Positions 1-64,000 of a stretch of DNA of 64,000 nucleotides are shown here, in pieces. The notes under the pieces were generated by a model, which did no database searches, was not told the origin of the DNA, and worked only from the letters and a program-made list of their open reading frames with translations. Position numbers and translations under genes: made by a program. How positions within the stretch are numbered: position 1 is the stretch's first letter; every line of letters starts with the position of its first letter. Source of the stretch: Aliiroseovarius sp. F20344 (lineage in GTDB: Bacteria > Pseudomonadota > Alphaproteobacteria > Rhodobacterales > Rhodobacteraceae); contig NZ_JALKBG010000003.1 of the NCBI RefSeq assembly GCF_023016155.1, positions 434,001-498,000 on the forward strand, written 5' to 3'.

Positions 1-857
1 TCACGCGCCACAGCGTCTGCCAAGGTGCGCATTGTTGGATGTGTGACGACGTTCTCGGACAGGGACACACCTTGCGCGGCGATCACATCTGTCATGAACA
101 CCGGGCCGAAACCTTCCTCAACATCCATCATATAGGGGGTTATGGGGGCATCCTCGCCACCAAGTTCGCTCCAATTTTGAATCCTGCCAGCATAGATCGC
201 AGCCAGTTGAGAAATTGACATTTTGGTCACCGGATTGCCCGGCGAAACAATCGGTACAAGCGCATCTAGGGCAGCAACGCGACTTTGACGCGCAACACGC
301 AGATCACCCAAACCGGCATCCCGCGCAAGGCTACGTTCGCGCGTGGTGGCCTGTCGCATCGACAGAACCATATCGGCTTGCTGACTGAGCAGATCGGCGA
401 ACCCTTCAGAGCTGGTGTTCAGCTTGATTGTAAAGCGCGCGACCTCTTGTCCGCTGCCGCCTTCCAGAAGGGTGTAGACTGTGCCAACGCCCTGCACTTC
501 CTCGCGCTTCAGCGCATAGCCGTTTCGTAGCGCAAAGCCTTCAACCAACGCAGGGAATAGGACAGCGCCCATGTTGTGTGCGCCCGATATTGTCAGCTCT
601 GCCACAAAAGGCCCAAGGCTGGGGCAGCCTGGCCCCTCGCAACTGACGCCAGAGCTGTCGACGGTCAGAATGCCGAACTCTGTATCAACACGATAAAACT
701 CGCCATCAAAGGTCAGAAGCTGGCCGGTCAGTTCGATCGCTCCATCACGTGAAGTCAGGGTAACGTCTTGTGCCTGCGCAGCCGAACTGCCGATTAGGGC
801 GACCACAAAGGCCACACGCAGAAGTCGCGCAAGGATATCAGGGAAAATTCTAGTCAC
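1..857 (-). CDS. PstS-like substrate-binding domain protein, probably OmpA-fused (C-terminus outside window)
   Basis: Reading the minus strand from a GTG at 857 gives an open frame that runs off the window edge. It begins with a basic/hydrophobic signal peptide ending in SSAAQA, so the product is exported. Residues from about 90 on resemble the phosphate-type periplasmic binding domain (PBP-like): ALVPIVSPGNPVTKMSISQL followed by IYAGRIQNWSELGG and a PITPY strand are typical of PstS relatives. In Rhodobacteraceae this N-terminus usually belongs to longer proteins with a C-terminal OmpA peptidoglycan-binding domain; that part is inferred because it is not in the window. No strong Shine-Dalgarno precedes the GTG and another in-frame GTG lies 27 bases upstream, so the start is uncertain. 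It does not look like a simple phosphate-uptake gene because no pstCAB is visible. Confidence 0.7.
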   Translation of the reverse strand, partial: MTRIFPDILARLLRVAFVVALIGSSAAQAQDVTLTSRDGAIELTGQLLTFDGEFYRVDTEFGILTVDSSGVSCEGPGCPSLGPFVAELTISGAHNMGAVLFPALVEGFALRNGYALKREEVQGVGTVYTLLEGGSGQEVARFTIKLNTSSEGFADLLSQQADMVLSMRQATTRERSLARDAGLGDLRVARQSRVAALDALVPIVSPGNPVTKMSISQLAAIYAGRIQNWSELGGEDAPITPYMMDVEEGFGPVFMTDVIAAQGVSLSENVVTHPTMRTLADAVAR

Positions 858-981
858 AGAGGGACCATATGTATTTCCACGCACAGCGCCAGAACTTCCC
901 ACCCTAATCCATCATTTAGCGAATTCAGCGTGGCCATTCTGACAACGTCATAGGACAATTCAGGTGCGGTTATGGAGTGTT

Positions 982-1004
982 GTCACGCCGCGCAGCGACG
1001 TGAC
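982..1004 (-). terminator. Hairpin just downstream of secA
   Basis: On the minus strand the sequence forms a 10-bp stem (one G-U pair) with a 3-base loop, 4 bases after the secA stop codon. No T-run follows, so it is not a classical intrinsic terminator; it may be a Rho-dependent or mRNA-stabilising 3' structure. Confidence 0.35.
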
Positions 1005-1008
1005 GTGG

Positions 1009-3678
1009 TTACAGTCGACCGTGACAGTGTTTGAACTTTTTGCCTGATCCACAAGGGCAGGGGTCGTTGCGCGACGGGTTGCCCCAAGTGCTCGGATCAT
1101 TCTCATCAAAGCCTTCGATCGCATTTTCAGGCGCTTCCGCAGCCTGCGCCAGCGCTTGTTGCTGCTGAACCATTTGCTGCATCATTGCCTGCTGTTCTTC
1201 TTCTGACATGGGACGAATCTGAGACAGCTTCTGCGTCACATCGGACCGCAGACCATCCAGCAGGCTTTCAAACAGCTGGAAGGCTTCTGTCTTGTATTCA
1301 TTCAACGGATCACGCTGAGCGTATCCACGGAATCCAACGACCGAGCGCAGGTGATCCAGTGTTAGAAGATGCTCACGCCATTTCGCGTCGATCGTTTGCA
1401 AGATCAGCTGCTTTTCGATCGAGCGCATAGTTTCAGGCCCGAAATCAGCGGCTTTCTTGGCCATGAACGCGTCCGAGGCATCATAAAGACGCTCGCGAAT
1501 CAAGTCGTCATCCACACCTTCTTCGGCAGCCCAATCGACAACCGGCTCTTCAAAGCCCAGATGTTCGATCACGGCAGCCTGAAGCCCATGCGTGTCCCAC
1601 TGATCGGCGTAGGATTTTGGGGGCATGTACTGATCAACCAGATCATCAATCACCTGATGACGCATGTCGCCAGCAATCTCGGACAGGTCTTCCGCTTCCA
1701 TGATTTCCAGACGCTGACCAAAGATCGCCTTACGTTGATCGTTCATCACGTCATCGAATTTCAGAAGCTGTTTACGGATGTCGAAGTTGCGACCTTCGAC
1801 CTTGGCTTGCGCGCGTTCGAGCGATTTGTTGACCCAAGGGTGAACAATGGCTTCGCCTTCATCCATGCCCAGGGTCGACAGAACTTTCTCAAGCCGTTCA
1901 GACCCGAAAATACGCATCAGATCGTCATCCAGAGACAGGAAGAAAGCCGAACGGCCCGGGTCACCCTGACGGCCCGAACGACCGCGCAGCTGATTGTCAA
2001 TCCGGCGGCTTTCGTGGCGTTCTGTTGCCAGAACGAACAAACCACCGGCATCTTTCACGGCTTGTTCTTCCGCTTCGTGTTCCGTTTCAATGCGGGCACG
2101 GATTTCATCCGGGTTGCCGTCCGGGTTGGCCGCGATGGCCTCCATCACCTTGAATTCGACATTGCCGCCCAGCTTAATATCCGTACCACGACCCGCCATG
2201 TTAGTTGCGATGGTCACCGAACCCAGCTTGCCGGCGTCAGCGACAATCTGCGCCTCACGCTCGTGTTGGCGAGCGTTCAGGACGTCATGCTTGATCTTGG
2301 CGTCAGTCAGAAGCTGCGACAATTGCTCGGATTTCTCGATCGATGTCGTACCAACAAGAATTGGCTGACCTTTTTCATTTGCATCGCGGATTTCATTTAC
2401 GATGGCCGCGTATTTCTCGCGTTCTGTACGATAAACAGCGTCATGTTCGTCAATCCGGGCAATCGGGCGGTTGGTTGGAACTTCAACCACACCAAGGCCG
2501 TAGATTTCGGCAAATTCCTCTGCTTCGGTCAGAGCGGTGCCCGTCATGCCGCCAAGCGTGTTGTAGAGACGGAAGTAGTTTTGAAACGTTACCGACGCCA
2601 AAGTGACGTTCTCCGGTTGCGTTTTGCAGCCTTCCTTAGCTTCGATCGCTTGGTGCAGGCCTTCGGACAGACGGCGCCCTGCCATCATGCGGCCTGTAAA
2701 TTCGTCAATTAGGATCACTTCGCCATCGCGGACAATATAGTCCTTATCGCGCGTGAACAGTTTATGAGCGCGTAACCCCTGGTTCAGATGGTGCACAATC
2801 GTGGTGCTTTCTGGATCGTAAAGCGTTTGACCTTCCGGCAGCACACCGCGGGATAAAAGAAGTTCTTCCAAGAACTCGTTGCCTTCTTCAGTGAAGGTCA
2901 CGCCACGGTTCTTTTCGTCGATCGTATAGTGCTCTTCCGTAAGCTCAGGAACCAGGGCGTCGATGGTCACATAAAGCTCGGAACGATCTTCGGACGGGCC
3001 CGAGATGATCAGCGGTGTCCGTGCTTCGTCGATCAGGATCGAGTCGACTTCGTCCACAATCGCGAAGTTGTGGCCGCGCTGTGACATGTCCTTCAGCTCG
3101 GACTTCATGTTGTCGCGCAGATAATCAAAACCAAGTTCGTTGTTCGTGGCATAAGTGACGTCGCAGGCATAGGCCTCGCGTTTCTCGTCGTCAGCCTGAT
3201 GGGGATACACGACACCCGTGGTCATGCCCAATGCGGAAAAGACATTGCCCATCCATTCAGCATCACGTTTGGCAAGATAGTCGTTTACAGTAACGATGTG
3301 CACGCCCTTGTCGGTCAGTGCATTCAGATAAGCGGGGAAGGTCGCCACAAGAGTTTTGCCCTCGCCGGTCTTCATTTCAGCGATATTGCCCTGATGCAGG
3401 AAGATCCCACCCATCAACTGGGTGTCAAAGGCCCGCAGACCCAACGCACGCTTGGCAGCTTCGCGACAGTTGGCAAAAGCCTCTGGCAAGATGTCATCCA
3501 GCTTTTCGCCATCCGCCACGCGTTTCTTTAATTCTTCGGTCTTGGCGACGATGCCGTCATCCGACAGGGCGGAAAACTCGTCCTCAAGCGCGTTGACCTT
3601 TTCGACAATGGGTCGCGTGGCTTTGACCAATCGATCATTGGGTGTGCCAAAGACTTTGCGCGCGATTTTTCCAAGCAT
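1009..3678 (-). CDS. secA: Preprotein translocase ATPase SecA
   Basis: SecA is the ATP-driven motor that pushes unfolded preproteins through SecYEG at the inner membrane. The 889-residue product has the family's length and layout: N-terminal [10 protein letters not shown], Walker A region [11 protein letters not shown] near residue 105, the [13 protein letters not shown] Walker B segment, the second nucleotide-binding domain with [10 protein letters not shown] and the [11 protein letters not shown] motif, and a C-terminal zinc tail with PCPCGSG and KHCHGRL that binds SecB and phospholipid. The tail matches the presence of secB at 26.1 kb. It stands alone on the minus strand, divergent from the PPIase gene; a GAGG lies about 11 bases before the ATG. 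Identification is secure. Confidence 0.98.
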
Positions 3679-3857
3679 GTTTTTTGTGCCTCAATGCGGT
3701 TTAACGCTGGTGTGACCAGAGGAAACTTGTCCGTCGTGATCCAGCCGCCTATCTAAGAGCCCAAGAACCCACGCTCTTAAGCCCTTAGCGATGTAAGCGT
3801 CGGGTGGAAAACTGTCAATGTCGCCGGGTGTTCCGGCCTGTTTTAAAGGATATTTTC

Positions 3858-4736
3858 ATGCTTAATCGCCACGCGGCCGCTTTCGGTATCGCCCTTTCGC
3901 TGACATTCGGCGCACCAGGCTTCGCGCAGGAAACTGCATCAGAAGACACTATGCCCAAGGTTGAGGTTCAGGCTGACACCGTTCTTGCAACCGTAAATGG
4001 CGAAGAAATCACCGTCTCGCACGTGATTGCTGCCCGTCAAGGGTTGGCTCAACAGTTCCAAACCCTGCCAGACGACGTTTTGTTCCCTGGCTTGATCGAC
4101 CAGTTAATCCAGCAAACCGTCCTTGGTCAGGCTGTTGAAGAAATCAGCCGTCGCGGCGAAATCATTTTAGAAAATCAACGTCGTGAAATCGCGGCTGCCG
4201 AAAAAGTTGACGGAATCGTTGCAGATGCTGTGACGGACGATGCCCTTAAGGCTGCTTATGATGCCAAATATGCAAATGCCGAACCGACCAAGGAATTCAG
4301 CGCCGCGCATATTCTTGTCGCGACCGAGGATGAAGCCAAGGATTTGATCACCAAACTTGGAGGTGGTGCGGATTTCGCGGAACTGGCGAAAGAGTTTTCT
4401 ACCGGACCGTCTGGCCCGAATGGTGGCGAACTGGGATGGTTTGGCCCCGGCATGATGGTGAAGCCATTTGAAGATGCCGCAATGGCTTTGGGTAAAGGCG
4501 AAATTTCGGCCCCGGTTCAGACGCAGTTTGGCTGGCACGTCGTCAAACTGAACGACACCCGCATGGTTGGCGCCCCCGAATTGGATGAGGTGCGTGCAGA
4601 ACTGGCCGCGCAAATTGAAAACGACGCTGTGGAAGCAGCCCTGCAAACCCTGCTGGAAGGCGCAACAATCGAGCGTACGGATCTTGAAGGGATCGACCCT
4701 GCTGTCACACGTGATATGACACTGCTGGACAACTGA
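3858..4736 (+). CDS. Periplasmic parvulin-type peptidylprolyl isomerase
   Basis: This is a PpiC/SurA-type prolyl isomerase assisting folding of exported proteins. I start it at the ATG at 3858, preceded by AAAGGA at 7 bases; the frame is open further upstream but that part is not protein-like. The resulting 292-residue protein has a signal peptide (hydrophobic to about residue 23, ending GFAQ), an N-terminal SurA-like helical region with TVNGEEITVSHVI (residues 45-57), and one parvulin domain at about 146-240 (EFSAAHILVATED, GELGWFGPGMMVKPFEDA, TQFGWHVVKLND). It is divergent from secA and sits 15 bases before argJ, so it is probably co-transcribed with it. Close relatives are annotated as PrsA/PpiC-like; a lipobox is not seen. 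Confidence 0.92.
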   Translation: MLNRHAAAFGIALSLTFGAPGFAQETASEDTMPKVEVQADTVLATVNGEEITVSHVIAARQGLAQQFQTLPDDVLFPGLIDQLIQQTVLGQAVEEISRRGEIILENQRREIAAAEKVDGIVADAVTDDALKAAYDAKYANAEPTKEFSAAHILVATEDEAKDLITKLGGGADFAELAKEFSTGPSGPNGGELGWFGPGMMVKPFEDAAMALGKGEISAPVQTQFGWHVVKLNDTRMVGAPELDEVRAELAAQIENDAVEAALQTLLEGATIERTDLEGIDPAVTRDMTLLDN

Positions 4737-4751
4737 TCGCAGAGGGCAGAC

Positions 4752-6053
4752 ATGGGCAAGACGGCGAAAATCAAGAAGCTGAAAAAGAAGGTCGCGAAGC
4801 TGAAGGCCAAATTGGTAAAGGCTCACGACCACACGCATAAGGTTTCGCCGCTTGCCCCAGCAAGCTTTCCTGACCTGCCCGTCATAGCGGGGGCACGATT
4901 TTCCGCAGTTAAGGCAGGCGTGAAATACAAAGATCGGCTAGATGTCATGCTGGCCGAGCTTCAACCCGGCACAACGATGGCAGGTGTTTTCACAACATCC
5001 GCCACACGTTCTGCCCCGGTTCTGGATTGTCAGGCCAAACTGGGCAAAGCGTCTGACAAAGGCGCTGCTATTCTTGTGAATGCAGGCAACTCCAATGCGT
5101 TCACTGGCGCGGCTGGCGATGGTTCGGTCGAGGCGATAACGTCGGCAGTGTCCAAGGCATTGCAGGTTCCACAAGACCGCGTGTTCACAGCATCCACTGG
5201 CGTTATCGGGGAACCGCTTCCTCACAACCGGATCACCGACAAAATCGACGAACTTAAGGGCCTTTTGGTTCCCGACGCCATGGAGGATGCAGCGCAGGCG
5301 ATCCGCACCACCGACACATTCGCCAAAGGCGCGAAGGCCGAAGTGAAAATCGGGGATCGCATTGTGCATATCGCGGGCATCGCCAAGGGCTCAGGCATGA
5401 TTGCGCCGGATATGGCGACCATGCTGGTGTTCATCTTCACGGATGCTCTGATTGATCAGGGCGATCTGCAAGCCATGCTTTCGGATCTGAACGAAGACAG
5501 CTTCAATGCCATCACGGTGGACAGCGACACTTCAACATCAGATACGCTTCTCCTAGCCGCAACCGGGGCATCCGAGGTTAGGGTGGATCAAGACAATGCC
5601 GCGTTCCGCGCCGCGCTGGACGACGTCATGCTGGATTTGGCCCATCAGGTTGTGCGCGACGGTGAGGGTGCCACGAAGTTTGTCGAGGTCCGCGTGACCG
5701 GCGCAAAATCAGATGCCGACGCTAAGGTCCATGCGCTGTCCATTGCCAACTCGCCTTTGGTGAAAACCGCCGTGGCTGGAGAGGACCCCAACTGGGGTCG
5801 CGTTGTCATGGCAATTGGTAAATCCGGGGCCTATGCAGACCGCGATCTGCTGACCATTCGTTTCGGGGATATCTTAGTCGCTGAAAAAGGCTGGGTCTCA
5901 CCGAATTACCACGAGGATGCGGGGGCCGCTTATATGCAGCAAGATGATTTGCTGATTGATGTGGATCTGGGGGTCGGCAACGGCAAAGCCACCGTCTGGA
6001 CTTGCGACCTGACCCACGCTTACATCCAGATCAACGCGGATTATCGGTCGTGA
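4752..6053 (+). CDS. argJ: Bifunctional glutamate N-acetyltransferase/N-acetylglutamate synthase ArgJ
   Basis: ArgJ transfers acetyl from N-acetylornithine to glutamate in the cyclic arginine pathway. The protein shows the self-cleavage site in KGSGMIAPDMATML, where the family is cut before the Thr to give alpha and beta chains, and the conserved NAGNSNAFTG and GEDPNWGRVVMA segments. GAGGG six bases before the ATG supports the start. Unusually, the first ~27 residues are a lysine-rich helix-like extension (KIKKLKKKVAKLKAKLVKA) before the normal start of the fold (SPLAP, FPDLP). argG is also in this window (54 kb). The following mutT gene overlaps the stop codon. Confidence 0.96.
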   Translation: MGKTAKIKKLKKKVAKLKAKLVKAHDHTHKVSPLAPASFPDLPVIAGARFSAVKAGVKYKDRLDVMLAELQPGTTMAGVFTTSATRSAPVLDCQAKLGKASDKGAAILVNAGNSNAFTGAAGDGSVEAITSAVSKALQVPQDRVFTASTGVIGEPLPHNRITDKIDELKGLLVPDAMEDAAQAIRTTDTFAKGAKAEVKIGDRIVHIAGIAKGSGMIAPDMATMLVFIFTDALIDQGDLQAMLSDLNEDSFNAITVDSDTSTSDTLLLAATGASEVRVDQDNAAFRAALDDVMLDLAHQVVRDGEGATKFVEVRVTGAKSDADAKVHALSIANSPLVKTAVAGEDPNWGRVVMAIGKSGAYADRDLLTIRFGDILVAEKGWVSPNYHEDAGAAYMQQDDLLIDVDLGVGNGKATVWTCDLTHAYIQINADYRS

Positions 6054-6448
6054 AGACAGTCCTGGTTTCCGCAGTAGCCCTGATCGACTCAGATGGGCGT
6101 ATCCTTCTGGCCCAGCGCCCAGAAGGAAAATCCATGGCTGGCCTATGGGAGTTTCCGGGCGGCAAGATCGAACACGGTGAAACACCAGAAGCGGCTTTGG
6201 TGCGTGAGCTGCACGAGGAATTGGGCATCGACACTTGGTCGTCCTGTTTGGCCCCTCTGTCCTTCGCAAGTCATAGCTACGATGACTTCCACCTACTGAT
6301 GCCGCTTTTCGCGTGCCGAAAGTGGAATGGAACCCCCATGCCGCGCGAGGGTCAGGTGCTTAAATGGGCGCGCGTTGATCAACTTCGCGAGTTTCCGATG
6401 CCTCCTGCAGACCTGCCATTGATCCCGATTCTACGCGATCTACTTTGA
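6050..6448 (+). CDS. mutT: (d)NTP pyrophosphohydrolase, MutT family (Nudix)
   Basis: A 132-residue Nudix protein of the MutT type, which sanitises oxidised nucleotides such as 8-oxo-dGTP. The Nudix box covers residues 38-60 (GGKIEHGETPEAALVRELHE and following), and the preceding LLAQRPEGKSMAGLWEFPGG is typical of MutT. I choose the GTG at 6050, whose bases overlap the argJ stop in a GTGA junction, giving VKTVLVSAVALI as the expected first strand; this implies translational coupling. The substrate is inferred from family, not shown. Confidence 0.88.
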   Translation: MKTVLVSAVALIDSDGRILLAQRPEGKSMAGLWEFPGGKIEHGETPEAALVRELHEELGIDTWSSCLAPLSFASHSYDDFHLLMPLFACRKWNGTPMPREGQVLKWARVDQLREFPMPPADLPLIPILRDLL

Positions 6449-6483
6449 CGCGCAGTTTGTTTACTCAGAGTTTACCTAAGGTG

Positions 6484-6492
6484 TGATATACT
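6484..6492 (+). promoter_or_regulatory. Extended -10 promoter with overlapping inverted repeat
   Basis: TGATATACT fits an extended -10 element (TGn plus TATACT, one mismatch to TATAAT). No good -35 is present. Directly downstream and overlapping by two bases, CTGAACCTGTTCAG (6491-6504) is a 6+6 inverted repeat with a 2-base centre, placed where a repressor would block initiation. It lies 34 bases before the 46-residue ORF. Predicted by eye only. Confidence 0.4.
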
Positions 6493-6525
6493 GAACCTGT
6501 TCAGATTCCTTTTTGGGGGTATCAC

Positions 6526-6666
6526 ATGCTCAGAACCATCATGATCGGTAACTACAGTATGGTGCAGGGCCAGTACGTAAGGACGCTCTCGGATGGGCGT
6601 ATTGTGATCCGGGTTGGGCACCGCCTGCACACCGGATTTCCAGTATCCAGTGACATTGCTGCCTAA
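6526..6666 (+). CDS. Small hypothetical protein (46 aa)
   Basis: An ATG 8 bases after a GGGGG tract opens a 46-codon frame ending TAA at 6664. The product starts MLRTIMIGNYSMVQGQYV and continues with strand-forming residues (GRIVIRVGHRL), suggesting a small beta-rich protein; no membrane segment or known motif is recognised. It has promoter-like sequence upstream and a strong terminator 27 bases downstream, so it looks like an independent transcription unit. A short regulatory RNA using the same signals is the alternative. Confidence 0.55.
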   Translation: MLRTIMIGNYSMVQGQYVRTLSDGRIVIRVGHRLHTGFPVSSDIAA

Positions 6667-6692
6667 GGGACCGCACCACTCACCAACCAATG

Positions 6693-6722
6693 AAAAAGGG
6701 GACGGAAAACCGTCCCCTTTTT
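6693..6722. terminator. Bidirectional intrinsic terminator
   Basis: An 8-bp GC stem (GGGGACGG / CCGTCCCC) with an AAAA loop is flanked by five A on one side and five T on the other, so it serves the 46-aa ORF on the plus strand and infB (stop at 6749) on the minus strand. Confidence 0.9.
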
Positions 6723-6748
6723 ATTTCTTATCAAACAATTAGGACAGT

Positions 6749-9241
6749 TTAGTCCAGCGAGCGTTCGACTTCTTCACGTTCGAAGATCTCGATCACATCG
6801 CCCGGACGGATGTCGTCATAGTTTTCGAATGCCATACCGCATTCTTGACCAGATAGAACTTCCTTCACTTCGTCCTTGAAGCGTTTCAGAGTCTTCAGCG
6901 TGCCTTCGTGGATCACAACGTTGTCACGCAGCAAGCGCACACCAGCCGAACGGCGCGCAACGCCTTCGGTGACCAGACAGCCAGCAACCTTACCAACACC
7001 CGTAACCTTGAAGACTTCGCGGATTTCCGCGTATCCAATGAAGTTCTCGCGAACCTCGGCAGAGAGTAGGCCAGACGCCGCCGCTTTCACGTCATCCACA
7101 AGGTCATAAATGACCGAGTAATAGCGGATCTCGACGCCCTTTTGGTTGGCCGAGTTACGGGCCGACGCATTCGCACGAACGTTAAAGCCGATAACCGGAG
7201 CACCTGATGCTTCCGCCAGACCGACATCCGTTTCGGTGATCGCGCCCACACCATAGTGCAGCACACGAACACGCACTTCGTCGTTGCCGATTTTTTCCAT
7301 CGCCTGAACGATGGCTTCGGCAGAACCCTGCACGTCGGCTTTGACCAGAATGGGCAGCTCGGCCACATCCTTGTCGGCTTTCGCCTTGGCCATCATCTGT
7401 TCCAAAGTGGTCGCAGCACCAGCGGCAGCACGTTTGTCCTTGGCAGCTTGTTCACGATACTCGGCGATTTCACGGGCCTGAGCTTCTGTATCCACCACGT
7501 TTAGAACGTCACCAGCTTCGGGTGTGCCGTTCAGGCCCAGAACCTCGACCGGAACCGAAGGACCAGCTTCTTTCACACGATCACCATGGTCGTTGACCAG
7601 CGCGCGGACTTTACCCCACTGCTCGCCTACAACGAAGATGTCGCCCTGCTTCAAAGTACCGTTCTGAACCAGAACGGTGGCAACCGGACCGCGGCCCACA
7701 TCAAGCTGAGCTTCGATCACGGCACCAGATGCGGCACGTGTCGGGTTGGCCTTAAGCTCGAGGATTTCGGACTGCAGTGCGATGGCTTCCAGAAGTTCAT
7801 CCAAACCCTGACCCGTGATGGCCGAGACTTCAACATCCTGCACTTCGCCAGACATCTTCTCGACGATGACTTCGTGCTGCAGAAGCTCTGCGCGAACGGT
7901 ATCGGGGTTGGCTTCTGGTTTGTCGCATTTGTTGATCGCAACAATCATCGGAACACCCGCCGCTTTGGCGTGGTTGATGGCTTCGATGGTTTGCGGCATG
8001 ACACTGTCGTCAGCAGCAACAACCAGAACAACGATATCCGTCACCTGCGCACCACGCGCCCGCATCGAGGTAAACGCGGCGTGGCCGGGTGTATCCAAGA
8101 AGCTCAGCGTTGTGCCGCTATCGGTTGTGACCTGATATGCACCGATGTGCTGTGTGATGCCGCCAGCTTCGCCAGCAGTTACTTTCGCATCTCGGATCGC
8201 ATCCAGAAGCGAGGTCTTACCGTGGTCAACGTGGCCCATGATCGTGATGATCGGAGCGCGGTCCACAAGGTCTTCTTCCTTGTCTTCCACGGAATCAATC
8301 ACGTCTTCCACGTCAGAATCCGAAACACGCACAATCTTGTGGCCGAATTCTTCGATGATCAGTTCTGCAGTGTCAGCGTCAACCGCCTGGTTCTGCGTGA
8401 CCATCATGCCCATATTCATGAGCGACTTAACAACATCAGCGACGCGTTCCGCCATGCGGTTGGCCAATTCGGACACAATGATGGCTTCGGGGACTTGAAC
8501 GTCGCGGATAACCTTTTCCCGCTCGACCGATTCACCCATGGCTTTTTGACGCGCGCGTTCTTGCTTACGGCGCATGGAAGCAACCGAACGTTGGCGCCCG
8601 TCACCGCCACGCATAGCTTGGTTCAGAGTCAACTTGCCCGAGCGGCGGCCATCGTCGCGACCACCTTTGTTGCCACGGTTCTGACGGTCATTTGCACCAC
8701 CGCGGTCGTCTTTCTTACGAGGTGCCGACGAAGGCTTGGTCGTGCCACGTTGTTCAGCGGCCTGCGCAGCGGCCGGATCGGCGGCAGGGGCAGGCTTCGC
8801 ACGTGTCTTAGCCTCTTCAGCTTCACGCTTCTTGCGTTCTTCTTCTTCGGCTTTGGCTTTCAGCGCTTCTTCGCGTTCGCGTTCGGCACGTTCTTTGGCC
8901 TCGGCTTCTTCGCGACGACGCTTGCGGTCTTCCTCGCGGGCCTTTTCTTCGGCTTCGCGCTTAGCCGCTTCTTCGACTTCGCGCGACTTTGCAGCCTGAA
9001 GCGCCTTCATACGGCGTTCCATCTCCGCATCCGAGATGCCAGCAGGACGTTTGCGTGGATCACCACCGGCAGGGGCTGCGCCCGCGCCACCAGCGCCCGC
9101 ACCCGGCTTGGGCACGACAACACGCTTGCGTTTCGTTTCGACCACGACGTTTTTGGTGCGCCCGTGGCTGAAGCTTTGCTTCACCTGACCTGGGCGGCTT
9201 CCGCGCAGGCCAAGGGTCTTTTTGCCGTCATTATCGCTCAT
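6749..9241 (-). CDS. infB: Translation initiation factor IF-2
   Basis: IF-2 is the GTPase that brings fMet-tRNA to the 30S subunit. The 830-residue protein has an IF2-associated N-terminus, a long charged Lys/Arg/Glu coiled-coil region (about 75-150), then the G domain with GHVDHGKT at 336-343, DTPGHAAF and NKCDKP, followed by domains II, III and C2 ([11 protein letters not shown] at the end). The start ATG overlaps the stop of the upstream YlxR gene by 4 bases. It is last in rimP-nusA-ylxR-infB and ends just before the bidirectional terminator. Confidence 0.98.
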
Positions 9242-9879
9242 CTGGTCTTCGTACCTTTCCGGCGAGCCTTCCCGCCGTCGTTGTCTTGCACAACACGCAT
9301 CGCTGTCAGTTTCTGGGCTTCCTCTACAACACGAGAGGCCAAACCGCCAGACGCAAGCGCGCCATGTATCACATTTTCACGTCCAAACGCCAAACCCAGC
9401 TCATCGCCGGTCAGACATTCAATAAACCGTCCCTCTTCGCGGGGCGGTCTGAGCTTCGATTTTCCGCGCTCGGACCCGTCCGAGGCTTGGATCAAAACGT
9501 GGGCCTGATCTTTCATCAGCCAGTCTTTAACTTTCTCATACCCAGCGATCGCTTGACCCGCTTTGCGCGCCATCGCAATCAAATGCACCACCCGATCTGC
9601 ATAGCCACGCTCAAGCAACTCAAGCAGACCATCTGGCACGGTGACCGGCTTGCGCGCAGCGCGCGAAAACAGGCCTTTCTTGATCGCCGTGGCAATCGCC
9701 GCACGATTGGCGGCGACATAGATCCCACGACCCGGCAGTTTGCCCAACAGGTCAGGCACCACCATGTCATCCGGCCCCACGACAAAGCGGATCAGTCCGG
9801 CCTTTGGCTCGGTTTCTCCGGTTGCGATGCAACGCCGTTCGGGCTCATCCGGCCGCTTTTTATGTCCACCACGCGTCAT
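9238..9879 (-). CDS. YlxR (DUF448) / L7Ae-like RNA-binding protein
   Basis: Residues about 14-85 form the YlxR domain ([38 protein letters not shown]), a fold found in nusA-infB operons. Residues from about 90 to 205 resemble an L7Ae/ribosomal-protein-like RNA-binding domain ([20 protein letters not shown]). The two-domain architecture is common in Alphaproteobacteria. It lies between nusA (23-base gap) and infB (ATGA overlap). A role in RNA or ribosome handling is inferred from the domains and the operon; no precise function is known to me. Confidence 0.9.
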
Positions 9880-9902
9880 GCGTCGCTACCTGAGACCTGA
9901 AA

Positions 9903-11528
9903 TCAGGCCTCAGCTCCTTCTTCCGCGGCTTCGGCTTCTTCTTCGCCTTCGGCAGCTTCTGCTTCTAGTTCAGCCGGATCGACCCAGCCTAAAAGGATAC
10001 GGGCAGTCATGACCATGTCCTGTGCTTCTTCCAGCGTCATGCCGAACTTCTCAAGCGACCCATCGTCTTTGATGCGCTCGCCGTCAACTGTGGTCCAACC
10101 ACCGGCCAGTTCCCAGTCAGCACAGGTTGCGAAATCTTCCAGCGACTTCACACCATCTTCGGCCAAAGCTTCAACCATCTGAGCCGTCAGGCCTTCAAAA
10201 GCGATCAGGCTGTCTTCAACACCCATCGCTCGGGCGTTTTCCAGTGCCTTGGCGGCCTGAGCTTCCAGATATTCACGGGCACGAGTCTGCAATTCATTTG
10301 CGGTGCCTTCGTCAACACCGTCAATCACCAGCAGTTCATCGACCTCGACATAAGCGACTTCTTCCAAATTGGTGAAGCCCTCTGAGACCAATAGCTGGGC
10401 AAAGAACTCGTCCAGATCAAGGGTCTCCATGAACAAAGCGGTACGCACAGCGAATTCTTTCTGGCGACGTTCGCTTTCTTCAGCCTCAGTCATGATATCG
10501 ATGTCGAGGTTGGTCAGTTGCGATGCAAGACGCACGTTCTGACCGCGGCGGCCAATGGCCAGCGACAGCTGCTCGTCGGGCACAACCACTTCGATTTTGC
10601 CAGCTTCTTCGTCCAGAACAACCTTCGAGACTTCAGCAGGCTGAAGAGCGTTCACAAGGAAGGTCGGTTGATCTTCATTCCATGGAATAATGTCAATCTT
10701 CTCGCCCTGAAGTTCGTTCACAACGGCTTGTACGCGCGAGCCACGCATACCAACACAGGCACCAACCGGGTCAATCGAACCGTCATAGGAAATCACGGCG
10801 ATCTTTGCGCGCGAACCGGGATCACGGGCCACGGCCTTGATCTCGATGATGCCATCATAGATTTCCGGCACTTCCATCTTGAACAGTTCGGCCATGAATT
10901 CCGGCGCGGTGCGCGACAGGAAGATCTGCGGACCACGCGATTCACGACGAACGTCTTTGATGTAGCAGCGGATGCGATCGTTCGGGCGATAGCTTTCACG
11001 GCCGATCTTTTCATTGCGGCGCAGGATGGCTTCGCCAGCACCCACGTCCACGATGACGTTGCCATATTCTTCGCGTTTAACCTGACCATTGATGATGGTA
11101 CCAGCGCGGTCTTTGAATTCTTCATACTGGCGATCACGCTCAGCTTCGCGAACCTTCTGCAGGATCACCTGCTTGGCGGACTGCGCTGCAATACGGCCCA
11201 TTTCAACCGGTGGGACTTCTTCAACGAAGGTGTCGCCGACAGCCGGGTTTTCCATGTATTGCTTGGCTTGCTCGACCGTGAACTCAGCCTGATAGTTCTC
11301 AAGCTCATCGTCCTCAACCACTGTACGCACGCGGGTGAACGCGGCACGACCGGTCTTGCGGTCGATGGACACGCGAATGTCCATTTCCGCGCCGTAGCGC
11401 GACTTGGCTGCACGGGCCAAGCTTTCTTCCATCGCTTCGATGACCAACGCAGGGTCGATCATTTTTTCGCGGGCCACGGCCTCGGCGGTTTGCAAAAGCT
11501 CAAGCTGGTTTGCAGAAGTAATTGCCAT
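9903..11528 (-). CDS. nusA: Transcription termination/antitermination factor NusA
   Basis: NusA binds RNA polymerase and nascent RNA to modulate pausing, termination and antitermination. The 541-residue product has the N-terminal polymerase-binding domain, an S1 domain (around GTIINGQVKREEYGNVIVDV), KH domains containing GACVGMRGSRVQAVVNEL and AIGRRGQNVRLASQL, and C-terminal helix-hairpin-helix repeats. It ends in a strongly acidic tail rich in Glu and Ala. It follows rimP with only two intervening bases. Confidence 0.98.
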   Translation of the reverse strand: MAITSANQLELLQTAEAVAREKMIDPALVIEAMEESLARAAKSRYGAEMDIRVSIDRKTGRAAFTRVRTVVEDDELENYQAEFTVEQAKQYMENPAVGDTFVEEVPPVEMGRIAAQSAKQVILQKVREAERDRQYEEFKDRAGTIINGQVKREEYGNVIVDVGAGEAILRRNEKIGRESYRPNDRIRCYIKDVRRESRGPQIFLSRTAPEFMAELFKMEVPEIYDGIIEIKAVARDPGSRAKIAVISYDGSIDPVGACVGMRGSRVQAVVNELQGEKIDIIPWNEDQPTFLVNALQPAEVSKVVLDEEAGKIEVVVPDEQLSLAIGRRGQNVRLASQLTNLDIDIMTEAEESERRQKEFAVRTALFMETLDLDEFFAQLLVSEGFTNLEEVAYVEVDELLVIDGVDEGTANELQTRAREYLEAQAAKALENARAMGVEDSLIAFEGLTAQMVEALAEDGVKSLEDFATCADWELAGGWTTVDGERIKDDGSLEKFGMTLEEAQDMVMTARILLGWVDPAELEAEAAEGEEEAEAAEEGAEA

Positions 11529-11530
11529 GG

Positions 11531-12115
11531 TCAGTCCTCCTCGGAACCGGTGATTTCTTGAATTTCGTCAAATTGGGCTTCGTCGATCTGACCCGCATCT
11601 TTGCGCTGACGCAGTGCTTCACGGATCAGTTCGTCGGTCAAAACCAGCTTGGCATCTGCCAACCAGTCAAAATCAAGGCCAATGGTGACCTCTTCGCCCT
11701 GGTTCTCGATCTCGATCAGAACCTCATTTCCATCAACGCCCGCAAGGTTGCCCTTGAAGCGCTTGCGTCCATCAATCAATTCGGACGTTTCGATCTTGGC
11801 GACATAGCCGCTCCACGCATCGAAATCCTTCAGACGTGTCAGCGGACGGTCGATGCCGGGCGAGCCGACTTCAAGCGTATAGTTGTCCTCGATCGGGTCT
11901 TCCACATCGAGGATCGCACTGATCGCCGTTGAAATCTCGGCGCAATCATCAACCTCGATCCCGCCATCAGGGCGTTCCGCCATGATCTGCAGGGTCGCAG
12001 TCTTGCCGCCCATCAGGCGCAGACGCACAAGTTCAAAGCCCATGTCTTCGATCACAGGCCCGACAATGTCGGCCAGACGACGGTCAATCGCGGTATTGGC
12101 AACAAGGTTGCTCAC
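11531..12115 (-). CDS. rimP: Ribosome maturation factor RimP
   Basis: RimP assists 30S subunit assembly. The 194-residue product has the conserved [24 protein letters not shown] opening, [16 protein letters not shown] and the SH3-like C-terminal domain. I choose the GTG at 12115: GGAG ends 6 bases before it, whereas an in-frame ATG at 12121 abuts that same GGAG and is too close. A reading frame extending further upstream crosses a terminator-like hairpin and is not coding. First gene of the rimP-nusA-ylxR-infB operon. Confidence 0.95.
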
Positions 12116-12130
12116 TCGCATCTCCAAAAC

Positions 12131-12193
12131 AAAAAAACGGGCCAGCGGGCCCGTCGGATTTTCCGGTGGAGCTTCGGGGGTGGAGACCGAAGC
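12131..12193 (-). promoter_or_regulatory. rimP operon leader with attenuator-like hairpins
   Basis: On the minus strand two hairpins precede rimP. The first has stem GCTTCGG / CCGAAGC (12171-12193). The second has stem CGGGCC / GGCCCG with a 4-base loop (12138-12153), immediately followed by seven T (12131-12137), a textbook intrinsic terminator. It ends about 15 bases before the rimP start, so it looks like an attenuator rather than the end of an upstream gene, whose own hairpin lies at 12235-12267. A plausible promoter (TTGCTA, 17-base spacer, TATATC) reads toward it from about 12239 to 12211. Confidence 0.65.
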
Positions 12194-12234
12194 GCCGCTG
12201 TTGAATTGGGATATAGATACAATTCCGAGGAATA

Positions 12235-12267
12235 GCAAGAGAGCACAAAATTTAGGTGCTCTCTTGC
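12235..12267 (-). terminator. Long hairpin after yegP-like gene
   Basis: A perfect 12-bp stem (GCAAGAGAGCAC / GTGCTCTCTTGC) with a 9-base loop begins 7 bases after the stop of the yegP-like gene. No T-run follows on the minus strand, so termination efficiency is uncertain. Confidence 0.5.
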
Positions 12268-12274
12268 ATGGTAC

Positions 12275-12442
12275 CTACTCGTAGACAGGGGCAGCAGATG
12301 AGCCCTTTACGAGATTGATCCCGTGCAGACAGTCGCTTTTGTTGCGGTAGCCCTCTGCAGAATCAGCAACGATATTTCCATTTGATGATTTCAAGCGCCA
12401 GCGCCAGTCACCTGCGAAGTCTTTATAGACAAAGTAGTGCAT
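12275..12442 (-). CDS. YegP/DUF1508 family small protein (55 aa)
   Basis: The minus strand encodes 55 residues starting MHYFVYKDFAGDWRWRLKSS and containing NGNIVADSAEGYRNKSDCLHGI, which matches a single YegP (DUF1508) repeat: an aromatic-rich strand, W/F-R-L, NG-I-A-S and a terminal helix with GI..VK. AGGAG lies 7 bases before the ATG. E. coli YegP carries two such repeats; this is a one-repeat form. Function of the family is unknown; some members are stress-associated. It is followed by a strong hairpin and stands alone. Confidence 0.8.
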   Translation of the reverse strand: MHYFVYKDFAGDWRWRLKSSNGNIVADSAEGYRNKSDCLHGINLVKGSSAAPVYE

Positions 12443-12534
12443 ATCAGATCTCCTGTATGCGTTTCAGAAGTGCCGATTAGTGCTTGACGGAGTCCAACAA
12501 TCCGTGAGATTCTCACTTTGTCTATACAAGACTG

Positions 12535-12593
12535 CCGTCGCACCAACGACGGTTAAGGCGCTCACCGAATCGCTAAACAGGTGAGCGCCTTAA
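12535..12593. other. Two abutting perfect hairpins
   Basis: CCGTCG-caccaa-CGACGG (12535-12552) is followed without a gap by a 14-bp perfect inverted repeat (arms 12553-12566 and 12580-12593, 13-base loop). A third small palindrome sits at 12504-12516. They lie 94 bases beyond the 3' end of the iminopeptidase gene and upstream of the yegP-like gene on the same strand. They could be terminator/processing structures or part of a non-coding RNA. The rest of 12443-12686 shows nothing else I can support. Confidence 0.6.
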
Positions 12594-12686
12594 GTTTAAA
12601 CAACAAGAGCAAAACGAGTCCACCCTTCGACTATGCAAAGCCGCTTTATTTAGTAGTCTCTTGAACAAAGCGCACTACAAATGGTG

Positions 12687-13676
12687 CTACACCCCCAACG
12701 CCTCGCGCTGAGTCTCCAAGCGTTCCATTGTCAACACCAGCTCATCCGCGATACCACGTTCGGACAGGGCGTGCCCCGCAAGATGGATCATCCGCAGTTC
12801 GGACGACGGCCAGCGTTGGTGAAGTTCCCACGCCATTCTGGGTGGGCAAATCATATCGTGGCGTCCCTGCACAATCGTTCCGGGGATATGCGAGATCCGG
12901 CCCATATCGCGGAGGATCTTGCCATCTTCGTCTAAGAACGCGCTGTGGCGGAAATAGTGGTTTTCAAGCCGGGCAAAGGCGCGGGCGTATTCGGTCGGGC
13001 TGTCTATGATCGCACCCGCATTCTGGATCGAGGCCAGCGCGTTTTCCCATTCGGTCCAAGCGCGGGCGAATCGCGTTTCCTCGCCATAGTTTCCAGAAAA
13101 CAGTCGCCGGTGATAGGCGCTGATCATATCGTGGCGTTCTTCATCCGGGACCAGTTTTTCAAATCGATCCCAAAGCTCGGGCCAGAACCGCCCAGCGCCG
13201 CCGCCATAGAACCAATCCAACTCGGACTTAGTGGCAAGGAAAACACCGCGCAGAACCAGATGGGCCACGCGCACAGGATGTGACTGCGCATAGACAAGCG
13301 CGAGGGTTGCCCCCCAGCTGCCGCCAAACACAATCCAACGGTCGATGCCCAAGGTCGCGCGAATTTGTTCGATGTCACGCACCAGATGCCACGTCGTGTT
13401 CGCATCAATACTGGCGTGCGGACGTGACCGCCCACAGCCGCGTTGGTCAAACAAGATGATATGGTATCGCTTGGGATCGAAGAAACGGCGCATGGCGGGG
13501 GACGACCCGCCGCCCGGACCACCGTGGAGCACAACAACCGGAATGCCATCCGGGTTGCCGCTTTGCTCAACATAAACCTTGTGACCGTCGCCCACATCCA
13601 GCATATGCCGATCAAACGGGTCGATCGGGGGAAAGAGCCGTGCGGCTGCGCTGTTTTTTCCTGCGGCCTTATCCAT
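12687..13676 (-). CDS. pip: Proline iminopeptidase (alpha/beta hydrolase, S33)
   Basis: Releases N-terminal proline from peptides in the cytosol. The 329-residue protein has the S33 signature: HGGPGGGSSP at 51-60 (oxyanion region), FDQRGCGRSRPH, nucleophile Ser120 in GGSWGATLAL, the acid in VQGRHDMICP and the His in HLAGHALSE. I use the ATG at 13676, preceded by AGAGGG, rather than an upstream in-frame start that would add residues unlike the family. It is divergent from ubiG with a 53-base spacer. Confidence 0.93.
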   Translation of the reverse strand: MDKAAGKNSAAARLFPPIDPFDRHMLDVGDGHKVYVEQSGNPDGIPVVVLHGGPGGGSSPAMRRFFDPKRYHIILFDQRGCGRSRPHASIDANTTWHLVRDIEQIRATLGIDRWIVFGGSWGATLALVYAQSHPVRVAHLVLRGVFLATKSELDWFYGGGAGRFWPELWDRFEKLVPDEERHDMISAYHRRLFSGNYGEETRFARAWTEWENALASIQNAGAIIDSPTEYARAFARLENHYFRHSAFLDEDGKILRDMGRISHIPGTIVQGRHDMICPPRMAWELHQRWPSSELRMIHLAGHALSERGIADELVLTMERLETQREALGV

Positions 13677-13729
13677 AAACCCTCTATATAGTGACCGTGA
13701 CGCGCCTGCCATCAGAAAGAAGGTTCCCG

Positions 13730-14482
13730 ATGACCGCCGAGACCCAGACCACCGTTGACCCTGCCGAAGTTGCCAAATTCGAGGCCATGGCCGCCGAATG
13801 GTGGGATCCCACGGGCAAGTTCAAACCGCTTCATATGATGAACCCGGTGCGGCTGGATTATATCACCAACCAGATCGCAGCGGAATTTGGGCGTGACCTG
13901 AATGATGTAGAGCCCTTTAAAGGGCTGCGTTTGCTGGACATCGGCTGTGGGGGCGGGCTTTTGTCAGAACCAATGGCGCGTCTTGGCGCCACAGTGATTG
14001 GCGCTGACGCCGCGACGCGCAACATCCCGGTCGCGCAGCTTCATGCAGAACAAATGGGTCTGGAGATTGATTACCGCAATTGCACTGCCGAAAGCCTTGC
14101 CGCCGCGGGCGAGCAGTTCGACGTCGTTCTGAACATGGAAGTGGTCGAACACGTTGCTGACCCACTGGCCTATCTGACCGCGTGCCAGCAACTTCTAAAA
14201 CCGGGCGGGCTGATGGTCGCATCCACCATCAACCGCAATCCGAAAAGCTACATGGTGGCCATCATCGGGGCCGAGCACGTGATGCGCTGGCTTCCAAAAG
14301 GCACACATGAGTGGGGCAAATTCATCACCCCCGATGAGCTTGTCGATCTGATTGCAACTGCTGGTCTGAACGTGGTCGACCGCATGGGCATGGTCTTTAA
14401 TCCCATTGCCTGGAGCTGGTCTTTGTCCTCTCAGGACCTATCGGTGAATTACGCAATCACGTCAGTAAAGCCCAAGGCCTGA
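13730..14482 (+). CDS. ubiG: Ubiquinone biosynthesis O-methyltransferase UbiG
   Basis: UbiG carries out both O-methylations of ubiquinone biosynthesis using SAM. The 250-residue product has the family opening [25 protein letters not shown] motif [21 protein letters not shown], motif [11 protein letters not shown], and [11 protein letters not shown]. Start ATG at 13730 follows AAGAAGG by 6 bases. Convergent with the GNAT gene, whose stop is one base away. Confidence 0.97.
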
Positions 14483-14483
14483 C

Positions 14484-15269
14484 TTAGTCCAAGGGCGCGC
14501 GATACGCGCTTATCGTGGTTTCGGCCAGTTCGAACCCGGCACGACGGTATAAGCGTCCCGCATCACTATCCGCCTGCGCAACAATCACCGGCTGCGCATT
14601 CGGGGCACGCCCGCGCGCCCAAACAAGACTTGTGCATAAAAGCGCCGAGCATATGCCGCGTCGACGATATGCCTCGTGCGTTTGAACGGACTGATAGCGG
14701 ATCAACTGATCGTCATTGAAAATGCCCATGTCACCAGCCAACGTGTCGCCATCAAACGCGCCAAACCATTGACCCAACCCTTTCGCAATCTGCTCTTTCC
14801 GTGCAGTGGTTCTGTTTGCCAGATAAGTGTCTAACCCGGCCTCAGGCACATCCTCTTTCAGCAAATCCGCACGTCCGATGGCTTCGCTTTGATGCCAATC
14901 AGATGCAGATACTAAGGGCCTGATTTCGATCCCTTCCGGTGCTTCGGCGCGCTTCAGATCCTGTTTCAAGGCAAGAACATCGCCTTCTTCAATGCGCAGT
15001 CCCGTTGATCCAAAAACGTCCTTCACGGACTGAATGCTTAGGTTTGGAATATCCCAACTTATGCAGGTGTGTTTGGCCTCGGGAATATCCGAGTGGAATT
15101 GTGCGATCAGGTCATCCGCAGATTTCGGGGGCTCATAGAAAACGACACGGTTGCCGAACCAATAATTAGGCTCTTTGGGCGTGCGTTGAACAAATCGGTC
15201 GTGGTACCTCTGGATCTTGGTCTGACCATCCTGAACCATAAGGTCCGTGGCAAACTCCAGCGATTTCAT
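14484..15269 (-). CDS. GNAT family N-acetyltransferase
   Basis: A 261-residue protein with a C-terminal GNAT fold: acetyl-CoA pyrophosphate loop in HEAYRRRGICSALL, the strand-helix AQADSDAGRLYRRAGFELAET, and an upstream IRYQSVQT strand. The N-terminal ~110 residues contain YWFGNRVVFYEPPKSADDL, a region found in a subgroup of uncharacterised GNATs. Substrate unknown. It overlaps the preceding marR gene by 4 bases, so the regulator and the acetyltransferase are translationally coupled. Confidence 0.85.
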   Translation of the reverse strand: MKSLEFATDLMVQDGQTKIQRYHDRFVQRTPKEPNYWFGNRVVFYEPPKSADDLIAQFHSDIPEAKHTCISWDIPNLSIQSVKDVFGSTGLRIEEGDVLALKQDLKRAEAPEGIEIRPLVSASDWHQSEAIGRADLLKEDVPEAGLDTYLANRTTARKEQIAKGLGQWFGAFDGDTLAGDMGIFNDDQLIRYQSVQTHEAYRRRGICSALLCTSLVWARGRAPNAQPVIVAQADSDAGRLYRRAGFELAETTISAYRAPLD

Positions 15270-15712
15270 TCGACTTCGCTTAGGATTTGACGCATCTCGC
15301 GCAGGACAGGCAGCGTGTTGCGCACTTTGTCCGCACCGATTTGCTTCACCATGTTCGAAATAATCGGCGTGATCGCCGCCAGCGCTGCATCGCGAGCAGC
15401 CTTTCCAGAGGGTGAGATTGTTACGAATTTGCGGCGCGCATCATCCCAGTCGGGCCGAATATGCACATGCCCGGCCCATTCCAGTTTGTTCAGCGTGTTG
15501 GTCATCGCGCCGCGTGTAACGTGAAAAGACTTCGCCAGTTGCGCAGGGCTCTTTTCTTCTCCCACGCGAGCCAGGTGATTCAGCACCGAAAAGTGGCTTA
15601 GCTCCATTCCCTTTGGCAGCGCCTTCGACAGACGGTTGCGCGCCAACTGGTCGGCCATGAACATCTCGCTGAACAGGGCGACGGACAGGGTTTCGGCAGA
15701 GCTTTCGGACAT
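15266..15712 (-). CDS. MarR family transcriptional regulator
   Basis: A 148-residue winged-helix dimer-type regulator. The recognition region is SPAQLAKSFHVTRGAMTNTLNKLEWAGHV, and the wing is RPDWDDARRKFVTISPSGKAA, both typical of MarR. The ligand is unknown. It overlaps the upstream amidase stop by one base (TGATG) and the downstream GNAT gene by 4, so it sits inside a tightly packed operon. Confidence 0.92.
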   Translation of the reverse strand: MSESSAETLSVALFSEMFMADQLARNRLSKALPKGMELSHFSVLNHLARVGEEKSPAQLAKSFHVTRGAMTNTLNKLEWAGHVHIRPDWDDARRKFVTISPSGKAARDAALAAITPIISNMVKQIGADKVRNTLPVLREMRQILSEVE

Positions 15713-16530
15713 CAGGGGCCTTTGAATTCTCGGTCATGCGACAGCGATGGAACGCGTTGGCGCGACCTTCCCACGTCTGCAAGGTCAAGATCAACCATTG
15801 TGATGCCCGGAACGGTCCCGCCATCGGACAAAACCTCGCCCCAAGGCGACACAACCAAGGAATGTCCGTATGTCGCGCGCTTTGGGCTGTGCTGCCCGCA
15901 CATCGCGGGGGCCAGGATAAAGACACCGTTTTCAATGGCGCGGGCGCGCAGCAGGCTTTCCCAATGCGCCACCCCTGTCACGGGCGAAAACGCGGCGGGC
16001 ACTGTGATGATCTTGGCACCCGCCTTGGCCAAAGCGCGATAGAGATGCGGAAAGCGCATGTCGTAGCAGATGGTCATGCCGATATTGCAAAACTCAGTCT
16101 GTGCCACAACTGCACGATCACCGGGGCGATAGCCCGCGCTTTCGCGATAGCTTTCGGTGGCGTCGATCTGAACATCAAACATATGGATCTTGTCATAGCG
16201 CGCGACGATATCCCCAAGCGGAGAAATCATGAATGATCGGTTCGCAAACCTCCCATCCGGATCGTCAGTTTTCAGCGCCAAGGACCCAATCAACAGCCAG
16301 ACGCCCATCGCGTGTGCCTCGTACCGCAGGGCGGCAAGTGTCGGATCGTCTGCTTCGTGATGAAGAACTTCGTTTTGGTGGCTGCGGCTGGTCGAGATGA
16401 TGTTCGACACTTCGGGCGTCAGAACAAACTCCGCCCCGTCCGCCGCCGCCTGCCCTACCAAATCGCGCAGAGGGCCAAGATTTGCGGCCGGATCGTCCCC
16501 GGCCGTAAACTGGATCAGCGCGACACGCAT
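15712..16530 (-). CDS. Carbon-nitrogen hydrolase, deaminated-glutathione-amidase-like (Nit1 type)
   Basis: A 272-residue nitrilase-superfamily amidase. The catalytic triad is visible: Glu40 in FVLTPEVSNII, Lys in ARYDKIHMFDV and Cys in MTICYDMRFPHLYRAL. The FDVQIDATESYRES segment after the Lys is typical of the Nit1 branch, whose members hydrolyse deaminated glutathione. The neighbouring glutaredoxin gene, 3 bases upstream, fits a glutathione-related role, but substrate assignment is inference. Confidence 0.88.
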   Translation of the reverse strand: MRVALIQFTAGDDPAANLGPLRDLVGQAAADGAEFVLTPEVSNIISTSRSHQNEVLHHEADDPTLAALRYEAHAMGVWLLIGSLALKTDDPDGRFANRSFMISPLGDIVARYDKIHMFDVQIDATESYRESAGYRPGDRAVVAQTEFCNIGMTICYDMRFPHLYRALAKAGAKIITVPAAFSPVTGVAHWESLLRARAIENGVFILAPAMCGQHSPKRATYGHSLVVSPWGEVLSDGGTVPGITMVDLDLADVGRSRQRVPSLSHDREFKGP

Positions 16531-16533
16531 GGC

Positions 16534-16791
16534 CTAACCTGCCAACAGCGGATCAAGTTTTCCGCCGCGTTCCAGATCAAACAAGTCATCGCACCCGCCG
16601 ACATGAATCTCGCCGATAAAGATCTGCGGCACTGTGTGCCGACCATTCGCCCGCGACATCATTTCCTGCTTCTTTGCAGGCTTCATCATCACGTCGATTT
16701 CGTCAAACGCGACATCTTTGCTTTTCAGCAGACGTTTGGCCGCGTGGCAAAAACCGCAAAGCGGTGATGTATAAATCGTGACCGGTTGCAT
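16534..16791 (-). CDS. grxC: Glutaredoxin 3
   Basis: An 85-residue thioredoxin-fold glutaredoxin with a CGFC active site (Cys12, Cys15), the GSH-binding TVPQIFIG cis-Pro loop and VGGCDDLF. CPYC is the common active site; CGFC is a known variant in Alphaproteobacteria. It reduces disulphides and glutathione mixed disulphides. Sits between comF and the amidase in a minus-strand run. Confidence 0.95.
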   Translation of the reverse strand: MQPVTIYTSPLCGFCHAAKRLLKSKDVAFDEIDVMMKPAKKQEMMSRANGRHTVPQIFIGEIHVGGCDDLFDLERGGKLDPLLAG

Positions 16792-16840
16792 AGAGCTCTT
16801 CCTTCCGTGCCGCTCTGCCTGTGTGCAGAACTATAGGCAA

Positions 16841-17557
16841 CTAGGCGTCCCGTGCAACGCGCGCAAGGGATAGAACCCGAACCGAGGCTGCGCCGGCCAT
16901 CACAGCTGCGTGTGCGGCGGCGTGAAACGTGGCGCCTGATGTCATCACATCATCCAGAAGCAAAACATCCCGCCCCGCAAGGGCTTCAGCATGTTTGGGG
17001 TGCGGTGTGATCGCCTGATCCATGTTCAGGAACCGATCATCTGCGCTCAACCCGTCATGCATTGCGGTGCGGCGTGGGCGGATCAAAGCTTGCGGTGCAT
17101 TTTCCAGACCCGTCACGCGCGCCAAGGCGCGTCCAAGCTCGGCCGATTGGTTGTATCGCCGCTTCAAACGGCGGGTCCAATGTATCGGGATTGGCGCAAT
17201 CACCATATCATTGCGCAAGATATCCTCTGCTGCCTTGGCCAACCAAGGGGCAAAGCTACGCGCTAGTTCGGGCCGGTCGCCATGCTTTAGGGCAAGGATC
17301 ATCCGACGTGCATTCCCGCGATAAAGCAGGGCAGAGCGCCCTTGCAGCCAAGGCCGCTGCCGCGCCATGCATGCATCGCAATGCACGATGCTGCCATCGT
17401 CCTCACCAGGCAGCGGCTCACCACACAGATCGCAAGTCAGACCGCTAAGAAATGGCGTATCGGCCCAGCAAGTCGCACAAAGACCAAAGTCCATATCCGT
17501 CGGTGCATCACAACTCACGCATTGTGGTGGATAGATCAGATGCAGCGCTGATTGCAT
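16841..17557 (-). CDS. ComF family phosphoribosyltransferase-like protein
   Basis: ComF/GntX relatives have an N-terminal zinc-ribbon and a PRTase fold. Here CVSC, CATC, CDLC and CDAC pairs form the ribbon in the first ~75 residues; the PRPP-binding loop is VLLLDDVMTSGATFHAAA near residue 200, and RRYNQSAELGRALA is the family's signature. Members link to DNA uptake, but this gene alone does not prove competence. I use the ATG at 17557, with GAAAGG upstream; the longer frame would begin with TTG. It is divergent from the methyltransferase gene with only 30 bases between starts. Confidence 0.9.
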   Translation of the reverse strand: MQSALHLIYPPQCVSCDAPTDMDFGLCATCWADTPFLSGLTCDLCGEPLPGEDDGSIVHCDACMARQRPWLQGRSALLYRGNARRMILALKHGDRPELARSFAPWLAKAAEDILRNDMVIAPIPIHWTRRLKRRYNQSAELGRALARVTGLENAPQALIRPRRTAMHDGLSADDRFLNMDQAITPHPKHAEALAGRDVLLLDDVMTSGATFHAAAHAAVMAGAASVRVLSLARVARDA

Positions 17558-17587
17558 TTTCGCCCTTTCCAACTATGGTCCGCGCCC

Positions 17588-18418
17588 ATGAGATTGCCTG
17601 ACGACACGCCCCAGAAACTGACCGACCGCCGACAGCTTGTGCAAAACCGCCGCCGCGCACGCGCGGAAGGTATGTTCCTGCAAGAGCTGGCCGCAGATGA
17701 GGTTAAGGATCGACTGACAGAGGTTAACAGAACGTTTACCAAGCCCGCGATTGTCACAGGTTTTCCGCAAGTGTGGTCGGAAATCTTCCCAGATGCGTTG
17801 ATTGTGCCGGACGATGAGATTCTGTCACTTGAGCCCGGCGTGCATGATCTGGTGATTCACGGACTTTCACTGCATTGGGCCAATGATCCAGTTGGACAGA
17901 TCATCCAAAGCCGGCGCGCGCTGATCAATGACGGAATGTTCATGGGGGTAATGTTTGGCGGGCAAACTCTGTCTGAACTTCGCGCTGTGATGTCCGAAGT
18001 TGAAGTCGCCCGAACTGGCGGCCTGTCCCCGCGCGTCCTGCCTATGGGCGAGATCCGCGACCTCGGCGCTCTGCTTCAACGCGCGGGCCTTGCGCTGCCT
18101 GTCGCCGACAGCGCTGTGCGCCAAGTGACCTATGCCGATGCCTTTGCTTTGATGCGCGATCTGCGTCTGATGGGAGAGCGGAACGCGCTGGATCAGAGAC
18201 AGATTACACCGCAATCCCGCGCCCTCTTCCGTGATGTATGTGATCGCTACGCCGAACACTTCCCGACCGAAGATGGCCGCATCACCGCGAGCTTTGAAAT
18301 GATCTTCCTGACCGGCTGGGCACCTGACGAAAGCCAGCAAAAACCCCTTCGTCCCGGTTCTGCCTCTGCACGTCTGGCCGATGCGCTGGGCACGGATGAG
18401 ACCAAATTGTCCAATTGA
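17588..18418 (+). CDS. NDUFAF5/BioC-like SAM-dependent methyltransferase
   Basis: A 276-residue class I methyltransferase-like protein. HDLVIHGLSLHWANDPVGQI is the post-motif region of the BioC/NDUFAF5 group, and the C-terminal KPLRPGSASARLADAL matches the alphaproteobacterial relatives of the mitochondrial complex I assembly factor NDUFAF5. The canonical GxGxG motif I is degenerate (IVTGFPQVWSEIF), so activity may be hydroxylation or assembly rather than methylation. No clear Shine-Dalgarno precedes the ATG. It is followed by hemH. Confidence 0.82.
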   Translation: MRLPDDTPQKLTDRRQLVQNRRRARAEGMFLQELAADEVKDRLTEVNRTFTKPAIVTGFPQVWSEIFPDALIVPDDEILSLEPGVHDLVIHGLSLHWANDPVGQIIQSRRALINDGMFMGVMFGGQTLSELRAVMSEVEVARTGGLSPRVLPMGEIRDLGALLQRAGLALPVADSAVRQVTYADAFALMRDLRLMGERNALDQRQITPQSRALFRDVCDRYAEHFPTEDGRITASFEMIFLTGWAPDESQQKPLRPGSASARLADALGTDETKLSN

Positions 18419-18469
18419 CCTGGAATTAATTCCGTTTAAGTGATCTGAAAAGCGAACAAGGACGTAGCC

Positions 18470-19504
18470 ATGATTATGCAAATGCCCACGGACCACCCGA
18501 AACTCCCCGCCCGCAAAGTCGGCGTTCTGTTCGCCAATCTTGGTACGCCCGACGGATATGACTATTGGCCGATGCGCCGCTACTTGAACGAATTCCTCTC
18601 GGACAAGCGTGTCATCGACTATCCTGCATGGAAGTGGCAGCCAATCCTTCAGACCATCATTCTGACAAAGCGCCCGAAATCGTCGGGTGAAGCGTACAAG
18701 TCGATTTGGAATGAAGAGCTGAACGAAAGCCCTTTGATGACAATCACCAAGGCGCAAGTTGCCAAGCTTAAAGCCTCGTTCGAAGCCCAGTACGGCGCCG
18801 AGGTCATGGTGGATTTCTGTATGCGTTACGGTAACCCGTCAACCAAATCGAAGGTCGAGGAAATGGTGGCCGCAGGCTGTGATCGCATCCTCTTTTTCCC
18901 GCTCTATCCGCAATACGCAGGTGCCACGATGGGCACCGCAAACGACCAGTTCTTCCGCGCCCTGATGAGCGAGACCTGGCAACCCGCCGCGCGCACAATC
19001 GAACCATACTTCGACGATCCCGCATACGTGGATGCCTTGGCACAGACCGTGGAAAAGGGCTATGCCGCGATGGAAAAGAAGCCAGACCTGCTGGTTGTGT
19101 CCTATCACGGGATGCCAAAACGGTATCTGATGCAGGGCGACCCCTATCACTGCCAATGCCAGAAAAGCACGCGCCTGTTGAAAGAGCGTCTGGGCTGGGA
19201 TGAAAGCGAAATCACTACGACGTTCCAATCGGTCTTTGGTCCAGAAGAATGGCTGAAGCCCTATACAGTAGAAGAAGTCGCGCGTCTGGCTGAAAGCGGT
19301 AAGAAAAACATCGCTGTCATCGCGCCCGCATTCTCGGCCGACTGCATCGAAACTCTGGAGGAAATCCAAGAGGAAATTCAGGAAGCCTTTGTCGAGGCCG
19401 GGGGCGAAAGCTTCACCTATATCCCGTGCCTGAACGACGATGATGCCCATATCGAGGCGCTGATGGGTGTCGCCAAGCGCAATTTGGGCGGCTGGCTGGG
19501 CTGA
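18470..19504 (+). CDS. hemH: Ferrochelatase
   Basis: Inserts Fe2+ into protoporphyrin IX, the last step of haem b synthesis. The 344-residue protein has VGVLFANLGTPDGYDYWPMRRYLNEFLSD, the catalytic His region VVSYHGMPKRYL, CQCQKSTRLL, SVFGPEEWLKPYT and the metal-site Glu in FSADCIETLEEI. AAGGA precedes the ATG. A perfect 12-bp palindrome GGAATTAATTCC at 18422-18433 lies 37 bases upstream. hemJ and hemW are also in this window. Confidence 0.97.
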   Translation: MIMQMPTDHPKLPARKVGVLFANLGTPDGYDYWPMRRYLNEFLSDKRVIDYPAWKWQPILQTIILTKRPKSSGEAYKSIWNEELNESPLMTITKAQVAKLKASFEAQYGAEVMVDFCMRYGNPSTKSKVEEMVAAGCDRILFFPLYPQYAGATMGTANDQFFRALMSETWQPAARTIEPYFDDPAYVDALAQTVEKGYAAMEKKPDLLVVSYHGMPKRYLMQGDPYHCQCQKSTRLLKERLGWDESEITTTFQSVFGPEEWLKPYTVEEVARLAESGKKNIAVIAPAFSADCIETLEEIQEEIQEAFVEAGGESFTYIPCLNDDDAHIEALMGVAKRNLGGWLG

Positions 19505-19549
19505 TTATCCCGCAAAATCGCAAGAACTTCCACTTCGCACAGGCCTAAG

Positions 19550-19578
19550 CTTGTGCGCCGCGGCGCCCGTGTCCATAT
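19550..19578 (+). promoter_or_regulatory. Candidate heat-shock (sigma-32) promoter of hslVU
   Basis: CTTGTG, a 15-base spacer and GTCCATAT resemble the RpoH consensus CTTGAA-N13-17-CCCCATnT. It ends 27 bases before hslV, whose regulation by RpoH is well known in other proteobacteria. The overlapping GC palindrome GCGCCGCGGCGC (19555-19566) makes this less certain. Confidence 0.45.
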
Positions 19579-19604
19579 AGGATGAAACCAGATTTGGAGG
19601 CGAT

Positions 19605-20162
19605 ATGGCGGATACGGAATTTCCCGGCTGGCATGGCACGACAATTATTGGCGTGCGCAAAGGTGGCAAAGTTGTAATTGCGGGCGACGGGCAAGTCAGT
19701 CTTGGCCAAACCGTGATCAAGGGTACCGCACGGAAAGTGCGGCGTTTGTCGCCCGGCGGATTTGATGTTGTTGCCGGTTTCGCGGGATCAACTGCGGATG
19801 CATTCACTCTGCTGGAACGGCTTGAAACCAAGCTGGAAGCGACGCCCGGTCAATTGGCCCGCGCCTCGGTCGAGCTGGCGAAGGACTGGCGCACCGACAA
19901 GTATCTGCAAAAGCTTGAAGCCATGCTGATCGTCACCGACGGCAAGGATCTGTTCGTGATCACCGGTGCAGGTGACGTGTTGGAACCCGAACATGACGTG
20001 ACCGCGATCGGTTCGGGTGGAAACTTCGCATTGGCCGCCGCGCGTGGATTGATGGAAAGCGATCTGGACGCGGAAGGCGTGGCACGCAAAGCAATGGCGA
20101 TTGCCGCCGATATCTGTGTCTATACCAACGGAAACCTGACGGTTGAGGAGATCAGCCAATGA
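19605..20162 (+). CDS. hslV: ATP-dependent protease proteolytic subunit HslV
   Basis: HslV is the proteasome-like peptidase of the HslVU complex. The 185-residue protein has a short propeptide before the catalytic N-terminal Thr ([12 protein letters not shown], Thr12), followed by [15 protein letters not shown] and [14 protein letters not shown], with family-typical size. GGAGG lies 7 bases before the ATG. It overlaps hslU by 4 bases. Confidence 0.98.
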
Positions 20163-21466
20163 CCGACCTGACCCCCCGTGAAATTGTCAGCGAGCTGGAT
20201 CGCTTCATCATTGGGCAAAGCGATGCGAAACGCGCTGTGGCTGTTGCGCTGCGAAACCGCTGGCGCCGCAAGCAGTTGGCGGATGACCTGCGTGACGAAG
20301 TCTATCCTAAGAACATTCTGATGATCGGACCCACTGGTGTGGGCAAAACCGAGATCAGCCGGCGCCTGGCCAAACTGGCCCGCGCGCCGTTTTTGAAAGT
20401 TGAGGCAACCAAATTCACTGAGGTCGGTTATGTCGGTCGTGACGTGGAACAAATCGTACGTGATCTGGTCGACGCCGCCATCATCCAAACTCGTGAACAT
20501 ATGCGAGAGGATGTGAAGGCCCGCGCCGAAGAAGCCGCCGAGGATCGCGTCATCGAAGCTATCGCAGGGGAAGATGCTCGCGACGCAACGCGCGAGATGT
20601 TCCGTAAGAAACTTCGCACAGGTGAGTTGGACGACCACGAGATTGAATTGGAGGTCGCCGACACCTCGAACCCGATGCAGATGCTCGACGTGCCGGGACA
20701 ACCGGGGCAGGGTATGGGAATGCTGAATCTTGGGGACATGTTCGGAAAAGCCTTTGGCGGTCGGACGGTCAAAAAGAAGATGACTGTGCGGGACAGCTAT
20801 GAAGTTCTGATTTCCGATGAAGCCGACAAGCTGCTGGACGACGAAACAGTCACTAAATCGGCTCTGGAAGCTGTTGAACAGAACGGTATCGTCTTCTTGG
20901 ACGAGATCGACAAAGTCTGCGCGCGCACCGAAAATCGGGGTGGTGATGTCAGCCGCGAAGGCGTTCAGCGCGACCTGCTTCCGCTGATCGAAGGCACTAC
21001 AGTTTCCACCAAGCATGGTGCCGTGAAAACGGATCATATCCTGTTCATTGCCTCGGGTGCGTTCCACGTGGCAAAGCCTTCGGATTTGCTGCCTGAACTT
21101 CAAGGCCGCCTGCCCATACGGGTCGAGCTTCGCGCCCTAACCGAAGAAGACTTCGTCCGCATCCTGACCGAAACCGACAACGCACTTACCCGTCAATATA
21201 CGGCTCTTATGGGCACCGAAGATGTCACAGTCGAGTTCACCGAAAACGGCATTGCGGCCCTTGCCAAGATCGCAGCCGAGGTGAACCAAAGCGTTGAAAA
21301 CATTGGCGCGCGGAGGCTTTACACGGTTCTTGAACGTGTGTTCGAAGAGCTAAGCTTTACCGCCCCTGATCGCGGTGGCGAAAAAGTTGTCGTGGACAGC
21401 GCGTTTGTGGACACCCACCTTGGCGCGCTTATGACGTCGACCGATGTAAGCCGTTACGTGCTTTGA
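20159..21466 (+). CDS. hslU: ATP-dependent protease ATPase subunit HslU
   Basis: AAA+ unfoldase partner of HslV. The 435-residue protein opens with [33 protein letters not shown], contains Walker [11 protein letters not shown], Walker [12 protein letters not shown] with the intermediate I domain between, and ends in the conserved YVL tail that inserts into HslV to activate it. ATGA coupling with hslV. Confidence 0.98.
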
Positions 21467-21525
21467 TGGGCTTTGCATAGGCAGTTTCCTCGGCTATCCA
21501 GTGGATAGGTCCAGGGAGGCTGCCT

Positions 21526-22617
21526 TTGCGATTTCTAGCGTTTTTCTTTGTTTTCTTCATTGCTGCTTGTGCGCCGCGTGGAACCATCGTCTACCATCCC
21601 GGTGCTGGTCAAGTCGGTGCGCTTCAAAACATTTTTGTCACCTCTACCCGCGAGCAAGATGAAACGGGTGCGCCAACTAGAAATCGTGGTGGCGAGCTTC
21701 TTTTCGGTCAAGTTGGTGTCTCAATTCCAAAGACCCGCGAACCCGGCGAGATCAACTGGCCCGGTCGCGCAACACCCGATCCAGCACAACACTTCCTTGT
21801 CGACAATTATGAACAGTTTGCGGATCAACGCTCTTTCCAAAACGCTCTGTCGCGCGAAGTGCGTTCGCGACGCGGCGAAGGGCGTACCGCAGCCGTATTT
21901 GTGCACGGTTTCAACAACCGTTTCTCAGAAGGACTTTATCGCTTTGCGCAATTAAATGAAGATTTGGACCTTCCCTTCCTGCCAGTTCACTATTCATGGC
22001 CCAGCGCCGGACACCCGTTGGGATATGGGTACGACCGCGATTCCATGCTTTTTGCCCGCGATGGGCTTGAGACGACGCTGCGATCCGTTTCGCAATCCGG
22101 CGTAGACGAGGTGTTTCTGGTCGGCCATTCGATGGGCGCGCTGCTGGCGATGGAAGCAATGCGGCAGATGGCAATTGCTGACGGACAGAAAGGGCTGAAC
22201 AAGATTAGCGGGGTTGTTTTGATTTCCCCCGATATCGATCTGGACCTATTCCGACAACAAGCCAAACGGATCGGTAAGCTTCCCCAGCCCTTCTTTATTT
22301 TCACTTCATCTCGTGACCGTGCTTTGAAGCTTTCTGCGCGTCTAATGGGTCAGAGCACGCGGCTTGGGAACAATACGGATGTTGCGGAATTAGCAAATCT
22401 GGATGTTACGCTAGTTGATCTTTCCGCCTTCAGCGATGGGGTGGCAGATCACAGCGTCGCCTTTGCATCGCCCGCGTTTTTGCGGTTGATCAACAGCATT
22501 CCGAACCTGTCCACGGCAATCAGTGATAGCCCAACGGTTCGCCCGGGCTTGCTGCCGGGAACAGTTTTGGTTGTTCAGAATGCAACGCGCCTAGTGATCC
22601 CAAACACGTCGCCCTAA
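21526..22617 (+). CDS. Lipoprotein alpha/beta hydrolase (DUF900)
   Basis: A 363-residue protein starting at TTG (21526), 8 bases after GGGAGG. A lipoprotein signal peptide ends in FIAAC (Cys15). The hydrolase fold has VFVHGFNNRFSEG, nucleophile elbow VGHSMGALLAMEA, ISPDIDLDLF and a late DHSVAF, which are DUF900 features. Substrate is unknown; anchoring in the cell envelope is inferred from the lipobox. Its stop overlaps the convergent smr stop by 4 bases. The short upstream palindrome CTATCC-agt-GGATAG (21494-21508) may be the end structure of hslU. Confidence 0.87.
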   Translation: MRFLAFFFVFFIAACAPRGTIVYHPGAGQVGALQNIFVTSTREQDETGAPTRNRGGELLFGQVGVSIPKTREPGEINWPGRATPDPAQHFLVDNYEQFADQRSFQNALSREVRSRRGEGRTAAVFVHGFNNRFSEGLYRFAQLNEDLDLPFLPVHYSWPSAGHPLGYGYDRDSMLFARDGLETTLRSVSQSGVDEVFLVGHSMGALLAMEAMRQMAIADGQKGLNKISGVVLISPDIDLDLFRQQAKRIGKLPQPFFIFTSSRDRALKLSARLMGQSTRLGNNTDVAELANLDVTLVDLSAFSDGVADHSVAFASPAFLRLINSIPNLSTAISDSPTVRPGLLPGTVLVVQNATRLVIPNTSP

Positions 22618-23219
22618 CGACGACGCCTTAGATAAACATAGTAGGCACCTTGCCCCCCATGCTTCAAATGCGCCTCAGAGATTTGCAGCACGTGTTGGCG
22701 AAGCGGGGCGGTGTGTAGCCAATGCGGCACTTGATGACGCAGAACCCCATGACGCACGGGGATGGGTCCGCCTTCATCTTTGTGTTTTCCCTTGCCGGTG
22801 ATCACCAGAACCAGCCTGCAATCTGCCTCAACTGAACTTAGAATAAAGCGGGTTAAGACCGGATATGCCTGCGCAATTGTCATGCCGTGAAGGTCAATGC
22901 GCGCTTCCGGGGAAATGCGCCCTTTCTTCATCTTCCCGAATGTCTTTCGATCCATCGCAACAGGATTGGCTGCGATGCGGTCGCTCATGCTTGGGGCAAG
23001 GTCATGTGGATTTGGACGAGTCGCTGCACGCTCGCCCAGACGGAACTTCGCGTGCTCTACCTTTATCGGTTTGGGACGTTTTTGCCGCGGGCTTGATACC
23101 TCGGTGTGTTGTTCCACGGGTAAGTCAGGTTTTGCGGGGCGCAATCGTGTGGTGCTTTCGGCAACCTTTTTCCACAGCGCTTTGTCATCATCGCTGAGCG
23201 TCTTGGGCCGTTTCGCCAT
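22614..23219 (-). CDS. Smr domain protein
   Basis: A 201-residue protein with a C-terminal Smr (small MutS-related) domain, residues about 100-195: IDLHGMTIAQAYPVLTRFI and LVLVITGKGKHKDEGG carry the DLHG and TGKG motifs of Smr nucleases. The N-terminal half is basic and low in structure. The ATG at 23219 is one base after the mltA stop, with GAGGA inside the end of mltA; a longer frame overlapping mltA is rejected. Smr proteins cut branched DNA or RNA; the substrate here is unknown. Confidence 0.9.
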   Translation of the reverse strand: MAKRPKTLSDDDKALWKKVAESTTRLRPAKPDLPVEQHTEVSSPRQKRPKPIKVEHAKFRLGERAATRPNPHDLAPSMSDRIAANPVAMDRKTFGKMKKGRISPEARIDLHGMTIAQAYPVLTRFILSSVEADCRLVLVITGKGKHKDEGGPIPVRHGVLRHQVPHWLHTAPLRQHVLQISEAHLKHGGQGAYYVYLRRRR

Positions 23220-23220
23220 G

Positions 23221-24252
23221 TTACTGGTCCTCGGGCAAAAGCGCGTAAGCACGTTGGATCGGCAAAAGCACATACATGCGCCCCTGATCTTTGATTTTGC
23301 CAGCCAGTTTTCCTGCCAAATCGCCCGTGCCCCAGAAAATATCAGCCCGCTGCGCGCCTTTCACGCGCGATCCGGTGTCTTGTGCGACCATCAAACGCCG
23401 GAAGGGCTCGGCCCCATCCTTTTCCAGCCAGACCGGAGAACCAAGCGGTGTGTATTTTGGATCAACCGCCACCGATCGATGTGCTGTTATCGAGCGGTTC
23501 ATCGCCCCAAGCGGTCCTTTGTTCGCGGAAACCGCCCCAATTTTTCGGAAGAACACATAGGACGGGTTCGACATCAGAAGGTCATGCCCGGCTTCTGGAT
23601 TGCGCTTCACCCAGTTTCGGATCACAGCTTGCGAGACTTGGTGTTCGTTGTATACGCCACGCCGAACAAGCTCCTTGCCCAAAGACCGGAATGTGTGGCC
23701 ATTTGATCCGCCATATCCCAGACGAATACTGCCACCATCAGGCAAACGAATACGGCCTGAGCCTTGAATTTGAAGGAACTGAAGATCCACCGGATCAGCT
23801 ACCCACGCGATCTCAAGCCCTCGACCCTTTAGGGCGCCGCCTTCTTCAATGCTGCGTCGGGGCATCCATCTTTGACCGCTCGTCACCTCGGACGGCTTTG
23901 CATAAACCGGATACCGATAAGTCGATGTCTCAAACCGCGAGCCCCTAAGCTCGGGTTCGTAATAAGCGGTAAAAAGCGGAGTAGCCCCGTCTTCGATCAG
24001 CAAAGGACGGAAGAAAAGCTCGAAGAAAGCCTTTCCATCGCTTTGCGTCTGCGCCAATGCGCAAATCGGCTTCCATTGGGGTTCATCCAGATCCCGGCAT
24101 GTATCCAGAAACACCTGCAACGCGTCTTGGTGGTTGTCATCCTCCCAACCATCCAGCTCGTCAAACGGCACAAGAGTGATACGCGCGTCGCTTAGGCCCG
24201 CATGGGCAGGCATGGCCAAAAGGGCCAGCGCAATTGCCAGCCCCCGAAGCAT
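23221..24252 (-). CDS. mltA: Membrane-bound lytic murein transglycosylase A
   Basis: Cleaves peptidoglycan glycan strands to anhydro-muropeptides. The 343-residue protein has a signal peptide ending AMPAHA, then the MltA barrel (LFTAYYEPELRGS, LQIQGSGRIRLPDGGSIRLGYGG) and the 3D domain (VAQDTGSRVKGAQRADIFWGTG) holding the catalytic Asp residues. No lipobox is seen, so it may be periplasmic. It overlaps the timA-like stop by one base (TGATG), and smr follows directly. Confidence 0.95.
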   Translation of the reverse strand: MLRGLAIALALLAMPAHAGLSDARITLVPFDELDGWEDDNHQDALQVFLDTCRDLDEPQWKPICALAQTQSDGKAFFELFFRPLLIEDGATPLFTAYYEPELRGSRFETSTYRYPVYAKPSEVTSGQRWMPRRSIEEGGALKGRGLEIAWVADPVDLQFLQIQGSGRIRLPDGGSIRLGYGGSNGHTFRSLGKELVRRGVYNEHQVSQAVIRNWVKRNPEAGHDLLMSNPSYVFFRKIGAVSANKGPLGAMNRSITAHRSVAVDPKYTPLGSPVWLEKDGAEPFRRLMVAQDTGSRVKGAQRADIFWGTGDLAGKLAGKIKDQGRMYVLLPIQRAYALLPEDQ

Positions 24253-24911
24253 CAGCCACCCGTGGCGACGAGTTGCCAGTTGGGGTTGTCCGACCCCATG
24301 ATGCGCGCGAAGGTCCAGATATCTTTCTGGCGCTTAACCTCGTTGGGGTTGCCTTCGATGATGTCACCACCTTTGTCGCGCACAACCGACGTCAGCTCAC
24401 CCACAAATTTGACCGAGATTTCGCCCTCGCGGGTTGCATTGTCGAAGTCTGCGCTGTCCAGCTTCAGCTCACGCACACCAACGAATTTGGCGTCGACCGT
24501 CAAACCCTGAGCTTCACGGCTCTCTACAACTCCGGCGAAGGTTTCGTAAACATCATCTGCCAAGAAGGGTTTGATGCTGGCCATATCGCCCGCTTCGAAT
24601 CCCATCAGGATCATTTCGTATGCGCCACGCGCGCCACCCAGAAATTCAGTTACATTAAATTCTGGTTCGGCCGCCTTCATTGCAGCAAGCGCAAGTGCGG
24701 TTGGGCTGTTTTCTTCGGCGTGATCCAGAATATCGCTGTCCAGCCCGCCCTCGATCACCTCAAGGTCTCGGGCGCCTAGGCGCCGGTCATCTTGACGCGG
24801 AACAACGGGCTTTTCAAAGCCTTCACGCGTGCCAAGCACGTCGCGCAGCCGTAAAATCAAAAACAGTGCAATACCGGCCAGTACAAGAAGCTGGATCAGG
24901 GAAGAGCTCAT
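24252..24911 (-). CDS. Tim44/TimA-like domain protein
   Basis: A 219-residue inner-membrane-anchored protein: one N-terminal hydrophobic helix (LIQLLVLAGIALFLILRL) then a Tim44-like domain at about 85-215 (FLGGARGAYEMILMGFEAGD, DVYETFAGVVESRE, IWTFARIMGSDNPNWQLV). Alphaproteobacterial TimA is the presumed ancestor of mitochondrial Tim44; its bacterial role is not settled. It is first in the timA-mltA-smr run and divergent from fxsA. Confidence 0.93.
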   Translation of the reverse strand: MSSSLIQLLVLAGIALFLILRLRDVLGTREGFEKPVVPRQDDRRLGARDLEVIEGGLDSDILDHAEENSPTALALAAMKAAEPEFNVTEFLGGARGAYEMILMGFEAGDMASIKPFLADDVYETFAGVVESREAQGLTVDAKFVGVRELKLDSADFDNATREGEISVKFVGELTSVVRDKGGDIIEGNPNEVKRQKDIWTFARIMGSDNPNWQLVATGG

Positions 24912-25015
24912 AGTTACCTCTTTTCAAGCGCCATATGGAAACGCGATCATCGGAGACATATGTAGGTGCAGTACCGGGCCAAGTCCACCGGTGTCACGAA
25001 AAGGAGACCATTGTC

Positions 25016-25510
25016 ATGTGGCTTTTTGCATTGTTCATCGCAGTTCCATTGATCGAGATCGCCCTGTTCATCCAAATTGGCGGTGCAATCGGGTTGTGGC
25101 CAACCCTTGCTATTGTGATCATAACCGCTGTTGTGGGCACCCAATTGATGCGCGCACAGGGGGCTTTGGCCATGTCGCAACTGCGTGACAGCTTTGGTCA
25201 ACTTAATGATCCAACCGAACCCTTAGCTCATGGGGCGATGATCCTGTTTTCCGGGGCTCTTTTGTTGACGCCTGGCTTTTTCACCGATTTCGTGGGGTTT
25301 GCATTGCTTATTCCTGCCGTTCGAAGCGCCGTTTTCAAATGGGCGCGATCGCGCGTTCAGGTGCAAAGTTTTACGATGGGTGGCCAAGAAGCACCGCGAC
25401 GACCGCGACAGGATGACGACGTTATCGACGGGGATTTCACGGAAGTGACACCTGAAAAACGCCCAACCCATACCGGGGTTGAAGGCCCGTCAGGCTGGAC
25501 CAAACACTGA
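25016..25510 (+). CDS. FxsA family membrane protein
   Basis: A 164-residue cytoplasmic membrane protein with FxsA features: LFALFIAVPLIEIALFIQIG, WPTLAIVIITAVVGTQLMRAQG, and a third and fourth segment SGALLLTPGFFTDFVGFALLIP. Starts at ATG 25016 with AGGAG 9 bases upstream. E. coli FxsA affects phage F exclusion, but the general role is unclear. Its last 21 bases overlap the convergent idi gene. Confidence 0.9.
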   Translation: MWLFALFIAVPLIEIALFIQIGGAIGLWPTLAIVIITAVVGTQLMRAQGALAMSQLRDSFGQLNDPTEPLAHGAMILFSGALLLTPGFFTDFVGFALLIPAVRSAVFKWARSRVQVQSFTMGGQEAPRRPRQDDDVIDGDFTEVTPEKRPTHTGVEGPSGWTKH

Positions 25511-26011
25511 TTTCGAGTGTTTCGCCATGTAGATCTGAAGCCATGGCGTGAAATGCTCGGGTTGTGCTGCGATTTTGGTCTCTAACGCAGCGCAATCCAG
25601 CCAATCTACGGCCTGGACCTCTTCGGGATTCAGGTCCAGATTGGGCTTTGTTTCACAGTGAATGACAAAAAGATCGACGACTTCATGCTCGATGAGTCCG
25701 CCGCCGACATCGGCGCGATATTCCAGGTTCTCGACCCAGATCGGCTCAACGCCCTTTATCCCTAGCTCTTCATCCAGTCGACGGATGGCACAATCGCGCG
25801 GATCCTCGTCCCAATGCGGATGTGTGCAGCACGTATTCGCCCACAGGTTTGGCGTATGATATTTATCCGCCGCCCGCTGCTGGATCAGAACTTTTCCATC
25901 ACAGATCAGAAACACCGACACAGCTTTGTGCCGCAGCCCTTTTTCATGGGCCTCCAGTTTCTCAACAGGTGTAAGGGTGCCGTCCACCCATGTTGGGATC
26001 ATCGTCTTCAT
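25490..26011 (-). CDS. idi: Isopentenyl-diphosphate delta-isomerase (type I)
   Basis: Interconverts IPP and DMAPP for isoprenoid, quinone and carotenoid synthesis. The 173-residue Nudix-fold protein has LRHKAVSVFLICDGKVLIQQ (His28 region), the catalytic Cys in NLWANTCCTHPHWDED (61/62), and the Nudix region RRLDEELGIKG. I start at ATG 26011; an upstream extension is non-homologous and runs into the secB promoter region. No good Shine-Dalgarno is visible, and ATG 26002 is the alternative. Convergent overlap with fxsA. Confidence 0.93.
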   Translation of the reverse strand: MKTMIPTWVDGTLTPVEKLEAHEKGLRHKAVSVFLICDGKVLIQQRAADKYHTPNLWANTCCTHPHWDEDPRDCAIRRLDEELGIKGVEPIWVENLEYRADVGGGLIEHEVVDLFVIHCETKPNLDLNPEEVQAVDWLDCAALETKIAAQPEHFTPWLQIYMAKHSKSVFGPA

Positions 26012-26114
26012 GGGGCGCTGATAGCGATTATTTTCCGTTGGTAAAACCCTTTGTTGAGGGTCCCTGCCCAACCTGATAAGGACGTTCCGACAGATTTTCC
26101 CGAAGGAGAAGACC

Positions 26115-26606
26115 ATGGCCGAAGAAGCCACAGAACAAAAAATTCCCGTCCCGCCCAAGATGCAGGTGCTGGGCCAGTTCATCCGCGACATGTCGTTTGA
26201 AAACATTCTGGCGCAAAAAGGCGTTCAGGGTGAAGTTCAGCCCGACATCAGCGTTGAAGTTGCATTGGACGCCAAGACACGTCCCGTTGACCACCAATAC
26301 GAGGTGATCACGAAGTACACGATCGGATCGAAAAACAAAGCGAATGGCGAACAGCTGTTCCTGATGGAGCTGGAGTACTCGGGCATTTTCCACGTGGAAA
26401 ACGTGCCAGAGGAACAAATTCATCCGTTCCTGATGATCGAATGCCCCCGCATGTTGTTCCCATTTGTGCGCCGCATTGTGTCTGACGTCACGCGTGACGG
26501 TGGCTTCCCGCCGCTGAACCTGGACACCGTGGATTTCCTTGCCCTGTATCGTCAGGAAATCGAGCGCCGCGCGGCCGCCGAAAAGGCAGATGCTCCGGTG
26601 AGCTAA
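26115..26606 (+). CDS. secB: Protein-export chaperone SecB
   Basis: SecB keeps preproteins unfolded and hands them to SecA's zinc tail. The 163-residue protein has the family's conserved segments MQVLGQFIRDMSFENILAQ, LMELEYSGIFHVENV, FLMIECPRMLFPFVRRIV and GGFPPLNLDTVDFLALY. AAGGAG precedes the ATG. It is divergent from idi and convergent with dnaQ, whose stop is 12 bases away. Confidence 0.98.
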   Translation: MAEEATEQKIPVPPKMQVLGQFIRDMSFENILAQKGVQGEVQPDISVEVALDAKTRPVDHQYEVITKYTIGSKNKANGEQLFLMELEYSGIFHVENVPEEQIHPFLMIECPRMLFPFVRRIVSDVTRDGGFPPLNLDTVDFLALYRQEIERRAAAEKADAPVS

Positions 26607-26618
26607 TCCACCAAGAAG

Positions 26619-27350
26619 TTACTGAAACTTCTTCCACATTGCACCGTCGCCCAGCCTTTCTACGAAAGCGTCATGGGCGGCGGTTTCTTTTTCTGAAAGG
26701 CGTGATGGAAGGAGTTCTGGACGTGGGCGCGGGCGCCAATCGTCATTTGCGCCACCTTTGCCGGAAGAGGTTTGATTTCCTGCCAGCACAAGGTCAGGCT
26801 GACGACCCCCGATCAGTTCAAGATAGACTTCGGCCAGGATTTCACTGTCCAAAAGCGCGCCGTGCAGGGTCCGCGATGAGTTATCAATCGCATACCTTCG
26901 ACAAAGTGCATCCAACGATGCCGGCGCACCGGGAAACTTGCTGCGCGCCATCGCCAGAGTATCCACTGCACGCTCCCAAGGAATCTGCGGCAGACCCATC
27001 CATTTCAACTCGGCATTTAGGAATTTCATATCAAAGCTGGCGTTGTGAATGACCAGCTTGGCATCACCAATGAAATCCAGAAACGCCTGACCCACTTGCT
27101 TGAAAACCGGCTTATCCCTTAACAGAACTTCGCCTTTTTCAGCAGCGCGTGGGCTGTCCAGAAGGTCCGGTCCAATTCCATGCACGCCGAAGGCTTCGTC
27201 CGGCATGCCCCGTTCCGGATTGATATACTGGTGATATGTCTCGCCGGTCGGCATGTGATTGAACAGCTCAAGACACCCGATTTCCACGATCCGATCCCCG
27301 CTTTCGGGATCAAATCCGGTGGTTTCCGTATCAAGTACAATTTCACGCAT
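26619..27350 (-). CDS. dnaQ: DNA polymerase III epsilon subunit (3'-5' exonuclease)
   Basis: Proofreading exonuclease of the replicase. The DEDDh motifs are all present: [20 protein letters not shown] (Exo I), [17 protein letters not shown] (Exo II) and [20 protein letters not shown] (Exo III). Length 243 residues, with a C-terminal tail that normally binds the alpha subunit. It overlaps coaE by 8 bases in a minus-strand operon reading away from the putative origin. Confidence 0.97.
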
Positions 27351-27942
27351 CGGCCAGACGTTCCTTTACATGGTCAATCACTTCTTGCACCGCAATCTGT
27401 GCGCCGTCCATTGTGACGGTCGGAATAATAACATCCGCGCGGGCGCGTTTGTCAGCATCTGGCACCTGTTTGGCCAAAATTGTATCGAATTGCTCTTCGG
27501 TCATGGTTCCACGTGCAAGAACACGTTCGCGCTGTATTTCAGCCGGCGCTGAGACAACCGCGATCAGATCGACATGCTCATGTGCTCCGATTTCAAACAA
27601 AAGCGGCATATCCAAAAGCACAATTGGCGCCGAGCTAATAGCGAGGAATTCCGCGCGATCTGCGGCCACCAACGGATGCACGACTTGCTCCAGCTTTGTT
27701 AAGGCATCCTGATCTTCTGACATCCAAACCTTCAAAGCGTCGCGACTAACGGCTCCGTCAATGATAGCGCTTGGGAAAAGTGCACGAATTGGCTCAACAG
27801 CGGCCCCTCCGACATCATAAATGCGATGAACAGCCGCATCTGCGTCCCACACGGGAACACCTGCGTCGGCAAACATTTTGGCCGTCGTGGATTTGCCCAT
27901 ACCGATTGAGCCGGTCAATCCGATGATAAACGGGCGGCTCAT
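27343..27942 (-). CDS. coaE: Dephospho-CoA kinase
   Basis: Last step of CoA synthesis. The 199-residue P-loop kinase has [39 protein letters not shown] and [10 protein letters not shown]. Coupled to aroE by a 4-base overlap and to dnaQ by 8 bases. Confidence 0.97.
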
Positions 27943-28775
27943 ACCCCTAAGACCGCATGGCGCAGGGCATCATCCACTTGTGGACGCATGCCAAACCAGC
28001 GCTCAAAGCCGGGAACAGCTTGGTGAAGCAACATCCCAAGCCCATCGACGACGTGACAGCCCGCAGCCTCGGCTTGTTTAAGGAAATCTGTTTTCAGCGG
28101 CGTGTAGACCAAATCGTTCACGACCGCCCCACGTTTTAGCCCATCCAAAGGCACGCGGAACTCTGGCTTTCCGGTCATGCCCAAAGATGACGTGTTCACC
28201 ACGGTCACCGCATCATCAAGCATGTTTCCCGCCTTGACCCAGTCATACACCACGATCCGCGCGCCAAATTCTGCGCGAAGAGCATCTGCGCGGGCGCGGG
28301 TTCGGTTGGACAGGCGGATTTCGGGAACACCAAGTTCGATCAGCGACGCCAGAATAGCGCGTGCTGCTCCGCCCGCGCCGAAAACAGCGGCTGGCCCGGT
28401 TTCCGGGGCCCAATCGGGAGCGGATTGACGCAAGTTTTGTGTAAACCCATATCCATCTGTGTTGTCTGCGTGGATCTTGCCATCTTCACGGAAAATCAGC
28501 GTATTCGCCGCCCCGATCAATGCCGCGCGATCCGTAACGATGTCTGCCAATTTCAACACGGCTTCTTTGTGCGGAATGGTGACATTCAGCCCAACGAAAC
28601 CGGCCTTTGGAAGCGTCCGAATGATCGTTTCCAAATCATCCAGTTCTACCCGCATCGGAATATAGTGACCGGGTAACCCCATCGCGCGCAGCCAATGACC
28701 GTGCAGTCTTGGAGACAACGAGTGTTCAATCGGGTTTCCAATGACGCCCGCCAGGGGAATTCGTGTGTCGCTCAT
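27939..28775 (-). CDS. aroE: Shikimate dehydrogenase
   Basis: NADPH-dependent reduction of 3-dehydroshikimate in aromatic amino acid synthesis. The 278-residue protein shows [20 protein letters not shown], the catalytic Lys in [18 protein letters not shown], and the nucleotide motif [19 protein letters not shown]. Overlaps maf upstream and coaE downstream by 4 bases each. Confidence 0.97.
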
Positions 28776-29371
28776 ATCTTCAGATCTCCTCGCACGATCA
28801 GATATGACAGAAGCTCGGTCAGGGGCAAACCCAACACGTTGAAATAGTCGCCATCCACCTTAGCAAACAGGCGCACGCCCTCTTCTTCCAACTTATAGGC
28901 CCCGACAGAATGACGGATGCTTTCCCAGTTTCGATCTACATAGTCTTCAATGTAATCTGTTGATAAATCTCGCATTTTAAGGCGCACCAAGCCCACATGT
29001 CGCCAGATCGGCTTTCCATCTTCATACAGAACAGCAGCGGATAACAGCCGATGGGCCTTGCCGGACATCGCAGCAAGCTGCACGCGCGCGTCTTCGGGAT
29101 CATTTGGCTTTGAAAGAACCTTTTGATCCAGCTCGGCCACTTGGTCACAGCCCAATACCAAAGCACCAGGATGTTTCTCGCTGATCTTGCGGGCTTTGAA
29201 CTCGGCCAACGCATCTGCAAGGTCGCGTGGGCTTGCCCCTTCTGCTTCAAGCGAGGCGCGGATCATTTCTTCATCGATACGGGCAGGGATCACCTCAAAC
29301 TCAATCGCTGCATTTCGAAGAAGATCAGCACGGATTTGCGAGGCAGACGCCAAGATCAGGGAAGCGGTCAT
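28772..29371 (-). CDS. maf: Maf-like nucleotide pyrophosphatase
   Basis: Maf/YhdE/YceF family proteins hydrolyse modified or non-canonical nucleotides. The 199-residue product has ILASASQIRADLL (motif variant of ASxSPRR), FKARKISEKHPGALVLGCDQVAEL with the catalytic Asp, and the late HSVGAYKLEEEG and FNVLGLPLTELL. ATG at 29371 is preceded by AGGG at 8 bases; a longer frame upstream is in the DnaA-box region and is not coding. First gene of maf-aroE-coaE-dnaQ and the left border of the putative origin. Confidence 0.93.
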   Translation of the reverse strand: MTASLILASASQIRADLLRNAAIEFEVIPARIDEEMIRASLEAEGASPRDLADALAEFKARKISEKHPGALVLGCDQVAELDQKVLSKPNDPEDARVQLAAMSGKAHRLLSAAVLYEDGKPIWRHVGLVRLKMRDLSTDYIEDYVDRNWESIRHSVGAYKLEEEGVRLFAKVDGDYFNVLGLPLTELLSYLIVRGDLKI

Positions 29372-29765
29372 ATGATAACCCTGTGGAAAAACTCTGTGTA
29401 ATCCTGTTCTGGAATCAGCAGATAACTCGGCCCGTACCAGAACAGATGGATAAGTCAGACCTTTACTAAGATGCTTTTCACATTTCTTCCACTGTTGGTT
29501 TCTTACGTAAGGTGCCCGTGAACGAATCCCTTTCACGATATTTCATCCCGTGATTTATCCCCAGACTGAAAACCGCAGATCCTCTAAGAAATATACGTTT
29601 TCAGATTCCATCCAGAATCCAGAACTTCACTTATCCACCTGTGAACAATTTGCGGGATAGATCATTAATCCCCATTATCCACAGGTCCTAACAACAACAT
29701 CATCTTTCTTTCTTCTTTATTTATTTTATGAAGGTCGAAAGGGATCACGATAAAAAGGGCTAAGA
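29372..29765. other. oriC: Putative chromosomal replication origin region (oriC)
   Basis: A gene-free 394-base interval between divergent maf and hemJ. DnaA-box-like nonamers, by eye: TGTGGAAAA (29382-29390, minus), CTTTTCACA (29474-29482), TTATCCCCA (29555-29563), TTATCCACC (29631-29639) abutting TGTGAACAA (29640-29648, minus), and the perfect consensus TTATCCACA (29675-29683). Four GANTC sites lie at 29412, 29524, 29604 and 29615, the CcrM methylation target found at alphaproteobacterial origins. An AT-rich pyrimidine tract (29698-29730) could be the unwinding element. Flanking genes on both sides read away from it, and two perfect parS sites plus parAB lie within 7 kb. No other feature was seen here. 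Location is inferred, not proven. Confidence 0.72.
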
Positions 29766-30215
29766 ATGAGTGAGTTTCTATCTGACGCGTATTTCTGGAC
29801 GAAATCCCTTCATATCGTATCCGTGATCGCATGGATGGCGGGCTTGTTCTATCTGCCACGCCTGTTTGTTTATCATGTCGAGGTCGTAGGATCAGGCAAT
29901 GAAACGGATGAGCTGTTTCAAACGATGGAGCGTCGGCTTTTGAAAGCGATCATGAACCCGGCCATGATCAGCAGCTGGATTTTCGGGCTATGCCTAGTTT
30001 TCACACCCGGTGTGGTCGATTGGACTTTGATCTGGCCTTGGACCAAAGGTGCGTCAATTCTTGCGATGACATGGTTTCACATGTGGCTGGGGGGACGGCG
30101 CAAAGATTTCATGTCGGGGGCGAACACTCTGACCGGTCGACGCTATCGTATGATGAACGAAGTTCCGACGCTTTTGATGATCGTCATCGTGTTCTCGGTC
30201 GTGTTCAAGTACTGA
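29766..30215 (+). CDS. hemJ: Protoporphyrinogen oxidase HemJ (UPF0093)
   Basis: A 149-residue, four-helix membrane protein: SLHIVSVIAWMAGLFYLPRLFVYHVE holds the conserved His residues, AMISSWIFGLCLVFTP, ILAMTWFHMWLGGRRKDF, and RMMNEVPTLLMIVIVFSVVF. HemJ oxidises protoporphyrinogen IX to protoporphyrin IX just before ferrochelatase (hemH at 18.5 kb). It is the right border of the putative origin and precedes rho. Confidence 0.94.
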   Translation: MSEFLSDAYFWTKSLHIVSVIAWMAGLFYLPRLFVYHVEVVGSGNETDELFQTMERRLLKAIMNPAMISSWIFGLCLVFTPGVVDWTLIWPWTKGASILAMTWFHMWLGGRRKDFMSGANTLTGRRYRMMNEVPTLLMIVIVFSVVFKY

Positions 30216-30340
30216 GTTTGTTGACTCAAAGATCGCCAGCGCCTATGTCTCCTGCCAAGCAGGCCGTCCGGCCATGTGTTTTTCCCAACCTGACATAGAC
30301 CGCGTGAAAGCGCTGTCATGATCTATTTCCGAGCATTTCC

Positions 30341-31612
30341 ATGTCTGAAAACCGTCTGAACCTAGCCGATCTGAAAGCCAAAAGCCCGAAAGAGCTTGTA
30401 AGCATTGCTGAAGAGCTTGAGATCGAAAATGCATCGACCATGCGTAAGGGCGAGATGATGTTCTCGATCCTGCGTGAGCGTGCGGATGAAGAATGGATCA
30501 TCGGTGGGGATGGCGTTCTGGAAGTGCTGCAAGATGGCTTTGGCTTCCTGCGTTCGCCTGAAGCAAACTATCTGCCGGGCCCTGATGACATCTATGTCTC
30601 ACCCGACATGATCCGTCAGTATTCGCTGCGCACCGGGGACACTGTTGAGGCTGTCATTCAAGCGCCGGGCGAGAACGAGAATTACTTTGCCATCACCAAG
30701 GTCGAACGGATAAACTTCGCCGATCCTGAAGATGCCAAACACAAGGTGGCCTTTGACAACCTGACGCCGCTCTATCCCGATGAACGTCTGAAGATGGAGA
30801 TCGAAGATCCCACCATCAAAGACCGCTCGGCCCGCGTGATTGATCTGGTTGCACCGATCGGTAAAGGCCAGCGTTCGCTGATCGTGGCGCCGCCGCGTAC
30901 GGGTAAGACGGTGATCTTGCAAAACATCGCCCACTCGATCGAAAAGAACCACCCAGAGTGCTATCTGATTGTTCTTCTGATCGACGAACGCCCAGAAGAG
31001 GTGACAGACATGCAGCGGTCCGTGAAAGGCGAGGTTGTATCTTCGACCTTCGACGAACCCGCAACCCGCCACGTGGCCGTGTCTGAGATGGTAATTGAAA
31101 AGGCCAAGCGACTGGTTGAACACAAGCGCGACGTTGTGATCTTGCTCGACTCGATCACCCGTCTGGGCCGAGCGTTCAACACGACCGTTCCGTCCTCGGG
31201 CAAGGTTCTGACTGGTGGTGTGGACGCGAACGCTTTGCAACGTCCTAAGCGCTTCTTTGGTGCTGCGCGGAACATCGAAGAGGGTGGCTCTCTGACCATC
31301 ATCGCAACCGCGCTGATCGATACTGGATCGCGTATGGACGAAGTGATCTTTGAAGAATTCAAAGGCACGGGCAACAGCGAGATCGTTCTGGATCGCAAGA
31401 TCGCCGACAAGCGCGTGTTCCCGGCCATCGACATTCTGAAATCCGGCACAAGGAAAGAGGACCTGTTGGTCAATCCAAAAGACCTACAGAAAACCTATGT
31501 TCTCCGTCGAATTCTGAACCCGATGGGCACCACAGATGCGATCGAGTTCCTGATTTCCAAGCTGAAACAGACCAAGTCGAATTCCGAGTTCTTCGACTCG
31601 ATGAATGCTTAA
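30341..31612 (+). CDS. rho: Transcription termination factor Rho
   Basis: Hexameric RNA helicase that ends transcription. The 423-residue protein has the N-terminal [20 protein letters not shown] helix, the RNA-binding cold-shock fold ([22 protein letters not shown]), Walker A in [12 protein letters not shown], Walker [16 protein letters not shown] and the R loop [12 protein letters not shown]. The 125 bases upstream contain a weak GGCC hairpin and a T-run but nothing firm. Confidence 0.98.
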
Positions 31613-31640
31613 TATGTAACATAAACAATAGGTTAGTCCA

Positions 31641-32930
31641 ATGGACACGATCTATGCTCTTGCCAGCGCCCGCGGGAAAGCGGGTGTCGCGGTGGTCCGG
31701 ATTTCCGGGCCACAAGCGTTTTCGGCTGCGCGTGTATTGGCAGGAGATCTGCCAGCGCCGCGCCGCGCCGGTCTGCGCCGCCTGACAAGCGTGGATGGAG
31801 CGCTGTTGGATGAAGCCTTGGTTCTTCTGTTCGAGGCTGGTTCCAGCTTCACCGGCGAAGACGTGGCAGAGCTTCAGTTGCATGGGTCCACCGCTGTCGT
31901 CCGTGCTGTGCTGGCAGAGCTGTCAAAGCAAGATGGATTGCGACCCGCAGACCCCGGTGAATTCACTCGTCGCGCGCTTGAGAATGAATGCCTCGATCTG
32001 GCGCAGGTGGAGGGGTTAGCGGACCTATTGGATGCCGAGACCGAAGCACAGCGCAAGCAGGCTGTAGGCATGCTCTCTGGCGCTCTGGGGGAGCTGGCTG
32101 GGGCGTGGCGTACTGACTTGATCCGTGCAGCTGCCCTTCTGGAAGCGACGATTGATTTCGCAGATGAAGACGTGCCCGTCGATGTCTCGCCCGAGGTGAA
32201 CGCGCTGCTCGATACAACGCTGACCAGTCTTGAGCGCGAGACCGCAGGCACGCGTATCGCTGAACGCATTCGCGACGGATTTGAGGTTGCCATCGTTGGC
32301 CGTCCCAACGCAGGCAAATCAACGCTTCTGAATGCGCTGGCAGGGCGTGAGGCGGCGATCACCTCGGATATTGCCGGAACGACCCGCGATGTGATCGAGG
32401 TGCATATGGAGCTTGCAGGGCTTCCTGTGACGGTGCTGGACACGGCAGGTGTTCGCGATACAGATGATCAGGTAGAAGCGATCGGTGTCGCCCGCGCGCG
32501 GGAACGGGCACGGGCCGCGGATCTGCGTGTTTTCTTGCTTGATGGGGCGGATGATCATCCCGCATTGGAGCCCCTGAAAGACGATCTTGTTGTGTATGGT
32601 AAGGCCGATCTGGGCGTGACCGGGGATCTGGTCGTCTCTGGCAAGACCGGGCAGGGCATGGATCTGTTGGTGCAAAAAATCTCAAACGTGTTGGAAACTC
32701 GCGTTCAAGGCGCTGGAATCGCCACGCGTGAACGGCATCGTATTGCGATGGAACGGGCGCTCTTTTCTTTGGAGGATGCGCGAATCGAGGTACAACACGG
32801 CCCCGAGCGCGCTGAATTTGCCGCAGAAGAGATCAGAACGGCCATCCGGGCCCTTGATAGTCTTGTCGGTCATGTCGATGTAGAGCATCTGCTTGACGAA
32901 ATATTCTCGAGCTTTTGCTTGGGTAAATAG
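31641..32930 (+). CDS. mnmE: tRNA modification GTPase MnmE
   Basis: Works with MnmG to install cmnm5 groups at U34 of certain tRNAs. The 429-residue product has the formyl-THF-binding N-domain ([20 protein letters not shown]), an embedded G domain ([30 protein letters not shown]), and the C-terminal FCLGK motif with the catalytic Cys. It ends 18 bases before the mnmG start, so the two are co-transcribed. Confidence 0.98.
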
Positions 32931-32948
32931 CGTGTGCGTAGTGATGGA

Positions 32949-34826
32949 GTGTTTCACGTGAAACATCTGGATTTCGATGTGATTGTTGTTGGGGGCGGGC
33001 ACGCTGGTGCCGACGCCGCCCATGCCGCTGCTCGTATGGGTGCAAAGACTGCACTTATCACATTACGCAAAGAAGATCTGGGTGTGATGTCCTGTAATCC
33101 AGCCATCGGCGGTCTTGGAAAAGGACATCTGGTGCGCGAAATTGATGCACTGGATGGCTTGATGGGCCGTGTCGCTGACCAAGCGGGTATACAATTTCGC
33201 TTGCTGAATCGGCGTAAGGGCCCAGCTGTACAAGGGCCGCGCGCACAAGCAGACCGTGCGATTTATCGCAAAGTCATGTCGTTGGAGATCTTATCGACTG
33301 AGGGATTGACCTTGGTTGAAGGCGAAACCACTGACCTTCTGATGGAAGGCGGTAGAGTTGGTGGCGTGGTTCTGGAAGACGGATCGCAGATTCGTGCACA
33401 CGCGGTCGTGCTGACCACGGGCACCTTCTTGCGCGGAATCATCCATATTGGGGATCAGCAAAAACAGGGCGGTCGCATGGGTGACAGGCCTTCAGTACGC
33501 TTGGCTGAACGCATTGATTCCTTTGGGCTTCCGCTTGGGCGTTTGAAAACCGGTACTCCTCCGCGCCTAAACGGGAAGACTATCAATTGGGATATTCTTG
33601 GTACACAGCCTGGTGACGATGATCCGACGATGTTTTCGTTCATGAACAAAACACCGTTTGCGCGTCAGATCTCGTGCGGAATTACGCATACGAATGCGAA
33701 AACCCATGACATCATTCGTGCAAATCTTGATCGTTCGGCCATGTATGGTGGGCAAATTGACGGTGTTGGCCCGCGTTATTGCCCCTCGATTGAAGACAAG
33801 GTTGTGCGATTTGCGGACAAGGAAAGCCATCAGGTGTTTCTTGAGCCCGAAAGCCTGAGTGATAACACGGTTTATCCGAATGGAATCAGTACATCTTTGC
33901 CCGTTGATGTGCAGGAAGACTATGTAAGATCGATTGAAGGCCTTGAAAACGTAGAGATTCTTCAGCCCGGATATGCGATTGAGTATGACTATGTCGACCC
34001 ACGCGCTTTAACCGAAACGCTAGCACTTCGGGATGTGCCTGGCCTTTATTTGGCAGGGCAGATTAACGGAACAACCGGTTATGAAGAGGCCGCTGCTCAG
34101 GGCCTGGTGGCCGGAACCAATGCAGCACTCGCGGCACAGGGCAGGGATCCTGTGATCTTCTCGCGCTCCAATTCCTATATCGGCGTGATGATTGACGACT
34201 TGATCACCCGTGGCGTGACTGAACCTTACCGAATGTTCACATCCCGCGCGGAGTATCGGCTTTCTTTGCGCGCCGACAATGCAGACCAGCGGCTGACACC
34301 GATCGGCATTGATCTGGGATTGGTTAAAGAAGCGCGGGAAGCGGTGTTTGAGGCCAAACAGGAAGCTCTGGCGCAAGTGAAACAACGGCTTACGCAAGCA
34401 ACATACACACCACAAGATATTGTGGGTCTTAATATAAAAGTGCGTATGGATGGTGTTCGTCGCACGGCTTATGAGCTTCTCGCTTTTCCTGATATGAGCT
34501 TCGAGAAGCTGACAAAGCTGGATCCAAGCCTGTCTGAGATTGACCACGATGTTCAGCTTCAAGTTGCCCGCGACGCGCTATATGCAAACTACATTGACCG
34601 TCAACAAAAGGACGTCGAAGCGCTGAAACGCGATGAGGCACAGATCATTCCCGAGGATTTTGACTATACGGGGTTAAGCGGGCTTTCAAATGAGCTCGCG
34701 TCGAAGCTTCAGGCTGCGCGACCCCGAACCTTGGCCCATGCAGGGCGGGTTGAGGGGATGACGCCGGCCGCGCTGACGCTGCTATTGTCGAAGATTCGCC
34801 AGTTTGAACGAAAGCGTAGTGCATGA
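32949..34826 (+). CDS. mnmG: tRNA uridine-5-carboxymethylaminomethyl(34) synthesis protein MnmG
   Basis: FAD-dependent partner of MnmE. Conserved parts: [21 protein letters not shown] (FAD), [36 protein letters not shown], and a C-terminal helical MnmE-binding domain. The start is unclear: in-frame GTG codons at 32934, 32949 and 32958 all precede the fold. I use 32949 ([11 protein letters not shown]) by analogy with relatives that begin MFHVKH; 32958 has the best-spaced GGAG (8 bases). The parS site sits exactly over these codons, so segregation DNA constrains the start region. Coupled by ATGA to rsmG. Confidence 0.96.
32950..32965. other. parS: parS centromere site 1 (inside mnmG start)
   Basis: TGTTTCACGTGAAACA, a perfect 16-base palindrome identical to the bacterial parS consensus bound by ParB. 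It codes FHVKH at the start of MnmG. It lies about 3.2 kb from the putative origin and 3.3 kb before parB. Confidence 0.93.
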
Positions 34827-35443
34827 ACCACGCAGAGTTTTTGCGTCACGTCGATGTTTCACGTGAAACATTCGAACGTTTCGATGCTTACGTTGCCCTT
34901 CTTAAGAAGTGGAACCCTGCGATCAATCTGGTCGCACCAAGCACGCTTTCCGAGATTTGGTCGCGCCACATTCTGGATTCTGCCCAGATATTTGAAATTG
35001 CCCCCAAGGGCAGCACAAATTGGTGTGATTTGGGGTCAGGCGGTGGCCTTCCGGCCGTTGTTGTCGCGATTATGGCGAAAGAAAGCGCGCCAGAGCTGAA
35101 AGTTACCTGTATTGAGAGCGACACACGAAAGGCGACCTTCTTGCGCACAGCCGCCCGTGAGCTTGAACTGCCACTTACCGTGATCGCGAAGCGGATTGAA
35201 AATGCGGAGCCACAGAATGCGGACGTACTGTCTGCGCGGGCATTGGCGTCATTGGACCGTCTGTGCGGCTTTGCTGAACAGCACTTGAAAGCGAGCGGAG
35301 TGGCAATCTTTCCCAAAGGCGAAAACTATCACCAGGAAATACAGGAAGCTCTTGAAAACTGGACGTTTCAGCTTGATACATATCCAAGCAAGACTCATCC
35401 AAACGCCTTTATTTTGAAGATCGGAGAAATCTCACGTGTCTGA
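34823..35443 (+). CDS. rsmG: 16S rRNA (guanine-527-N7)-methyltransferase RsmG
   Basis: Methylates G527 of 16S rRNA with SAM. The 206-residue protein has [33 protein letters not shown], the SAM motif [21 protein letters not shown], and [18 protein letters not shown]. Its N-terminus [11 protein letters not shown] is encoded by a parS site. Overlaps mnmG by 4 bases and parA by 8. Confidence 0.96.
34855..34870. other. parS: parS centromere site 2 (inside rsmG)
   Basis: A second perfect TGTTTCACGTGAAACA, coding VSRET at residues 12-16 of RsmG. It is 1.9 kb from site 1 and about 5.1 kb from the putative origin, immediately upstream of parA. Confidence 0.93.
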
Positions 35444-36227
35444 CCCAATCCAAGAACGCGGGCCGAAGATTATTGCCATCACCAACCAAAAAGGCGGTGT
35501 TGGAAAGACAACATCGACGATCAACCTTGGGGCGGCGCTGGCTGAAGCCGGGAAAAGCGTTTTGCTGATTGATCTTGATCCGCAGGGGAATGCCTCGACC
35601 GGATTGGGGATCTCAGCGGATGATCGCGACATGAGCACATATGACCTTCTATTGGAAGAGGCATCGATTCTTGAGGTGGTTCAGGAAACGCAGTTTAAGA
35701 ATCTGCTGATCTCACCCGCTACGACAGACCTTTCATCGGCGGATATTGAGTTGGTCTCGAACGAAAAGCGCAGCCACCTTTTGCGCGATGCACTGCGAGA
35801 TGTAGCGTTGGCCAAGTTAAACCTCGACTACATCTTGATTGATTGCCCACCATCCCTGAACCTTTTGACAGTGAATGCTTTGGTCGCGGCCGACAGCGTT
35901 CTGATCCCGCTGCAAAGTGAGTTTTTTGCGCTGGAAGGTTTGTCGCAGCTTCTGTTGACCGTTCGTGAGATTCGGCAAGCCGCTAATCCGGACCTTCGAA
36001 TCGAAGGTGTTGTGTTGACCATGTATGACAAACGCAACAACTTGTCCCGCCAGGTCGAAGCGGATGCCCGCGAGAATTTGGGAGAGTTGGTGTTTAAAAC
36101 CGTAATTCCGCGCAATGTGCGGGTCAGCGAGGCGCCCTCTTTCGCGCTTCCAGTGTTGATGTATGATCCGATGTCCAAGGGCAGCCAGGCCTATCGTGAT
36201 CTGGCAAAAGAGCTGATTAAACGATAG
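35436..36227 (+). CDS. parA: Chromosome partitioning ATPase ParA
   Basis: Deviant Walker-type ATPase that moves ParB-parS complexes. The 263-residue protein has the deviant Walker A KGGVGKTTSTIN (19-30), LLIDLDPQGNASTGLG, and DYILIDCPPSLNLLTVNAL. It starts at GTG 35436, overlapping rsmG by 8 bases, with GGAG upstream. parB follows 13 bases after the stop. Confidence 0.97.
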   Translation: MSDPIQERGPKIIAITNQKGGVGKTTSTINLGAALAEAGKSVLLIDLDPQGNASTGLGISADDRDMSTYDLLLEEASILEVVQETQFKNLLISPATTDLSSADIELVSNEKRSHLLRDALRDVALAKLNLDYILIDCPPSLNLLTVNALVAADSVLIPLQSEFFALEGLSQLLLTVREIRQAANPDLRIEGVVLTMYDKRNNLSRQVEADARENLGELVFKTVIPRNVRVSEAPSFALPVLMYDPMSKGSQAYRDLAKELIKR

Positions 36228-36240
36228 TCGGAGGCGCAGT

Positions 36241-37128
36241 ATGAGCAAGTCACAGAAAAATCGCGGTTTGGGACGCGGATTGTCAGCGCTGATGGCTGAT
36301 GTCGCAGTTGAAGAGCCGACTAAGGACGCATCGTCAGAGCCGCGTCGTGCTGATATGATGGTGCCGATCGAAAAGATCTCACCCAATCCGGAACAGCCGC
36401 GGCGTACCTTTACACAAGAACAGTTGGATGATTTAGCGGCGTCGATCAAAGAAAAAGGCGTCATTCAGCCACTTATCGTACGCCCAAAACCCCAATCTGA
36501 CGACGAGTATGAAATCGTTGCTGGCGAGCGTCGTTGGCGAGCGTCGCAAATGGCGAAACTACACCAAGTCCCTGTAGTTATTAGAGAATATAACGACACA
36601 GAGGCGCTGGAAGTTGCGATTATTGAGAACATTCAGCGCGCTGATCTGAATGCGATCGAAGAGGCGGCAGGCTATCGCGACCTGATGGACCGCTTTGGGC
36701 ATACACAAGAGAAAGTATCCGAAGCCCTTGGCAAAAGCCGCAGCTATATCGCCAACCTTCTTCGCCTTTTGAACCTTCCCGGGGACGTTCAGGCCTTTGT
36801 TCGCGATGGCAAGCTTTCCGCTGGGCACGCACGGACGCTGGTAACAGCCGAAAACCCGTCTGCTTTGGCGCGCGAGATCATCAGTAAGGGCCTGTCAGTG
36901 CGTGCAGCCGAGAAACTGGCAAAGGGTCCAAGCCTGTCAAAGCCCCGTCAGACAAACCCAAAGTCCGAAAAAGATGCTGATACCAAGGCGCTTGAGTCAG
37001 ATCTGTCCGCTGCCACAGGAATGAAGGTTCAGATCGATCATAAGGCTGGGGGTGAAGCTGGGACAGTTACCATTCGCTACCAGAGCTTGGATCAGCTGGA
37101 TGATATCTGCGGGAAGCTGTCCAGCTAA
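36241..37128 (+). CDS. parB: Chromosome partitioning protein ParB
   Basis: CTP-dependent DNA clamp that loads at parS. The 295-residue protein has the N-terminal RGLGRGLSALMADV helix, the CTP-binding GERRWR motif at 95-100, IIENIQRADLNAIEEA, a helix-turn-helix region (HTQEKVSEALGKSRSYIANLL) and a C-terminal dimerisation domain ending YQSLDQLDDICGKL. Convergent with hemW 3 bases away. Two cognate parS sites are upstream. Confidence 0.97.
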   Translation: MSKSQKNRGLGRGLSALMADVAVEEPTKDASSEPRRADMMVPIEKISPNPEQPRRTFTQEQLDDLAASIKEKGVIQPLIVRPKPQSDDEYEIVAGERRWRASQMAKLHQVPVVIREYNDTEALEVAIIENIQRADLNAIEEAAGYRDLMDRFGHTQEKVSEALGKSRSYIANLLRLLNLPGDVQAFVRDGKLSAGHARTLVTAENPSALAREIISKGLSVRAAEKLAKGPSLSKPRQTNPKSEKDADTKALESDLSAATGMKVQIDHKAGGEAGTVTIRYQSLDQLDDICGKLSS

Positions 37129-37131
37129 GCG

Positions 37132-38289
37132 TCAGTCAGGCAGCAATTCACGCAAGATGCCATTTAACACCGGGCGGCCATTTTCAGTCGCCCGAAGTGT
37201 TTTCCCATCAAGGTCAATCAAAGACAGTTCAATTAAGTCTTTGATTTTATTGTGATTAACTGCGTTATCATGAATTGACCCAAGTCGATCAAGGTCGATC
37301 CCTTCAGCCGTGCGCAATCCCATCAGAAGGAATTCGGTCGCCCATTCATCGGCTGGAATTGTGTCCCGCAGGCTTTCCCCGCTTCCACAAGATACAGCAT
37401 CCAGCCAGGTATTGGGGGCAAGAGCGGTTTCTGTTGCGTATCGCGTACCGTTAAGGGTGATGCGGCCATGCGCCCCCGGTCCGATGCCCAACCAGTCACC
37501 TGACCGCCAGTAGATCAGGTTGTGACGGCTTTCATCGTCGATTTGGGCATGATTAGAGACTTCATAGGCCGGAATCCCAGCCTCGCGCGTGATGCGTTGG
37601 GTCAGGAAATACATGTCCGTCGCCATCTCATCAATCGGAAGGCCTTTCAGCTTTCCAGCTTCATGACGTGCCCCAAATGCCGTGCCGGGTTCGATTGTAA
37701 GCTGGTAGAGCGATAGATGCGCTGGATTGTAGCTGATCGCTTCGCGCAATTCAGCTTCCCATGCGTCTAGGCTTTGATCTTGTCTTGCGTAGATCAGATC
37801 AAAGCTGACGCGCTCAAACAGCGATTTCGCCAGTGTTAGAGCCTGTTTTGCCTCTTCAACGCTATGAAGACGACCAAGCTTGCGAAGATCATCGTTGTTC
37901 AGCGCTTGAATGCCCATGGACACACGATTGACCCCACCATCTTTATAGCCACGGAAGTTTTGCATCTCGATCGAACTTGGATTGGCCTCAAGCGTGATCT
38001 CGATATCGTTGGCAAACGTCCAATGTTGGCGCGCCTCTTCGATTATGGCGGCCACGATCTTAGGATTCATCAGGCTGGGCGTGCCGCCCCCGAAATAGAT
38101 GCTGTCCAGCACGCGGCCCTGTGTTTCCGCGCCATAGCGTCGAAGCTCCGCCAAATAGGCGTCTTTCCACGCGTTATGGTCAATTGTCGCAGAAACATGG
38201 CTGTTGAAATCGCAATACGGGCATTTCGATGCGCAAAAGGGCCAGTGCACATAAAGGCCGAAGCCCCCGATTTGCCAATTCTCAAGCAA
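37132..38289 (-). CDS. hemW: Radical SAM haem chaperone HemW (HemN-like)
   Basis: HemW binds haem and delivers it to respiratory enzymes; it is often mis-annotated as coproporphyrinogen III oxidase. The 385-residue protein has the radical SAM cluster [13 protein letters not shown] (Cys19, Cys23, Cys26), then [16 protein letters not shown] and [19 protein letters not shown]. It has the CxxxCxxC arrangement without the fourth Cys that marks true HemN. It overlaps rdgB by 8 bases; the run reads rph-rdgB-hemW. Confidence 0.95.
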
Positions 38290-38890
38290 AAGCGCCCTTT
38301 ACCAGTTTGGCGAACGCATCGGCGCGGTGGCTCATCTGGTGCTTTTTGTCTGGGTCCATTTCGCCGAATGTGATGTCAAATCCTTCGGGCATAAAAATCG
38401 GGTCATAGCCAAAGCCCAGATCCCCGCGCATGGGCCAGGTTAAAGATCCGTCTACCATGCCTTCGAAAAGCTCGTCATGACCATCGGGCCAAGCAAGGCA
38501 AAGCGTGCAGCAAAAACGAGCGGTGCGGGGAAGGGGCGCGTTCTTTTCTTCCAGAAGCGACCAGGTTTTGTCCATTGCCATTGGGAAATCACGACCGTTG
38601 GGGGTCTCTGCCCAATCCGCTGTGTAAACACCGGGCGCTCCGTCCAAAGCGTCGACCATAATTCCGCTGTCATCGGACAGGGCGGGCAGGCCGCTTTCTT
38701 TTGCGGCAAAATGTGCCTTGATGCGCGCGTTTCCAGCAAATGTATCTTCGGTTTCTTCTGGTTCCGGCAGGCCAAGTTCGCCCGCCGAAGTGACCTGAAC
38801 CCCGAAGGGTTCAAGCAACGCAGAGATTTCGCGCAGCTTGCCCGCGTTATGCGTGGCGATCACCAGTTTTTTACCGTCGAAGCGACGCAT
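38282..38890 (-). CDS. rdgB: dITP/XTP pyrophosphatase (Ham1/RdgB)
   Basis: Removes inosine and xanthosine triphosphates from the nucleotide pool. The 202-residue protein has [50 protein letters not shown] with the catalytic Asp, and [15 protein letters not shown]. Overlaps hemW by 8 bases and rph by 1 base (TAATG). Confidence 0.97.
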
Positions 38891-39600
38891 TACGACGTGG
38901 CCTCGATCTGTGCGGCGACGAGCTCGTTCACGCCTTTATCTGCAAGGTCCATAAGTTGATTCATCTGATCACGGGTGAAAGTCGAACCTTCGGCCGACAT
39001 CTGCACCTCAATCAGTTTTGGTCCGCAAAGAACAAAGTTGCCATCAACGCCAGCTTCGCTGTCTTCGGGGTAGTCCAGATCCAGCACTGGTTGACCTGCG
39101 TAAACTCCGCATGAAACAGCCGCAACGGGATCCATCAGAGGATCCGTGGTAACGTCGCCCGCTTTCAGAAGTTTGTTTACAGCAAGGCGAAGCGCGACCC
39201 AGCCGCCTGTGATTGCCGCACAGCGTGTGCCGCCATCGGCCTGAATGACATCACAATCAACTGTGATTTGGCGCTCGCCCAGTCCAACAAGATCAACACC
39301 GGCGCGCAAGCTGCGTCCGATAAGGCGCTGAATTTCAACAGTACGGCCGCCTTGTTTGCCAGCTGCTGCTTCGCGACGCATGCGCGACCCGGTAGAGCGG
39401 GGCAGCATCCCATATTCAGCCGTTACCCAACCCTTGCCAGAGTTGCGCAGAAAAGGCGGCACGCGCTCTTCCAGCGACGCGGTACACAGAACATGTGTAT
39501 CGCCCACGCGGATCATGCAGGATCCTTCAGCGTGTTTTGTTACCCCGGTCTCGATTGAAATCGGGCGCATTTGATCTAAATTCCGACCAGAGGGACGCAT
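38890..39600 (-). CDS. rph: Ribonuclease PH
   Basis: Phosphorolytic 3'-end trimming of tRNA. The 236-residue protein starts [19 protein letters not shown], with [44 protein letters not shown] and [20 protein letters not shown] use ATG 39600 with AAGGAAG upstream, which gives the family's usual length. Divergent from hrcA, the intervening 71 bases holding promoter sequence for both. Confidence 0.97.
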
Positions 39601-39671
39601 GGCTTCTTCCTTTGTTTCCGCTTTTAAAGCGTGATAGCCATGGGTCTGGCAAAAAGGCAAGGCGTAAGCTG

Positions 39672-40733
39672 ATGGCAGATGGCCCCGAATTGATGGAAGA
39701 CATGAACGATCGCTCGCGCGAGGTGTTCCGCTGTATCGTTGAAAGCTATCTTGAAACGGGTGCGCCTGTGGGCTCGCGCAGCTTAACCCGCAGCCTGACC
39801 GAAAGCGTCAGCGCGGCGACCATTCGCAATGTTATGCAGGACTTAGAGTTCATGGGGCTCTTGGACAGCCCGCATGTGTCTGCTGGGCGTATTCCCACCG
39901 AACTTGGCCTGCGCATGTTTGTTGATGGGTTGTTAGAGGTGTCCGATCTGACGAAAGATGATCGTCAGAAAATCGATGCAACTGTCGGAAATGAAAGCAA
40001 TATCAACTCGATGATGGACCGTGTGGGCGCGGCGCTTTCAGGGATAACGGCCGGGGCAAGCCTTGTTCTTACCCCCAAACACGAAGCCCCCATCAAACAC
40101 ATCGAATTCGTATCCCTTGGCCCGGATCGTGCGCTTGCCGTTTTGGTCTTTGCGGACGGGCATGTTGAAAACCGCGTGTTTGAACCCCCCGCGGGGCAAA
40201 CGCCAAGCTCTATGCGCGAAGCCGCGAATTTTCTAAACGCGTTGGCCGAGGGCCGCACGATATCTGAGCTTCAGGGGATCGTTTCCAAAGAAATCGCCCA
40301 TCGCCGGCAAGAGCTGGACGCGCTTGCGCAAGTGTTGATCGAAAGCGGTGCTGCGATTTGGGAAAACGAAGGCCAACCCTATGAGCGTTTGATCGTGCGC
40401 GGACGCTCGAATCTTTTGACCGAAGACGCCGAAGAAGTCGATTTGGATAAAATCCGCACGCTGTTTGATGACCTTGAACGCAAGCGAGATATCGCAGATT
40501 TCCTTGATCTGGCCGATCAGGGAGAGGGTGTGCGCATTTTTATTGGGTCTGAGAACAAACTTTTCTCACTTTCGGGTTCCTCTTTGGTGGTTTCACCTTA
40601 TATGAACGCTGATCGAAAGATCATCGGTGCTGTCGGGGTGATTGGTCCGACACGGCTGAACTATGGGCGGATCGTTCCAATTGTGGACTATACAGCCCAG
40701 CTGATTGGCAAGATGATCTCGGATCGAGGATAA
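39672..40733 (+). CDS. hrcA: Heat-inducible transcriptional repressor HrcA
   Basis: Represses groESL/dnaK-type operons through the CIRCE element. The 353-residue protein has the N-terminal winged helix ([56 protein letters not shown]) and the HrcA C-terminal domain ([41 protein letters not shown]). I start at ATG 39672; the frame is open upstream across rph but unlike the family. No CIRCE is seen in this window, so targets lie elsewhere. grpE follows by 23 bases. Confidence 0.96.
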
Positions 40734-40756
40734 AGGCCGAGGATAGAGGCAAAGAT

Positions 40757-41317
40757 ATGACGGACGCGAAAACAGATTCCGCAGAGGAACTGGAACCGGG
40801 CATCGACAAACTGATGACCGAAGAAGTGACCGAAGACGACGAAGTAAGTCTTGAGGATCAGCTGGTCGCCCTGCGCGCCGAGCGTGACGAGATGAAAGAT
40901 CGTTTCATGCGTGCGCTGGCAGACGCGGAAAACACTCGCAAGCGTGGAGAACGTGATCGCCGTGAGGCTGAGAATTACGGCGGGTCAAAACTGGCACGCG
41001 ATATGCTTCCGGTTTACGACAATATGAAACGCGCGCTTGAGGCTTCAAGCGAAGCTGGCGAAGCCGACAAAGCGTTGTTGGAAGGCGTTCAGCTGACCAT
41101 GCGGGCCCTTCTTGGCATCTTCGACAAGCACGGCATTCATCTTCTGGCCCCAGAAGTGGGTGATGAGTTCGACCCCGAAGTTCACGAAGCCATGTTCGAA
41201 GCCCCGGTGCCTGGCACCAAGGCTGGCGACATCATTCAGGTTATGGCCGAAGGTTTCATGTTGCACGATCGCCTTCTGCGTCCCGCACAAGTAGGCGTGT
41301 CGTCGACACCGAAGTAA
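40757..41317 (+). CDS. grpE: Nucleotide exchange factor GrpE
   Basis: DnaK co-chaperone. The 186-residue protein has an acidic N-terminus, a long coiled-coil (LVALRAERDEMKDRFMRALADAENTRKRGERD) and the beta-wing region (FDPEVHEAMFEAPVPGTKAGDIIQVMAEGFMLHDRLLRPAQVGVS). Operon with hrcA. Confidence 0.97.
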   Translation: MTDAKTDSAEELEPGIDKLMTEEVTEDDEVSLEDQLVALRAERDEMKDRFMRALADAENTRKRGERDRREAENYGGSKLARDMLPVYDNMKRALEASSEAGEADKALLEGVQLTMRALLGIFDKHGIHLLAPEVGDEFDPEVHEAMFEAPVPGTKAGDIIQVMAEGFMLHDRLLRPAQVGVSSTPK

Positions 41318-41339
41318 GCTGTTTGCAAGCAAAAGATCA

Positions 41340-41374
41340 AAGCGCCCTCGGTTCTCCGGGGGCGTTTATTTTTC
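41340..41374 (+). terminator. grpE intrinsic terminator
   Basis: A 12-bp stem with two G-U pairs (arms 41340-41351 and 41356-41367, TTCT loop) is followed by a T-rich tract. It overlaps the last codons of mutS on the other strand. Confidence 0.8.
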
Positions 41375-44017
41375 TGCTGCCAGGTCTTTCAGCTCGTAAA
41401 GCAAATTCAGCGCTTCGATTGGCTTAAGATCGTCGGGGTGTATGTCTTTAAGCGCGCGTTTAAGGTCACCGTCGCCTGAAGCTTTAATGGGAGTCGGCTC
41501 TGCAATGGCAGAGAACAGTGGAAGGTCATCAATAACGGCCTTCTGTCCTGACCCTTCACGTTCACCTTTCTCCAACGCCTCAAGAACAACATTGGCACGG
41601 GCGACGACGCTGTCTGGAAGACCAGCAAGCTTGGCGACTTGCACACCGTAGGACCGATCCGCGGCGCCCTTGCGAACCTCATGAAGGAAGATCACTTCGC
41701 CTTCCCATTCCTTCACGGCGATGGTCGCGTTTTCGACCCCATCCAGTTTGTCAGAAAGCTGGGTCATCTCGTGGTAATGGGTGGCAAACAAGGCGCGGGA
41801 TTTGTTGACGTCGTGAAGGTGTTCCAACGTGGCCCATGCAATGGACAAGCCGTCATAGGTTGCCGTTCCGCGCCCGATCTCATCCAAAATAACAAGTGCG
41901 CGGTCATCTGCTTGGTTCAGAATGGCAGCGGTTTCGACCATTTCGACCATAAAGGTCGACCGCCCACGCGCCAAATCGTCCGATGCTCCCACGCGACTGA
42001 AAAGTTGTGACACCAATCCTATGTGAGCAGATTTTGCGGGAACAAAGCTGCCTGCTTGGGCCAATAGCGCGATCAAAGCGTTCTGGCGCAGGAAAGTCGA
42101 CTTACCGGCCATGTTTGGACCAGTCAGAAGCCACACATCGGCAGCCCTTTCGCCATCCGCAAGGTCGCAATCATTGGCCACGAACGCCTCGCCCGACTTT
42201 CGCAGGGCAGCTTCGACAACCGGATGACGCCCGGCTTCCACGTGAAACACTCGGCTGTCATCAACCTTGGGTGCGGACCAGTTTTCAGACCGCGCAAGAT
42301 CTGCAAAGCCGGTTGCGACATCAATCTCAGACAAAGCACGGGCGGTGTCTGAGATTTGGGCGACCCTGTCCAGAATAGCGCCTGTTAGGGCGGAATAGAG
42401 ACGTTTTTCGATCTCAAGTGCCCTATTTCCGGCGTTCAGAATCTTCGTTTCCATATCGCTGAGCGCAACGGTGGTGAAGCGAACCGCGTTGGCTGTCGTT
42501 TGCCGGTGAATATAGGTTTCTGACAGCGGGGCGTTCAGCATCTTCTCGGCATGAGTCGCCGTGGTTTCAATGAAGTAGCCCAGCACGTTGTTGTGCTTGA
42601 CCTTAAGCGAGCTGATCCCGGTGTGTTCGGCGTATTGCGCCTGCATTTTCGCAATGACACCACGCCCTTCATCACGAAGCTGCCGGGCTTCATCCAATTC
42701 TTCATTATAACCCGGCGCAATGTACCCCCCGTCACGCGCCAAAAGCGGAGGTTCCGCCACCAGCGCCTGATCAAGAAGCTCGATCAAATCATCATGGCCG
42801 CGCAGATTGGCCGAGGCTTCGGCCAGCTTTGATGGAAGATCTGACTGTGAAAGGCTATCTGCAAGGTCGTTTGCGGCGGCAAGCCCGTTGCGGATTGCCC
42901 CAAGATCCCTCGGGCCGCCGCGCTCTAACCCAAGGCGCGATAGGGCGCGGTCAATGTCTGGAACATTTCGCAGAAACTCGCGTGTATTCTCACAGATCAG
43001 TCTCTGTTCCACCAAAAAACGTACAGCATCAAGACGCGCGTTGATTTCGGGTAGGGTGCGTGAAGGGCTTGAAATCCGACGTTCCAGCAAACGCCCACCA
43101 CCCGAAGTAACCGAACGATCGATGACAGACAGAAGTGAACCGTCACGCCCGCCCGACAAGCTGTGGGTCAGCTCTAGATTTCGACGCGTGGCTGCGTCGA
43201 TTTGCATTGTGCCATGCGCAAGTTCTTTCACAGGCGCGCGCAGTAGGGGCAGTTTGCCTTTCTGTGTGATGTCTAAGTATTCGACAATCGCGCCCATCGC
43301 ACCAAGTTCTGCACGCGAGAAGCTACCGAACGCATCAAGCGACCCGATCTTATACAGATCCAGCAGCCGTTTTTCGGCCCCGGTGCTGTCAAAGGCGGCA
43401 CGTCCCAACTCCGTTGGCGAAGCCCCTGATTCAGTCATTATTCCGGCGTAATTTTGATACCCGGCCTCGGATACTAAAACTTCACGCGGGGCGAGCCGGG
43501 CAAGCTCTGGCCCAAGCCGAACCGGAGGGCAGGGCATCACGCGAAAGGCACCGGTTGAGATATCAACCCACGCTAAAGCGCCTTCGCCGCGAACTTCATT
43601 AAAGGCTGCCAGAAAGTTGTGACGGCGGGCGTCCAGCAGGCTTTCTTCGGTCAGAGTGCCTGGCGTGACAAGCCGCACCACGTCGCGTTTCACAACGGAT
43701 TTTGACCCACGCTTCTTGGCTTCGGCGGGGTTTTCCATCTGTTCACAAACCGCAACACGGAAGCCTTTGCGGATCAGCGTCAGCAAATACCCTTCGGCGG
43801 CATGGAACGGTACGCCACACATTGGGATGTCTTCGCCCAGATGCTTGCCGCGTTTGGTCAGCGCAATATCAAGCGCTTCGGCCGCTGCGACGGCGTCATC
43901 AAAGAAAAGTTCGTAAAAATCGCCCATGCGATAGAACAAAAGGGCGTCTTGGTAGCCGTCTTTAATCTCAAGAAACTGCGCCATCATTGGCGTGATCTTG
44001 GCTGGTTTTTCGTTCAC
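41366..44017 (-). CDS. mutS: DNA mismatch repair protein MutS
   Basis: Recognises mismatches and starts repair with MutL. The 883-residue protein has the mismatch-binding domain with YRMGDFYELFFDDA (Phe-x-Glu variant), MCGVPFHAAEGYL, the lever and clamp domains, Walker A TGPNMAGKSTFLRQNA near residue 625, and DEIGRGTATYDGLSIAWATLEHLH. It ends over the grpE terminator; galE lies 65 bases upstream on the same strand. Confidence 0.98.
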   Translation of the reverse strand: MNEKPAKITPMMAQFLEIKDGYQDALLFYRMGDFYELFFDDAVAAAEALDIALTKRGKHLGEDIPMCGVPFHAAEGYLLTLIRKGFRVAVCEQMENPAEAKKRGSKSVVKRDVVRLVTPGTLTEESLLDARRHNFLAAFNEVRGEGALAWVDISTGAFRVMPCPPVRLGPELARLAPREVLVSEAGYQNYAGIMTESGASPTELGRAAFDSTGAEKRLLDLYKIGSLDAFGSFSRAELGAMGAIVEYLDITQKGKLPLLRAPVKELAHGTMQIDAATRRNLELTHSLSGGRDGSLLSVIDRSVTSGGGRLLERRISSPSRTLPEINARLDAVRFLVEQRLICENTREFLRNVPDIDRALSRLGLERGGPRDLGAIRNGLAAANDLADSLSQSDLPSKLAEASANLRGHDDLIELLDQALVAEPPLLARDGGYIAPGYNEELDEARQLRDEGRGVIAKMQAQYAEHTGISSLKVKHNNVLGYFIETTATHAEKMLNAPLSETYIHRQTTANAVRFTTVALSDMETKILNAGNRALEIEKRLYSALTGAILDRVAQISDTARALSEIDVATGFADLARSENWSAPKVDDSRVFHVEAGRHPVVEAALRKSGEAFVANDCDLADGERAADVWLLTGPNMAGKSTFLRQNALIALLAQAGSFVPAKSAHIGLVSQLFSRVGASDDLARGRSTFMVEMVETAAILNQADDRALVILDEIGRGTATYDGLSIAWATLEHLHDVNKSRALFATHYHEMTQLSDKLDGVENATIAVKEWEGEVIFLHEVRKGAADRSYGVQVAKLAGLPDSVVARANVVLEALEKGEREGSGQKAVIDDLPLFSAIAEPTPIKASGDGDLKRALKDIHPDDLKPIEALNLLYELKDLAAEK

Positions 44018-44082
44018 CTGCTGCCCCCCGGCGGATTGATTTGCGACAGACTAGGACGTCATGCGCCGGGGTGAAAGAGGGG

Positions 44083-45093
44083 TCAGGTGTTTTTGCGGCG
44101 CGAGACCCAGTTCCAACTGCTTTCGCACATCTCATCCAGGCCGCGTTCAGCTTCGAAACCCAGAATTTCCCGAGCTTTCGACGGATCGCCATAGACGCTG
44201 GCCACATCCCCCGCGCGACGCGGGGACATTTGATAGGGAAGCTCTTTTCCTGCGGCCTGTTCGTAGGCACGCAACATATCCATCACGGAATAGCCGGTGC
44301 CGGTGCCCAGATTTACAGTGTGACCTTCATTGGTTTCCAGCAAGGCCCCAACCGATTGGACGTGTCCGCGGGCCAAATCCATCACGTGGATATAGTCGCG
44401 AACCCCGGTTCCGTCGGGTGTGTCGTAGTCATCGCCAAAAACGGATAGCTTCTCAAGCTCGCCCGTCGCAACCTTGGCAATATAAGGCATCAGGTTGTTC
44501 GGAATATCATTGGGGTCTTCCCCGATCAGGCCTGTTTCATGCGCGCCGGCGGGATTGAAATAACGCAGGATGCCAAAGGCCCAGCGGTCATCAGCGGCAG
44601 CGACTTGCTCTAACGATTGTTCGCAAACCAGCTTGGTATAGCCATAGGGATTGTTGAAGCTGCGCGGGGCGGTTTCTGGGACGGGCAGTTGATCCGGCTG
44701 GCCGTAAACGGTGGCGGAAGACGAAAAGACCAAGCGGAAAACGCCAGCGGCCTTCATCACATTCAGCAGCGTGTACAGGCCCGAGATATTGGTCGTCAGA
44801 TAATCCAACGGCTTCTCGGTGCTTTCACCAACTGCCTTCAAAGCGGCGAAGTGGACAACGGCATCGAACTTGTGCTGGGCGAAGACACGAGTCAGAAGCG
44901 CTTCGTCCAGAACGTCGCCGTCTACATGCACTACCTTTTCGTTGCTGATCACCTCTAGCCGGTCCAGCACATCCCGTTGCGCGTTTGAGAAGTTGTCGAG
45001 AATGACAACCTCGTACCCGGCTTTGGTCAATTCCACGAAAGTATGCGATCCAATGAAACCCGCACCGCCGGTTAGAAGGATTTTTTGTGCCAC
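44083..45093 (-). CDS. galE: UDP-glucose 4-epimerase
   Basis: Interconverts UDP-glucose and UDP-galactose for envelope polysaccharide. The 336-residue SDR protein has KILLTGGAGFIGSHTFVEL, SSSATVYGQPD, the catalytic Tyr and Lys in YGYTKLVCEQ, and RYFNPAGAH. I start at GTG 45093, 6 bases after a perfect AGGAGG; an in-frame upstream ATG would add a non-homologous stretch. The region 45094-45325 upstream is divergent promoter space with malic enzyme. Confidence 0.94.
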   Translation of the reverse strand: MAQKILLTGGAGFIGSHTFVELTKAGYEVVILDNFSNAQRDVLDRLEVISNEKVVHVDGDVLDEALLTRVFAQHKFDAVVHFAALKAVGESTEKPLDYLTTNISGLYTLLNVMKAAGVFRLVFSSSATVYGQPDQLPVPETAPRSFNNPYGYTKLVCEQSLEQVAAADDRWAFGILRYFNPAGAHETGLIGEDPNDIPNNLMPYIAKVATGELEKLSVFGDDYDTPDGTGVRDYIHVMDLARGHVQSVGALLETNEGHTVNLGTGTGYSVMDMLRAYEQAAGKELPYQMSPRRAGDVASVYGDPSKAREILGFEAERGLDEMCESSWNWVSRRKNT

Positions 45094-45325
45094 GTGACGC
45101 CTCCTGATCTTGTGGCTCACATATATGATGGATCGTCTTGAAAGGCACGAGGGAATGCAGTGCACCGGTGAAATTACGATTATTGCCGTAAACTTCACCA
45201 GATATTTTCAAGAATTACCAAAAAACCCCGGATAAAAGACACATTAATAGCCGAATACCGGTTGAGGACCTGTTTTTCCCCCTGTAAGGGTTTGACTTCG
45301 AATGAAGACGACAAAGGCCCGAGTT

Positions 45326-47587
45326 ATGCCCAAAGCCAAGATCACCAATGAAGAAGCACTTGCCTTCCACATCGACCCGACACCGGGCAAGTTTGAGGTC
45401 ACGCCATCCGTCCCGATGACCACGCAGCGCGATCTATCTTTGGCCTATTCGCCGGGCGTTGCGGTTCCGTGTGAGGCAATCGCCGACAACCCGCAAACGG
45501 CCTATGACTACACCAATAAGGGCAACCTTGTGGCGGTGATCTCAAACGGTACTGCGGTTTTGGGTCTGGGCAACCTGGGCGCGCTGGCGTCGAAGCCGGT
45601 GATGGAAGGCAAGGCCGTACTGTTCAAGCGCTTCGCGGACGTGAACTCGATCGATATCGAGCTGGACACCGAAGATCCCGAGGCGTTCATCAACGCAGTC
45701 AAGCTGATGGGCCCGACCTTCGGCGGCATCAACCTTGAGGACATTAAGGCGCCCGAGTGTTTCATCATCGAACAGCGCCTTAAGGAAGAGATGAATATCC
45801 CCGTCTTTCACGATGACCAGCACGGCACAGCGGTGATCTGCGCCGCAGGACTTCTGAACGCGCTGCATCTGTCGGGCAAAAAGATCGAAGATTGCCGGAT
45901 TGTTTTGAACGGTGCCGGCGCCGCAGGCATCGCGTGTATCGAGCTGATCAAGGCAATGGGCGCGAAGCATGACAACTGCATCGTCTGCGATACTAAGGGC
46001 GTGATCTATCAGGGCCGTAAAGACGGCATGAACCAGTGGAAATCTGCCCACGCCGCCAACACCAAACTGCGCACGTTGGAAGAGGCGATGGACGGGGCGG
46101 ATGTGTTCCTTGGTGTGTCAGTCAAAGGGGCTGTGACGCAGGACATGGTGGCCTCGATGGCGGACAATCCTGTGATCTTCGCGATGGCGAACCCCGATCC
46201 CGAGATTACTCCAGAAGAGGCTCACGAGGTGCGCAACGATGCGATTGTTGCGACTGGTCGTTCGGACTATCCGAACCAAGTAAACAACGTTCTGGGTTTC
46301 CCGTACCTGTTCCGTGGCGCGCTGGACATCAATGCGCGTGCAATCAACGACGAAATGAAAATTGCATGCGCACAGGCGCTGGCCGAGCTGGCACGTGAAG
46401 ATGTGCCAGACGAGGTGGCCATGGCCTATGGCAAGAAGTTGAGTTTTGGCCGCGACTATATCATCCCGACGCCGTTTGATCCGCGCCTGATCCACGTGAT
46501 CCCGCCAGCGGTTGCGAAAGCAGGTATGGACACTGGCGTTGCGCGCCGACCGATCATTGATATGGACGGATACGAGCAAAGCCTGAAGGCGCGGATGGAC
46601 CCGACGGCCTCGATCTTGCGCGGCATTACTGCACGTGCCCGGAAGAACCAAGCGACTATGATTTTTGCCGAGGGAGACAACTCGCAAGCCCTGCGGGCCG
46701 CGGTCCAGTATCAACGCAACGGCTATGGTCAGGCGTTGGTTGTTGGGCGCGAGGATGATGTGAAAGCGAAGCTAACCGCCGACGGCTTGGGCGATGCGGT
46801 GCGCGAGCTGCGCGTGGTGAATGCTGCCAACACCGAGCATCTCGAGACCTATAAAGATTTCCTGTACAAACGCCTTCAGCGTCAGGGTTTTGATCATCAC
46901 GACATTCACCGACTGGCTGCACGGGATCGGCACGTGTTCGCCTCGCTTATGTTGGCGCATGGGCATGGCGACGGTCTGATCACCGGCGCAACGCGCAAGT
47001 CGGCTTATGTTCTTGATCGGATCAACCATGTGTTTGACGCAACCGCAGCCGATGGTGCGGTGGGAGTGACGGCCGTTCTGCACAAAGGACGCATTGTTCT
47101 TATAGCGGATACGCTGGTGCACGAATGGCCCGAGACCGAAGATCTGGCCAACATCGCCGAACGTGCAGCCGCCGTAGCCCGTGGCTTGGGACTTGAGCCA
47201 CGCGTTGCCTTCGTCAGCTTCTCGACCTTCGGCTATCCGGTGTCGGAACGCGCTTCGAAACTGCACGAAGCGCCAGCCATTTTGGAAGCACGCGGTGTGG
47301 ACTTTGAATTCGAAGGTGAAATGACCGCCGACGTGGCACTAAACGCGGACGTCATGGCGCAATATCCGTTCTGCCGCCTGTCTGGCCCCGCCAACATTCT
47401 TGTGGTTCCGGCGCGCCACTCGGCTTCGATCTCGGTCAAGATGATGCAGGAACTGGCAGGCGCTACGGTCATTGGCCCAATCCTGTCCGGTATTGATCAA
47501 CCGATCCAGATTTGTTCAACGAACTCGACATCGAACGACATTCTGAACATGGCGATGCTAGCGGCCACCCGACTGGGTAAAAAGTAA
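45326..47587 (+). CDS. maeB: NADP-dependent malic enzyme with phosphotransacetylase-like domain
   Basis: Oxidatively decarboxylates malate to pyruvate with NADP. The ~753-residue product combines a malic domain (DLSLAYSPGVAVPCEAI, FHDDQHGTAVICAAGLLNAL, VLNGAGAAGIACIELIKAMG) with a C-terminal PTA-like domain from about 430 (ARARKNQATMIFAEGDNSQAL, MMQELAGATVIGPILSG) that is regulatory in relatives. The ATG at 45302 is an in-frame alternative; I prefer 45326, with AAAGG 8 bases upstream and the start nearest the conserved KITNEEALAFH. Confidence 0.95.
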   Translation: MPKAKITNEEALAFHIDPTPGKFEVTPSVPMTTQRDLSLAYSPGVAVPCEAIADNPQTAYDYTNKGNLVAVISNGTAVLGLGNLGALASKPVMEGKAVLFKRFADVNSIDIELDTEDPEAFINAVKLMGPTFGGINLEDIKAPECFIIEQRLKEEMNIPVFHDDQHGTAVICAAGLLNALHLSGKKIEDCRIVLNGAGAAGIACIELIKAMGAKHDNCIVCDTKGVIYQGRKDGMNQWKSAHAANTKLRTLEEAMDGADVFLGVSVKGAVTQDMVASMADNPVIFAMANPDPEITPEEAHEVRNDAIVATGRSDYPNQVNNVLGFPYLFRGALDINARAINDEMKIACAQALAELAREDVPDEVAMAYGKKLSFGRDYIIPTPFDPRLIHVIPPAVAKAGMDTGVARRPIIDMDGYEQSLKARMDPTASILRGITARARKNQATMIFAEGDNSQALRAAVQYQRNGYGQALVVGREDDVKAKLTADGLGDAVRELRVVNAANTEHLETYKDFLYKRLQRQGFDHHDIHRLAARDRHVFASLMLAHGHGDGLITGATRKSAYVLDRINHVFDATAADGAVGVTAVLHKGRIVLIADTLVHEWPETEDLANIAERAAAVARGLGLEPRVAFVSFSTFGYPVSERASKLHEAPAILEARGVDFEFEGEMTADVALNADVMAQYPFCRLSGPANILVVPARHSASISVKMMQELAGATVIGPILSGIDQPIQICSTNSTSNDILNMAMLAATRLGKK

Positions 47588-47629
47588 GCGTGAATTGACC
47601 TGATCGCATGGCGAGGTCTAGGCTTTGCC

Positions 47630-48490
47630 ATGCGATATTTTCAGACCCATTGGCGTGGCGACCAGCCACCTATACAAAGCTTCTGGGTCAACGCAGTTGG
47701 ACTGCGGCTATTCATCATTGCGACGTTCTTAGCCCTAACCAATTTCGCACCGCTTCCGATCGTGGTGGTGGTCACCCTATTTGCAAGCGACCTTCTTTTA
47801 TTGGTTTGGCAAGCAACTGGTTATTTCAGATCGGTAGAGCGGCAAGGCACTGCGCTGGGCGCTCAACTCCCCATATGGGGCGGAGTACTAGGGCTTGTCG
47901 TGGCGGTTTTCATGATGATTTCTTTATGGTGGGGCCTGTGGCTTGCGACCGATGTGATAATCGAGCAGGAAAGCTATTCTGAAAGACGTGCCCGGGAAAA
48001 CGCGCAACAATACGCTTTGTATGTTTCCCCATCCGGAACCGACATTCATTTAGAAGGCACAATAACGGGCGGCGTCACCAAAGCCTTCCGAACGATGATG
48101 GAAGCCCACCCGGGCGTTCAAACATTTCATTTGAGCAGTGAAGGGGGCAACATCTTCGAAGCGCGCGGATTGGTGAAACTGGTCGAAGCCCGTGCGCTGA
48201 ACACCAATGCGGTCGATCAATGCAGTTCAGCCTGTACCTTGGTGTTCATGGCTGGAGCGGCCCGAACGGCGGCGCAGAATACGACCATCGGGTTTCACGG
48301 CTACACTTTGGAAAGCGCGGTCAATCTGGTGCTATTTGATGTTGAAGCAGAGGAAAAACGGGATCGGGCCTATCTGTCAGATCGGGGTCTTCCGTCGTGG
48401 TTTATAGAAAAAGCCTTTGCCACTCGACCGCCCGCGCTTTGGATGCCAAGCCGGGAAGAGCTTTTCCGCGCAGGCGTTCTGACCAAATAG
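47630..48490 (+). CDS. Membrane-anchored ClpP-fold protein (COG3904-like)
   Basis: A 286-residue protein with two or three N-terminal membrane segments (about 24-41, 43-62, 83-106) and a C-terminal periplasmic domain with ClpP/crotonase-like features. LSSEGGNIFEARGLVKLVEA (169-187) resembles the oxyanion GG loop, SS in QCSSACTLVFMAG (Ser199/Ser200) matches the nucleophile position, and His223 in IGFHGY lies 23 residues later, as in ClpP. COG3904-type proteins are predicted periplasmic proteins of unknown role. Peptidase activity is inference. Sits between maeB and icd. Confidence 0.75.
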   Translation: MRYFQTHWRGDQPPIQSFWVNAVGLRLFIIATFLALTNFAPLPIVVVVTLFASDLLLLVWQATGYFRSVERQGTALGAQLPIWGGVLGLVVAVFMMISLWWGLWLATDVIIEQESYSERRARENAQQYALYVSPSGTDIHLEGTITGGVTKAFRTMMEAHPGVQTFHLSSEGGNIFEARGLVKLVEARALNTNAVDQCSSACTLVFMAGAARTAAQNTTIGFHGYTLESAVNLVLFDVEAEEKRDRAYLSDRGLPSWFIEKAFATRPPALWMPSREELFRAGVLTK

Positions 48491-48493
48491 AAA

Positions 48494-48521
48494 ATGCCCC
48501 GCAGTTTTCACCGCAGGGCAT
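48494..48521. terminator. Hairpin between convergent genes
   Basis: ATGCCCcGC and GCaGGGCAT form a stem with one mismatch and a 10-base loop, between the ClpP-like gene stop (48490) and icd (stop 48544), probably ending both. Confidence 0.6.
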
Positions 48522-48543
48522 CCAATTGTTTTGTTGACTAAGC

Positions 48544-50760
48544 TTAGTCGATGATCGCGTTCAGCGTGGCCGAGGGGCGCATCACTTTGGCTTTCATTTC
48601 GACCGAGGGTCGGAAGTAGCCGCCGATATCTGCTGACGGACCCTGAGCTGCGGCCAGCTCGGCCAGAATGGCCTCTTCACCGCCGGCCAGCGCCTTGGCA
48701 ATCGGAGCGAACTCGGCGGCCAGATCGGCATCGTCCGACTGAGCTGCCAGAGCGTCGGCCCAGTACCTTGCAAACCAATAGTGGCTGTCGCGGTTATCCG
48801 GCTCACCAACTTTACGCGAAGGCGAGTTGTTGTTGTCCAAAATGCCTTGGGTCGCAGCTTCAGCAGCTGCTCCCAGCACGCCGGCTTTGGCGTTGCCTTT
48901 GACGTCAGCCAGGAAGTTCAGGCTTTCACCCAGTGCACAGAATTCGCCCATCGAGTCCCAACGCAGATGGTTTTCTTCAACCAGCTGCTGAACGTGCTTC
49001 GGTGCCGAACCACCAGCGCCGGTTTCAAACAGACCGCCGCCTTTCATCAGCTTCACAATCGAAAGCATTTTGGCCGAGGTGCCCAGCTCCAGGATCGGGA
49101 ACAGGTCGGTCAGATAGTCACGCAGAACGTTGCCGGTGATGGCGATGCTATCGTTGCCAGCCGTGATGGTTTTCAGCGACTGCGCGGTTGCTTCACGCGG
49201 GGCCATGATCTGGAACAGGTCGGCTTTGCCAGCTGCTTCCAGGGCCGGTGTCACGTATTTGATCAGCTCGGCATCGTGGGCACGGTTTGCGTCCAGCCAG
49301 AAGATGGCTTCCGAACCGGTCAGACGCTGACGGTCAAGGGCCAGCTCGATCCAGTTTTCGATAGGAGCTTTCTTCACAGTGCACGAACGCCAGATATCAC
49401 CAGCTTCAACCTCGTGGCTGTGCAGCGTGTCGCCATTGGCAGTAACGACGCGGATGGTTCCGTCTGCCGGGGCTTCAAACGTGGTCGGGTGCGATCCGTA
49501 CTCTTCAGCCTTCTGAGCCATCAGGCCGACGTTGGCGACCGAACCCGCGGTGGTCACGTCCAGCGCGCCGTTGGCTTTGAAGAAGTTGATGGTTTCGTCA
49601 TAGACGGTGGCATAGCAGCGGTCGGGGATCACACAGTTGGTGTCGCCCTTGGCGCCAGCTTCGTCCCAGCCTTTACCGCCTGCGCGGATCACGGCGGGCA
49701 TCGAAGCGTCGATGATCACGTCCGACGGCACGTGCAGGTTGGTGATGCCTTTGTCACTGTCGACCATATACATCGATGGACGATCCAGCGCGGCGATTTC
49801 CGCTTTGATCTCGGCAGCGTTGCCCATGCTGTCGATAGCAGCCAGCACGTCACCCAGGCCCGAGTTGGGCGAACCACCAGCGGCGGCAATTGCTTCACCA
49901 TGCTTGTCCCAAACCGGACCCAGCCAAGCTTTTACAGCGTGGCCGAAGATAATCGGGTCAGACACTTTCATCATGGTCGCTTTCATGTGAAGCGAGAACA
50001 TGGTGCCGTCTTTTTTGGTGTCTTCGATGGCGTCAGCCAGGAAGGAACCAAGAGCTTTCGCCGACATGAAGGTTGCATCCGCGATGGTGCCTTCTTCCAG
50101 CGGCCAGCCGTCTTTCAGAACGGTGGTCGAGCCGTCTTTGCCGACGAATTCGATCTTCGCGTCACCGGCCTGAGCAGCCGAGATGGTGGCCGATACTTCG
50201 TTGGCGTAAAAATCGTTGCCCGGCATGGACGAGACTTTGGTCTTCGAAGACGATTCCCAAGCACCCATCGAGTGCGGGTTGTTCTGAGCAAAGTTCTTAA
50301 CAGCGCGGGCCGAACGACGGTCCGAGTTGCCTTCACGCAGAACAGGGTTCACAGCTGAACCTTTGATGGCGTCGTAGCGGGCGCGGATGGCTTTTTCTTC
50401 GTCTGTCGAGGGATCTTCCGGATAGCTGGGCAGGTTATAGCCCTGAGCCTGAAGCTCTTCGATGGCGGCAACCAGCTGCGGGACCGAGGCCGAGATGTTC
50501 GGCAGCTTGATCACGTTTGCACCGGGGGTTTTCACCAGCTCGCCCAGCGCTGCCAGATCGTCCGACTGGCGCTGATCGTCGGTCAGGTTATCGGGGAAGG
50601 TTGCGATGATGCGGCCGGCCAACGAAATGTCCGGCGTGCCAACGGTGATTCCCGCGGCGGAAACGAACTTGCGGATGATCGGAAGAAACGAGGCCGAGGC
50701 CAGCTCGGGCGCTTCGTCTACAATTGTATACAGTATGTCTGCTTGCGATTTATCGGTCAT
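48544..50760 (-). CDS. icd: NADP-dependent isocitrate dehydrogenase, monomeric type
   Basis: Converts isocitrate to 2-oxoglutarate in the TCA cycle. The 738-residue length and motifs ([54 protein letters not shown] cut short here to its ends, [15 protein letters not shown]) mark the monomeric IDH-II family rather than the ~400-residue dimeric type. ATG at 50760 follows GAGGTG by 7 bases. A quasi-palindrome (50723-50734) falls inside the first codons. A second, unrelated IDH-like gene is 1 kb away. Confidence 0.96.
50723..50734. promoter_or_regulatory. Quasi-palindrome ATTGTATACAGT inside icd 5' end
   Basis: This 12-mer is centred on TGTATACA, the core typical of GntR-family operators. It begins about 27 bases into the icd coding region. 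Its exact reverse complement occurs upstream of the other isocitrate dehydrogenase-like gene (52777-52788). Confidence 0.4.
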
Positions 50761-50899
50761 TTTAGAACACCTCTTTTTTCGCGGAGAACTTCGCCAAAGG
50801 GTCAATGCCCTGAACGGCGAAAGGTGGGATTTCCCCTTTCCCATACACAAGATCGGCACGAAAAAAAAGGGACTTGAGGGTTATACAGGCCAAATTTGG

Positions 50900-51655
50900 C
50901 TATGATTGCGCAAGCAATGGCATGATCTGCTTCTTCAACAGATAATGCGAAGCGATTTGCCGCCCATCCAAGACCATCGAAAAAACTCCGTAAGGATTTG
51001 GAGCACGGTCTCGCAGGTCTTGTGCGCTGGTGATTTCAAAGGCGTTGAAGGGAATGCCAGCCTCTGCGGCTGCGTCTTTTGCGTGTTGGACCGCGTCCTC
51101 AAGATAAGGACATTGAGCAGAGTGTAGAACGGTTAGGCCGTTACCCAAAGCCTTGGCTTTTTCGTCCCAACGGCCAGCAAGACGAGGCAATGTTGCGTTG
51201 TTCTCAAATGGCAATGCCATAAGCGAGTAACCGGGTGCGGCTGTGTCAATTTCCGCGTAACCACGCGCCTCTAGAATGGGTCGGTCGACGATCCAGTTTC
51301 CTGAACTTGTCAGCGCAGCATTCCCGCGAAATCCGTTCTCGCGGGCGTAGCTTTCGGCCTCGTCCAGCAGGGCTTTGGCGTGGCCTTTGCCTTTGCTTTT
51401 GCCGACCACCCACAGGCAGTGAATGATCATAAACTCGGCTGCGTTTTCGACGCCGCGCCACGCGAAATCTCCGGGTGTAAACTCGATAAAGCCTCGTTCG
51501 CCTTCATCCAGAAGCCGCATTTGCAGGCCTTCATCAAAGCGATCAGAAAGCCACGCGCGCTTTCGCTTCCATGCCGAGCTTTTGCGCGCGGACATTTTGC
51601 AAAAGAAGCCGTGCTTCTCGACGTTCTCATTGGTGATGGTGATCAGATTTGTCAT
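50900..51655 (-). CDS. GNAT acetyltransferase with C-terminal YoaP domain
   Basis: A 251-residue protein. The N-terminal GNAT domain (about 20-150) has IIHCLWVVGKSKGKGHAKALLDEAESYARENGF; the C-terminal part has LTVLHSAQCPYLEDAVQHAKDAA and a closing YoaP-like segment NPYGVFSMVLDGRQIASHYL. YoaP proteins are uncharacterised; the Cys-containing thioredoxin-like stretch is suggestive. ATG at 51655 follows GGAGG by 5 bases but is inside a hairpin. Lies between the two IDH genes on the same strand. Confidence 0.88.
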   Translation of the reverse strand: MTNLITITNENVEKHGFFCKMSARKSSAWKRKRAWLSDRFDEGLQMRLLDEGERGFIEFTPGDFAWRGVENAAEFMIIHCLWVVGKSKGKGHAKALLDEAESYARENGFRGNAALTSSGNWIVDRPILEARGYAEIDTAAPGYSLMALPFENNATLPRLAGRWDEKAKALGNGLTVLHSAQCPYLEDAVQHAKDAAAEAGIPFNAFEITSAQDLRDRAPNPYGVFSMVLDGRQIASHYLLKKQIMPLLAQS

Positions 51656-51684
51656 GCGAGCCTCCATACAAGAAGGCTCGCATG
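51653..51684 (-). promoter_or_regulatory. Hairpin occluding start codon and Shine-Dalgarno
   Basis: CATGCGAGCC and GGCTCGCATG form a perfect 10-bp stem with a 12-base loop. On the mRNA the 3' arm contains the ATG of the GNAT-YoaP gene and the last two bases of its GGAGG, with GGA in the loop. It may control translation or be the 3' structure of the upstream dehydrogenase (stop at 51719). Confidence 0.55.
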
Positions 51685-51718
51685 TTTTAAGTGACGCGTC
51701 TTTGCGACGCATCAAATC

Positions 51719-52735
51719 TTACAGGCGATCCATGATCGCTTCGGCAATCGACATCGTGTTGCCCGTGCCGCCCAGATCCGGGGTCACGCGGTCCTTGGCC
51801 TGAACCGTTTCAATCACGGCTTTCTTCAGGCGCTGGGCGTCATCGGTTTTGCCGACATGTTCCAGCATCAGGCCCGCCGCCATCAGGAAGGCGCAGGGGT
51901 TGGCTTTCTGTTGCCCGGCAATGTCAGGGGCTGATCCGTGGACCGCTTCGAAGATCGCTGCGTCTTCACCAATGTTGGCGCCGGGGGCCAGACCCAGACC
52001 GCCAACTAGTCCAGCAGCAAGGTCGGACAGGATGTCGCCAAACAGGTTGGTTGTGACGATCACGTCAAAGGCGTCCGGATACATGACCATTTGCATGGCG
52101 CAAGCATCGACGATGCGCTCGTCGAAATCGACGCGGCCTTCATATTCCTGCGCAATCTTGCGGGCTTCCTCAAGGAACATCCCCGATAGCAATTTCAGGA
52201 TGTTGGCCTTGTGCACGATCGAAACCTTCTTGCGCCCATTTGCCACCGCATATTCAAACGCGGCGCGGGTGATGCGTTGGGCGCCTTCTTTGGTGTTGTA
52301 CCCGGTCGAGAAGACTTTCCCTTCGGGGTCGCCATTGTGCTCCATATAGCCTTCGTCCGAGATGTAATAACCTTCCAAATTCTCGCGGAAGATCACCATA
52401 TCAACGTTGTCATAGCGCCCATCTAACTTGATCGTCTTCGTGGGGCGGACGTTGGCATAGAGGTTAAACGCCTGACGCAGTTGCAGGTTGATCGACTTGA
52501 AACCGCCGCCAACGGGCGTGGTCAGCGGACCCTTCAGTGCCAACTTGGATTTGCGGATGCTTTCCAGCGTGGCTTCGGGCAGCGGGGTTCCAGTGGCATC
52601 AAAAGCGGTCATCCCCGCCTGCTGGACGTCCCATTCAAACGGGCTACCCATTTTATCAAGGATGGCTGTAACGGCTTCGGTGATTTCGGGGCCAATCCCA
52701 TCGCCGGGAATCAGAGTGGCTTGGATCTTTGTCAT
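51719..52735 (-). CDS. NAD-type isocitrate/isopropylmalate dehydrogenase family protein
   Basis: A 338-residue beta-decarboxylating dehydrogenase. ATLIPGDGIGPEITEAV, LALKGPLTTPVGGGFKSINLQLRQAFNLYANVRP, VIFRENLEGYYISDEG and NLFGDILSDLAAGLVGGLGLAPGANIG place it nearest the NAD-dependent IDH (IDH3-like) and homoisocitrate branch, not LeuB. ATG at 52735, GGAG 6 bases upstream. A quasi-palindrome is in its promoter. Exact substrate is uncertain. Confidence 0.88.
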   Translation of the reverse strand: MTKIQATLIPGDGIGPEITEAVTAILDKMGSPFEWDVQQAGMTAFDATGTPLPEATLESIRKSKLALKGPLTTPVGGGFKSINLQLRQAFNLYANVRPTKTIKLDGRYDNVDMVIFRENLEGYYISDEGYMEHNGDPEGKVFSTGYNTKEGAQRITRAAFEYAVANGRKKVSIVHKANILKLLSGMFLEEARKIAQEYEGRVDFDERIVDACAMQMVMYPDAFDVIVTTNLFGDILSDLAAGLVGGLGLAPGANIGEDAAIFEAVHGSAPDIAGQQKANPCAFLMAAGLMLEHVGKTDDAQRLKKAVIETVQAKDRVTPDLGGTGNTMSIAEAIMDRL

Positions 52736-52776
52736 GGTCGTCTCCATGCTAATGAGCGTATTGATGGCTCGTATAA

Positions 52777-52788
52777 ACTGTATACAAT
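52777..52788. promoter_or_regulatory. Quasi-palindrome ACTGTATACAAT in dehydrogenase promoter
   Basis: Reading the minus strand, TTGTAT, a 16-base spacer and TATACG resemble a -35/-10 pair, and the 12-mer lies in the spacer, an ideal repressor position. It is the exact reverse complement of the site in icd. Confidence 0.45.
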
Positions 52789-52909
52789 GGAATACAATAG
52801 CAAAGTCTCATTCAAAAAGGTGAATAAAACAAGGCGCTTCCCCGTTACTCTAGGCCGCTCTTGCACCACGCCGCAAGCGCGTTAACCTGCGCTGACAAGG
52901 AGACGCCCC

Positions 52910-53782
52910 GTGACCATCTTCAACTTCGGTTCCATTAACATCGACAACTTCTATCATGTGTCGCACATGCCGGCGCCAGGCGAAACGCTTTCAGCGCAGG
53001 AGCATTCAGTCGGCCTTGGTGGAAAAGGTGCAAACCAGTCTGTGGCTGTGACCCGCGCGGGTTCAAATGTTCGCCACATTGGCGCAGTTGGACCGGAGGG
53101 TTCTTGGTGTGTTGAGACGCTGAAAGAAGCCGGGGTGGGCGTTAACCATGTTGCCACGCTGAATGTCCCGACAGGGCACGCAAATATTTTGGTGGATGCC
53201 GAAGGCGAGAACCAGATTGTTCTCTATTCCGGCGCGAACACTGCCATGACAGTGACATTTATCGAAGATGCGCTGAAGGATGCGGCTGCGGGTGATACCC
53301 TGATATTGCAGAACGAAACGAACCTGACGACCGAGGCCGCAAAACTGGCGCGTGCACGTGCAATGCGGGTGATTTACTCGGCCGCGCCGTTCACGGCTGA
53401 AGCTGCGAAGAAGATGCTCCCTGTCACAGATATGTTGGTTTTGAACCAGATCGAAGCCCAGCAGCTTACCGAAGCGCTGGGCGTTGCGCTCGCTGATCTT
53501 GAGGTGCCAGTTGTACTGATCACGAAAGGTGCTGATGGCGCGGTTTGGATCGAAAATGGTGTCGAAACCGCTCAGGTTCCTGCGTTTCCCGTCACGCCAG
53601 TGGATACTACGGGTGCGGGCGATTGCTTCATTGGATATGTTGCAGCCGGACTGGATCAGGGAATGATGCCGGAAGATGCCATGCGTTTTGGTGCTGCGGC
53701 CTCGGCCTTAAAAGTCACCCGTTTCGGGACGGCAGATGCCATCCCCAAACGGGATGAGGTTGATCGTTTTCTGCAAGGTTAG
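52910..53782 (+). CDS. PfkB family sugar kinase, ribokinase-like
   Basis: A 290-residue ribokinase-fold enzyme: NFGSINIDNFYHVSHMPAPGETL, GLGGKGANQSVAVTRAG (sugar site), LNQIEAQQLTEALG, and the catalytic Asp in DTTGAGDCFIGYVAAGL. GTG start at 52910 with AAGGAG at 9 bases. No rbs transporter is adjacent, so the sugar substrate is not determined. Divergent from the dehydrogenase. Confidence 0.9.
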   Translation: MTIFNFGSINIDNFYHVSHMPAPGETLSAQEHSVGLGGKGANQSVAVTRAGSNVRHIGAVGPEGSWCVETLKEAGVGVNHVATLNVPTGHANILVDAEGENQIVLYSGANTAMTVTFIEDALKDAAAGDTLILQNETNLTTEAAKLARARAMRVIYSAAPFTAEAAKKMLPVTDMLVLNQIEAQQLTEALGVALADLEVPVVLITKGADGAVWIENGVETAQVPAFPVTPVDTTGAGDCFIGYVAAGLDQGMMPEDAMRFGAAASALKVTRFGTADAIPKRDEVDRFLQG

Positions 53783-53789
53783 TGACTGT

Positions 53790-54077
53790 TCAGCCCTTAA
53801 GAAGCTGTCCAAGTCGCATGGCGATCGCAACCTCGCCTGAAACCTTGATCTTTCCCATCATGAACGCCGCCATCGGGTTCAAATCACCCTTCATAAGCTT
53901 CTCAAGATTTGAACGAGACATTGAAATTGTGCAGTCCGTTTCGGCATCTTCGCGTGACAGCACACCATCTTGCAGAACAATCACACCATCTTCGCCGCAA
54001 TCAAGTTTTAGGCTTTCGTCAAACGGCACTTTGGTTAGGCCGCGTTCGATCTTTTCAGCGATAGGTGTCAGGGGCAT
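53790..54077 (-). CDS. SCP2 sterol-binding domain protein
   Basis: A 95-residue single SCP2 domain (DESLKLDCGEDGVIVLQDGVL, DCTISMSRSNLEKLMKGDLNPMAAFMMGKIKVSGEVAIAMRLGQLL), a small lipid-binding fold. I use ATG 54077 with GAGG 6 bases upstream; an ATG 12 bases earlier is the alternative. Ligand unknown. Sits 12 bases past the argG terminator region and converges with the kinase gene. Confidence 0.92.
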   Translation of the reverse strand: MPLTPIAEKIERGLTKVPFDESLKLDCGEDGVIVLQDGVLSREDAETDCTISMSRSNLEKLMKGDLNPMAAFMMGKIKVSGEVAIAMRLGQLLKG

Positions 54078-54091
54078 GTCGGTCCTCATGT

Positions 54092-54119
54092 AAAAACGCC
54101 CCCGCGTGATACGGGGGCG
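54092..54119 (-). terminator. argG intrinsic terminator
   Basis: CGCCCCCG / CGGGGGCG, 8-bp stem with a 7-base loop, followed by five T on the minus strand, 34 bases after the argG stop. Confidence 0.9.
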
Positions 54120-54152
54120 ATTGAAAACGGTCCACAGTTACGTGGCGCGAAT

Positions 54153-55400
54153 TTACTTGAAGCGCTTGTTGCGCATCGCGATCAGCTTCAGGCGTAGGGC
54201 GTTCAACTGAATGAAGCCTGCCGCATCAGTCTGGTCATAAGCACCCATGTCTTCCTCAAAGGTCACGTGCTCTTCCGAGTACAGCGAGTGATCCGACCAG
54301 CGGCCAACCACGCGAGCAAGACCCTTGTACAGTTTCATACGGACGGTACCGGTCACGTGATCCTGGCTTGCGTCAATGGCGGCTTGCAGCATCTCGCGCT
54401 CGGGCGAGAACCAATAGCCGTTATAGATCAGCTCGGCGTATTTCGGCATCAGCTCGTCTTTCAGATGCATTGCGCCACGGTCCATGGTGATCGATTCGAT
54501 GCCACGACGGGCGTCCAGCAGGATGGTGCCGCCGGGGGTTTCATAGATCCCACGCGATTTCATCCCGACGTAACGACCTTCGACCAAATCAAGACGGCCA
54601 ATGCCGTGCTTGCGACCGTATTCGTTCAATTCGGTCAGGATGGTTGCGGGCGACATCTTTTCGCCGTTGATGCCAATGGGATCACCCTTTTCAAACTCGA
54701 TCTCGATATACTCAGGCGCGTCCGGTGCATCTTCGGGGTGCACGGTGCGCTGATAGACGTAATCCGGTGCATCCTCAGCCGGATCTTCCAGAACCTTACC
54801 TTCCGACGACGTGTGCAAAAGGTTCGCGTCGACCGAGAACGGAGCCTCGCCACGCTTGTCTTTGGCGATCGGTATCTGGTTCTGCTCGGCAAACTCCAAC
54901 AGCTTGGTGCGCGAGCCAAGATCCCATTCACGCCATGGGGCGATCACGACGATCTCGGGGTTCAGCGCATAGGCGGCCAGTTCGAAACGAACCTGATCGT
55001 TGCCTTTGCCGGTTGCACCATGGCTAACCGCGTCCGCACCATGTTCGGCTGCGATTTCAACCAAGCGCTTTGAGATCAGCGGACGTGCGATCGAGGTGCC
55101 CAGCAGATAAAGGCCTTCGTATTGCGCATTGGCGCGGAACATCGGGAAGACATAATCACGCACAAATTCTTCGCGCAGGTCTTCAATGTGGATGTTCTCT
55201 GGTTTGATGCCCAACATCTCGGCCTTCTTGCGCGCGGGCTCAAGCTCTTCCCCCTGACCAAGGTCAGCGGTGAAGGTGATCACTTCACAACCATATTCGG
55301 TCTGCAGCCATTTCAGGATGATCGAGGTATCAAGACCACCCGAATAAGCCAGAACAACTTTCTTTGGCGCAGACTGCGGCGCGGTGTTGGACGAAATCAT
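54153..55400 (-). CDS. argG: Argininosuccinate synthase
   Basis: Joins citrulline and aspartate using ATP. The 415-residue protein has [19 protein letters not shown] (PP-loop), [31 protein letters not shown] and [25 protein letters not shown] at 55400 follows AAGGGA by 6-7 bases. The 279-base gap to ilvA holds a weak 48-codon frame that I do not call a gene. Confidence 0.97.
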
Positions 55401-55679
55401 CAAATTCCCTTTCACAGAGTATCGCACGATGAAGATACGGCGAGCTTACGGGGCGATTATCCTTTATTTAAAGGCGGGGCAAGCTTTGCTTGGCAGGATT
55501 CCACATGTCACAAGCGGCATTGTTGTCGCATGCCTGATCAAAGGTGCGTTTCGCGGCCATAGCCCGGCTTGACTGCGCAGACACAGATTTGTGCCCCAAC
55601 GTCATTGTCATTTCGCCAAATGTCGGGAATGGTCTGCCAAATGCACGTAACCAAGCCAACCTAAGCGCAGGTTCACACC

Positions 55680-56927
55680 ATGAGCGATTTTCTGAAACGG
55701 GCCCGTGTGGCCGAACAGCAGATGCGGGCACTGTTTCCCGCGACACCGCTTCAACGCAACGATCATCTTTCGGCTCAGTACGGGGCTGATATTTGGTTGA
55801 AGCGCGAGGATCTTAGCCCCGTACGCAGTTACAAGATCCGGGGTGCGCTTAATGCGATGGGCAAGGCGCTTGCTGCGGATCCGTCGCGTGATTTGTTTGT
55901 TTGTGCCTCAGCTGGCAATCACGCGCAGGGGGTTGCCTATACCAGCCGACATTTTGGTGTGCGCGGTGTGATCTTCATGCCCGTCACGACGCCTCAACAG
56001 AAGATCGAGAAAACCCGCATTTTTGGCGGCGATAGTATCGAAATCCGCTTGGTTGGGGACTATTTCGACGACACGCTGAAAGCGGCGCAGGAGTATTGCG
56101 CAGCCGAAGGCGGACATTTCCTCTCCCCGTTTGATGATCTGGACGTGATCGAAGGTCAGGCAAGCGTTGCCGCCGAGATCGTGTCGCAGCTTGGACGCTC
56201 ACCTGACATGGTGATCCTGCCCGTCGGTGGCGGAGGTCTGTCTGCTGGGATCACAACATATCTCAGAGAGACTGCGCCGGGGACCGAGATTCGATATGTC
56301 GAACCAGCGGGCGGCGCGAGCCTTAAGGCCGCGTTGGATAAAGGTGAACCTGTTGCGCTTGATATGGTCGACAACTTTGTTGACGGTGCGGCCGTTGCGC
56401 GGATTGGTGCGCTGACCTTTGATGTCTTGAAGTCCGTTGATCCAGAACATGTGCTTGGCGTTCCCGAAGATCGCATTTGTCTGACCATACTCGACATGTT
56501 GAATGTGGAAGGCGTTGTGTTGGAACCTGCGGGTGCCCTTTCCATCGATGCGTTGAAAGATGTTCAGGATCAGATCAAAGGCAAAACGGTTATCTGCGTT
56601 ACTTCGGGCGGAAATTTTGATTTCGAACGCTTGCCTGACGTCAAAGAGCGCGCGCAGCGCTTTGCGGGTTTGAAGAAGTACTTCCTTCTCCGGCTTCCTC
56701 AACGTCCCGGTGCGTTGAAAGACTTTCTTCAGATCCTGGGACCAGACGACAACATTGCCCGCTTTGAATATATGAAGAAAAGCGCAAGGAACTTTGGCTC
56801 AGTACTTTTGGGAATTGAGACCAGCAAGCCTGAGAACTTTGAAATTCTAGAACGGCGCCTGGAAGAACGTGGGTTCGCGTTCTCGGACATCACCGATGAT
56901 GAGACCATTGCGGAATTCGTGGTTTGA
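55680..56927 (+). CDS. ilvA: Threonine dehydratase (biosynthetic, short form)
   Basis: PLP enzyme producing 2-oxobutyrate for isoleucine. The 415-residue protein has the PLP Lys52 in SPVRSYKIRGALNAM, the Ser/Asn motif CASAGNHAQGVAY, the glycine loop PVGGGGLSAGITTYL, and one ACT-like domain at the end (FLLRLPQRPGALKDFLQILG). It is shorter than the E. coli enzyme, with a single regulatory module, as in many Alphaproteobacteria. Confidence 0.96.
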   Translation: MSDFLKRARVAEQQMRALFPATPLQRNDHLSAQYGADIWLKREDLSPVRSYKIRGALNAMGKALAADPSRDLFVCASAGNHAQGVAYTSRHFGVRGVIFMPVTTPQQKIEKTRIFGGDSIEIRLVGDYFDDTLKAAQEYCAAEGGHFLSPFDDLDVIEGQASVAAEIVSQLGRSPDMVILPVGGGGLSAGITTYLRETAPGTEIRYVEPAGGASLKAALDKGEPVALDMVDNFVDGAAVARIGALTFDVLKSVDPEHVLGVPEDRICLTILDMLNVEGVVLEPAGALSIDALKDVQDQIKGKTVICVTSGGNFDFERLPDVKERAQRFAGLKKYFLLRLPQRPGALKDFLQILGPDDNIARFEYMKKSARNFGSVLLGIETSKPENFEILERRLEERGFAFSDITDDETIAEFVV

Positions 56928-56931
56928 GGCC

Positions 56932-57246
56932 TCAGCACTTGGCCAGAAATTCGGATTTTGATTGGGAATAGGCATCGAAAACCGGCCCGAGCTGAATGGA
57001 ACTGACCTGACCCTGCGCAGCGGCCTGTTCGTTTTGCCCGCATATGTCGGACAGGTCACGAAACCCCAAGTTTAACGCCGATCCCTTCAGGAAATGCATG
57101 TCCTGTTCGTAGAGCTTTGGGTCGGGGCTGGCTTTAAGGCGTTCAATAACTTCTTCGACCTCCTCAAGAAAGATTTCGGCAATTTCACCAAAGTCTTCTT
57201 CGCCGATTTCATCCTTTAATTCGTTCACACGATTCCAATTGATCAT
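56932..57246 (-). CDS. Histidine phosphotransfer (Hpt) domain protein
   Basis: A 104-residue free Hpt domain. The phosphorylatable His51 is in DMHFLKGSALNLGFRDL, flanked by helices. It takes part in phosphorelays. The gene is divergent from the response regulator-phosphatase at 57404, suggesting they act together, which is inference. Its stop is 4 bases from that of ilvA. Confidence 0.9.
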   Translation of the reverse strand: MINWNRVNELKDEIGEEDFGEIAEIFLEEVEEVIERLKASPDPKLYEQDMHFLKGSALNLGFRDLSDICGQNEQAAAQGQVSSIQLGPVFDAYSQSKSEFLAKC

Positions 57247-57403
57247 TGCCCTCTCCTACACAGTTCGCAGGATCATGACTGAAGCCAGTTAACATACTGT
57301 TATAAATACACATCTATGAAAAATTTAGCTTTAAAGGGCTGTTAAATCGATTGCTCTAAGGCTGGGCCAAGATGTTATTTGCATATAGCGTTTTGGAGCA
57401 ATT

Positions 57404-58699
57404 TTGAGTGTAGCAGAATCATACAATACTGGGTCTCTCGACAGAGATTCCATGCTGGGCGAATCTGTTCGGACGGATTCTGTGCAGCGCATTTTGGTTG
57501 TTGATGACAGCCGCGCCCAGCGAAGTCTCATGTCGAAATCATTGTCCCGACAAGGTTATGAGGTTGAAGAAGCGGATTCGGGACTCGAGGCGTTGAAGCT
57601 TTTCGCATCACAAGAATTCGATTTGGTCCTGAGTGACTGGATGATGCCGGGCATGGATGGGTTGGAGCTGTGCAAAGCAATCCGTGCACACAAGTCTTCG
57701 CGATACGTCTATTTTATTCTGCTTACATCGAAAACTGACAAAGGCGCAGTTGCACGCGGTCTGGATGTGGGCGCTGACGATTTTCTGGCCAAGCCCTTCA
57801 ACCCCGATGAGCTTCGGGCGCGGATTGCTGCTGGCGGGCGCATCCTGTCGATGGAGCGTGAGCTGCAAGAAACCAACCGTCTTGTTTCATCGGCTCTGAC
57901 AGAGCTGAAGACGCTCTATGATTCGGTGGACCGTGATTTGGTCGAAGCGCGGAAGATGCAGCAGTCTTTGGTGCGGGAGTCTTTCCGTGATTGGGGCCGG
58001 GCCGAGGTATCGCTTCTATTGAAACCCTGCGGGCATGTTGGGGGTGATCTGGTTGGTTTCTTCGATGCCGGGGAAGACCATATCGCATTCTATTCAATTG
58101 ACGTGTCGGGGCATGGTATCGCGTCTGCGCTTCTGACGGCTCGATTGGCATCGTATCTTTCCGAAGGGTCACCCACGCACAACATTGCATTGATTGAAAA
58201 CGAGGACGGCAACCACAAACGACAACCACCCGAGATCGTGGCGGCGCAGTTAAACACGCTTTTGACCAAGGACATGTTGTCGGAACATTATTTCACGATG
58301 CTGTTTGGGTATCTGGATATGACCGCAGGCAAGGTGGAGTTCACACAATGCGGCCACCCCAATGCGGTGGTTCTTAACAGGTCTGGCCAGGCTCAGTTTG
58401 TTGGGCAAGGTGGTATGCCCATCGGGCTGATCTCGGCGGCTGAATTTGAGCGTCAAATCATGACGCTTCAACCCGGAGAGCGGCTGATCTTCTATTCGGA
58501 CGGCTTCACAGAATGCGAAGATACAAGTGGAAATCAGATTGAAGAACAAGGGTTTGGAGAAATTCTTGAGAAAAACAGTGGTCTGACGAATGACATGATG
58601 TTCGATGCCATGGTCTGGGATCTGGACCGGTTTGCTGGTGGCGAAGAGTTCGGTGACGATCTTTCCTGTGTGATGCTGACCTATAAATCACGCACATAG
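57404..58699 (+). CDS. Response regulator fused to SpoIIE/PP2C phosphatase (RsbU/RbaY-like)
   Basis: A 431-residue protein with an N-terminal receiver domain (about 28-145: ILVVDDSRAQR, phospho-acceptor Asp78 in LVLSDWMMPGMDG, LAKPFNPDELRARI), a coiled-coil linker, and a PP2C-type phosphatase (about 200-428: DVSGHGIASALLTARLASYL, FTQCGHPNAVVL, EFGDDLSCVML). Start is TTG 57404, 7 bases after GGAG. In Rhodobacter a protein of this architecture, RbaY, controls an anti-sigma-like switch for stationary phase and gene transfer agent; homology here is inferred. Confidence 0.9.
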   Translation: MSVAESYNTGSLDRDSMLGESVRTDSVQRILVVDDSRAQRSLMSKSLSRQGYEVEEADSGLEALKLFASQEFDLVLSDWMMPGMDGLELCKAIRAHKSSRYVYFILLTSKTDKGAVARGLDVGADDFLAKPFNPDELRARIAAGGRILSMERELQETNRLVSSALTELKTLYDSVDRDLVEARKMQQSLVRESFRDWGRAEVSLLLKPCGHVGGDLVGFFDAGEDHIAFYSIDVSGHGIASALLTARLASYLSEGSPTHNIALIENEDGNHKRQPPEIVAAQLNTLLTKDMLSEHYFTMLFGYLDMTAGKVEFTQCGHPNAVVLNRSGQAQFVGQGGMPIGLISAAEFERQIMTLQPGERLIFYSDGFTECEDTSGNQIEEQGFGEILEKNSGLTNDMMFDAMVWDLDRFAGGEEFGDDLSCVMLTYKSRT

Positions 58700-59124
58700 C
58701 TGCGAAGGAAGTGGCGATCACCCTCGCTGTGAAGAACTCTGGTTGCGGTAATGACGTTGCTCCAAACCGCTGTGTGATCTGCCTCAAGCGGATCGCTGAT
58801 CCGTCTGACAGGAGTGGCCAAAAAGATATGGCAGACTTTCTCGGCCCATAAATCGTACTCGGGCATATAGGTGAATCTCCGATACGCCCCCAGTCGCCTT
58901 GGACTTTGGATTGACCAACCGGTTTCCTCCATCACCTCGCGATGCAGTGCCGCGATCGGGCTTTCACCTGAATCAATTCCACCACCGGGCAGTTGGTATT
59001 CATCAAACGGACCACCTTGATGGGTGATCAGCACGTCACGACCCAAGGCAAGTATCGCGTAAGCGCCCGGACGCGGTGTGTATTGCCGATTTCTTTGCTT
59101 TGGGGCTCCAAATCTTCGGATCAT
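58681..59124 (-). CDS. Nudix hydrolase
   Basis: A 147-residue protein with a full Nudix box at about 48-70 (GGIDSGESPIAALHREVMEE) and YQLPGGG before it. Substrate cannot be told. It overlaps the convergent phosphatase by 19 bases and is divergent from hslO. Confidence 0.9.
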   Translation of the reverse strand: MIRRFGAPKQRNRQYTPRPGAYAILALGRDVLITHQGGPFDEYQLPGGGIDSGESPIAALHREVMEETGWSIQSPRRLGAYRRFTYMPEYDLWAEKVCHIFLATPVRRISDPLEADHTAVWSNVITATRVLHSEGDRHFLRSYVRDL

Positions 59125-59194
59125 CCCTTTTCCATTCGGTTGCTGCCACCATATAGACGCGGTATGCCAAGCTGAACGCCGATAGGAAACCCCA

Positions 59195-60187
59195 ATGACT
59201 CTTGGATCTCAAATCGCATGGGATGACACCATTCTGCCATTCCAACTGGACAACAGCGACATCCGCGGGCGCCTTCTGCGCCTTGACGGAGCGCTGGACA
59301 CGATCCTGTCCCAACATAACTACCCCCCTGCGATCGAAGCGCTGGTGGCCGAAGCTGCTATGCTGACCGCCATGATTGGGCAGACGATCAAGCAAAGTTG
59401 GAAGCTGTCCCTGCAAATTCGCGGTGACGGCCCGGCACGATTGATCGCCACCGATTATTATGCGCCGAAGGTGGCAGGAGAACCCGCCGAAATCCGCGCC
59501 TATGCCAGTTATGACGAGGAACGTCTGGACCCAACCGGACCCAGCTTTCCGCAAATCGGCAAAGGCATCTTCGCGATCCTGATCCAGCAGAAGGAAGGCC
59601 AGCAACCCTATAAGGGTATGACGCCGCTTGCGGGCAATTCCTTGTCCGATTGCGCACAGGCCTATTTTGCTCAGTCCGAACAGCTTCCAACGCGCTTTCA
59701 CCTGACCTTTGGCAAATCGGTCTGGGCCGGCGGGCAAGAAGGCTGGCGCGCGGGCGGCGTGATGCTGCAACATATGCCGAAATCCTCGCCGCATGTGACG
59801 GGTGAAGGCGGATCGGGCGAAGGCGGATTGCTGGCGCCCGGCGATCTTCTGACCGATGAAGACAGCGAAAACTGGAGCCGTGCCAACATCCTGTTGGATT
59901 CGGTGGAAGAGCTGGAACTTGTTGGTCCGTCGGTGCAACCAACTGAGCTTTTGGTGCGCCTGTTCCACGAAGAAGCGCCGCGTGTCTTTGATCCGCAGCC
60001 CGTCAATTTCGGGTGTCCCTGTTCGGAAGACCGTGTTCGCGAAAGCCTGTCGATCTACTCGGACCGTGATATCGGCCATATGACCAATGACGAAGGCCGC
60101 GTGACCGCGGATTGTCAGTTCTGCGGGGCGCATTACGATCTCGATCCCGCAACAGTGGGCAAGGATGCGAATGGCGACAGCGCCTGA
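59195..60187 (+). CDS. hslO: Redox-regulated chaperone Hsp33
   Basis: Oxidation-activated holdase. The 330-residue protein has DNSDIRGRLLRLDGALDTILSQHNYP, and the C-terminal zinc switch with CPC in FGCPCSEDRV and CQFC in VTADCQFCGAHYDL. Its tail overlaps the next Nudix gene. Confidence 0.96.
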   Translation: MTLGSQIAWDDTILPFQLDNSDIRGRLLRLDGALDTILSQHNYPPAIEALVAEAAMLTAMIGQTIKQSWKLSLQIRGDGPARLIATDYYAPKVAGEPAEIRAYASYDEERLDPTGPSFPQIGKGIFAILIQQKEGQQPYKGMTPLAGNSLSDCAQAYFAQSEQLPTRFHLTFGKSVWAGGQEGWRAGGVMLQHMPKSSPHVTGEGGSGEGGLLAPGDLLTDEDSENWSRANILLDSVEELELVGPSVQPTELLVRLFHEEAPRVFDPQPVNFGCPCSEDRVRESLSIYSDRDIGHMTNDEGRVTADCQFCGAHYDLDPATVGKDANGDSA

Positions 60188-60776
60188 TCAAATCGCGCGC
60201 CTTCGGGCTGCCCTGTCCCTTCCCGGGATGGGAAGTTCGGATTTTGACTTGTCGCCCGACGTGAAACCCCTTGCCGGGCGAAAACTGCGCCCGGCTGGTG
60301 TGTTGATGCCCTTTATCGAGACACAAACCGGACTGGAACTGGTGCTGACCAAACGCTCTTCCGCGTTAAAGCATCATCCGGGCCAGATTGCCTTTCCGGG
60401 TGGAAAACGCGACGAGTTAGACACTGATATTACCGCAACCGCCCTTCGCGAAGCGCATGAAGAAATTGGATTGCCCCCAAGCAATGTCGAAGTTCTTGGA
60501 CAGCTGCCCGCGCATGAGACCGTGACGGGGTTCACCGTTACGCCCGTTCTGGGATTGGTGACGGAAAGCTTTACGCCTATCGTCGAGCCGGGCGAAGTAG
60601 ATGAAGCCTTTCGGGTTCCCTTCGATCACGTGACTAAGTTGGCGAATTTCAGTCAGCAAGGTCGATATTGGCAGGGACAAATGCGGTGGTATGAGACTGT
60701 TCCACATGGCCCCTACTATATCTGGGGCGCAACGGCGCGAATGCTGCGCGGTTTGGCTGAAAGGCTGGTATCATGA
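60171..60776 (+). CDS. CoA pyrophosphatase (Nudix, NuCoA type)
   Basis: A 201-residue Nudix protein. LTKRSSALKHHPGQIAFPGG at 59-78 is the CoA-specific NuCoA motif that runs into the Nudix box (LREAHEEIGL). It cleaves CoA derivatives to 4'-phosphopantetheine and 3',5'-ADP in relatives. I prefer ATG 60171 with AAGG upstream; ATG 60165 is possible. It overlaps hslO by 17 bases and cca by 4. Confidence 0.92.
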   Translation: MATAPDQIARLRAALSLPGMGSSDFDLSPDVKPLAGRKLRPAGVLMPFIETQTGLELVLTKRSSALKHHPGQIAFPGGKRDELDTDITATALREAHEEIGLPPSNVEVLGQLPAHETVTGFTVTPVLGLVTESFTPIVEPGEVDEAFRVPFDHVTKLANFSQQGRYWQGQMRWYETVPHGPYYIWGATARMLRGLAERLVS

Positions 60777-61918
60777 CGCGCATTCAAGGCGACTGGATCA
60801 CGGATTCCGGGGCTCAAAAAGTTTGTGGCCTACTGACTGATGCGGGATATCAGGTCTATTTTGTAGGCGGCTGCGTACGGAATGATCTTTTAGGGGTCGA
60901 GATTACTGATCTGGATATGAGCACAAATGCTCTTCCTGCGCGGGTTATGGAACTGGCTGAAGCGGCAGGTTTTCGCGCCCTACCCACTGGAATTGACCAT
61001 GGCACTGTGACGATTGTCATCAATCACATCCCGTACGAAATCACGACGTTTCGAAAGGATGTGCAGACAGACGGTCGTCGCGCGGTCGTCGCGTTCTCGG
61101 ACAAGATCGAAGATGACGCGCGGCGTCGGGACTTCACAATGAACGCACTTTATGCGGACGCTTCGGGTCAGATTATCGATCCCTTGGGCGGGCTTCCCGA
61201 TATTCACACAAGGCGCGTTCGGTTCATCGACGATGCGGGCGAACGGATCCGCGAAGATTACTTGCGCACGCTGCGTTTCTTCAGGTTTCACGCTTGGTAT
61301 GGCGATGAAACGGCGGGAATTGACGTTGATGGATTGGCCGCAATTTCAGCGAATTTGGATGGATTAGAGTCTCTTTCTAAAGAACGGGTCGGTTCTGAGA
61401 TGCTTAAGATCCTGTCAGCCCCAGACCCCGCCCCGTCTATGGCGTCAATGGCGCAATCCGGAGTGTTGGCAAGGGTTCTTCCCGGTGCAGACGTGTCAAA
61501 GCTCGCAGTTCTTGTGCATCTTGAGCAAGGTTACCCAGCAGATCCAATCCGACGATTGAGTTTGCTTGGTGGACAGGATGTGGCCAAGGCGTTGCGTCTG
61601 TCCAAGAAGCACGCAAAGCACCTTGAAGATTTGCGCGATGGAATTGGGTCGACGGCGGGAATAGGCGAGCTTGCGTATAAGCTGGGGGCTGATGCCGCGC
61701 TGAATATCGCGCTGTTACGTGCTGCGATGTTTGAAACTCCCCTGCCCGACGGGTTTGAACAGGATATTGCGGCCGGAGCTGTGGCGTCATTCCCGATCAA
61801 ACCTGCTGACTTGATGCCCGAGTTTTCCGGGCCTGAATTGGGGTCACAGCTGCGCAAGCTGGAAGCACGTTGGATCGCATCGGGCTTTTCCCTAACCCGC
61901 GAGGATCTTTTGAAATGA
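60773..61918 (+). CDS. cca: CCA tRNA nucleotidyltransferase / poly(A) polymerase family
   Basis: Class II nucleotidyltransferase that adds or repairs tRNA 3' CCA. The 381-residue protein has VYFVGGCVRNDLLGVEITDLDMSTNAL (GG and DxD motifs), TFRKDVQTDGRR, RRDFTMNALYAD and GGLPDIHTRRVRFI. It could be a poly(A) polymerase; size fits CCA enzymes of Rhodobacterales. ATGA overlap on both sides. Confidence 0.92.
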   Translation: MTRIQGDWITDSGAQKVCGLLTDAGYQVYFVGGCVRNDLLGVEITDLDMSTNALPARVMELAEAAGFRALPTGIDHGTVTIVINHIPYEITTFRKDVQTDGRRAVVAFSDKIEDDARRRDFTMNALYADASGQIIDPLGGLPDIHTRRVRFIDDAGERIREDYLRTLRFFRFHAWYGDETAGIDVDGLAAISANLDGLESLSKERVGSEMLKILSAPDPAPSMASMAQSGVLARVLPGADVSKLAVLVHLEQGYPADPIRRLSLLGGQDVAKALRLSKKHAKHLEDLRDGIGSTAGIGELAYKLGADAALNIALLRAAMFETPLPDGFEQDIAAGAVASFPIKPADLMPEFSGPELGSQLRKLEARWIASGFSLTREDLLK

Positions 61919-63138
61919 GCGACGTAACCCATCAGATCACACGTCTGGGGCATCTGGGTGACGGTATTGCTGATGGGCCAGTATATGCCGCCCGAACTTT
62001 GCCGGGCGAGGTTGTGCGTGGCGATGTGACAGGCGACCGGATTGAAGCGCCCAAAATCGTCACGCCGTCTGTGGACCGGGTCAAACCTGCCTGCCCGCAT
62101 TACAATGCCTGTGGCGGGTGCTCTTTGATGCATGCCTCGGACGAATTTGTCGCGAATTGGAAAGCGGATATTGTCAAAAATGCGCTGATTTCCCATGGAA
62201 TAGAGACTAGTTTTCGGCCAATTCACACCTCTCCAGCGAACTCAAGGCGGCGGGCTGTGTTGTCCGCGCGACGCGGAAAGAAGACGCCGATTGTCGGGTT
62301 TCATGGACGTCGTTCTGGCACGATTACCGATATATCCAACTGTCAGCTGATCGACCCGAAAATCCTTGAGGCACTGCCTGCCTTGGGCGAGCTGACCGGC
62401 TTGGGCGGGTCGCGCAAGGGTGAGCTGTCGATCAACGCAACAGTTTCAGATGCTGGTCTGGATGTTTCGGTTACGGGCGGCAAGCCGCTGGACCGTTCGC
62501 TTGAAGCTTCGCTGGGACAGGCCGTTCACCGGTTTGGGTTTGCCCGGCTGTCATGGGATGGCGAGGTCATCGCGATGGAAACCCCGCCTGCGCAATCATT
62601 TGGCCCCGCAAATGTAACCCCGCCCCCTGGCGCTTTCCTGCAAGCAACGCGCGAAGGCGAGACCACATTGTTGTCTGCTGTGCGTGAAGCTGTGGGGGAT
62701 GCCGACCAGATTGTCGATCTGTTTGCAGGGTGTGGAACGTTCTCTTTGCCGCTTGCCGAAAAGGCATCAGTCCATGCGGTTGAAGGTGTTGGCAACATGT
62801 TGAAAGCCCTGGATGCTGGTTGGCGCCATGCAACAGGCCTGCACGAGATCACGACCGAGACCCGTGATCTGTTTCGAAACCCGCTTTACGCCGAAGACCT
62901 GAACCGCTTCGATGCTGCCGTGATCGATCCGCCGCGTGCGGGTGCTGAAGCACAGATTGCACAAATTGCGGCGTCGAACCTGCCTGTTGTGGCTATGGTG
63001 TCCTGCAGCGCTGTCAGCTTCGCACGCGATGCCAAGATTTTGCTTGATGCGGGATTTGAAATGGACTGGGTGCAAGTTGTGGACCAGTTCCGCTGGTCAA
63101 CTCATACGGAACAAGTGGCGTATTTCCGTCGCAGATAA
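61915..63138 (+). CDS. TrmA/RlmD-family RNA (uracil-5-)methyltransferase
   Basis: A 407-residue class I SAM enzyme of the RumA/RlmD group: TRAM-like N-terminus (ARTLPGEVVRGDV), a [4Fe-4S] set (Cys60, Cys66, Cys69 in CPHYNACGGCSLMH and the Cys in DISNCQLID), SAM motif QIVDLFAGCGTFSLPLAEKA, and VSCSAVSFARD with the catalytic Cys. The exact rRNA or tRNA uridine is unclear. ATG at 61915 overlaps cca by 4 bases. Confidence 0.92.
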   Translation: MSDVTHQITRLGHLGDGIADGPVYAARTLPGEVVRGDVTGDRIEAPKIVTPSVDRVKPACPHYNACGGCSLMHASDEFVANWKADIVKNALISHGIETSFRPIHTSPANSRRRAVLSARRGKKTPIVGFHGRRSGTITDISNCQLIDPKILEALPALGELTGLGGSRKGELSINATVSDAGLDVSVTGGKPLDRSLEASLGQAVHRFGFARLSWDGEVIAMETPPAQSFGPANVTPPPGAFLQATREGETTLLSAVREAVGDADQIVDLFAGCGTFSLPLAEKASVHAVEGVGNMLKALDAGWRHATGLHEITTETRDLFRNPLYAEDLNRFDAAVIDPPRAGAEAQIAQIAASNLPVVAMVSCSAVSFARDAKILLDAGFEMDWVQVVDQFRWSTHTEQVAYFRRR

Positions 63139-63236
63139 GCCAGAACCTGCAGCAATTGCGCGACCAGATGCGAATAGGTTTGAGTTGTCATTCAGACGCG
63201 TTACCATGTGGCCAAACAAAAAAGTACGGATGAAAA

Positions 63237-63731
63237 ATGAGAACCGTCGTCGCAATCGCAGCAGTGCTTGCCCTTTTATTCACCGCCTCATGCGGGCCAA
63301 AGCGTCATCAATATGATGGACCCGAGGTCACGCGTATCGTTGTGAACAAGGGTGCCCGGAAGATGTACCTTCTTCATGGGACCGAAATTCTGAAAAGCTA
63401 CAATATTGAACTGGGTTTTGCCCCCAATGGGCATAAACAGTTTGAAGGGGATGGTAAGACGCCTGAAGGGCGCTATGTCATCGATCGCCGCAATCCGAAA
63501 AGCTCGTTCTATCTGTCGATCGGGGTCTCGTATCCCAATCGGGCGGATGTGGAGTATGCCAAAGCCAACGGCAAGAAGCCGGGGGGCGAAATCTTCATAC
63601 ATGGCGAACGCCGCCCGCAGGACCCAAAAGGACCTGACTGGACGGCTGGCTGTATCTCGGTCGACAATGATGAAATGATTGAAGTCTTTACCATGGTGCG
63701 TTTGGGCACTGTGATTGACATCAACCCATAA
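63237..63731 (+). CDS. L,D-transpeptidase family lipoprotein-like protein
   Basis: A 164-residue YkuD-type protein with a hydrophobic N-terminus ending in FTASC (possible lipobox, Cys19). The active site has His122 in IFIHGERR and Cys139 in DWTAGCISVDNDEM. These enzymes make 3-3 peptidoglycan cross-links or attach proteins to it. Followed by a strong terminator. Confidence 0.93.
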   Translation: MRTVVAIAAVLALLFTASCGPKRHQYDGPEVTRIVVNKGARKMYLLHGTEILKSYNIELGFAPNGHKQFEGDGKTPEGRYVIDRRNPKSSFYLSIGVSYPNRADVEYAKANGKKPGGEIFIHGERRPQDPKGPDWTAGCISVDNDEMIEVFTMVRLGTVIDINP

Positions 63732-63733
63732 GA

Positions 63734-63762
63734 AAAAGCCCGCCTGGAATAGGCGGGCTTTT
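63734..63762. terminator. Bidirectional intrinsic terminator
   Basis: A perfect 12-bp stem (arms 63734-63745 and 63751-63762) with a GGAAT loop, A-tract on one side and T-tract on the other, between convergent ldt and CAP genes. Confidence 0.92.
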
Positions 63763-63782
63763 GTCTAAATTCGTCTGTCGGA

Positions 63783-64000
63783 TTAGGTGCCGACTTCAAG
63801 CACCCACCAGATTTTACCGTTGCGTTCCTGATGCCACGAGAAGCCCATGTTGCGGCCGCGTGGGTCCATGATGATCCGACGTGTGTTCGGATCTGCCATC
63901 CAAGCCGACAGGGTCTGAAGTTCGCTTTCGAAAGTTTCCGAAATTGTCTCACCCAAATAAGTGCCGGTAAACCCGACGCGGCGGGCGCGATCTAGGGGCG
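63783..64000 (-). CDS. CAP/SCP domain protein (N-terminus outside window)
   Basis: The minus strand frame from the window edge to a TAA at 63783 codes 72 residues: VGFTGTYLGETISETFESEL, WMADPNTRRIIMDPRGRNMGF and KIWWVLEVGT. These are the later conserved parts of a CAP (cysteine-rich secretory, antigen 5, PR-1) domain. Probably secreted. Family function in bacteria is unclear. Confidence 0.85.
   Translation of the reverse strand, partial: PLDRARRVGFTGTYLGETISETFESELQTLSAWMADPNTRRIIMDPRGRNMGFSWHQERNGKIWWVLEVGT

Follow-up and report, generated by a model that had tools for sequence, protein, structure and literature searches.

Does the short gene-free interval between maf and hemJ in Aliiroseovarius sp. 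F20344 hold the origin from which the chromosome is replicated? The initial annotation of the 64,000-nucleotide stretch of DNA that was analysed here (the window) proposed a putative chromosomal origin at this place, and this proposal is supported by box density, the GC-skew minimum, parS and parAB, and synteny. The interval at 29372-29765 is almost certainly the DnaA-dependent chromosomal origin (oriC). This view is based on the combination of a cluster of DnaA boxes, a T-rich tract of low stability, the skew minimum, diverging flanking genes, parS and parAB in the vicinity, and a length and box offsets that are conserved.

The maf-hemJ interval and its DnaA boxes

The interval comprises 394 bp without genes, has a GC content of 0.40, is flanked by maf on the minus strand and hemJ on the plus strand, and its sequence has a single BLAST place in the genome. 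Profile matches identify the two flanks, whose frames start at 29371 and 29766, and both neighbours read away from the interval, as had been described (Table 1). The mechanical list of open reading frames opens the maf frame at GTG 29536. We preferred the ATG at 29371 as the start of maf, because the Maf profile match begins there and the starts of same-genus relatives coincide with it.

Six DnaA boxes were counted in the interval, two of them exact matches to TTWTNCACA and four that deviate from it at one base (29474+, 29555+, 29631+ and 29640-), in agreement with the one perfect and about five near-consensus boxes claimed at the outset. The chance expectation was a mean of 0.98, and none of 400 Markov-1 resamplings of the interval reached six, so that the interval has the box cluster beyond chance that is looked for in a bacterial DnaA-dependent oriC. 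It was also the densest cluster in the 404 kb scanned in 50-bp steps (the window and a further 17 stretches from contig C3), the maximum elsewhere being four boxes per 394 bp; together with two more 20-kb stretches, this is the part of the 3,357-kb genome that the near-consensus scan covered. Genome-wide (3.36 Mb), exact TTATCCACA occurs in 14 copies and exact TTWTNCACA 119 times (100 of the 119 places listed). The two boxes at 29631-29648 had been called abutting and divergent; they do abut, but they face each other and are thus convergent. The position at 29555 carries either TTATCCCCA or TTATCCACA in 17 of the 19 same-genus gaps, G009 and G008 having diverged, and the AATCCCC of the weak box at 29666 is unchanged in all 19. 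Among the best-conserved parts of these gaps are AATCCCC, the final box that follows it and then the T-rich tract. DnaA-trios are not claimed for the window, because the four motifs found (spacer 15) had a p-value of 0.27 against shuffles; this test was run on 78 gaps with the BUS rule as given in PMC8287927.

The AT-rich tract mentioned in the initial annotation was confirmed as low-stability T-rich DNA at 29689-29733. According to nearest-neighbour stability, the least stable 40 bp of the interval are located at 29689-29729, and lower values were found in the window at one place for lengths of 40 or 50 bp, near 57.2 kb, and at two places for 60 bp. By computed stability, the interval therefore contains the low-stability AT-rich element adjoining the boxes that is typical of an oriC. 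On this basis, DnaA-ATP would fill the boxes, beginning with the paired and perfect sites at 29631-29683, and would open the T-rich tract. DnaB would then be loaded, two forks would depart in opposite directions, and the new origins would be moved apart by ParB bound to parS.

Table 1. Features in and around the maf-hemJ interval (positions in the window).
Feature	Position	Strand	Basis
Candidate chromosomal origin interval, divergent maf/hemJ gap	29372..29765		profile matches of flanks, box count, genus comparison
maf flank	28772..29371	-	TIGR00172, 127.9 bits, cut-off 117.15
hemJ flank	29766..30215	+	TIGR00701, E 2.8e-39, 134.4 bits, slightly below cut-off 138.05
DnaA box TTTTCCACA, exact TTWTNCACA, 10 bp from maf start	29382..29390	-	box at equal offset (11) in 19/19 same-genus gaps
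Weak DnaA-box-like site CTTTTCACA, one mismatch	29474..29482	+	not conserved across genus alignment
Near-consensus DnaA box TTATCCCCA, one mismatch	29555..29563	+	motif scan
Abutting convergent box pair TTATCCACC / TTGTTCACA	29631..29639 / 29640..29648	+ / -	one mismatch each; scan and genus alignment
Weak box TAATCCCCA, two mismatches, direct tandem with 29675 box	29666..29674	+	motif scan
Perfect DnaA box TTATCCACA	29675..29683	+	exact TTWTNCACA
T-rich presumed DNA unwinding element	29689..29733		nearest-neighbour stability; conserved CATCATCTTT and T-rich tract
Four GANTC (CcrM-type) sites	29412, 29524, 29604, 29615 (span 29412..29619)		motif search
parS, exact, within mnmG/gidA frame	32950..32965	+	motif search
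parS, exact, within rsmG/gidB frame	34855..34870	+	motif search
parA-family and parB-family genes	35436..37128	+	best ParA model below cut-off, ParB domain above

GC skew and the partitioning locus

A skew minimum elsewhere on the chromosome would speak against an origin between maf and hemJ; as far as a draft in nine contigs permits, this check favoured the gap. The cumulative GC-skew minimum of the window was found at 29715-29729, within the gap, and the interval thus carries the skew minimum of an oriC as far as it can be read from samples of a draft genome. On contig C3 (736 kb), the 11 samples taken to the left of the window were all zero or negative, several of them being near zero, and the six taken to its right were all positive; these values are samples from a draft in nine contigs and do not form a closed curve. 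Since the genome is in nine contigs, the skew of relatives was examined as well. In the same-genus genome G010, the minimum over the local 40 kb is at 70091, within that genome's own maf-hemJ gap. Among the samples from its 3.21-Mb main contig, the maximum is found near 1.7 Mb, approximately opposite the minimum if this contig is taken as circular; three samples on the positive arm were negative, and on the negative arm one sample close to the origin was positive. G021 represents a different genus of the family and is assembled in one contig. Its local minimum, taken over 20 kb, is at a distance of about 1.6 kb from the gap, and the maximum among its samples occurs near 1.6 Mb, again approximately opposite, with three negative samples on the positive arm and one positive sample on the negative arm.

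The nearby parS and parAB that had been reported were recovered (Table 1). A genome-wide search for parS at up to two mismatches gave only two matches, which lie at distances of 3.2 and 5.1 kb from the gap; the reversed pattern, which served as a control, gave one match per strand. The dnaA gene is located about 150 kb from the interval, and there is no skew switch at dnaA.

Conservation of the gap

hemJ was found in 56 of 61 genomes, which led to 30 loci, 19 from the same genus (own genome included) and 11 from the same family. The gap measures 393-400 bp in all 19 same-genus genomes, the 400 bp of G013 counting its start codon, and the mean identity is 0.62. Among the 11 same-family loci, G022, where a maf within 1.5 kb of hemJ was not found, was excluded, as were G031 and G032 for a misplaced maf start, and the eight usable gaps are 384-414 bp long. 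In the wider set of named loci, maf stands beside hemJ in 77 of 80 (median gap 413 bp, CV 0.041, with alternative GTG/TTG starts adding about 12 bp to some of the gaps); no maf was found in L161 or in L129 and L145, where the upstream sequence is short. At up to one mismatch, at least three boxes are present in 75 of these 77 gaps, and an exact box in 57. Of the 77 loci, 36 also had a recognisable hemJ-rho gap, and at these 36 the length CV was 0.032 for the maf-hemJ gap versus 0.12 for the hemJ-rho gap. The placement of the outer boxes was followed in the 62 loci outside the genus set (15 loci, including the MAGs L119 and L124 that were placed by similarity). A minus-strand box near maf (at most one mismatch to TTATCCACA) is present in 41 of the 62 and on the wrong strand in none; the plus-strand box before hemJ showed a weaker contrast, with 42 loci versus 21 on the wrong strand.

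Alternative explanations

Could the gap be no more than a region of divergent promoters serving maf and hemJ, at which DnaA acts as a transcription factor? Both genes start at the gap edges, and one box is located 10 bp from the maf start, as would fit such a region. Against this stand the skew minimum inside the gap, both here and in G010, the length fixed at 393-400 bp in 19 of 19 species although the mean identity is 0.62, and the lack of any denser box cluster in the 404 kb scanned. We therefore consider it highly improbable that the gap serves as a promoter only; a promoter role may exist alongside the origin role. There is next to no likelihood, in our judgement, that dnaA or another box cluster marks the true origin and that the gap is a DnaA-titration site of the datA/DARS sort. 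Such an explanation could draw on a second cluster of three boxes at C8:1149739-1149784, but the skew changes neither there nor at dnaA, the 20-kb stretches around dnaA and this cluster hold at most three boxes per 394 bp versus six in the gap, and it is the maf-hemJ gap that has parS and parAB nearby. An origin linked to dnaA was accordingly rejected on the distance and the lack of a skew switch, and the cluster on C8 on the lack of a skew change.

The C8 cluster (L230:9739-9784) is an observation in its own right. It consists of three boxes in 46 bp, two being exact TTATCCACA and one mismatched, and sits between miaA-like and AraC-like frames that were named from their translations. It represents a possible datA/DARS-like site.

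GANTC sites

The four GANTC sites in about 210 bases that had been pointed out were all retrieved (Table 1). The 404 kb scanned contain three other clusters of at least four GANTC within 212 bp, and the cluster in the interval is therefore uncommon, not unique. The window as a whole is poor in GANTC, with 89 sites versus 303 expected. The four sites are kept in seven of seven species of one Aliiroseovarius subclade, which was chosen after the alignment had been seen, one site varying in its middle base; column conservation alone keeps such a site at a frequency of 0.28. The remaining 12 same-genus species have no or one GANTC in the gap. The most extreme of the 77 loci was that of Donghicola mangrovi (L175), with 11 GANTC in a 397-bp gap versus 0.82 expected from the surroundings, and two Pseudooceanicola gaps have five each versus 1.3 expected. 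Over all 77 gaps, 102 GANTC were counted, where 58.9 were expected. When the five subclade loci (L113-L117) and L175 are set aside, 71 remain versus about 55, indicating that the excess is largely due to six loci. GANTC as a general mark of the origin was rejected on these grounds, and also because 26 of the 77 gaps have none.

The genes for RAMA (CcrM-type) and GcrA are present in the genome. For gene regulation in Rhodobacterales, PMC8116508 leans against control by GANTC. We tentatively mention the idea, which we regard as rather unlikely, that some Rhodobacteraceae origins gained CcrM-type GANTC clusters whose hemimethylation, once the fork has passed, may delay initiation or shift its timing, replacing the control by CtrA that is seemingly lacking. 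In this sense, the GANTC clusters are a small lead on the control of initiation without CtrA sites.

GANTC sites also cluster elsewhere in the window. Six are located at 12360-12714, both inside and next to the gap that separates a rimP-like from a hydrolase-like frame, and six at 57416-57586, within a plus-strand response-regulator/phosphatase-like frame. The gap at 57246-57404 separates the latter frame from an Hpt-like frame on the minus strand. It contains the only TTAA-N7-TTAA CtrA motif of the window (57331-57345), one such motif being also present in 21 of 100 shuffles, and it is near this gap that the window's DNA is least stable. All these frames were named from their translations.

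Relation to known origins

The initial annotation stated that the interval differs from the hemE-flanked Caulobacter origin. This holds true for the flanking genes, but not for the idea of a separate origin, as synteny points to one place from which hemE and a PPPase gene were removed. For other families of the class, 18 loci were examined; a hemJ match was present in 21 class genomes, and three loci near contig ends were left out. hemE lies at most 2 kb upstream of hemJ in 15 of them, and 11 of the 18 also have maf at the far end. In 11 of the 15 loci, the stretch richest in boxes immediately precedes hemE, three of those 11 having only two boxes there. Among the 11 maf-hemE gaps, six (L198, L200, L201, L202, L207 and L209) have the PPPase gene (PF03618, COG1806-type) beside maf, and three have a length of only 316-372 bp, which leaves no room for this gene; two further gaps were unassigned. 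The ORF beside maf has no family match in L203 and is a read-through into maf in L208. In L194, which is without hemE, a ferrochelatase gene lies between maf and hemJ. Within the own family, G019/L212 still has the PPPase gene beside maf (3990-5238), with hemE away from hemJ, and this locus is an apparent intermediate in the loss of neighbours.

The simplest reading of this gene order is that the maf-hemJ gap is the alphaproteobacterial (Caulobacter) origin place, where the origin would have stayed and its neighbours hemE and PPPase would have left. The one intermediate suggests that within the family hemE was lost first and the PPPase gene later. Elsewhere in the class, the three short gaps show the PPPase gene to be missing while hemE remains. 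The maf-hemJ position would thereby be explained as the ancestral origin after loss of both classical neighbours, and the zero point of the chromosome would be fixed for the genus. In such genomes, a search for the origin should therefore not be directed at the surroundings of hemE or dnaA.

The Cori of Caulobacter crescentus occupies the equal syntenic place, with a maf side and a hemJ-rho-parAB side, an order around the origin that we presume for Caulobacter itself. In contrast to Cori, the present genome has hemE on contig C2, beside a hemC-like frame (named from its translation), and a search of the genome for a PPPase/COG1806 gene found none. PMC1914354 describes Cori, in the hemE-COG1806 gap, as likewise AT-rich with several DnaA boxes. 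Of the Cori-type features given there, the maf-hemJ gap lacks the hemE/COG1806 flanks, CtrA sites (two consensus motifs, no mismatch allowed) and the IHF site (one consensus, at most one mismatch). The origin of Hyphomonas neptunium likewise has two parS and parAB within several kb, but its marker-frequency maximum is near hemE, according to PMC6650430. Marker-frequency data have also been published for Cereibacter sphaeroides and Paracoccus strains (PMC13342612).

Among the literature matches listed there was no experimental origin for Aliiroseovarius, and the main text of PMC6699656, on 101 Rhodobacteraceae oriCs, contains neither 'hemE' nor 'Maf'. In Ketogulonicigenium vulgare Hbe602, oriC was predicted beside maf by Ori-Finder, and the adjacency of maf and oriC is conserved in Rhodobacteraceae according to DoriC entries, as stated in passages of PMC4793288. 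These passages do not include the hemJ side, the near-fixed gap length or the lineage-specific GANTC clusters. Since a maf-adjacent oriC is reported there as conserved in the family, the location and kind of the origin are already known for Rhodobacteraceae. The present interval shares with these origins the position in a gap that adjoins maf, near parAB, and is a well-supported new case.
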